From Lentisphaerae bacterium GWF2_49_21 (GTDB lineage: Bacteria > Verrucomicrobiota > Lentisphaeria > Victivallales > GWF2-50-93), in assembly GCA_001804805.1 (NCBI GenBank), contig MHBH01000025.1, positions 1 to 32,858 on the forward strand: a stretch of 32,858 nucleotides of DNA, in the 5' to 3' direction. Under the pieces are notes generated by a model, which saw only the letters and a program-made list of their open reading frames with translations, made no database searches and was not told the origin of the DNA. The translations under genes and the position numbers were made by a program. Within the stretch, counting starts at the first letter, position 1. Every line of letters starts with the position of its first letter. Positions 1-32,858 of this stretch are shown piece after piece.

Positions 1-9
1 TCATATCCT

Positions 10-73
10 CGTGACTCCTTTCTGTTTAACTTCTGGAGATATTATATATCCCCAAAAGGAGTCACGCTTTTTT
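10..73 (+). terminator. Terminator-like hairpin of an upstream gene
   Basis: A perfect 12-bp inverted repeat (10-21 with 55-66, CGTGACTCCTTT and its complement) encloses a 33-nt loop and is followed by C and six T (68-73). The layout is that of a rho-independent terminator for a plus-strand gene ending left of the window. The large loop is unusual, so it could instead be a protein-binding site or the edge of a repeat. Confidence 0.45.
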
Positions 74-155
74 AAAAGCTATTTAGGACAAGACTGACTG
101 AAGGACATACTTCAGTGAATATTTACAATTAAAGCTTCATTCAAGGCAACTATCG

Positions 156-998
156 ATGGAAGACAATAAACTTGCATCGGGATACTGTTTCAGGAACAAC
201 AGGGATTTCCTGGAAATTGCGCGGGGTGCGAACCTTGTGCTGATACGCCGTTCAGCCGATTCCGCGGCCTTGCGCGACTGCATTGAAAATCCGGAGAAAT
301 ACCTTTCCGCTTCCACGGTGCTGAAGGATTCAAGGAGCACAAAGGCGGGAATTGCTGAACTGGCGGACCACAGTCCTGTGTTTATTAAGAGATACAACAA
401 CAAGGGACTGCGCTACACGCTGAGATACATGTTCAGGAACGCCAAACCGTTCAGGACATGGCAGGCGGCCTGGTACTTCGAAATGAACAAAATTCCGACG
501 CCGAAACCGCTTGCCGCATCTGCAAGCAGGACCGCGGGAATCCTGAAGTCCGCCTATCTTGTCACCGAGTCCGTGCCCGGAACAATACCGACGCTTGATT
601 TCTGCAGGCTGATGTTCGAGAGCAGGAAAATCCAGCTGGAATACGCGGAAGCCGTAGGCGATCTTTTCTCAAAGATGCATAAGGCCGGGATCTATCATGG
701 AGACAGCAAGCTCAGCAACATATATGTCAGCAGACGGGGGAAGGGCGCCTTCTCATTCGGCTTATGGGATCTGGACGGTGTGGACATCAGGCCGAAAGCC
801 ATCTGTGAAAACCTCAGGGCGTCCGAGATAGCAAGGACTATTTCATCGTATATTGAGATAAGCGGGAGGCTCGGTGAGAGAGCTGATATGGAAAAGGCAA
901 TATGTTTGTTTACAGATTCATATTCTTCCGCGTCGGGTACGAGGCTTGATATGGATTCAATAAGGAAGAAGACGCGCAAGTATCTAAAATTAAAATGA
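156..998 (+). CDS. Lipopolysaccharide kinase-like (Kdo/WaaP-type) protein
   Basis: This is a 280-residue protein with the compact kinase fold of LPS-core kinases. Visible motifs are FIKRY around residues 76-80 (candidate ATP lysine K78), the catalytic loop YHGDSKLSNIY at 180-190 (D183, N188) and a DLD metal-binding motif at 205-207. The family phosphorylates Kdo or heptose in the inner core at the cytoplasmic face of the inner membrane. The ATG at 156 follows an AAGG at a 9-nt distance. A second kinase-like gene follows 217 bp downstream on the same strand, suggesting a local core-modification cluster. The substrate cannot be told from sequence. A more general Ser/Thr-type small-molecule kinase is the alternative. 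Confidence 0.75.
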   Translation: MEDNKLASGYCFRNNRDFLEIARGANLVLIRRSADSAALRDCIENPEKYLSASTVLKDSRSTKAGIAELADHSPVFIKRYNNKGLRYTLRYMFRNAKPFRTWQAAWYFEMNKIPTPKPLAASASRTAGILKSAYLVTESVPGTIPTLDFCRLMFESRKIQLEYAEAVGDLFSKMHKAGIYHGDSKLSNIYVSRRGKGAFSFGLWDLDGVDIRPKAICENLRASEIARTISSYIEISGRLGERADMEKAICLFTDSYSSASGTRLDMDSIRKKTRKYLKLK

Positions 999-1002
999 GG
1001 TA

Positions 1003-1026
1003 ATTGCAAAACGATCGTTTTGCAAT
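1003..1026. repeat. Perfect 24-bp palindrome
   Basis: ATTGCAAAACGA is followed directly by its exact reverse complement, five bases after the stop of the first LPS-kinase-like gene. No T-run follows, so it is not a classical terminator. It opens the repeat block that fills the gap between the two kinase genes, and the right edge of that block (1164-1189) is another hairpin with a TTGCAATT core. Confidence 0.7.
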
Positions 1027-1029
1027 GCA

Positions 1030-1189
1030 GGTGTCGGGTGTCAGTGGTCAGGTGTCAGGTGTCAGGTGTCAGTGGTCGGGAAGGTTCAATGCATGTAAAT
1101 TGTTCTTCGATTTTCCTGTCTGACCTGAAACCTGACACCTGAAAACTGTGACTCTTAAACACCGCCAATTGCCGACTTTTGCAATTGGC
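1030..1189 (+). repeat. Paired heptamer arrays ending in a hairpin
   Basis: Seven contiguous 7-bp units (GGTGTCA and variants) run 1030-1078. A second array of roughly complementary type (TGACACC, TGAAACC and similar) runs 1119-1160 and contains TGTGACT at 1147-1153. The arms could pair into a long imperfect stem. The right array is followed by a perfect 9-bp hairpin, GCCAATTGC at 1164-1172 with GCAATTGGC at 1181-1189. The array-TGTGAYT-hairpin order recurs after moxR, the URO-D gene and the ACT gene. No gene is visible here. Confidence 0.75.
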
Positions 1190-1215
1190 TCTTAATCTTA
1201 AGGCTGCGGAGTAAA

Positions 1216-1935
1216 ATGGCGGACATAAGGTGGTCGAGCGAATTTGACAGGGATAAGCTTCTGGCGGCCGGGCTTTCCGATTTTGACTCCTTCTGGAACC
1301 TTGAACAGTCGGGGGCGACTGCGGAATATAAGCCTGTCAGGCAGCACTACGACCGCAAGACGGGCAGGATGAAGAAACAGACCACGATTGTCCGCATCAA
1401 CAAGATCAGATATTATCTCAAGCGGGCGTCGGGCGATTCCTACAAGTTCCTGAAGAACGAATTTGAAACTCTGAAGATACTTCCCGATTTCGGCCTCAAC
1501 ACCGCGAAGCTCCTCGCATACTGCCTTGACGACCAGGACAAGCGGGGATTCCTCCTCTACAAGAGCCTTTCCGGATATAATTCACTTGAAGAGCTCAACG
1601 GACTCAGGGCCCAGCCGGAAGCGATCGCCTCCTTCAAGGTCCACAAGAAGGACATCCTCAGGAACATCGCTTCGGCGGTCAATGCGATCCACCATGCAGG
1701 TTATTTCTATCCTGACTGGGTGGCGGGCCATATTTTCATCCGGAAGGGCTCCCAGGAGGTCGTCCTTATAGATCTGGAACGGTTTGTACATCTGAAAAAA
1801 TGTCCGTGGTACTACAAATACCGCGTAATCCGAAACTATGCCCGCATGAAGGAGTGGAGGAAAATCAGAACCGCCCTGGGATCAAAGATGTATACGAGAA
1901 AATTCCTGAACAGGCTGCTCCGCGAGAAGAATTGA
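1216..1935 (+). CDS. WaaP/RfaP-like lipopolysaccharide core kinase
   Basis: The 239-residue protein is clearly distinct from the preceding kinase but has the same general fold. It shows a candidate ATP lysine in YYLKR (K69), a helix-C glutamate in NEFETL (E82), a catalytic loop HHAGYFYPDWVAGHIFI at 159-175 (D167) and the metal-binding LIDLERF at 184-190 (D186). WaaP proteins use an HRD-like loop. Here it is YPD, with a histidine downstream (H172) where an asparagine is more usual. The expected role is phosphorylation of inner-core sugars of LPS in the cytoplasm. GGAG sits four bases before the ATG. The substrate is not inferable. Confidence 0.7.
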   Translation: MADIRWSSEFDRDKLLAAGLSDFDSFWNLEQSGATAEYKPVRQHYDRKTGRMKKQTTIVRINKIRYYLKRASGDSYKFLKNEFETLKILPDFGLNTAKLLAYCLDDQDKRGFLLYKSLSGYNSLEELNGLRAQPEAIASFKVHKKDILRNIASAVNAIHHAGYFYPDWVAGHIFIRKGSQEVVLIDLERFVHLKKCPWYYKYRVIRNYARMKEWRKIRTALGSKMYTRKFLNRLLREKN

Positions 1936-1938
1936 AAA

Positions 1939-2008
1939 CCCGATGCCGGATGCTTGATTTAGAAAGTAGAATTTAGAAAACGGAAATTGAGATTTGGGAT
2001 TTGTAACT
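1939..2008 (+). repeat. Ten-unit degenerate heptamer array after the kinase stop
   Basis: Three bases after the TGA, ten consecutive 7-mers can be read without a gap (CCCGATG, CCGGATG, CTTGATT, TAGAAAG and so on to TGTAACT). Position 5 is A in every unit although the other positions drift. It opens the 482-bp stretch 1936-2417 between two convergent genes. The rest of that stretch holds only the inverted repeats and hairpins listed separately, with no credible gene. Confidence 0.65.
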
Positions 2009-2058
2009 CTACACCAACAGGGAATTGTATTTTACCCGATTTATGATTGCGTAGCAAT

Positions 2059-2158
2059 CTTTGGACTGCGGCACCCCTGTGCCGCTTTTCTCAAGAGTAG
2101 CTGTTTTAAATCGCATCCAACGAAATCCAAAGCGGCACAGGGGTGCCGCAGTCCAAAG
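2059..2158. repeat. 30-bp perfect inverted repeat with self-folding arms
   Basis: Arm 2059-2088 is exactly complementary to 2129-2158, with a 40-nt spacer. Each arm itself holds a 7-bp hairpin (GCGGCAC, four-base loop, GTGCCGC), so the locus can fold as one long stem or as two separate hairpins. It lies between the convergent WaaP-like and DUF4091-like genes. No T-tract adjoins it. Confidence 0.8.
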
Positions 2159-2208
2159 TCAGGCCAAAGCTCCTGACATAAGTATAAATTCATTCGATAG
2201 CTGGTAAA

Positions 2209-2236
2209 ATTCAAGAATGGAACTTGTTTGTGATTT
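2209..2236 (+). repeat. Short heptamer array ending in TGTGATTT
   Basis: Four 7-bp units (ATTCAAG, AATGGAA, CTTGTTT, GTGATTT) end at 2236, and TGTGATTT occupies 2229-2236. A 6-bp hairpin starts two bases later (2238-2251). The order array, TGTGATT, hairpin matches the elements found after moxR, the URO-D gene and the ACT gene. Confidence 0.5.
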
Positions 2237-2237
2237 G

Positions 2238-2396
2238 TCCGCCACGGCGGATTGGATATTGGCATTTCTGCTGTCAGTTTGTATTACGATGCCGCAGGCA
2301 TCCGTCGGAGTGCGCAAACAAAGTTTGCGCTCATGTTCAAGCGGTGACTTTGTCACCGCATTCCAACGGAGCTTGTTCGCCTTGGCGAAGCTTCGC
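2238..2396. repeat. Cluster of six small perfect hairpins
   Basis: Within 160 bp there are consecutive, unrelated, tight stem-loops: 2238-2251 (6-bp stem, 2-nt loop), 2288-2302 (6/3), 2312-2330 (GCGCAAAC stem, AAA loop), 2341-2359 (GCGGTGAC stem, TTT loop), 2376-2389 (6/2), and the overlapping palindrome 2385-2396. They lie downstream of the stop of the minus-strand DUF4091-like gene. Open frames across this stretch have no protein character. Confidence 0.75.
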
Positions 2397-2417
2397 TCGT
2401 AAATCAAGTCTGCTAGT

Positions 2418-5054
2418 CTACTTTGCATTTGTAATCAGATCTGCGGCCGATTCGCGCATCCGCCTGAAGTTCTCCGGTGAGACATATCCGAACTTGAGAG
2501 TTCCTGCGTCATCGTCGGATTTCTTGACGAGTTCCCCGCCAAGCATGATGTATGAATTGACAAACGCGGAGAGCTGGCCCGGGGACAGGTTGAGCTTCTT
2601 CCTGAGCAGTTCGAGATATTCAATGTCCTGCTGGGCCCGTCGGAAGGCCTTCAGGCGCATCGAATGATGGACTGCTGGTTCCTGTCCCGCTTCTTCGAGC
2701 AGCAGGAAGATTGCGAGCTGATCTCCTTTTTCCATTGCGCCTTTTCCACGGGCGATGGTCTGCCACGGAACGATCCCTTTCGCTCCTCCGAGGTATGATT
2801 CAAGGAGCCAGGCCTGGATGAAATGGTTTGAATCCTCCACGTTGTTGCTGCTTCCATAGGTCCAGATTTCCTCTCCTGTACGTTCGACGCGGTCGAAGAG
2901 GACCCTGTGATAATTTTTGAATGCTTCAAGGTTTACAACCCACAGGTCGGCCTTCTTGTAGAGCTGGCCGCGTTCGAATTCAGGACGGGATATGTCTATG
3001 CGGAACTTGATAGGAAGAGGATTCTCCCCGACGTTGGACTGCCTTGTCAGGTCTGAATAATAGGCCAGCGCGCGGTAGTCCCAGAATGATGAAGGTTCAT
3101 CAAGGACCCATGGGCTCAGCTTCAAATCGTCAAGCTTCCCCTTGTTGTTAAGATATATCTGGAATCCGGTACGTATCCATCCTGCGACTTTCGCATCCTT
3201 GATGAAATCGCGTATTGCATCCATGTAGGTCCTTACATACATCGGGGATTTCTTGAACGCCTCGTATGCATCAGGATTTCCATCGAAGAAACCGCGCACG
3301 TTCAGAGGCCAGCTCTCGTGGAAAGGAAGATAGAAGCCGGGCGCGGGGATGGGGCCGCGGGCGGCGTTCTTGAAATGCTGTCCGGAAAGGTAGGGGCCGA
3401 ATACCTCGGTGAAGTCGTCCCACCAGATGTGGCGTGCTCCGGGCTTGATGTCGTTGAATAATTTTTCATTCATCCTCTTGCCGTCGGCCTTGACCATGTC
3501 CATGTTGCATTTCCTGGCGCCGGGGGCGGCCGTATTATGCGAGTATGGGAGTATGTTGCAATAGGCGCGGTGGTCGTATGCGATCTCCTGGAGCTGGTAG
3601 TAGGATTTCACCGAATCAGGAAGCCCGTAGCTGTTCATCTCGCATGCGAAGCTCGCCTCCATGGGAATCGCGAAATCACGGATCTTCAGTTCGATCGGGA
3701 TATTGACGCCGTTGGAGAGGGACAGGTTTCCCTTCACTGACTGCTTTGAAAATTCAAAGGGCACATGCACGTCGACGCATATCGGAGTCGGAATATTTTC
3801 AGACAGCTGCAGTTCCTTGAACGGGACAAGGGGGTCGGGGATCTTCCCGTTCGGAGTTTCAACATAGAGCGCCTGGTACATTTCAGTGCGTATGTCGGGG
3901 ATCTCGCATTTCACGGTGATCCTGTCCTTGCCGGTGACAAGCGCCTGGAATCCCACGACTTCACCGCGGGCTGCGGCAAGGTGGATGGTCTCGCCGTCGA
4001 ATACTTCATTGCCTTTGAGATAGCCGTCAGGGACATCTCCCACCGGTTTTCCGGAGGCGTCGCATTTGTCCTCAAGGGGGATTATGCCTAAGATCGGGGC
4101 CGTGGCGGCGCTTCTTGCCGGCTTGGGCATCTTTGCTGCAGGAATCTTTTCAAACTTCGGGAAGGTGGCGGTTGTCGTGAGAGGGGCGGTCTTCGCTCCT
4201 GTGCGGCTGATCGTCGAGATGGAGATGTCCAGTGGTTCACCCGGCTTCAAATCCATGTCGCGGATCGGAATCAGCTGGGTCGTGACCGGATCTACAAACG
4301 GAATGTTCCAGCGTGGCAGATCCTTGCCGTTCACCTTCACTTCATATGCAAAGCCCTGGGACGGGGCCTTGATGACCAGCCTGACGCTGTCGGGATCTCC
4401 ATTGTCGGACACCTTGATTATCTCCGGCTTCCCCGGCGGCGGTTCCTCGTCGGCGAAAGTCACCATGAGATATGGTTCCTTCTTTTTTTCTTCACGCGAG
4501 AAGATCGTGGGATTCCGCGAATAGTCGGCGCTGGATTCATGGATAGCAAGCCCGTACGACGCACCGAGGGCGCAGGCGTTTATAAGATCCGGAGCGACCT
4601 GCCAGTGGTATGCTCCGTTCTTTATTTCAGAGGGTGACTGGCATACGAGTGAAAAACTGTTTCCGTCGGTGACGGAGGGGAATCTGGAGCCTTCTTCGCC
4701 CCAGCCGGACTTGTCCTGCATGCCTGAAGTCAGGGCGCATGACTTGTATTCGTCCCAGTCGGACTGGATCGTTGAAATCGTCACGTGGTCGATCTTCTTG
4801 TCGCCCTGGTAGCATATGAGTGTGGCGGATTTCACCTTTTTACCCTTGAGCGGGGCGGTATCGAACGACAATGCTACTAGGTGCTGGTTTCCTTTTATGC
4901 GGATCTGGTTCTGTTTTCCGGCGTTGATCTTCTCCTCGCCGGGATAGATCACGATCGAGTTGTCCTTGATGACGGACAGCTGCGCCGACTGCTGGGCGCA
5001 TAATGTCGGCACCATCAGTCCTGAAAGAATTATAATTGAAAGAATGTATCTCAT
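2418..5054 (-). CDS. Large secreted DUF4091-like protein with DNRLRE-like N-terminus
   Basis: The 878-residue protein has a clear Sec signal peptide (hydrophobic residues 4-18, cleavage near LCA-QQ). Residues about 25-200 look like a DNRLRE/disaggregatase-type beta-sandwich: a run describing SATL, then W-x-E, then a late YSRNPTIFSRE motif. Residues about 205-300 look like a fibronectin-type III linker. The remaining 550 or so residues resemble the DUF4091 glycosidase-like proteins common in Planctomycetes and Lentisphaerae. The expected role is extracellular or periplasmic polysaccharide binding or degradation, but no catalytic pair is assigned here. The gene stands alone, divergent from the lipoate-ligase gene. 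The ATG follows an AGAGAGA-rich leader. Confidence 0.6.
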   Translation of the reverse strand: MRYILSIIILSGLMVPTLCAQQSAQLSVIKDNSIVIYPGEEKINAGKQNQIRIKGNQHLVALSFDTAPLKGKKVKSATLICYQGDKKIDHVTISTIQSDWDEYKSCALTSGMQDKSGWGEEGSRFPSVTDGNSFSLVCQSPSEIKNGAYHWQVAPDLINACALGASYGLAIHESSADYSRNPTIFSREEKKKEPYLMVTFADEEPPPGKPEIIKVSDNGDPDSVRLVIKAPSQGFAYEVKVNGKDLPRWNIPFVDPVTTQLIPIRDMDLKPGEPLDISISTISRTGAKTAPLTTTATFPKFEKIPAAKMPKPARSAATAPILGIIPLEDKCDASGKPVGDVPDGYLKGNEVFDGETIHLAAARGEVVGFQALVTGKDRITVKCEIPDIRTEMYQALYVETPNGKIPDPLVPFKELQLSENIPTPICVDVHVPFEFSKQSVKGNLSLSNGVNIPIELKIRDFAIPMEASFACEMNSYGLPDSVKSYYQLQEIAYDHRAYCNILPYSHNTAAPGARKCNMDMVKADGKRMNEKLFNDIKPGARHIWWDDFTEVFGPYLSGQHFKNAARGPIPAPGFYLPFHESWPLNVRGFFDGNPDAYEAFKKSPMYVRTYMDAIRDFIKDAKVAGWIRTGFQIYLNNKGKLDDLKLSPWVLDEPSSFWDYRALAYYSDLTRQSNVGENPLPIKFRIDISRPEFERGQLYKKADLWVVNLEAFKNYHRVLFDRVERTGEEIWTYGSSNNVEDSNHFIQAWLLESYLGGAKGIVPWQTIARGKGAMEKGDQLAIFLLLEEAGQEPAVHHSMRLKAFRRAQQDIEYLELLRKKLNLSPGQLSAFVNSYIMLGGELVKKSDDDAGTLKFGYVSPENFRRMRESAADLITNAK

Positions 5055-5238
5055 TTTTTCTCTCTCTTTATTGAACCATAAAAATAACTTTTATCCCGAA
5101 AGATACAAACGAATGGAAGAAGATTATTATTGTTTCAGTTATCTCTGAAAAGCATGAGCATTTCTTTAATCTTTTGAAAAATTGAAATTTACTGTTAACT
5201 TTGACTGGAGAAATATTTTTATTAAGAATGGAAGTGAA

Positions 5239-5943
5239 ATGGTCTCTTCCGATATCTGGTATTTGTGGCGGGATTGCGATAGGTTGCCCGCGATGAACAT
5301 GGCGGTCGATGAACTGCTTCTTGAAAAATCGGAAAATCTCAAGGGCAGGATCCTCCTGCGCATATACGGCTGGAGCGTCCCTTCCATATCAATCGGATAT
5401 TCCCAGCACTATTCCTCCGTCGAGAAGGAAGCACGGAAATATTCCATAGTCAGGCGCCCCACCGGCGGCGGGATCGTCTATCACGACAGGGATCTTACAT
5501 ATACTATTGTCGTACCGTCCGGACATCCGGTCGAGAAATTCGACCGTGTCGAGAGCTACCACGTTTTCCACAGGGCTATTCTTCGCACGATGAAAGCGTT
5601 CGGCCTTGAAGGCAGCCTTGCGCCGACAGCTGCGAATGTCGCAGACAGGGCGTCGATGAAATGCTTTGTAACTCCGACGAAATACGATGTGCTCTGCGGA
5701 TCTCGCAAAATGGCAGGTGCGGCGCAACGGCGCACGAAGAAGGGCATCCTGCACCAGGGAAGCATTTCGCTGGAGGTTTCAAAGGGACGCAGGGATGTAT
5801 TGTCGGCTGAACTTGTCAAAGGCTTTGAAAGTGAATTCAAGATCAGCTTTGAAAACTTTAAAGTTTCAGATGAATTTTCAAGGGAGGCTGATAACTTATC
5901 AGCTGCGAAGTTCGCAAAATCTGAGTGGAACAGGTCGAGGTAA
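5239..5943 (+). CDS. Lipoate-protein ligase A / octanoyltransferase family protein
   Basis: The 234-residue protein carries the family signature RRPTGGGIVYHDRDLTYT (residues 72-89) and the GSRKMAGAAQRR motif with the conserved lysine K157, followed by HQGSI. These proteins attach lipoate or octanoate to the lysine of E2 or glycine-cleavage H-protein domains in the cytoplasm. The length fits the small ligase/LipM type without an accessory domain. I prefer the ATG at 5239, preceded by GGAAG, over an in-frame upstream start at 5182, because homology begins there (SDIWYLW). No lipoylated-protein gene is adjacent, so ligase and octanoyltransferase activity cannot be separated. Confidence 0.8.
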   Translation: MVSSDIWYLWRDCDRLPAMNMAVDELLLEKSENLKGRILLRIYGWSVPSISIGYSQHYSSVEKEARKYSIVRRPTGGGIVYHDRDLTYTIVVPSGHPVEKFDRVESYHVFHRAILRTMKAFGLEGSLAPTAANVADRASMKCFVTPTKYDVLCGSRKMAGAAQRRTKKGILHQGSISLEVSKGRRDVLSAELVKGFESEFKISFENFKVSDEFSREADNLSAAKFAKSEWNRSR

Positions 5944-5978
5944 GCTGAAGAACAGCCCTCACGGGATGTTTTAGAAGT

Positions 5979-6041
5979 AGGGACGGGCTTTAGCCTGTCC
6001 CTTTCTTGAAGGCAAAGATGGTACATGCTAGAGCACGTACC
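5979..6041. repeat. Two adjacent imperfect hairpins before the SulP gene
   Basis: Hairpin 5979-6002 has an 11-bp stem (one G-T pair) around a TT loop and reads through GGGCTTTAGCCT. Hairpin 6020-6041 has GGTACATGC against GCACGTACC with one mismatch. A 7-bp outer pair (AAGTAGG at 5975 with CCTACTT at 6040-6046) could replace them. They fill the gap between the ligase gene and the SulP gene. The palindrome style, with a central CTTTAG or CTAG, recurs at 14700-14767. Confidence 0.6.
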
Positions 6042-6098
6042 TACTTTAAGAGACAATTTATATAAGAAGATAACAGGACGAGCTACTGGTAAATTGAC

Positions 6099-7781
6099 AT
6101 GAACTACACAAGGACATTCCCATTCCTGAGATGGTTTCCCCTTAGGAAGGAGAACGTCAAGGCTGATCTGATCGCCGGGGCGACAGTCGGATTCCTCCTG
6201 GTTCCGCAGTCGATGGCATATGCCCAGCTTGCCGGACTTCCTCCCCATTACGGACTGTATACCGCGTTTGTACCGGTCATAATCGCATCTCTTTTCGGAT
6301 GGTGCAGCCAGCTGCACACGGGGCCTGTGGCGATGGTTTCGCTGCTTACGGCGGCGGTGCTTGAAGAGAGCCATCTTGCCGTAACTGGTTCTCCGGAATA
6401 TGTCGCGCTTGCGATAATGCTGTCATTGCTTGCAGGAGTAATCCTGCTTGTGCTGGGCCTCCTGAAACTTGCCGCGGTCGTCAACTTCTTCTCGCATCCT
6501 GTGATAGTCGGCTTCACGAACGCCGGCGCCCTGATCATAGCGATGTCGCAGATAAACCTTTTCCTCAAGCTCCCTCTCGGAAGAGGAGATTATTTCATCA
6601 AGGACTTCTATGAGATGATGATGCAGACCCCCGATACGCATCTGCCTACATTGATCTTCGGCGCACTGGCAATATCCTTCCTGCTTGTCACGAAGAAGAT
6701 CAGGCCCAAATGGCCCGGCGCACTGATAGTAGTTTTCCTTTCTGTCGCAATAAGCTGGCTGTTGAGCTTTGACGCCAGGTTCGGAGGCAGTGTCGTCGGG
6801 GAAATCCCGAAAGGGCTTCCGGCCTTGAAAGTGCCCAGCGCAAGCCTTAATGATATTGTCAAACTCCTGCCCGGTGCGTTCATGGTCGCGATGATCGGAT
6901 TCCTGGAAGTGCTGGCGATATGCAAGGTAATCGCCGCAAAGACAAAGGAGCGTCTCGACATGAACCAGGAACTCGTGGGGCAGGGGCTTTCGGGAATCCT
7001 CGGAAGTTTCAGCCAGGCATATCCTGTCAGCGGCTCGTTCTCCCGTTCGGCACTCAACCTGTATGCCGGTGCGATGACGGGAATGTCTTCGATCTTCGCG
7101 GCGATACTTGTCATGATCGTGCTTTTGTTCCTGACGCCGTTCCTCTATTATCTTCCCAGGGCCGTGCTTGGCGCGATCATAGTCGCGGCGGTGATAGGAT
7201 TGATAGACGTGAAGGCGTTTTTCAGGATCTGGAGGACCAGCCGTTTCGACGGTGTGGCGGCGGTTGTGACATTCCTGGCGGCCCTTGCGATGGCTCCGCG
7301 GATAACTGAAGGAATCCTGATCGGTGCGGTTCTCGCAATAATCTTCCACCTCTACCAGATCATGAAGCCGGATTTCAACATACTTGGAAAAGATTCCGAT
7401 GGAACTCTGAAGGATGCCGAAAGATACGACCTGAAGACAGGCGGGAAGATTCTTGCAGTCGGGTTCCGCGGACGGCTTGTCTTTGCGAACGCCTCGCATT
7501 TCGAGGAGTCGATCCTGCGTGCGCTGTCGGCGAAGCCCGACACGAAGGCGATTCTGCTTGTCGCGAGCGGCATCAACAGCATTGACGCCACCGGCGAGGA
7601 GACGCTGCGCCATATTGTCGAGGAGTTCCGCAAGAACGGGATTGAAGTCTTTGTTTCGGAGGCCACGGACAGGGTTTTGGATGTCCTGAAACGGACCGGC
7701 CTGTACAATCTGATCGGGGAGAAATATTTCTCCGCTTCGGCAATCCAGACGTTTGATGAACTCAGCAGGAGATACTCTTAA
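6099..7781 (+). CDS. SulP-family inorganic anion transporter with STAS domain
   Basis: This 560-residue inner-membrane protein opens with the SulP signature around residues 25-60 (ATVGFLLVPQSMAYAQLAG, then LPPHYGLYTA). About a dozen hydrophobic segments fill residues 25-425. A C-terminal STAS domain spans about 440-550, with the loop GINSIDATGEE in place of the anti-sigma-antagonist phosphorylation loop. The family moves sulfate, bicarbonate or carboxylates, usually with H+ or Na+. The substrate is not evident, and no sulfate-assimilation gene or carbonic anhydrase lies nearby. Length is normal. The start is supported by homology right from MNYTRTFPFLRWF. Confidence 0.92.
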   Translation: MNYTRTFPFLRWFPLRKENVKADLIAGATVGFLLVPQSMAYAQLAGLPPHYGLYTAFVPVIIASLFGWCSQLHTGPVAMVSLLTAAVLEESHLAVTGSPEYVALAIMLSLLAGVILLVLGLLKLAAVVNFFSHPVIVGFTNAGALIIAMSQINLFLKLPLGRGDYFIKDFYEMMMQTPDTHLPTLIFGALAISFLLVTKKIRPKWPGALIVVFLSVAISWLLSFDARFGGSVVGEIPKGLPALKVPSASLNDIVKLLPGAFMVAMIGFLEVLAICKVIAAKTKERLDMNQELVGQGLSGILGSFSQAYPVSGSFSRSALNLYAGAMTGMSSIFAAILVMIVLLFLTPFLYYLPRAVLGAIIVAAVIGLIDVKAFFRIWRTSRFDGVAAVVTFLAALAMAPRITEGILIGAVLAIIFHLYQIMKPDFNILGKDSDGTLKDAERYDLKTGGKILAVGFRGRLVFANASHFEESILRALSAKPDTKAILLVASGINSIDATGEETLRHIVEEFRKNGIEVFVSEATDRVLDVLKRTGLYNLIGEKYFSASAIQTFDELSRRYS

Positions 7782-7787
7782 GGAACA

Positions 7788-7893
7788 ATGCAAATTGAAC
7801 GTCCAACATCCAACATCGAACTTTGAACATTGAATTTCAGATGTAAATTAATTCGAGGTTGGAAGTTCGATGTTGAGTGTTCGATGTTAATAT
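7788..7893 (+). repeat. Paired heptamer arrays downstream of the SulP gene
   Basis: Eight 7-bp units from 7788 to 7843 (ATGCAAA, TTGAACG, TCCAACA twice, TCGAACT and others) begin six bases after the TAA. A second array of six units (TTCGAGG, TTGGAAG, TTCGATG, TTGAGTG and others) runs 7852-7893 and is roughly complementary, so the two could form a long imperfect stem. The following gene starts at 7914, so the element occupies nearly the whole gap. Confidence 0.75.
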
Positions 7894-7913
7894 CTTGACA
7901 AATAAAGGTTCAG

Positions 7914-9050
7914 ATGAAATTCCTGTTTGCCAGCATCTTTTCGGTCATCTGCCTGTCCGCTATTTCTGCGGACAACCTTCCGCTGTACCGCATGGGGCTT
8001 GAGAAATGGGAGCCTGATCATTTCAGGGCGGTTGTCATATACGGCACGGAGAATTCCGCAGGCCTGGAACAAGGTATTGCATTCCTCGAGGGCAGAACCA
8101 GGGACAGGGTCGGCGGGCTGAACCTTGTTGTCGGAAAGGCCGACATCAAGGACAGGAGTATAATTGACAAGAGGACATCCGAGATACTGAGGACTTTCAA
8201 GCCGGACAGGTTTCCCTTCACGATCATATATTTTCCGCAGGTTTCCGATGTGGACATCCCGCTGTGGGCGGGATATTTGACGGTGCAGGCGGGTGAGCTG
8301 ATCTGTGATTCGCCGGCAAGACGCGAGATTGCGCGGAGAATTCTCAAGGGTGAATGGGCGGTCTGGCTTTTCATCAAGTCCGGCAACGAGGAGAAGGATG
8401 GCAGGGCCCTGCAGATCCTTTCAGACGAATTGAAGGCGGCTCCGGCTGCGGGAACCCCTGGGGAAGATTCCAGCAGGGACGCCATCCTGCCCGGACTGAA
8501 CCATGCCAGGATGTCAATTATAATGGTTTCACGGGATGACAAGTCGGAACTCATCCTTCTGGAGATGTTGAACTGCATAGAACCCGAGATAATGAGCGCC
8601 GGTAATGAGCCGGTCATAGCCCCGGTCTATGGCAGAGGCAGGGTCCTCGACATATTTTCCGGCGATGAAATAAGCGGCGAAAACCTGAGGAAGAACATAA
8701 GGATGCTGGAGATGGAACAGCCCTCAGGCATAAAACAACCCGCTTCCGGCGCGGATCTGCTCATCGCGGTCAACTGGACCGCCTTCATAAGGGGAGAACT
8801 GCATGTGGACAAAGACCTTCCTTCCCTGAAGCCTCATGACGCCAATGATGTGATCGACTCGGCGGAATTGCTGCCGATGCCTGATGAAAATGTTTCAGTG
8901 CCTGATCTGGATCCGAGACTCAGCGGGCCCGCCGATGCGCCGCCGGCATCTACGCCATTCCAGTTGAAGGTTATAAACATCGTACTCGTGGGGATAATCG
9001 TCCTCCTTGCAACTCTCTTCATCGCGATCGTGCTCAGGGTGAGAAAATAA
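7914..9050 (+). CDS. Envelope protein of unknown function (signal peptide, C-terminal TM)
   Basis: The 378-residue protein has a signal peptide (residues 1-19, SAISA-D) and one C-terminal transmembrane helix (about 348-372) followed by RVRK. Most of it should therefore be periplasmic with a short cytoplasmic tail. The first 120 residues have the alternating pattern of a thioredoxin-like fold but no CxxC. A central stretch, about residues 215-290, reads MSIIMVSRDD, later YGRGRVLD, then GADLLIAVNW. From memory it resembles uncharacterised Planctomycetes/Lentisphaerae proteins, and I assign no function. AAAGG precedes the ATG. It opens a run of three unknown envelope genes leading into MoxR. Confidence 0.7.
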   Translation: MKFLFASIFSVICLSAISADNLPLYRMGLEKWEPDHFRAVVIYGTENSAGLEQGIAFLEGRTRDRVGGLNLVVGKADIKDRSIIDKRTSEILRTFKPDRFPFTIIYFPQVSDVDIPLWAGYLTVQAGELICDSPARREIARRILKGEWAVWLFIKSGNEEKDGRALQILSDELKAAPAAGTPGEDSSRDAILPGLNHARMSIIMVSRDDKSELILLEMLNCIEPEIMSAGNEPVIAPVYGRGRVLDIFSGDEISGENLRKNIRMLEMEQPSGIKQPASGADLLIAVNWTAFIRGELHVDKDLPSLKPHDANDVIDSAELLPMPDENVSVPDLDPRLSGPADAPPASTPFQLKVINIVLVGIIVLLATLFIAIVLRVRK

Positions 9051-9179
9051 CTCCTTTTACACCAAGGGGTTGCCTTGATATTTCCTGGTGCTTTGGTATT
9101 TTGCTGAAGCAGGCATAGATTACATTAATCCAGCAATGAATTCCTAGATAAAATAACATTATGGAAGGAAGGTCTCAAA

Positions 9180-10160
9180 ATGAAATTCAAAGGTGTCGAT
9201 GGTCTTTACTGCATCGCTATGACTGGGATTATTGCAGCTGCGGCGTGCATCCTGCTCTCCGGCTGCATCAAGAACAAGTTTGTCGTCAAGGTCAAGAAGG
9301 ATGGTTCCGGGGACATCATCGTCACCAGCATCTTCTCCAAGGAGACCGTTTCGATATTTGACATGCAGATGAAGCAGATGAAGGAGGCCGGCGGCGGCGG
9401 ACAGATAGCCATGAAGGATCCTTTCTACAACGAGGAGCAGATAAAGCAGCAAGGCAGTAAATTCGGACCCGATGTGCAGTTCGTCAAGGCGGTCAAATAC
9501 GACAAGGATGGATGCCGCGGCTTTGTCGCGCAGTATTCGTTCCCCGACATAAACAAGATTTCGCTTAGCATGAAGGACAAGGCGTTCGACCCTGAAAGCG
9601 CCATGATGCCTGAAGGCGTGGAACCCGACGAGCTTGCCCAGGCCGATAAGGCCAAGGACGCCTTCAAGTTCAAGTTTGAAAAAGGTGATACGGCGAAGCT
9701 TAAGATCATAGGTCCGCCAGTTCCAGAGAAGAAGGCTGAAGCCAAGGAACCCGCAAAGGCTGACGACAAGCCGGCCGTCCCTCTCGAGCAGACTCCTCAG
9801 GAAAAGGCGGAGATCCAGCAGCTGATGGCGAACGGAAATCCTCTCGGGCTTACTGGAAACGAGACGCAGGAGCAACTCGCCAAGAAGATGTTTTCCGGGC
9901 TGCGCATAACGATGATTGTCGAAGTTGACGGGACCGACATCAAGTCCAACGCCACCTACAAGTCAGGCGACAACAATTCCAAATGCACGCTCTTTGATAT
10001 GGACATGGATGCTCTCATGGAACAGCCTTCATTCATGAAGACAATGATGAACGGACCCGGGGGCCCTGGAATGGATCTCCTCGACATGTATTCCAGCACT
10101 CCTGAAAGCAAGGGCTTCTTGCTCGAGAAGAACAAGGAAACTGTAATAGAATTCAAGTAG
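9180..10160 (+). CDS. Predicted lipoprotein of unknown function
   Basis: The 326-residue protein has a lipobox LSGC with the modified cysteine at C29, so it is probably anchored to a membrane on the periplasmic side. The mature part begins IKNKFVVKVKKDGSGD. It continues with a methionine-, lysine- and glutamate-rich region (DMQMKQMKEAGGGGQ) and a mixed alpha/beta body. A lysine/proline-rich linker occupies about residues 180-215. A strong GGAAGGAAGG precedes the ATG. It lies between two other envelope proteins of unknown role in a same-strand series. I do not recognise the family. Confidence 0.7.
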   Translation: MKFKGVDGLYCIAMTGIIAAAACILLSGCIKNKFVVKVKKDGSGDIIVTSIFSKETVSIFDMQMKQMKEAGGGGQIAMKDPFYNEEQIKQQGSKFGPDVQFVKAVKYDKDGCRGFVAQYSFPDINKISLSMKDKAFDPESAMMPEGVEPDELAQADKAKDAFKFKFEKGDTAKLKIIGPPVPEKKAEAKEPAKADDKPAVPLEQTPQEKAEIQQLMANGNPLGLTGNETQEQLAKKMFSGLRITMIVEVDGTDIKSNATYKSGDNNSKCTLFDMDMDALMEQPSFMKTMMNGPGGPGMDLLDMYSSTPESKGFLLEKNKETVIEFK

Positions 10161-10179
10161 GCCATTTGCATGCAATTGG

Positions 10180-10282
10180 CGGTGTTCGGGTGTCAGAGCT
10201 CAGGTGTGGAATAACCAGTTGACATTCTCTTTGTCCGCTTATGGTAATTCTCTTCCCGACACCTGACACCTGAATTACGTTT
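10180..10282 (+). repeat. Paired heptamer arrays after the lipoprotein gene
   Basis: Four units (CGGTGTT, CGGGTGT, CAGAGCT, CAGGTGT) occupy 10180-10207. Complementary-type units (CCCGACA, CCTGACA, CCTGAAT, TACGTTT) occupy 10255-10282. Just before, near 10162-10180, is an imperfect CCATTTGCATGCAATTGG palindrome, matching the TTGCAATT hairpins that bound the 1003-1189 block. The two regions are therefore relatives in different arrangement. Confidence 0.65.
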
Positions 10283-10316
10283 TTTTACATACATCAATCA
10301 AGAAAGGATCTTTCCT

Positions 10317-13300
10317 ATGAAAAACGCGGGGGTGTTCGTTTCTTTCCCAAATCGGAGTTTAGGTCTTTCAATTCTTATTGTCTTCATGTCCGCAGGAATA
10401 CTGCAGGCGCAGGAACGTCCGACGATACCAAAACCTGCACCGCTTCCAACGCCGATATCAAATCAGAAGGCGGAACAGAAGCCTGCTGCAGATCAGAATG
10501 TCCAGAAGCAGGACGCCCCTAAGATCAAGGACTACAGCGCCGGCTTTGAGAAGTTCTACAAGCTCGGTCTTCCAGACGCGTCAACCGCGAAATATGTGAA
10601 ACTCGACCTCTACTCCTCCTTCGGGCCGTCATCCATGTACGGATACCAGCTTCGTTCCATGGGTGTAACCGGGAACGCCTGGATGCTCAAGGAGGACAAG
10701 ACGGGCAAAAGCCTCTTCATTGTTGACAACATCCGTCTTGTCGAGGTCTACGATTATGAAGCACTTTCCAAGATCAAGGCCAAGGAGCTGGAGGAAAAGG
10801 CGAAGAAGGATGCGGACAAGGGCCGGAAGCAGAGTGCGGCCCGTGCATTTTCATTGATGGAGGATGACGGGAGGGTTTCTGGAAAATGGGGCGATGCCGA
10901 CTTGAAGAAGGATATTGCGAAGATTCTGGAATACCTCAACAAGAAAAAAGACGGCGCCGAGGGCGGAAACCGCAATTTTGAATATGACCAGTTGTCCAAT
11001 GAGTGCGGATACGGCGTCGTCCTGCTCTATGCCATCCATGCCTACAAGAAGGGGTTCAAGGACGAGGCCAACCAGATCGCAGGGAAGCTTTTTGAGAGGG
11101 CCAAGGAACCGCAGAAGGTGATTGCCCAGGGCATGACCGTCCTGGCGGACGGCAGATACAACGATATCATGGACAAGTTCTTCGCGAGCGGCGACTGGAA
11201 CTCTCTCGGCAAGGATCTCGACGGACTTCTTTCAACCTTCTCATCCGGATGGCGCAATGCCGGTGCCGTCAAGAAACTTGCGGAAAACGTGAAGAAGCGC
11301 GCGGAGACTGCCGCTCCGCCTGAGTTAAAGGGGCCGGGTCTTGCTGACGAGGACAAAAAGCTTGCCTTGGAGATCGCCGGTGCCGACACCCCGAAGGTAA
11401 ATCGCTTTCGATACAACAGGGAACTATGGATCATGCACGCCGGAAAATCCCCCCGTGTAAAATTGGAATCCGAAAGCATCACGGACAAGATCACCGCCCG
11501 CGGCATGAAATCTGTTCCGCTCCTCCTTGCCCTCCTGAAGGATGATTATCTTACAAAAATAGACCTGGGGAGGATAAGGGGATATTCATATGTCAGCCAT
11601 AACTATGACTCGAACAGTTCCGCCGAAGAGAGGAACAATGAGATCTACCAGCAGATGAGACGTCCCGCGACCCGTGCGGATTTCGCGTCAACGCTTCTGA
11701 GTCCAATCCTTCCGAACCAGAACGACTATGAGGCCAGGAAGGAAGGCCCCGAGGGCATGTTCGACGCCTGTTCCGAATGGTATGAGGAGAACAAGGACAA
11801 GACGCCGATCGAGCTTGCCAAGGCATATATGTCCGATGAGAATTCCCAGAGGAAGAATGAAGCGGTGGCGTTCCTGATCAAGAATGGAAGCGAAGAGGAT
11901 ATCAAAGGCCTGGAGAAACAGCTGCTTGACTCGGAGACGTCGGACTATTCCGTGCTGCAGCTCGCACAGCAGTATGCCGAGAAACGCGGCGACAAGGCCA
12001 AGGACTTCGTCGAGAAGTTCACCAGGAAGCTTGAAGAGGCGAAGCCCGAGGAGGGGGAGAATGAACCGGGCGGCGAACACATGAAGAAATATAAGGCCGA
12101 CATGATAAAGAGATTCAAGGATGCGGTCTCTTCAACCACGGCCCAGGAAATAATAAACGATATCCTTTCCGGAAAGAAGACGTTCGATGAGAGCACCATG
12201 CAGCTCTCCCAGAAGCTCCGCCGCGAAACCAAGGAGAACTCCGAGAAGATAATCCTGACTGCGGCCCTGAATGCGAAGGAGCCGGAGCTCAGCATGAGAT
12301 TCATGTCGTTCTCCAGCATGAGGCCTATGGTCTCCTTTGACATGGATGACGATTCCGAAGAAGGTGGGGAAGAGGCTGAAACGGAAAAGACGCTGGGGAA
12401 CGTTGAGCTGTGGAAAAAGCTGCTCGCGGATGGAAGGAAGATGGCATTGCCAGGCATTGATTCGAAAATGACCGTCGGGGATTCCGCCGCCATCAATCTG
12501 GATTCGGAATACGGGAAAGTATCCGGCATGGAGAGGAACAGGGCCTTCATGATTCTCGGAACGGAACGGGTGATGCCGATCGTGAGGAGCCGCGTTGCTA
12601 AAATCCTGGAGGGAAAGAAGGATATTGAACTTCCTGTTTATCCGGATCCGAAGAACATTGCTGATGACAAAAGACAGAAGCTCATTGCTGAACTCAAGGC
12701 TTCTTCTGAGCCTGACAAGGCTCTTTCCAAACTTTCAAATGATGAGCTGATGGCAGTCGTCGAGGAAATCGATAAGAAGCCTGATGATTTCACAGTCCTT
12801 TTCAAGACGGCTGACAAGGTTGGAAAAGTCGAATCGGAAATCAATGGCATAGGCAAGATCGATGAATTAAAGGGTGCCGAAGGAAAACTTCTTGACAAGG
12901 CCGTTGTTGAGAAGATGCTGGCGATATGCAAGGACATGGCGGCGAAGGGCGTCGACATGAAGGCACTGATCGTCAGGAAGCCTTGCCTTGAAGGTGTCCA
13001 TATCAGTTTCGTAAAGGTCGATGCGAAAACGTATATTGTTACAGCGTTGGGCCAGAAGGGATGGGAGGCCATGGTTTCATGCTTCCTTAGCGCCCCGGGG
13101 ATGAAGGCAGGCTATGCTTCGGCGACATGGCCCGTTGACCAGCAGGAAAAGAATGTGAAGGAAAAGAAGAAGAAAGGCGATCTGCTCGAGGAGGCCCTGG
13201 ATGAGGTTGAGACCGATGTGAAGGACGCGGCTTCGGCGAAACGTGATGAATTCTGGAAGAAGATCGATGAATTCTGCGCAGGCAAGGGAAATCCTCTGCG

Positions 13301-13406
13301 GAACGCCGTCATTATGTTCTCTGCGGTCTCAGCAAGGAAACAGCAGGAGCCGGAGAAGAAGCCTGATGCCGCAGCCGCTGAACCAGTGAAGAAAAATGTA
13401 GAATGA
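10317..13406 (+). CDS. Large secreted protein of unknown function (1029 aa)
   Basis: An N-terminal signal peptide (hydrophobic residues 15-32, GILQAQ-E) is followed by a proline/lysine-rich linker and then a long, mostly helical body. Several stretches look like HEAT/TPR-type helical repeats (for example about residues 240-300 and 500-580), and there are many KK/EE runs. There is one acidic insertion (MDDDSEEGGEEAETEK, about residue 680). The C-terminus is a low-complexity K/P/A/E tail. No catalytic motif is recognised. AAAGGA precedes the ATG. It sits directly upstream of moxR, so a role as an envelope factor served by MoxR/DUF58/BatA-like proteins is plausible but inferred. Confidence 0.7.
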   Translation: MKNAGVFVSFPNRSLGLSILIVFMSAGILQAQERPTIPKPAPLPTPISNQKAEQKPAADQNVQKQDAPKIKDYSAGFEKFYKLGLPDASTAKYVKLDLYSSFGPSSMYGYQLRSMGVTGNAWMLKEDKTGKSLFIVDNIRLVEVYDYEALSKIKAKELEEKAKKDADKGRKQSAARAFSLMEDDGRVSGKWGDADLKKDIAKILEYLNKKKDGAEGGNRNFEYDQLSNECGYGVVLLYAIHAYKKGFKDEANQIAGKLFERAKEPQKVIAQGMTVLADGRYNDIMDKFFASGDWNSLGKDLDGLLSTFSSGWRNAGAVKKLAENVKKRAETAAPPELKGPGLADEDKKLALEIAGADTPKVNRFRYNRELWIMHAGKSPRVKLESESITDKITARGMKSVPLLLALLKDDYLTKIDLGRIRGYSYVSHNYDSNSSAEERNNEIYQQMRRPATRADFASTLLSPILPNQNDYEARKEGPEGMFDACSEWYEENKDKTPIELAKAYMSDENSQRKNEAVAFLIKNGSEEDIKGLEKQLLDSETSDYSVLQLAQQYAEKRGDKAKDFVEKFTRKLEEAKPEEGENEPGGEHMKKYKADMIKRFKDAVSSTTAQEIINDILSGKKTFDESTMQLSQKLRRETKENSEKIILTAALNAKEPELSMRFMSFSSMRPMVSFDMDDDSEEGGEEAETEKTLGNVELWKKLLADGRKMALPGIDSKMTVGDSAAINLDSEYGKVSGMERNRAFMILGTERVMPIVRSRVAKILEGKKDIELPVYPDPKNIADDKRQKLIAELKASSEPDKALSKLSNDELMAVVEEIDKKPDDFTVLFKTADKVGKVESEINGIGKIDELKGAEGKLLDKAVVEKMLAICKDMAAKGVDMKALIVRKPCLEGVHISFVKVDAKTYIVTALGQKGWEAMVSCFLSAPGMKAGYASATWPVDQQEKNVKEKKKKGDLLEEALDEVETDVKDAASAKRDEFWKKIDEFCAGKGNPLRNAVIMFSAVSARKQQEPEKKPDAAAAEPVKKNVE

Positions 13407-13440
13407 TGTAGATAGATTATATAGAACGCCGTAAAGATTT

Positions 13441-13512
13441 AGACAGGATTACAGGTTTTTCATGAAACTTATGAATTCAATGCTATCCTGTCAATCCAGT
13501 TATCCTGTCAAC
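13441..13512 (+). repeat. Inverted degenerate repeat in the moxR leader
   Basis: GACAGGATTACAGG (13441-13455) faces a downstream block with two ATCCTGTCA units and an intervening ATCCAGTT (about 13483-13511). The two could form an imperfect stem. The period here is 8-9 bp rather than 7. It lies between the stop of the 1029-aa gene and the moxR ribosome-binding site, so it would be in the moxR leader if the genes are co-transcribed. Confidence 0.5.
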
Positions 13513-13538
13513 TTTATTATGTCAAAGGAGGAGAAAAA

Positions 13539-14525
13539 ATGAGCCAGTCCAATATTGAAAGATGGGACAAGGTCAAGGAAAAAGTCACAATGATGCAGAA
13601 CGGCATCGGACAGGTCATTGTCGGCCAGGACAAGATCGTCCTCGAGATGATGGTTTCTCTCCTGTGCAGGGGGCATTGCCTGATCGTCGGAGTGCCGGGA
13701 CTTGCCAAGACGCTGCTGGTCAGTACGCTTGGACAGCTTCTCGGTCTGTCGTTCAGGAGGATCCAGTTCACGCCCGACATGATGCCGATGGACATCATAG
13801 GCAGCGAGATCCTGCAGGGTGACGAAGCAGGAGTAAAGCGCAAGTTCGAATTTTCACCGGGACCGATCTTCGCGAACCTTATATTGGCCGATGAGATCAA
13901 CAGGACTCCGCCGAAGACGCAGGCCGCGTTGCTTGAGGCGATGCAGGAGAAACAGGTGACTGTCTCCGGTAGGACCATGAAGCTGCACGAGCCGTTCATC
14001 GTATATGCCACGCAGAACCCGATCGAGCATGAAGGCACATATCCTCTGCCGGAAGCCCAGCTCGACAGGTTCTTCTTCAACCTTCTGATAGATTATCCGA
14101 GCATGGACGAGGAAAGAGTGATCGTCCAGAAGACGACAGGCAGGCATTCCGTTGAACTGAAAAACATCCTCAGTCCCGAGGACGTGATGGAACTCCAGGA
14201 TGCCGCGCTTGATGTGCCGGTACCGGACAACGTACAGGACTACATCCTCAAGATTGTCAATTTCACCAGGCCGGTATCGAAGCTTTCCGACGATTATATC
14301 AAACAGTATGTAGCCTGGGGCGCTGGACCGAGGGCGTCACAGAATCTTACCCGTGGAGCGAAGGCGCTTGCCCTTCTGAAAGGCAATCCGGCGGCTTCAG
14401 TCGAGGAGGTCAGGGAAGTCGCACGACCGGTTCTCAGGCACAGGATCATACCGAACTACAACGCCACCGGCGAAGGAATAACTGTTGAAACGATAATCGA
14501 CCATGTGCTGGAGAAAGTGCAGTAG
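13539..14525 (+). CDS. MoxR-family AAA+ ATPase
   Basis: The 328-residue cytoplasmic ATPase is a textbook MoxR protein. It has Walker A GVPGLAKT (51-58), Walker B LILADE (114-119), the family NRTPPKTQAALLEAMQEKQVT stretch, sensor 1 in YATQNPIEHEGTYPLPEAQLDRF (N160, R177) and a helical lid. MoxR ATPases act as chaperones on VWA-domain partners. The partners here are the DUF58 and BatA-like genes downstream. An ideal AAAGGAGGAG precedes the ATG. Unusually, 293 bp of repeat DNA separates it from the DUF58 gene, where these genes are normally almost contiguous. Confidence 0.95.
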   Translation: MSQSNIERWDKVKEKVTMMQNGIGQVIVGQDKIVLEMMVSLLCRGHCLIVGVPGLAKTLLVSTLGQLLGLSFRRIQFTPDMMPMDIIGSEILQGDEAGVKRKFEFSPGPIFANLILADEINRTPPKTQAALLEAMQEKQVTVSGRTMKLHEPFIVYATQNPIEHEGTYPLPEAQLDRFFFNLLIDYPSMDEERVIVQKTTGRHSVELKNILSPEDVMELQDAALDVPVPDNVQDYILKIVNFTRPVSKLSDDYIKQYVAWGAGPRASQNLTRGAKALALLKGNPAASVEEVREVARPVLRHRIIPNYNATGEGITVETIIDHVLEKVQ

Positions 14526-14598
14526 GCGCGAGCGTAACTTGATACTCGATACTTGAAAGTTGTGATTTAAAGGAGCGCTGGCCTCTGGCCGGCATTCT
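14526..14598 (+). repeat. Composite 3' element, copy A (after moxR)
   Basis: Six 7-bp units start on the base after the TAG: GCGCGAG, CGTAACT, TGATACT, CGATACT, TGAAAGT and TGTGATT (14526-14567). TAAAGGAGC and a hairpin GCTGGC-loop-GCCGGC follow. Positions 14537-14596 match the reverse complement of 30414-30473 at about 56 of 60 bases, and a looser copy lies at 27359-27468. In all three the element directly follows a stop codon, reading in the gene's direction. Confidence 0.85.
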
Positions 14599-14699
14599 TG
14601 TCATGTTAGTTTAAATTGTTATTTTATTAGTAGTTAATGCCATAAGGCATGTTCATAGTTTTGAAAAATACAGAGAGCGTTGACCCGTGAATAAACCTT

Positions 14700-14767
14700 G
14701 TTGGAGTACAAACTTTAGTTTGTCTTTGTATTCAAGAGGCTATGCAAGCTAAAGCTTGTACTCCAAC
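14700..14767. repeat. 22-bp inverted repeat with TTTAG-type palindromic arms
   Basis: GTTGGAGTACAAACTTTAGT at 14700 onward pairs with 14746-14767 at 20 of 22 positions. Each arm is itself palindromic around CTTTAG or CTAAAG. It lies in the moxR-DUF58 gap, 51 bp before the DUF58 start. A degraded left arm with the same order of motifs is visible at about 27489-27527, also downstream of a composite element. The intervening 14599-14699 is AT-rich with nothing recognisable. Confidence 0.7.
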
Positions 14768-14818
14768 GAAGCAATCAGCTCAAGAGAGGTAGCTTTACAA
14801 ATGGCATAGGGGATCTAA

Positions 14819-15694
14819 ATGGCGAAATTCCTTTTCAAATATCTCAAGTCCGAGGATATAAGGAAGCTTTCTTCGTTCGAGTTCGCTCCGAAAGCCCTTG
14901 CCGAAGGCTACCTTTCCGGAAGACACAAGTCCTTCTCGCGCGGCAATTCGATCGAGTTCCGGGACTACAGGCAGTTCGTGAGCGGAGATGATCCGGCGCA
15001 TATCGACTGGCGCGTACTCGCCAGGACGGACCGCCGATATCTGCGGACCTACGAGCAGGAGACCAACCTCGAATGCCATGTATTCCTCGACAGCAGCGCA
15101 TCGATGGGTTACGGGAAGAAGATCTCCAAGCTCGAATACGCATCCTTCTTCACCGCAGTCCTCTGCTATCTCGTCGTGAAGAACACGGACAAGGTGTCGC
15201 TGCAGATATTCGACGACAAGATCCGCAATTATTTCCCGCCGGGCAGCACGGGCAGGCATTTGAATTCACTCCTCCACGCGCTCGAGTCTAATTTTGCCGG
15301 GAACAAGACTTCCGTGTCGGAGGCGCTCAAACGTTCATTTCCGCTCCTGAAAAGGAAAGGGACGCTTGTGGTTGTATCCGATTTCTTCGATGATCCCGCT
15401 TCGATATTCTCAGCACTCAGCCCGTATCTCCACAGGCATTTCAGGATCCATCTCTTCCATGTCCTCGCACCCGAGGAGATGGATCTTGCGGAAATCGGAT
15501 ATGCGACATTCGAGGACATGGAGACCAAGCGCAGGATAGTGGCGAACTCCGACAACATCCGCAAGCAATACAAGAACGCGATGGATGATCATATAAACGC
15601 GATGAGGCAGCTGGCGGTCAGGAGGAACGTTGATTACCAGGTCGTCAAGACAGACTCCCATTATTTCAATCTTCTCGACAGGCTGGTGAAATGA
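14819..15694 (+). CDS. DUF58 (VWA-type) protein, MoxR partner
   Basis: The 291-residue protein has the DUF58 core SIEFRDYRQFVSGDDPAHIDW (about residues 44-64). A von Willebrand factor A-like domain follows, whose metal site DSSAS (91-95) is intact. DUF58 proteins are usually encoded next to MoxR and are thought to be its clients. AGGGG precedes the ATG at 14819. Its stop overlaps the start of the next gene by four bases (ATGA), indicating translational coupling with the BatA-like protein. There is no transmembrane segment, so it is probably cytoplasmic or peripheral. Confidence 0.92.
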   Translation: MAKFLFKYLKSEDIRKLSSFEFAPKALAEGYLSGRHKSFSRGNSIEFRDYRQFVSGDDPAHIDWRVLARTDRRYLRTYEQETNLECHVFLDSSASMGYGKKISKLEYASFFTAVLCYLVVKNTDKVSLQIFDDKIRNYFPPGSTGRHLNSLLHALESNFAGNKTSVSEALKRSFPLLKRKGTLVVVSDFFDDPASIFSALSPYLHRHFRIHLFHVLAPEEMDLAEIGYATFEDMETKRRIVANSDNIRKQYKNAMDDHINAMRQLAVRRNVDYQVVKTDSHYFNLLDRLVK

Positions 15695-17724
15695 AAATAA
15701 TATTTCAAAATTCCGTGCTCATTCCGCTGCTGGTGCTCATATTGGTCCCTCTGCTGATCCATCTTTTTGCAAAGGGAAAGCCGCCGGTCTACTTGTACAG
15801 TTCCATCGAATTCATCCTGCGCATCATGAAAAATACGATGAGGATCAAGAAGCCGCAGGATTACATCCTTCTTGCGCTGCGGACGCTCCTCGCTGCGACG
15901 GTCGTACTGATTTTCCTTCAGCCGCTCCTTTTTGCCGGTGGCAAGACGGCCGGGATATTCCGCAAGAACAACATCGCTGTCATTGTTGATTCAACTGCAT
16001 CGATGGCTTTCATCGACGGTGCCCAGACGCGTTTCGCCGCGGCCTGCGCGGAAGCTTCGGAAATCCTTTCCGGACTCAGTTCGAAGGACACCGCCAACGT
16101 GATATGGCTTAACTCCAAGCCTTCCTCTGTGTTTCCGGAGATGGGTGTCAACTTCTCCTATCTCAGGGATGAATTGCAGAAGGCGCAGGTCACTTCGGAG
16201 GCCGGAGACATCAACGAGGCGTTCCGCATCGCTTCATCAATGCTCAAGGGCGCCGAAGGCAGGAAGGAGATCTGCGTTGTTTCAGATTTCCAGAAGACAG
16301 CCTGGGACAAGAGCATCATCGATGTGCCGGAGGATGTCGAGGTCGTGAAGATAAAGGTGGGCAACGGAGAGGCTGCGAATCTCGCAATAAGATCCTTCCG
16401 GTGTGAACCTCCGCATCCGCTGGCGGGAGAGGAGATAAGCTTCTACTGCGAGGTCGATAATTTCTCAAACCAGCCAATGCAGACAACCTTGTTCTTCAGC
16501 GTGCTTGAAAGCCGTATGTCGCATGAGATCATGCTTCCGGCACACGGCAGGAGGACTGCCGTATTCAAACATACTTTTGCGGGTGCGGAAATTTTCAAGG
16601 CAACCGCTTCCCTGAAGGAGGATGCGTTTACCGGCGATGACAAGAGATTCCTCTGCGTGAATGTAAGCCAGAGCATCAGGATAGGAATTGTCCCCGATGA
16701 GAAATCAACTGCAAAGGCCTGGAAGAAAGCACTTGATTCCCTGTCCTGGGCTAGGGCGGAATTCATTTCTGAAAAGGATCTGTCGGGTGAAATTCCTTAT
16801 GACGTCATCATGCTTTCCGGATGGAAGGGCGCAGGAGTAGCCGCGCTCTCCGAGAAGTTGAAACAGGGGGGGGGCATTGTCTGCATGCCGGGCGATGGTG
16901 CGGATATTGACGGAATACTTGCCCTTGCCGGCAGGAGCGGTTCTGCGAATTTCGCAAAACAGAATGTCCGGATGGAGAAGTCCGAGGAGAAGACGCACAG
17001 GCTCAAGATCTCGAACGAGAAGGATGAGATATTCAAGCTTTTCACAGGCGGTGAAAATGTCAGTCCTACCGCCGGAATCTTCAAGGCCCGGATCGTATTC
17101 CCTAAATGGACACCTGAATCCGAAGTCCTTCTCTCCTATGATGACAATATCCCTGCTCTTGTGAAGATCTCTGAGTCAGGCACGTTTTTCATCTGGAACA
17201 TGCCGCTCGGGCGCGATTTCAGCACGATGCAGATGCAGTCGGGATTCCTTCCGTTCATTGCGGAAATGATCTTGTCGTCGAGAAATCCCGGGAAGGCAAT
17301 ACAGGCTGAATCAATGGAATATTTCCCCGGCGATTCAATGGCTCTCAAGATGGAAAGGGATTCACTCGGTTCGGATATTTCGCTGAAGGACGAAGGCAGC
17401 GCCGAGATTCCTGTCGAGCTCAAGAATTCCGGCGGAAAAGGCTTTTTCATCAGCAAGCCGATACGCACTACGGGTTTCTACACTTGGAAATACAGGGGAA
17501 GGGATGCTGGGGCAGGGGTGGTTAATTTCCCGCCAGTGGAATCAGATCTGTCGACCATCGCTCCTGAACTTGCCGCCCGGACGAAGGATTCCGTCATAGT
17601 GTCCGGAGGCGGTGACGTGAGGAGGATGCGTGACGGCTTCAATCTCTGGCCGATGCTTCTTATAGTGGCGTTTGGCCTAGCGCTCACTGAAGGCCTCGCT
17701 CTGCTCTGGGTAGAACGCACATGA
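15691..17724 (+). CDS. BatA-like membrane protein with VWA domain
   Basis: The 677-residue protein starts with the BatA N-terminal membrane domain: two hydrophobic helices around residues 8-26 and 58-80, with the LIHLFAKGKPP motif between them. A VWA domain follows with metal site DSTAS (100-104), which has threonine where serine is commoner. The long middle part (about 230-640) should be periplasmic and is beta-rich. A final helix at about 650-672 returns it to the membrane. Family members work with MoxR and DUF58 in envelope stress or complex assembly. The BatB-E type partners usually found next are absent. A run of nine G at 16866-16874 lies inside the gene and is a possible slippage point. 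Confidence 0.85.
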   Translation: MKIIFQNSVLIPLLVLILVPLLIHLFAKGKPPVYLYSSIEFILRIMKNTMRIKKPQDYILLALRTLLAATVVLIFLQPLLFAGGKTAGIFRKNNIAVIVDSTASMAFIDGAQTRFAAACAEASEILSGLSSKDTANVIWLNSKPSSVFPEMGVNFSYLRDELQKAQVTSEAGDINEAFRIASSMLKGAEGRKEICVVSDFQKTAWDKSIIDVPEDVEVVKIKVGNGEAANLAIRSFRCEPPHPLAGEEISFYCEVDNFSNQPMQTTLFFSVLESRMSHEIMLPAHGRRTAVFKHTFAGAEIFKATASLKEDAFTGDDKRFLCVNVSQSIRIGIVPDEKSTAKAWKKALDSLSWARAEFISEKDLSGEIPYDVIMLSGWKGAGVAALSEKLKQGGGIVCMPGDGADIDGILALAGRSGSANFAKQNVRMEKSEEKTHRLKISNEKDEIFKLFTGGENVSPTAGIFKARIVFPKWTPESEVLLSYDDNIPALVKISESGTFFIWNMPLGRDFSTMQMQSGFLPFIAEMILSSRNPGKAIQAESMEYFPGDSMALKMERDSLGSDISLKDEGSAEIPVELKNSGGKGFFISKPIRTTGFYTWKYRGRDAGAGVVNFPPVESDLSTIAPELAARTKDSVIVSGGGDVRRMRDGFNLWPMLLIVAFGLALTEGLALLWVERT

Positions 17725-17764
17725 TTGCAGAATTCTCAAGGCATTAAAAAAATTAGGATATAAA

Positions 17765-18139
17765 ATGAAAAAGCTCTCCCAGTTTCGAAAACAAGACTTG
17801 GAGCCCTACACATTTCCGGGAACTGATGCAGCCGTCATGCATGTGCGAGAAAAAATACCAGAAAGAGAACTTCGGAAAATTTGTGGCAAGTTCAAAAATA
17901 CGCAACTGCGTTACTATTCCACGGAAGAAGGATGGGATGTTAAAATTCCTTGGTGGAATATTGCTGGCCTGGATGCCGCAGGCCAATTTGAAAGAGTGAA
18001 GCGAGGATGGGACCATGAGCATTGCAGTTTCTGCAACGAATCAGTCGGTATTGGCGAAAATTGCTTTCTGCACGAAAATGAGGATAAAAACGGCAACTAT
18101 CTGTTCTGTCAGAAATGTTATGCTAAGATTAAAAAGTAA
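17765..18139 (+). CDS. Small hypothetical protein with WDHEHC...C zinc-ribbon-like tail
   Basis: The 124-residue protein has an undefined N-terminal half. Its C-terminal domain contains WDHEHCSFC and, 23 residues later, FCQKCYAKIKK, giving two CxxC pairs that could bind one zinc ion. The WDHEHC-x2-C pattern resembles a widespread uncharacterised bacterial family. AGGA lies six bases before the ATG. Base composition is AT-richer than the BatA-like gene 40 bp upstream, and it starts an AT-rich islet. Function is unknown. Confidence 0.65.
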   Translation: MKKLSQFRKQDLEPYTFPGTDAAVMHVREKIPERELRKICGKFKNTQLRYYSTEEGWDVKIPWWNIAGLDAAGQFERVKRGWDHEHCSFCNESVGIGENCFLHENEDKNGNYLFCQKCYAKIKK

Positions 18140-18162
18140 GCGACTCGAAGTTATACTTGAAA

Positions 18163-18558
18163 ATGAATAAAGAGAATAATCAAGCAGGACTGACGGAAAT
18201 GAAAGGTAGCAAGAACCTTTCATCTGATTATAAGTTTTTAGGTTTATTTATGGTTGCTTATGTTGTGGCCGCTTTTGCCAGTGACCCTGGTTTAATCATA
18301 TCTCCGCCACTTGCATTGTATGCATTCATACGATTTCCTGGTGGATTATTTGCTGATTTAGAGCCGAAATACTCTTCAGACAATTATGATTATATAATAT
18401 ATGCTTATGTTATTTATGCGATCTTATTCATGCTTGGGGCTCTGATAAGCAATAAGAAAAATATCAGATGGATTATTCTAATAATATTTATTCTTGCTTT
18501 GCTGTTGAATATACGTGGCTGTTATATTCAACACGAAAAATTTAAATCCATGTTTTAA
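18163..18558 (+). CDS. Small hypothetical membrane protein
   Basis: This protein of about 131 residues has hydrophobic segments near residues 25-55, 75-95 and 100-120, so probably three to four transmembrane helices. A TTG two codons upstream (18157) and an internal ATG at 18199 are alternative starts, and no site has a strong ribosome-binding sequence. The composition is markedly AT-rich against its surroundings. It ends IRGCYIQHEKFKSMF. No family is recognised. Confidence 0.5.
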   Translation: MNKENNQAGLTEMKGSKNLSSDYKFLGLFMVAYVVAAFASDPGLIISPPLALYAFIRFPGGLFADLEPKYSSDNYDYIIYAYVIYAILFMLGALISNKKNIRWIILIIFILALLLNIRGCYIQHEKFKSMF

Positions 18559-18615
18559 TAGAAAAATCTAATCAACCGCCATCAGGAAATCCGGCTCCGC
18601 GGCGTTGCAGCTTTC

Positions 18616-18834
18616 TCAGAATATCCAGGCTCCAAGGAACACGGCGAATAATATGCCGATTATAATAAAGATAGCCCAGCCAATTATCCCGAACTCTGTC
18701 AACTTGGAAATCCCCAATTTATACCAGGGAGTCCTTTTATTGAATCTTCTCAAGATGCCGCTCAATATCAGCGGCGACGGGACGCTGGCGCCTGAATGCT
18801 CGTTATCAGACTTTGTTTTTTCCTTGGAGTCCAT
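18616..18834 (-). CDS. Possible small single-TM protein
   Basis: The 72-residue frame has a charged N-terminal half (MDSKEKTKSDNEHS) and a convincing C-terminal transmembrane segment (FGIIGWAIFIIIGILFAVFL). The opposite-strand frame is less protein-like, which favours this reading. There is no obvious ribosome-binding site. It lies between the AT-rich islet and rpoN. Treat as tentative. Confidence 0.4.
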   Translation of the reverse strand: MDSKEKTKSDNEHSGASVPSPLILSGILRRFNKRTPWYKLGISKLTEFGIIGWAIFIIIGILFAVFLGAWIF

Positions 18835-19028
18835 GGATACCGTTGGTTGAATTATTAAGCTTCACGCAGTTTTGAATAGAACACACGGAGCAGGGAAAGC
18901 AAACTTGCGTGTTTCCTTGTATCGTTAAAAACAGCCAATAATGGCTTGACTACAAACAAATTCCCTAAGTCCGCGAAACTCCTGAACTTTCAAGCTCCCG
19001 CTTGCCGCAGCGACTTGTCACAACGTAG

Positions 19029-19091
19029 GCCTGGCGAAGCCGGGCGCAGTTCCGAACTTCCGCACTCCCGCACTCCCGAACTTCCGAACTC
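19029..19091 (-). repeat. Hairpin and 8-bp tandem repeat at the rpoN 3' end
   Basis: A 7-bp hairpin (GCCTGGC, GAA loop, GCCGGGC, one G-T pair) at 19029-19045 is followed by five contiguous 8-bp units of type CCGAACTT/CCGCACTC at 19052-19091. The array ends four bases from the rpoN stop. It follows the same rule as the 7-bp arrays (immediately 3' of a gene, with a hairpin on the far side) but with period 8. The remaining 18835-19028 shows nothing I can name. Confidence 0.65.
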
Positions 19092-19095
19092 CCCC

Positions 19096-20553
19096 TCAGT
19101 ATTCTTTCCTCAGATGTGAGGGGGGGATACCAAGTTCCTCGCGGTATTTTGCGACGGTGCGGCGGGCCACCTTGAGCCCGTCCTTGGCTAGCATCTCCAT
19201 GATCTGCTTGTCGGAAAGCGGTTTTGAAGTGTCTTCGCGGGAGACATGGTCCTTTATCTTCTCCATGATGCTGCGGTTCGATACGGATTCGCCGTCGTCG
19301 CCTTTGTATCCAGTGGAGAAGAAATATTTGAATTCAAGCAGGCCGTTCGGGGTCTGCATGTACTTGTTGGCGATGGCGCGGCTGACTGTCGTCTCGTGGA
19401 TCCAGAGCTTGTCGGCGACCTGCTGCATCGTTAGCGGACGCAGGCTCTCGACTCCCTTCTCAAAGAAGTCGAACTGGCTGTCGACGATCACTTCAGCGAT
19501 GCTCTTGATCGTGGTCTGCCTCTGCGACAGGCTTTTGATGAGCGTCTTGCCCTGGATGAGCTTGGCCTTGATGTACTCCTTCGTCTCCTCGGCAGTGTTC
19601 GGATTTTCAAGGAGGCTCAGGTAGAACTGCGAAATCCGCAAACGGGGGAAATTGTCGTCCTTGGAGATGACCACATACTTGTCATCCCTTTTCTCCACGA
19701 CAACTTCCGGTATCACGAAAATCGGGTTGTTGGGCGACATGGAAAGGCCGGGATACGGGTTGAGGTGCCGGATTTCCGTGAGAAGCTCATTCAGTTTTAT
19801 CATGGATATCTTCATCTTCCTGGCGACCTGCGGAAGCTTGTTCTGTCCGATCTCCTTGATGTGCGACCTGACAAGTTCCGCGGCCAGGGAATGCGCCTTG
19901 CCCTTGAACTTCAGCTGCAGGAGGAGGCATTCCTTCAGATCCCTTGCGGCTATTCCGGGAGGATCGAATGCCTGGACGAAATCGAGGACCTTCTCCATTT
20001 CCTTCACGGTCACATGTCCTGCAGTTGCGAGATCCGCAAGATGGCTCCGCAGATAGCCCTGTTCATCGATGCTTCCTATGATGAGTTCGGCGAGTTCCTT
20101 GGTCTTGTCGTCGGTTCCGGAGAGCTTGAGCTGGTCGAGAAGCTGTTCCTGAAGTGAGGCTTCCTCAGTCAGCGATTCGAAGAAATGCTGGCGTTTCTCC
20201 TCGTCGTCGCTTGAGAAATGGCGCTGTGAATGTGACGGCACAAGGGAGTTCTGCCAGGAGTCGGAGAGGTGGACGAGTTCGGCGATCTCATGGTCGGACT
20301 TTTCGGAATCGCGTGTCTGCTTGGACTCTTCGTCCTCCTCGGACGTCGAGGAATTGGTAAGGACATCTCCGGCGAGTTCCTCTCCGCCGGGTTTTTCCTG
20401 TTCGAGCACCGGGTTGTCCTGGAGCTCCTGGCTGACCTTCATCTGGAGTTCGAGCAGGGGGGCGACAAGGATCTCCAGGGACTGGATCTGCTGGGGGGCC
20501 AGTATCTGTTCCTGTTTCAGCTGCTGAGATTGAAATAATCCTTGATCGGCCAT
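19096..20553 (-). CDS. rpoN: RNA polymerase sigma-54 factor RpoN
   Basis: The 485-residue protein has all three sigma-54 regions. The N-terminal activator-interacting segment is glutamine/leucine-rich (LFQSQQLKQEQILAPQQIQSLEIL), followed by an acidic linker (about 60-90), then the core-binding and DNA-binding domains. The RpoN box ARRTVAKYRE is intact near the C-terminus, so it should recognise -24/-12 promoters. It is divergent from the YycJ-like gene. The ptsN/hpf genes that accompany rpoN in proteobacteria are absent. I found no convincing -24/-12 promoter in the window by eye. Confidence 0.97.
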   Translation of the reverse strand: MADQGLFQSQQLKQEQILAPQQIQSLEILVAPLLELQMKVSQELQDNPVLEQEKPGGEELAGDVLTNSSTSEEDEESKQTRDSEKSDHEIAELVHLSDSWQNSLVPSHSQRHFSSDDEEKRQHFFESLTEEASLQEQLLDQLKLSGTDDKTKELAELIIGSIDEQGYLRSHLADLATAGHVTVKEMEKVLDFVQAFDPPGIAARDLKECLLLQLKFKGKAHSLAAELVRSHIKEIGQNKLPQVARKMKISMIKLNELLTEIRHLNPYPGLSMSPNNPIFVIPEVVVEKRDDKYVVISKDDNFPRLRISQFYLSLLENPNTAEETKEYIKAKLIQGKTLIKSLSQRQTTIKSIAEVIVDSQFDFFEKGVESLRPLTMQQVADKLWIHETTVSRAIANKYMQTPNGLLEFKYFFSTGYKGDDGESVSNRSIMEKIKDHVSREDTSKPLSDKQIMEMLAKDGLKVARRTVAKYREELGIPPSHLRKEY

Positions 20554-20665
20554 TGTGAAATTTTAAATCCCTGTTATCTTACGCATTCCTTTGGATAATA
20601 AAACCATTCCTTATACGTTAATATAGCCAGTATTTTGAATTTGGCTAAAGGTCGGTGAATTGTTT

Positions 20666-21445
20666 ATGAATTTTGCCATAACTGTACTCGGAAGCGGGAG
20701 CCGCGGAAATGCAATACTTGTCCATAATGCGGGCAATGCGATACTTGTCGATGCCGGTTTCAGCAGGAAGGCGCTGCTTGAGAAGCTGTCCGCCGCCGGA
20801 ATCAACCCCTGTATAATCAGGGCACTTCTGATCAGCCATGAGCACGGGGACCATGTCGATGGCGTCAGGCTTTTCTCCGACGAGCTTGGAATCCCGGCAT
20901 ATCTGACAATGAAAACTGCCGCAAGCCTGGAGGAGACCGGGAAACTCGGGAAAAAGAAGGTATTGTTCGAGACAGGATCCGTGTTCGACATAGGAGGGTT
21001 CCAGATAAGGCCTTTCGCCGTGCCCCACGATGCAATTGATCCGGTCGGTTTTGTAATATCCTCCGGCGACGCGAGAGCAGGGATAGCCACCGACCTCGGG
21101 CATATCAATTCGCTCTGCATGCAGAGGCTCAAGGACTGCGACGCGCTCATCCTCGAAAGCAACCATGATGTCGAGATGCAGAACAGGTCCGACAGGAATA
21201 TGAGGCTGAAGCGGCGGGTGCTTGGAAAGCACGGGCATCTGAGTAATGAGGATGCGATCAATTCATTTGAGGAACTTGTGACTGAAAGGACCAAGTATGT
21301 GTTCCTGGTGCATCTGAGCAGCGACTGCAATGAATATGAGCTGGTTTTACGGACAGCCAGGGCGAAATTGGACGGACTGGGAAGGCCGGATGTCAAGCTG
21401 ATAATCGTGTGCCAGGACAAGGCGTCTGAAACAATATGGATTTGA
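20666..21445 (+). CDS. YycJ/WalJ-like metallo-beta-lactamase-fold hydrolase
   Basis: The 259-residue protein opens with the strand FAITVLGSGSRGNAILV typical of YycJ-type enzymes. It carries the metal motif SHEHGDHVDG (HxHxDH), an ATDLGH motif in the middle and GHLSNEDA towards the end. YycJ-like proteins are MBL-fold hydrolases or nucleases linked to cell-wall homeostasis in Firmicutes; the role elsewhere is unclear. I use the ATG at 20666. An in-frame TTG at 20660 lies at a better distance from AAAGG and is a real alternative. Divergent from rpoN. Confidence 0.8.
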   Translation: MNFAITVLGSGSRGNAILVHNAGNAILVDAGFSRKALLEKLSAAGINPCIIRALLISHEHGDHVDGVRLFSDELGIPAYLTMKTAASLEETGKLGKKKVLFETGSVFDIGGFQIRPFAVPHDAIDPVGFVISSGDARAGIATDLGHINSLCMQRLKDCDALILESNHDVEMQNRSDRNMRLKRRVLGKHGHLSNEDAINSFEELVTERTKYVFLVHLSSDCNEYELVLRTARAKLDGLGRPDVKLIIVCQDKASETIWI

Positions 21446-21583
21446 GTCCTTTTTATTCAAGGGAGGCTGATCCTGCAAACTTTACGCATGAATTATACAG
21501 GATAGAGGTTTAAATTTCCGCTAGACTGTGCTAAAATAACAGATTTAGAAAATTTGTCGATTTAACTCCGGTATCTAAGATAT

Positions 21584-24460
21584 ATGGCTCAGGATTTCAA
21601 AAAAGATGCAAAAGAAGGCATGAAGGAGACCCAGAGGGCTTCCGACATGCTCATGCTTTCACTTGATGACGACGTGCAGACCAAGATAAGGACTGCCAAT
21701 AAAATACCTGCGGTAAACAAGGACGAGGACAAGATCAAGACAGGCGTGAAAATGCCGCCTGTCGACATTGGGCAGGAAAAGACAAAGACCGGCAGGAAAA
21801 TGTCCGGTGATGATGAACAGGATAAGATAAAGACGGGCAAGAAAATACCGGCTCCGGCGCCAAGGGGCGCTGAGGTCGCTTCTGCGGCTCCTGAAGAGGC
21901 TGAAGAGCCCATGTCATCGGAAACGATCTCGATCAAGAGAAGTTCGCTTGTTGAAAAGAAGGAGAGGGTCGAGATTGCTCCCAAGGTTCCTGAAAAGCGG
22001 GTCTGCAAGATCACATGCTACAAGTGCGCGCAGAAACTCGACCTGACGGAGCTTGAACCGTTCTCAAAGGTCAACTGTCCGTCCTGCAATGTCGAAATAA
22101 TAGTTCCGAAGTGGTTTGACAATTATCTTCTTGAGGAGCCGGGCGGGGTCGGAGGAATGGCGGTCGTCTACAGGGCTCTCGATCTTACACTCGACAGGGA
22201 AGTCGCGATAAAGGTGCTGAATCCCGATGTCGCCAGCGCGACCGAAAGATCCCATCTGTTCCTGCACGAGGCGAGGACGGCCGCAACGGTCAACCATTAC
22301 GCGGTTCTTCCGATCTATACATGCGGTGAATTTGAAGGCCAGCCTTATATCGTCATGCAGTTCATGGATGGCGGTTCATTGGACAAGAAGCTGGAGGAGA
22401 ACAAGGAACAGTTTCCGATAAACGATGTCATCAAGTGGATAAGGGATGTGGCGGAGGGGCTTGACAATGCGAGAAGGCACGGGATCATACATCATGACAT
22501 AAAGCCCGCCAACATCATGATGGACAAGGACGGGAATGTGAAGATTGGCGATTTCGGGATAGCCCAGGCCATGAGGGATTCACGTTCGGAGACCATAGCG
22601 AAAATAACCAAGCTGTGGGCGAGTCCGCATTATGTCAGTCCGGAAAAGGCCCTTGACGGCAAGGAAGACCACACGGGCGACATCTACAGCCTTGGTGCGA
22701 CTTTCTACCAGCTTATCACAAAGCACACCCCGTTTGAAATTGATGATATCGACGAACTTGTCAGGAAAAGAATCCAGGAGGATCCGCCAAATCCCAAGAA
22801 GCATCGTGCCGACATACCGCAGACGGTCTCCGATCTGATAATGAAGATGATGAGCCGCAAGCCTGATGCAAGGCCTACATACAGGGACATAGTCAACTGC
22901 CTCAACACTCTTATAAAGGAGCATGACAAGAGGAAGGATGCCAGGGAGAAGCACGTCAAGAAGCCTCTTCCCGCCGAAAAGAAGAACGGAAAGGTCTTCG
23001 GTCCGAAGAATAACGGAACACCTCTGGATCTGCCGAGGGCGAAGCACCCGCTTATAACGATTGGTATCCATGTTGCCATTTCAGTGGTCATGCTCGGTTC
23101 TGCGTTTTTGATATGGCAGAGCGGCATGCTCGACAAATATCTCTACAAGGGCGGAAAACTGCCCAAGGATCTTGTGAAGGATGCTACGAACATGTTTTCT
23201 ATCGGCGACTGCAAGCAGGGCGGCAGGATCGCCGAGCGTGTCCTCAACGACGGGACTGCGCGTGTCGCCGCAAGAAAGCAGGCAGGCATCCAGTATGCCT
23301 TTGCAAAATACCTTGCAAATGATCCTGAAGCAGGAGTTGACGCTTCAAAGATCTACGAGAAGCTGGTTGTCGTAGCGGGCATCAACGAGGAGGATCCGTA
23401 TCTGGAGATACTCAGATACCTCGGAGGAGATACAAACTCGCCCAAGCAGCTCAATGAGAGGGTCGATGTGGAAGGCAACAGGTTTATCGCGATTCTGGCC
23501 GCGCAGGCGATCTACATCAGGTACATCTATGACAAGAATTCCTGTGTCGAGCTCATGAGCTCATCCAATTACTACCTGAAACTGGTCGGAAATGCGCCCG
23601 GCGAATTCTGGGGTTCGGTATGGAAGGATCGCGTTTCCTTGTGGAAGGAATGGACTGAAAAGGCCAAGGGGGATTCGACAAAGCTGGAAGAGGCCGTAGC
23701 GGATTACAAGGTCGACGTAAAGGAAATCAAGCCCGAAGTCAAGCCGGTCACCCCGGTCACACCCCAGCCTGTCAAGCCTGTTGACAATGCTCCTGTGGCG
23801 AACAATGTTACGACGACGAACACGGTGGAAAGGATGAAATCCACATTTGATGATCTGGCGGTGACCATCTCTGAAGATGCAAAAAACCTGAAGGTCGCCG
23901 ACTTGACTCCGGAATGGATACAGGAGCGCCGGGCCTTTGCCGCGAACAGGCCGAAGCCTGCCGACTATACTTTCAGCATGGGCGCGTTCAGGACTTATCT
24001 TGAAAGCATCCCGGAGGACAAGCGGGTTGCGGAGGAAAGCAGGTACAAGCAGGTCAGCGGGATAAAGAACTATATAGCGGTACTCATGGAGAGGAATCCC
24101 TACGACAAGCCTTTGAAGCTCAAGAACGGCAGGATTATGACCGGCGACATCATGGTCAACGCCAACTATATCTCAGTGAAGAACAGGGCTAATAAATACG
24201 ACCGTCTTGGATGGGACCAGTTCGGGGTGGAGCAGGTCTCCCAGATACTTGATCACTTCGGGAATTTCAGATTGAATGCCAGCGGAGGAGCCACTGTGTC
24301 CAAGACGCAGCAGAAGCTCGAAGCGGCGGAAGACTTCCTGCGCATAGGCATCTTCTGCGACTGGTATGGAGATTACGCTTCAGCCGTCAAGTTCGCAAAG
24401 AAGGCCTACGGCACAGATCCCAGGGTGGAAGACAAGGTCAAGAAATTTCTGATGCAATAA
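21584..24460 (+). CDS. Membrane-anchored Ser/Thr protein kinase with N-terminal repeats and zinc ribbon
   Basis: The 958-residue protein begins with four short repeats (residues about 33-90, each with a K-x-T-G/A-x-K core). A likely zinc ribbon follows (C145, C148, C165, C168), then a PknB-type kinase domain (about 180-445). Kinase motifs are the glycine loop GGVGGM (187-192), K210, HHDIKPAN (D305, N310), DFG (323-325) and SPE (352-354). The HRD arginine is replaced by histidine. A transmembrane helix at 490-511 leads to a roughly 450-residue extracytoplasmic part with a helical, TPR-like start and a P/V linker (about 715-750). The ATG has no strong ribosome-binding site. It is a stand-alone gene whose signal and substrates are unknown. 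Confidence 0.9.
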   Translation: MAQDFKKDAKEGMKETQRASDMLMLSLDDDVQTKIRTANKIPAVNKDEDKIKTGVKMPPVDIGQEKTKTGRKMSGDDEQDKIKTGKKIPAPAPRGAEVASAAPEEAEEPMSSETISIKRSSLVEKKERVEIAPKVPEKRVCKITCYKCAQKLDLTELEPFSKVNCPSCNVEIIVPKWFDNYLLEEPGGVGGMAVVYRALDLTLDREVAIKVLNPDVASATERSHLFLHEARTAATVNHYAVLPIYTCGEFEGQPYIVMQFMDGGSLDKKLEENKEQFPINDVIKWIRDVAEGLDNARRHGIIHHDIKPANIMMDKDGNVKIGDFGIAQAMRDSRSETIAKITKLWASPHYVSPEKALDGKEDHTGDIYSLGATFYQLITKHTPFEIDDIDELVRKRIQEDPPNPKKHRADIPQTVSDLIMKMMSRKPDARPTYRDIVNCLNTLIKEHDKRKDAREKHVKKPLPAEKKNGKVFGPKNNGTPLDLPRAKHPLITIGIHVAISVVMLGSAFLIWQSGMLDKYLYKGGKLPKDLVKDATNMFSIGDCKQGGRIAERVLNDGTARVAARKQAGIQYAFAKYLANDPEAGVDASKIYEKLVVVAGINEEDPYLEILRYLGGDTNSPKQLNERVDVEGNRFIAILAAQAIYIRYIYDKNSCVELMSSSNYYLKLVGNAPGEFWGSVWKDRVSLWKEWTEKAKGDSTKLEEAVADYKVDVKEIKPEVKPVTPVTPQPVKPVDNAPVANNVTTTNTVERMKSTFDDLAVTISEDAKNLKVADLTPEWIQERRAFAANRPKPADYTFSMGAFRTYLESIPEDKRVAEESRYKQVSGIKNYIAVLMERNPYDKPLKLKNGRIMTGDIMVNANYISVKNRANKYDRLGWDQFGVEQVSQILDHFGNFRLNASGGATVSKTQQKLEAAEDFLRIGIFCDWYGDYASAVKFAKKAYGTDPRVEDKVKKFLMQ

Positions 24461-24488
24461 GAATTCCGTCAGGAGACGGAATTCTTAT
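24457..24488. terminator. Bidirectional hairpin between kinase and ilvE
   Basis: A perfect 14-bp stem (24457-24470 with 24475-24488, ATAAGAATTCCGTC type) closes on an AGGA loop. The TAA of the kinase (24458-24460) and the TAA of ilvE (24485-24487) both lie inside the stem, so one hairpin ends both convergent genes. T-rich flanks are weak. Confidence 0.75.
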
Positions 24489-25495
24489 AGATCCATCAGC
24501 CAGCCATGCCTGTCAGGAATCTCGCCGTACTGTATGCCCGTGAGTTCATCGTAGAGCTTCTTCAGAACCGGACCGCATTTTGCACGGTCATATTCAAGGG
24601 TTTTGTCGGCATATACGATCCTCCCGATCGGGGTGATGACCACGGCTGTGCCGCATGCTCCGATTTCCGCGAAATCCGCAATCTCCTTGAAGGCGATAGG
24701 ACGGCGTTCCACGGGAATTCCCATGTCCTTGGCGAGCTGCATCAGGGATTTGTTGGTTATGCTTGGAAGTATGGTCCGCGAATCCGGGGTGATATAATTG
24801 CCGTTCTTGGTTATTCCAATGAAGTTGCTTGTACCGAACTCATCGACATACTGCCTTGACTTCGAGTCGAGGTAAAGCACTATTGGGAATCCCATCTTCT
24901 TTGCGATGATGTTGGCGTGGAGACCGGCCCCGTAGTTGCCGGCCGTCTTTATATGGCCCGTGCCATGTGGCGCCGCCCTGTCGAAGTCCTCCATTATTAT
25001 GGCGTCGACAGGCTTTATGTTCCCCTTGTAATATGCTCCGACAGGGACGACAAGCACGACGAAATCATACTGGTCCGCAGGAGCGACCCCGATACGGGAG
25101 CCCGTCCCTATCAGCAATGGCCGTATATACATGGAACCGCCGGTGCCGTAGGGAGGTACAAAGTCAATGTTCTTCTTGACAGCCTCTTTTACAGCTCCGA
25201 TGAATATTTTCTCTGGAATTTCAGGGCAGTGTAGGTAGTTCGCGGTGTCATTCATCCTCTTCATGTTCTCTTTAGGCCTGAAGATCCTGACTTTTCCATT
25301 TTTGCCGCGGAAAGCCTTCAGACCCTCGAAACAGGCCTGTCCGTAGTGCAGGCATGTGGCCGCTATGCTCATTGATATTTCGTGCTTCCTGCTGAGCTTG
25401 AGCGGACCCCATTTGCCATTCTTATAGGTGCTCCTGGCATGGTACGCCGCAGGCGTATATTCGAATCCTAACTTGCTCCAGTCGATTTTTGGCAT
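24485..25495 (-). CDS. ilvE: Branched-chain amino acid aminotransferase
   Basis: The 336-residue PLP enzyme of fold type IV catalyses the last transamination of leucine, isoleucine and valine synthesis (and the first step of breakdown) with glutamate/2-oxoglutarate. Motifs seen are YGQACFEGLKAF (51-62), the PLP lysine in GHIKTAGNYGAGL (K183), EFGTSNF and GACGTAVVITPIG. The pattern matches the longer BCAT class (eukaryotic and actinobacterial style) rather than E. coli IlvE. The ATG at 25495 is supported by length and by MPKIDWSKLGFEY. Monocistronic, convergent with the kinase. Confidence 0.95.
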   Translation of the reverse strand: MPKIDWSKLGFEYTPAAYHARSTYKNGKWGPLKLSRKHEISMSIAATCLHYGQACFEGLKAFRGKNGKVRIFRPKENMKRMNDTANYLHCPEIPEKIFIGAVKEAVKKNIDFVPPYGTGGSMYIRPLLIGTGSRIGVAPADQYDFVVLVVPVGAYYKGNIKPVDAIIMEDFDRAAPHGTGHIKTAGNYGAGLHANIIAKKMGFPIVLYLDSKSRQYVDEFGTSNFIGITKNGNYITPDSRTILPSITNKSLMQLAKDMGIPVERRPIAFKEIADFAEIGACGTAVVITPIGRIVYADKTLEYDRAKCGPVLKKLYDELTGIQYGEIPDRHGWLMDL

Positions 25496-25602
25496 AGGAA
25501 ATTCTCTGTTGAACTAAATTTGTTTTATACTGTTCAAGGCATATAATAACGACTGAATTAATTCCTACAAATAAAGTTTTAACAGTTTTTTTAAATAAAG
25601 TT

Positions 25603-25631
25603 TTGGTAAATTCGGCATTTTAAGCTAAAAT
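25603..25631 (+). promoter_or_regulatory. Putative sigma-70-type promoter for the Pal-like gene
   Basis: TTGGTA (25603-25608) and TAAAAT (25626-25631) are separated by 17 bp in an AT-rich stretch, and the start codon follows 38 bp later. Spacing and sequence are close to consensus. This is a match by eye only, and the species' own promoter preference is unknown. Confidence 0.45.
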
Positions 25632-25669
25632 TATGTCAAAACAAATAAATATTTTAACGGAGGTGTAAT

Positions 25670-26224
25670 GTGAATAGTTGGTTCAGGATTTCAATGTCTG
25701 CTGTTCTTCTTTCGGTACTTGTAGCAAGCACAGGATGCTCGACAATATCACGCTGGTTCGGATGGGATGAAAGCGGCGATGAGACTGCCGGCATGGTTCC
25801 TCCGCCTACCACCGACCTTCAGCCCGGCCCATGGTCAGAAGCAGGCATGCTTCCTCCTGGAACAAGGGCCGGATGGAACCCTATCCCGGGCATGACGCTT
25901 CCCACGGTCTATTTCGCCTATGACCAGTCCACGATCGGAACGACCGAACAGGCAAAGCTCGAGCAGGTTGCCAACATCCTCCTCCAGCAGAAGGACGTGA
26001 ATGTCATCATCGAAGGAAACTGCGATGAACGCGGAAGCAGCGAATACAACAGGTCCCTCGGCGAACGCCGTGCACTTGCAGTGAAGGTGTATCTCGCTAA
26101 GCTCGGAATTGCCGATACCCGCATGCAGACCCAGAGCTATGGCGAAGACAAGCCGGCAGTACAGGGAGCAGATGAGTCGGCATATGCCAAGAACAGAAGG
26201 GCGGATCTCATAGCCGCAAAATAA
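25670..26224 (+). CDS. pal: Pal-like OmpA-domain lipoprotein
   Basis: The 184-residue protein has a lipoprotein signal ending ASTG-C (C23), a proline-rich linker, and an OmpA C-terminal peptidoglycan-binding domain (about 80-184). That domain includes VYFAYDQSTIG, GNCDERGSSEYNRSLGERRA and the final KNRRADL. Pal links the outer membrane to peptidoglycan. The TolB/TolA/TolQR genes are not in this window. It starts at GTG with a strong GGAGG (25659-25663) seven bases upstream; an overlapping ATG at 25668 runs straight into a stop. Confidence 0.88.
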   Translation: MNSWFRISMSAVLLSVLVASTGCSTISRWFGWDESGDETAGMVPPPTTDLQPGPWSEAGMLPPGTRAGWNPIPGMTLPTVYFAYDQSTIGTTEQAKLEQVANILLQQKDVNVIIEGNCDERGSSEYNRSLGERRALAVKVYLAKLGIADTRMQTQSYGEDKPAVQGADESAYAKNRRADLIAAK

Positions 26225-26242
26225 CAATTTCATGGTTCAATC

Positions 26243-26285
26243 ATCCTGAATTTGGGTTCTGGCAATTCAAATTCAGGATTTTTTT
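26243..26285 (+). terminator. Rho-independent terminator of the Pal-like gene
   Basis: A perfect 12-bp stem (ATCCTGAATTTG at 26243-26254 with 26268-26279) has a 13-nt loop and runs into seven T (26279-26285). It ends 61 bases after the stop codon. A longer upstream start for the next gene would fall inside this terminator, which argues for the start at 26321. Confidence 0.85.
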
Positions 26286-26320
26286 ATTGCCATTCCTGCC
26301 ATGTTTTTGACGGGGAATCT

Positions 26321-27361
26321 ATGAATTCAAGCAGGGAAATAAGATCAAAGGAGCGCGTCCTGCATGCGATCAGGCATGAGGAGACCGACCGCATACCCCG
26401 CTTTGTGAATTTTTCACCGTCAGTTGCGGCAAGGCTTGCCAACGAACTCCAGCTCACAGATGTCAACGCGCTCAAATCCTATTTCCAGTCCGATATCTAC
26501 ATGTTCGAGATACAGTACAAATGCCCGCATATCGATGGAAAGGACCTCTTCGGAATCGTATATGAAAGGTCTCCGGAGAAGAAAAAGAAGATCAAGTTCC
26601 ATCCGCTGGCCAATATCCAGGGCGAGGATGATATCGTCTACCATGACTGGCCGAACCCGGACTGGGCCGATTACACAACCTTGAAACATAAGCTTTCACA
26701 GTCACATGCCGAAGGAATCTTCACCGCCGCAAGCTGCGGAGGAGGACTCGTAAGCCAGACCTTCAACCTCATCGGACGCGACAACTTCATGTCGGCGATC
26801 AGTTACAGCCCTCACCTGATCAACGCGGTAATCTGGAAGCTCAATGAGTTCTTCATGGAAGTTGACAGGAGGATTTTCACCTGCGGCCACGGAATGATCG
26901 ACATGAGCTATTATGTCAATGATCTTTCAAGCGTCGACACCGACATCTTCCGCGATTTCTTCGCAGGCCCCCTGGCCGAACTCAACAGGCAGGCGAAAAG
27001 CTTCGGATTGAAGACAATGCTCTATACTTCCGGAGCAGCGTTCGAGCTCATGCCCCAGCTGATAGAGTGCGGCTATGATGTAATTGCCCCGGTACAGTTC
27101 TCCGCAAAAGGCGCCGATACGGAAACTTTGAAGAACAAGTTCGGAGATCAGATCGCGTTCATGGGGCATGTCAGCGTGGATTCAGTGCTGTCCCTGAAAT
27201 CAGTCGAAGAAGTGCACGATCATGTCAGCCAGATCTGCGAAACCATGAAGGCGGACGGCGGTTTCATCATCGGACCCGACGCCGTCATCGAAGACAATGT
27301 CCCCACCGAAAACATACTCGCCCTCTACGAGGCCGCAGATATATATGGGAACTACGAGTAA
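26321..27361 (+). CDS. Divergent uroporphyrinogen decarboxylase-family protein
   Basis: The 346-residue TIM-barrel protein is of the URO-D superfamily, most like the methyltransferase-type branch. Recognisable parts are KERVLHAIRHEETDRIPRF at the N-terminus, GYDVIAPVQF, LKNKFGDQIAFMGHV and ENILALYEA. The metal-ligand HxCG motif of corrinoid methyltransferases reads YTSG here (235-238), and the following GGID-type motif reads GHVS (282-285), so zinc-dependent methyl transfer is doubtful. I place the start at the ATG after GGGGA. No corrinoid protein or haem-pathway gene adjoins it. Substrate unknown. Confidence 0.75.
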   Translation: MNSSREIRSKERVLHAIRHEETDRIPRFVNFSPSVAARLANELQLTDVNALKSYFQSDIYMFEIQYKCPHIDGKDLFGIVYERSPEKKKKIKFHPLANIQGEDDIVYHDWPNPDWADYTTLKHKLSQSHAEGIFTAASCGGGLVSQTFNLIGRDNFMSAISYSPHLINAVIWKLNEFFMEVDRRIFTCGHGMIDMSYYVNDLSSVDTDIFRDFFAGPLAELNRQAKSFGLKTMLYTSGAAFELMPQLIECGYDVIAPVQFSAKGADTETLKNKFGDQIAFMGHVSVDSVLSLKSVEEVHDHVSQICETMKADGGFIIGPDAVIEDNVPTENILALYEAADIYGNYE

Positions 27362-27468
27362 CTGGCAACTGGATACTGGAAATTCGGAATGTGTGATTTG
27401 AAAATTAAAGGAGCGCTGGCTTGTCACGTCATAGCTTCTCAGCGACGACGGACGTCCAGCCGGCAATT
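27359..27468 (+). repeat. Composite 3' element, copy B (after the URO-D-family gene)
   Basis: The first heptamer, TAACTGG, contains the stop codon itself. CAACTGG, ATACTGG and AAATTCG follow, then a five-base remnant and TGTGATT at 27392-27398. After AAAATTAAAGGAGCGCTGGC a longer hairpin region closes with GCCGGCAATT (to 27468). It is a diverged relative of copies A (14526) and C (30414) in the same orientation relative to its gene. Confidence 0.75.
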
Positions 27469-27566
27469 GCTTCTGATGATTTAAATTAGTTGGAGTTCAC
27501 AGCTTTAGCGTGTCTTGTATTCTCATCCTTTTTAAAAAATTCTTTGAATATCTTTATTCCTGGTTA

Positions 27567-27608
27567 AACTTCGAAATTCGATATTCTGTGTTCGTTATTC
27601 GATATTCC
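27567..27608 (-). repeat. Heptamer array after the UPF0210 stop
   Basis: Read in the direction of the UPF0210 gene, six 7-bp units (GGAATAT, CGAATAA, CGAACAC, AGAATAT, CGAATTT, CGAAGTT) begin one base after the TGA. It faces copy B across the same 248-bp gap between convergent genes, each array next to its own gene's stop. The middle part (about 27489-27527) resembles the left arm of the 14700 inverted repeat. Confidence 0.7.
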
Positions 27609-27609
27609 A

Positions 27610-28989
27610 TCAGTTGTTGAGACTATGTATTGGCGCCGGGATCTTTCCGCCCCATTTGATGAAACGGCTTGATTTGCCGACATTCCTCACCGGCAGGACC
27701 GCACTGCTTCCGAAAAGTCCGCCGAACACCGCGATGTCCCCGGCCTTCTTCCCGGGAACGGGAATTATCCTTACCGCAGTCGTCTTGCGGTTGATCACTC
27801 CGATCGCCATCTCATCTGCGATGATCGCGGAAATAGTGGCTGCATCCACATTGCCTGGAATTGCGATCATGTCGAGTCCGACCGAACATACGCTTGTCAT
27901 CGCCTCGAGTTTTTCGAGGGTAAGGCTTCCTTTTCGAACGGCTTCGGAAAGTTCCGCATCCTCGCAAACAGGAATGAATGCGCCGCTCAGTCCGCCTACG
28001 CTCTGGCTTGCAAACGCACCGCCTTTCTTGACGGCATCGTTCAACATTGCGACAATCGCAGTCGAGCCAGGAGCGCCAATATCGTCAACGCCGAGAATCC
28101 TCAATATTTCGCCGACACTGTCACCTATCTCCGGAGTGGGGGCGAGCGAAAGATCAACTACTCCGAAAGGCACATCAAGACGTTTCGCGATCTGCCTGCC
28201 AAGCAGTTCACCGCAGCGCGTGACACGGAACGATGTCTGCTTTATCTCCTCGGCAAGATCGTCGATGCGCAGGTTTTCCGCGCCTTCCTGGCTGATCTTC
28301 CTCTCGAGCGCACGAGCGACGACGCCTGGACCGCTGACACCGACATTTATGACGCATTCAGGTTCGCCGTGTCCATGGACAGCTCCTGCCATGAACGGAT
28401 TGTCTCCGGGCTGGTTTGCGAATATCACAAGCTTGGCGCAGGCGAAACCGTCTTTCTTGGCGCTGCCTTTTGCGAGCTTCACTATGACTTCTCCGAGCAT
28501 ACGCACCGCATCCATATTGACTCCGGACTTTGTGCCGGCCACGTTTACGGAAGAGCACATCTTGCCCGTGGCGAACATCGCTTCCGGTATTGAATCGATA
28601 AGGACCTTGTCAGCCTTGCTCATCCCCTTTTCGACGTTGCAGGAGTATCCACCGACGAAATTGACGCCGACAGCGGTCGCCGCCTTGTCTATCGACTTTG
28701 CAACGGCGATATATCCTTTTGCGTCGAATCCTGCGCATACATGGGCGAGGGGGGTGATGGAAATACGCTTGTTGACGACCTGGATCCCGTATTCCTCTCC
28801 TATTTCATCTGCGACCTTCACGAGGTTCCTGGCGTAGTCCCTGATTTTCTTCTCGACGGCTGCGCAGGTCTTCTTCACGTTGCCGCATCTGCAGTCGAGC
28901 AGGTTTATCCCCATCGTAGTCGTCCTGAGATCCAGATGTTCCTTCTGGATCATCGATACCGTCTTCAATATCTGGTCTGATCTGATCAT
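27610..28989 (-). CDS. UPF0210 (DUF711) family protein
   Basis: The 459-residue protein is a close match to the UPF0210/PFL-like family in length and pattern. It has MIRSDQILKTVSMIQKEHLDLRTTTMGINLLDC at the start, RISITPLAHV, GGYSCNVEKGMSKAD and ALIPV-type glycine-rich segments. The biochemical role is not established, although many genomes pair it with an ACT-domain protein of the UPF0237 type. Here that partner is present (30489-31046), but a leucine-rich-repeat gene sits between them. GAGGA precedes the ATG, just after the stop of that gene (15-bp gap). Confidence 0.9.
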   Translation of the reverse strand: MIRSDQILKTVSMIQKEHLDLRTTTMGINLLDCRCGNVKKTCAAVEKKIRDYARNLVKVADEIGEEYGIQVVNKRISITPLAHVCAGFDAKGYIAVAKSIDKAATAVGVNFVGGYSCNVEKGMSKADKVLIDSIPEAMFATGKMCSSVNVAGTKSGVNMDAVRMLGEVIVKLAKGSAKKDGFACAKLVIFANQPGDNPFMAGAVHGHGEPECVINVGVSGPGVVARALERKISQEGAENLRIDDLAEEIKQTSFRVTRCGELLGRQIAKRLDVPFGVVDLSLAPTPEIGDSVGEILRILGVDDIGAPGSTAIVAMLNDAVKKGGAFASQSVGGLSGAFIPVCEDAELSEAVRKGSLTLEKLEAMTSVCSVGLDMIAIPGNVDAATISAIIADEMAIGVINRKTTAVRIIPVPGKKAGDIAVFGGLFGSSAVLPVRNVGKSSRFIKWGGKIPAPIHSLNN

Positions 28990-29004
28990 GGTTTCCTCAT
29001 TGGG

Positions 29005-30330
29005 CTATTTAATGTTTTCAGGCTTTAATTCTTTTCCATCAAACCATATTATGGTCAGTTTTTTTAATTTGGCCAAAGGTTTTAAATCATTTCGTGTAAT
29101 ATTTGCACCGTTTATAGTTAATGAAGTCAGACTGTCAATATTTGATATATTTATTATACCGTTAATATCGATATTGTCAGAATGAACTCCTAAATATTGT
29201 AAGTTTTTCAATTTTTGCAGGCAGATTATCCCGTCATTTGTAATAGAACATTTCGCGATCCCCAAAGTCTTCAATGCAGGAATTCTTGAAAAGGAAAGAA
29301 AGGACTTGTCCGTGATATTTAAATCACCAGAAATAAACAACTCCTTCAACCTTTGCAGCTTGTCTATATTGATTAAAGATTCATCTGTAACACCTTCTCC
29401 TATATTTAATGATTCCAGGCTGCTGAAGTTTTTTATAATAGTCATCATTCCCTTGTCAGAGAGAGTTGCAAACGGAATTTTAAGACGTTTCAAGTATTTC
29501 AGGCATGAAATATTGGAAATTCCCTCATCTGAAATTTCAGCAGACCAAATTTCCAGATCCTCAAGATCTTTGACTTCGGAAACATATTTCAGCCCTGCAT
29601 TTGTGATTTTTGTGTCGCGGAGATTTAATTCCTTGAGCTTTTGGAGGCTTCCAAGATCGGCGAGGCCCTTGTCAGTTATATTACATTTTCTCAGGTTAAG
29701 AACCTCAACGTCCTTGCATAGAGATAGATACTGCATGTCAGAGTCCTTGATTTCTTCTTTTGCTTCGGAAAAATCAATTGTGTATCTTTTTGCGGAAAGT
29801 TGTTTATAACGAACCACTGCGGGTTCAAGATGCCATGGCTTTTTTTCAGGAGGGAGGATCCATCCGTTTATATTTATAAGTTCTTTAAAATCTTTAGTCT
29901 TGATAGTATTAACATGAATATCTAAAAACAAGATAGATGTAAAGTCCCCTGCGGCTCCTGGTTTAGTATACATAATAATTGTCTTATCCGCATTGGGAGA
30001 GCTGAATTTCATGTCCCTTCCCAAATAGATATAATCAGTATGTCCATTGCGAATATCTTCAGGGGTGTCAGGTCTTTTGGTCTTTGAATAAGGAGCAATA
30101 TAGCTACCGCCGTCTTCGCATATTCCGGAATTCATTAAATATCCCAGGTCCGGTGGCAGAAAGTCATTTGATTCATGTGATGACATGCGCATTGATATAC
30201 CAATCATCCTGAACCGGGCTTCGCTTCTCGAAATAATATTTTTTTTCTTTTCCTGGGATAAATGGAGAAGAATGCCTGTTACGAGAATACAGGTGGCAAT
30301 AGATGTGAAAAACAGGATTTTCCATTTCAT
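29005..30330 (-). CDS. Leucine-rich-repeat protein with pseudopilin-like N-terminal part
   Basis: The 441-residue protein has an N-terminal transmembrane anchor (KILFFTSIATCILVTGILL). Residues about 45-150 resemble the C-terminal half of the type II pseudopilin-like (H-X9-DG) proteins of Planctomycetes and Lentisphaerae (YIYLGRDM, KTIIMYTKPG, ILFLDIHV), with the final DG changed to DI. Eight or nine leucine-rich repeats of about 24 residues follow (pattern LxxLxLxxTxITDxGLxxL). It is probably periplasmic or surface-exposed and used for binding. The gene is clearly AT-richer than its neighbours. The ATG at 30330 fits the membrane anchor; a longer start at 30402 would add 24 uncharacteristic residues. 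Confidence 0.7.
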   Translation of the reverse strand: MKWKILFFTSIATCILVTGILLHLSQEKKKNIISRSEARFRMIGISMRMSSHESNDFLPPDLGYLMNSGICEDGGSYIAPYSKTKRPDTPEDIRNGHTDYIYLGRDMKFSSPNADKTIIMYTKPGAAGDFTSILFLDIHVNTIKTKDFKELININGWILPPEKKPWHLEPAVVRYKQLSAKRYTIDFSEAKEEIKDSDMQYLSLCKDVEVLNLRKCNITDKGLADLGSLQKLKELNLRDTKITNAGLKYVSEVKDLEDLEIWSAEISDEGISNISCLKYLKRLKIPFATLSDKGMMTIIKNFSSLESLNIGEGVTDESLINIDKLQRLKELFISGDLNITDKSFLSFSRIPALKTLGIAKCSITNDGIICLQKLKNLQYLGVHSDNIDINGIINISNIDSLTSLTINGANITRNDLKPLAKLKKLTIIWFDGKELKPENIK

Positions 30331-30413
30331 AGAAATTTCGACATGTGTTACGGAATTGAGCCGCCTGCGCCAATAAAATTCTGCATGACAAGCTGACGGC
30401 AAACTTCAAAATT

Positions 30414-30491
30414 ATTGCCGGCAAGATGCCAGCGCTCCTTTAAATCACAAGTTTCAAGTATCGAGTATCAAGTATCCAGCATCCAGCATCA
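30414..30491 (-). repeat. Composite 3' element, copy C (after the ACT gene)
   Basis: Read in the ACT gene's direction, seven contiguous heptamers run TGATGCT, GGATGCT, GGATACT, TGATACT, CGATACT, TGAAACT, TGTGATT. The stop codon TGA is the first three bases of the first unit. TAAAGGAGC and the hairpin GCTGGC-ATCTT-GCCGGC follow. The 60 bases 30414-30473 match copy A after moxR with about four differences. Confidence 0.88.
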
Positions 30492-31046
30492 AATTTCGTT
30501 CGTCGCAACAAAGATGTCCCGGTGCTGGAGTTCGATCACTAGCCCGGTCTTGACACTGAACTCGTCCAGGGACTTCCTGACATCCTTCATCGATTTCACC
30601 GACGACATGTCAAGAAGAAGTATCATTGTATAGCGGTCCTCGTGGACTTTCGTCGAGAGGTCAAGGATGTTTATACCTAGTTTCTTGCAGAAGGAACTGA
30701 CCTTTGCTACAAGCCCGACCTGGTCTTCGCCTTCGGCAGTGAGTATGTACATGGATTCGCCGGACGAAACCTTTTCGCGTTTAAGGATGTGGGATTCCTT
30801 TATTCCGATCTCAAAGGAGAATTCAGGATTCCTGTCATGTCCTTTTTTAGAAAGCGCTTCCTTTATCTTCTGCTGGGAGACCTCGTCCGGGAAGGATGCG
30901 ACGAGTATCATGGTGAAATAGCCGCAGAGCGTGGTCTGGCTGAGATCGGCGAGATTGCCGTTCATCTCGCTTATGACGCTCGTGACGTCGGCGACTATCC
31001 CGGGGCGGTCCTTAGCCATCACTGAAATTATGAATTGTCTGGCCAT
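30489..31046 (-). CDS. Tandem ACT-domain protein (GcvR-like)
   Basis: The 185-residue protein has two ACT domains. The first (about 3-75) begins QFIISVMAKDRPGIVADVTSVI. The second (about 95-175) carries YILTAEGEDQVGLVAKVSSFCKKLGINI. This resembles GcvR-type regulators and the UPF0237 partners of UPF0210 proteins. ACT domains bind amino acids, so a sensing or regulatory role in amino-acid metabolism is likely, but the ligand is unknown. GAGGA precedes the ATG at 31046. The UPF0210 gene it would normally adjoin is 1.5 kb downstream, beyond the leucine-rich-repeat gene. Confidence 0.85.
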   Translation of the reverse strand: MARQFIISVMAKDRPGIVADVTSVISEMNGNLADLSQTTLCGYFTMILVASFPDEVSQQKIKEALSKKGHDRNPEFSFEIGIKESHILKREKVSSGESMYILTAEGEDQVGLVAKVSSFCKKLGINILDLSTKVHEDRYTMILLLDMSSVKSMKDVRKSLDEFSVKTGLVIELQHRDIFVATNEI

Positions 31047-31156
31047 ATAAATTTTTCCTCTGTAAAAATTTATAAATAATTAAACACATCAATATACATG
31101 GAAATTGGCAAAAAGCCTGTTTTGAGATGACGGCATAGCCAGGGAGTCGATTCGGC

Positions 31157-31561
31157 TCAGGTTGTCTTTTCCTTCAGCAATTTCGCCTCTTTCTCCTGTT
31201 TTTCAAAACAGTCGCTGCATATCCCATGAGTGACCATGGCATTGAATCCCTGCTTGTAGAATTCCTCCTGCGTATACCATTTTCCGTTGAACTCTATTTT
31301 CCGGCACCAGGCGCACATCTTGACCAAATTTTCGAGATAGAAGAGCCGTTCGAGAATCCTCTTTGTCATTATGTGTACCGGCAGCCAGATGGCAATGACG
31401 ATAATGGTCTCCAGGATTGCCTCGCTCCAGATATGCGTATGGGATATGCCCATCATAAGGGAGGGCAGTCCGATGATTTCATCCAGCCATGAAATGATTA
31501 TGATCATCATGAAGCCGATGTTCTGGTAGAGCAATATCCTTTTTGGAATCCTGCGTTCCAT
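31157..31561 (-). CDS. Small membrane protein with CAWC...CSDC zinc-type motif
   Basis: The 134-residue protein has two hydrophobic helices (about residues 8-32 and 45-68). Its cytoplasmic-looking tail, about 80-125, reads MCAWCRKIEFNGKWYTQEEF and ends THGICSDCF. The CxWC...HGICxxC module is familiar from the C-termini of PAS/response-regulator proteins, where it probably binds a metal. Here it is on a short membrane anchor instead. AAGGGA precedes the ATG. It is the last gene of a three-gene operon with 12-bp spacing to the previous one. Function unknown. Confidence 0.7.
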   Translation of the reverse strand: MERRIPKRILLYQNIGFMMIIIISWLDEIIGLPSLMMGISHTHIWSEAILETIIVIAIWLPVHIMTKRILERLFYLENLVKMCAWCRKIEFNGKWYTQEEFYKQGFNAMVTHGICSDCFEKQEKEAKLLKEKTT

Positions 31562-31573
31562 TGAAGCATCCCT

Positions 31574-31789
31574 TCAAATATTGAAACCGTGGGAATTTAA
31601 AAAGCTTCTGACAAATCCGAATATCGCCGGCATCTTGTATATGATGATGGCCACAAGTGCGCCCGACAGGACATATGCAAATACCATCAGCGGTTTCCTC
31701 ACCTGTGCCACGAATGTGTTCCTGATTATGAGCACCAATATGAATATCAGCACAATCAGTAGCAGCGCCATTAAGAATTTGTCGTCCAT
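31574..31789 (-). CDS. Small two-TM hypothetical protein
   Basis: The 71-residue protein consists of two transmembrane helices joined by a basic loop (IRNTFVAQVRKP) with a short tail. Its ATG (31787-31789) shares a base with the TGA of the hydrolase gene (TGATG overlap), and GGAGGAG lies inside the hydrolase 3' end at a good distance, so it is translationally coupled. A GTG one codon upstream is possible. No family is recognised. Confidence 0.65.
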   Translation of the reverse strand: MDDKFLMALLLIVLIFILVLIIRNTFVAQVRKPLMVFAYVLSGALVAIIIYKMPAIFGFVRSFLNSHGFNI

Positions 31790-32637
31790 CACTTATGCTC
31801 CTCCAGGAATTTCTTCAGGCCTTCGATATAAATTTCCTTGGAATCGTCAAACCCCTCGTTGTGTCCGCCCCTGATCTGAAGGAACTCCTTGGGCTCCTTG
31901 GCGGAACTGAAAAGCTTTTTTCCATGAGAATAGGGGATAATTTCATCGTCAGGACTGTGGATTACAAGGACAGGGCATTTGATTTTTCCGATATAGTCCA
32001 GCGTATTGTACTTGTAACGGCAGAGAAGACGCACCGGGAAAATACGGTATGCGTCCGCGGCTACATCCGGTGTCGATGTGAATGAAGATTCAAGTATCAG
32101 CAGACGCGGACTGTTGTCCTTTGCGAGGTTCGCAGCGATCGAGCCGCCAAGGGATCTGCCCATCACGACTATTTCCCTTTCCGGGATCTTCTTTTCCTTC
32201 ATAAGCCAGTCATAGGCCGTCTGCGCATCGTAATAGGTGCCTTTTTCAGACGGACTGCCTTCGCTTTTCCCGTAGCCCCTGTAGTCAAAGAGGAGCACGT
32301 TGTAGTTCATCTTGGAGAAGTTCTCGGCGACATCCAGGCTGTAGCACATGTTCCCGCCGTTTCCATGGCAGAAGATGACGGTGCCGGCAGCAGGATTCCT
32401 TGCGGGCACATACCATGTGTTTATTTTTACGCCGTCATGAGTCTTGAGCATGAGATCCTCGAATTCAAGGCGAGTATCGGCAGGCGTGCATACTATCCCC
32501 CTTGTCGGGAAGTAGATCATCTTTGACTGGAACAGGAACATCAGGAGCAGAATCCCGAAATAGACACCGCAGGCGACTGTAAGGAAGGAGACCATGTATT
32601 TCTTGAATGTTTTTTTTGCTGGTGCCGGCTTGAACAT
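31789..32637 (-). CDS. Membrane-anchored alpha/beta hydrolase (BEM46/YqkD-like)
   Basis: The 282-residue protein has an N-terminal anchor (about residues 17-36) and an alpha/beta-hydrolase domain. It shows the oxyanion motif CHGNGGN (90-96), FDYRGYGKSEG, nucleophile elbow GRSLGG (S162), acid HSPDDE (D230) and base GGHNEG (H259), so the triad is complete. Relatives are esterase- or peptidase-like hydrolases of the S33 type with poorly known substrates. The active domain is probably periplasmic or membrane-associated. The ATG at 32637 is preferred over a TTG one codon earlier. First gene of the three-gene operon. Confidence 0.88.
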   Translation of the reverse strand: MFKPAPAKKTFKKYMVSFLTVACGVYFGILLLMFLFQSKMIYFPTRGIVCTPADTRLEFEDLMLKTHDGVKINTWYVPARNPAAGTVIFCHGNGGNMCYSLDVAENFSKMNYNVLLFDYRGYGKSEGSPSEKGTYYDAQTAYDWLMKEKKIPEREIVVMGRSLGGSIAANLAKDNSPRLLILESSFTSTPDVAADAYRIFPVRLLCRYKYNTLDYIGKIKCPVLVIHSPDDEIIPYSHGKKLFSSAKEPKEFLQIRGGHNEGFDDSKEIYIEGLKKFLEEHK

Positions 32638-32680
32638 CAAGCAATTACTCTTTTAGAGATTATGAAATGTCATGAATTAC

Positions 32681-32779
32681 CAATATCCAACAAGGAATGT
32701 CCAATATCCAATGAAAGCCTTGTTTTTTTGTGAGCACTGACTTCATCATTGGAAATTCCTTGTTCGATATTGGATATTC
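32681..32779. repeat. Paired heptamer arrays next to the IS end
   Basis: Five 7-bp units (CCAATAT, CCAACAA, GGAATGT, CCAATAT, CCAATGA) begin at about 32680. A complementary array (TCATTGG, AAATTCC, TTGTTCG, ATATTGG, ATATTCG) runs about 32746-32780, so the two form a long imperfect stem with a T-rich loop. It lies upstream of the hydrolase and directly abuts the insertion-sequence end. Confidence 0.7.
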
Positions 32780-32785
32780 GTGTCT

Positions 32786-32858
32786 TGTCCTGAAATAAGT
32801 TGACACTTGCCAAAAGGAAAGGCAAGTAGTATGAAAGAGGTTTTCAGGTATAGTGAGT
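32786..32858 (+). mobile_element. Left end of an IS3-type insertion sequence (cut by window edge)
   Basis: TGTCCTGAAATAAGTTGACA at 32786 has the look of an IS3-family terminal repeat, and a transposase-like reading frame opens 45 bp later. A small stem, CTTGCC (32806-32811) with GGCAAG (32821-32826), holds the purine-rich ribosome-binding stretch in its loop. The right end and any target duplication lie outside the window. Confidence 0.55.
32831..32858 (+). CDS. Partial IS3-type transposase OrfA (N-terminus only)
   Basis: Only nine codons are present, reading MKEVFRYSE. This resembles the start of the helix-turn-helix OrfA of IS3-family elements, whose N-termini commonly read RYSE followed by FKLQVV. 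The gene runs off the window, so the call rests on this short start and the preceding terminal-repeat-like sequence. Confidence 0.5.

Follow-up and report, generated by a model that had tools for sequence, protein, structure and literature searches.

Nearly the same 60 bases follow moxR and a gene for an ACT-domain protein in the window (the whole stretch of 32,858 nucleotides analyzed here, which is contig C25 of the 5.9-Mb genome G000), raising the question of what kind of element recurs at the ends of these genes. Positions 14537 to 14596 agree with positions 30473 to 30414 of the reverse strand at exactly 56 of 60 bases, as proposed in the sequence-only reading, and the next-best ungapped match to this unit in the window is 36/60. 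The third, looser copy proposed after a URO-D-family gene was also found, as a long-loop version, and all three hairpins are present, each in the direction of the preceding gene. The hairpin belongs to a genome-wide repeat family, here named F1, and the preferred explanation, with a probability of about 0.85 from sequence comparison, is that F1 is a REP-type palindrome spread through the genome by a Y1 (RAYT) transposase. The kind of element is known; what is unusual is the tag at its start, the lack of a transposase partner and the 7-base repeats alongside.

Copy 1, on the forward strand, consists of a heptamer array with units CTTGATA, CTCGATA and CTTGAAA (14538 to 14559), the linker TTGTGATTTAAA (14560 to 14571) and the F1 palindrome itself (14572 to 14593), which has a GGAGC head, a 7-bp stem (GCTGGCC/GGCCGGC), the loop TCT and a C-G closing pair. 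Copy 2, on the reverse strand, has an array that begins where the ACT-domain gene ends, at its stop codon (30451 to 30489), the linker TTGTGATTTAAA (30439 to 30450) and a palindrome with the same TCT loop and an A-T closing pair (30417 to 30438). Copy 3, on the forward strand, starts with a short degenerate array after the URO-D-family stop codon (27362 to 27391), followed by a linker containing TGTGATT and AAATTAAA (27392 to 27409) and a long-loop palindrome whose outer stem, GCTGGC/GCCGGC, encloses an inner hairpin (27410 to 27464). The TTAA-like part of the copy 1 linker is common to the F1 family, but TGTGATT is not: of 85 sampled copies, just the three in the window have TGTGAYT in the 50 nt upstream. 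TGTGATT was therefore dropped as a general part of the element and rejected as a motif (CRP-like half-site). Weaker instances had also been suggested at 1119 to 1189 and 2209 to 2251; these are unrelated hairpins (CCAATTGC..GCAATTGG; TCCGCC..GGCGGA) without the GGAGCGC core. Rfam gave no match at gathering score in the window.

The pattern GGAGCGCYRGC-N3-33-GYYGGC has 142 matches in G000 versus none in the reversed control, and the core AAAGGAGCGCTGGC occurs as 15 exact copies, with no match in the reversed control. Other F1 statistics come from 1.6 Mb of G000 stretches chosen partly for F1 matches or Y1 genes, a choice under which F1 density is biased, whereas results on orientation, covariation and upstream versus downstream position should be unaffected; gene calls for these stretches come from a simple codon-usage script rather than a standard gene finder. 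The family consensus is TTAAn-GGAG-C-GCYGGC-N-TCY-N'-GCCGGC-AAT, of about 30 nt, and 81 of 85 sampled copies are intergenic. The 5-nt loop NTCYN' is found in 71 of the 85 pattern matches, and nested long-loop versions, of which copy 3 is one, place a second hairpin within the first, often with the closing pair kept. Head (GGAGC) and loop (TCY) hardly vary, with GGAG in 70/70 aligned copies, where the search pattern imposes it. Downstream of the stem come A (97%), A (82%) and T (66%), the 5' flank near the head favors T (74%), A (61%) and A (62%), and the three bases before GGAG are AT-rich and variable.

Base pairing provided further evidence. In an alignment of 70 copies, the loop-closing pair is GC in 30, AT in 28, CG in 10, TA in one and mismatched in one, so that it takes all four Watson-Crick forms and is paired in 69/70 copies, and the fourth stem pair is either GC (62) or AT (8). 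Both positions are fair evidence of covariation, because the search pattern placed no constraint on the loop bases and also accepted mismatches at the fourth pair. Double-sided changes were observed in 47 cells, compared with 10.9 (standard deviation, 6.0) after shuffling, and pairing is abolished when the partner strand is slid out of place. In the 7-bp stem next to the tag, 99.8% of cells are paired, which agrees with the palindrome required by the Nunvar definition of REPs. Covariation thus bears out the proposed selection on the stem, and the compensatory changes for which a search had been advised do occur. The accompanying view that the loop varies while the stem is kept needs amendment: bases at the loop ends do differ between copies, but they do so in a base-paired way.

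The placement of F1 bears on a rival explanation, namely, that the hairpins are selected transcription terminators or stabilizers of mRNA 3' ends, spread by selection at gene ends. Single copies, which number 61 in the sampled stretches, start a median of 50 nt past a stop codon and, in tandem intergenic regions, run in the sense direction by 31:4 (P = 3e-6); convergent regions are enriched for F1 (20/60 versus 107/752), and a T-rich tail follows 20/61 (33%) in the forward direction versus 3/61 (5%) in reverse and 12% in random background. Nevertheless, such a role is unlikely to account for the family, as most stems are followed by AAT rather than a T run and a terminator would not need a near-invariant GGAGC head and TCY loop. 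In addition, the remaining 20 of 81 copies form about 10 closely spaced inverted doublets, typically with one CCGGC arm and one CCAGC arm, and show no orientation bias (9:9), so that the suggested fixed orientation to the upstream gene is strong for singles and absent for pairs. Bracketing of RAYT genes by F1 in distant genomes, described below, and the native gene-end hairpins of sister genomes, which differ in sequence from F1, also argue against it. Singles probably favor the sense direction at 3' ends because they are tolerated there or were later put to use as weak hairpins at transcript ends. Replication strand has no effect, as judged from local GC skew (43 leading versus 38 lagging). 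A far weaker candidate, with very little probability, is that the copies are alike by chance or arose when a single intergenic region was duplicated locally: the two best copies agree at 35/38 upstream bases and lie on the same contig, but the 142 genomic matches against none in the control and the mutually unrelated genes flanking F1 copies do not fit a local event.

REPs in the canonical sense are defined by a GT[A/G]G tag (PMC3686654, PMC6006769), and the GGAG of F1 departs from this element of the Nunvar definition. Non-GTRG tags are, however, accepted in some classes (PMC6006769), and F1 has the features of the broad REP definition, namely, a conserved tag directly 5' of C plus the stem and, in copy number, 142 matches with a largely intergenic distribution. 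F1 resembles the “REPtrons” formed by REPs and RAYT/TnpA-REP genes (PMC2817692, PMC3686654, PMC6006769, PMC8266576) in being an intergenic palindrome of high copy number that has a short loop and, on its 5' side, a tetranucleotide tag, and the likeness extends to RAYT genes bracketed by inverted copies and to one REP family per RAYT. It differs in having GGAG for GT[A/G]G, no cognate RAYT found in G000, nested long-loop versions and heptamer arrays at about a quarter of single copies. The inverted pairs, with their short distance and their CCGGC and CCAGC arms, resemble REPINs (Bertels and Rainey, PMC3116915), but singlets predominate in F1, which is not typical of REPIN populations. Tagged palindromes are also known in the PVC superphylum, e.g., in Opitutus (PMC3733652), but these carry GTAG or CGTC, whereas F1 has neither tag, and GGAG is absent from the text of that paper. 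In 13 sampled cases (e.g., L095, L105 and L162), F1 is followed within 3 to 17 nt by a REP of a second family, F2, on the same strand, forming mosaic, BIME-like compounds.

A Y1/RAYT gene had been predicted in the same genome, and G000 contains 21 Y1 loci, 20 with Y1 domains detected by Pfam and one detected by protein search, which has its own flanking palindromes. About ten Y1 genes are each flanked by a repeated palindrome of their own in inverted copies (REP-RAYT pairs at L085, L086, L094, L120 to L123, L144, L159, L161 and L164), and the families bracketing their own RAYT are F2 (GTRGYACAGGC), F3 (GGAGTTCACAGC), F4 (GGAGTACAARC), F5 (GTAGTTAAGCC), F6 (GTAGTAGCGCA), F7 (GTAGGTACG), F8 (GGCGGGCTTTCC), F9 (TTTGGACTGCG) and others. 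F1 brackets none of the 21 (0/21) in Pfam and protein searches of this genome, which is 95% complete, with C54:15 at a contig end. An inverted F1 pair at C26:35070-35799 (L119:15070-15799) brackets a small gene pair resembling a toxin-antitoxin module and was rejected as a RAYT bracket, as no RAYT is present.

F1-bracketed RAYTs were found elsewhere. Inverted F1 copies flank a RAYT in a Bacteroidales MAG from the rumen (L224) and in G360, a PVC member of the same phylum (L288), and a 93-aa remnant that is truncated at the 5' end and starts at the HUH motif lies directly between inverted F1 copies in G001 (L307), which belongs to the same genus as G000. Both the L224 protein and the remnant in G001 score above the cutoff of NCBIfam NF047646, “REP-associated tyrosine transposase.” The suggestion that a RAYT recognizes the hairpin is therefore supported indirectly, by these other genomes and by the Y1 loci of G000 that have REP families of their own, and lacks an F1-bracketed counterpart in G000. 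A second RAYT of G001 (L276) was rejected as the F1 cognate, as its REP is GGACCGCCGGC..., a related family. In the tree, F1-linked RAYTs group with those of F2, C76 and L276, with branching within the clade unresolved, and the loop NTCYN' is common to F1 and F2.

GGAG heads occur with RAYTs in G000, since F3 and F4, both GGAG headed, each bracket their own RAYT. These two RAYTs are sisters (100/99) and lie beside the RAYTs of the GTAG-tagged F5 and F6; the tag therefore seems to change within RAYT clades. Tags of the GTAG, GGAG and GGAC types coexist on related RAYTs in G000. The window itself contains copies of other families: an inverted F4 pair (GGAGTACAARC..) lies at 14703 to 14764 between moxR and a DUF58 gene, its RAYT being at C32:183623, and further REP-type copies at 2060 to 2157, 5977 to 6044, 27492 to 27512 and 2307 to 2316 include an F9 pair (TTTGGACTGCGGC), an F7 pair (GTAGGTACG), a single F3 (GGAGTTCACAGC) and the GGAGTGCGCA family, with its RAYT at C67:98964. 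At C76:59000-61100 of G000 (L160), a predicted ORF of ~740 aa runs in frame into a RAYT; its N-terminal half resembles, by eye, a type I restriction specificity subunit, and the RAYT is duplicated, with in-frame REP copies (SRAGARRSQEEME repeats).

Relatives lack the element at the window sites. Array and hairpin are both missing after moxR in G001, where the protein is 93% identical at the amino acid level, at the ACT site in G001, G002 and G003, and at the URO-D site in G001 and G003. A conserved regulatory element was rejected on this basis, and absence at all three sites points to recent gain of F1, loss in every relative being a possible but less simple explanation. At two other sites (L013/L030 and L012/L033), judged from the flanks, the hairpin has apparently been kept between same-genus genomes. 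F1 is abundant in G000 and G001, and its core is also present in G003, but F1 was not found in G002 or other sampled members of the order. Of 388 genomes sampled across the phylum, nine others carry F1 at low copy (11 in total with G000 and G001). Among the matches listed in a scan of public genomes, most were from Lentisphaerae and from SZAS-13, an Acidobacteria MAG, and other sources gave single matches.

A further alternative is that the entire 60-nt unit of array, linker and hairpin is one composite mobile element, with the array as a functional or mechanistic part. The association of arrays with F1 is real but partial. Period-7 arrays are predominantly intergenic in sampled G000 (113, versus 15 in coding sequence; period 8 is next, with 43), and they lie within 80 nt upstream of 17/61 (28%) single F1 copies, compared with 5/61 downstream, 5.4% of distance-matched gene-end positions and 0 to 4% for F4 to F9 REPs. 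Array register relative to GGAG is the same in 8/15 cases (P of about 0.003, corrected for seven phases), upstream flanks of several F1 pairs match at 28 to 35 of 38 bases, and the upstream bias recurs in four other genome groups (11 upstream, 2 downstream). Other periods upstream of F1 were not seen at 5, 6, 9, 10 or 11 and were seen once at 8. The joint absence of array and hairpin at the three window sites in relatives also fits a composite. However, most F1 copies have no array, 138/169 arrays are not beside F1, unit sequence varies between arrays, the TGTGATT linker is confined to three copies and only 1/20 inverted-pair copies has an array. CTTGAWA-type arrays that lack F1 likewise start at stop codons, in gene sense and usually within a few bases. 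What stands of the proposed composite is therefore a partly fixed register at a minority of single copies, and a composite element is improbable, though less so than the terminator explanation. The heptamer array is a separate repeat carried 5' by some F1 copies. The nearest published likeness, the TAACTGA heptamers of Beggiatoaceae (PMC4679880), also consists of seven-base tandem units between genes, but that unit is fixed and found mostly just before start codons, whereas G000 arrays have degenerate, varied units, those of the CTTGAWA type being mostly just after stop codons. A more specific and more doubtful version is that array and REP replicate as one unit, a RAYT-type enzyme moving or repeatedly nicking the GGAG hairpin while the 5' flank grows into a period-7 array; if true, bacterial heptamer arrays would be a by-product or cargo of REP activity.

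Under the preferred explanation of F1 as a REP-type palindrome, single-stranded F1 DNA would fold into a tagged hairpin, of which the GGAG guide and hairpin would most likely be recognized by a Y1/HUH tyrosine transposase of the RAYT (TnpA-REP) type. The enzyme would cut beside the hairpin and copy F1 to new intergenic sites, singly or as inverted pairs (REPINs). We infer these steps, as well as any effects on transcripts, from sequence. The cognate RAYT would since have been lost from G000, and F1, best described as a REP variant with a GGAG tag, is probably orphaned in this genome, in keeping with a published model of REP populations that persist after loss of their RAYTs (PMC3686654).

The findings extend tagged-REP biology to GGAG guides in Lentisphaerae. 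About ten REP-RAYT pairs in one genome, with GTAG and GGAG on closely related RAYTs, amount to a natural experiment in the reading of the guide tetranucleotide. F1, as a large REP population whose transposase has apparently been lost here and is truncated in a sister genome, may serve as a test of REP decay after RAYT loss, and its nonrandom tie to 7-base arrays offers a handle on this class of repeats.
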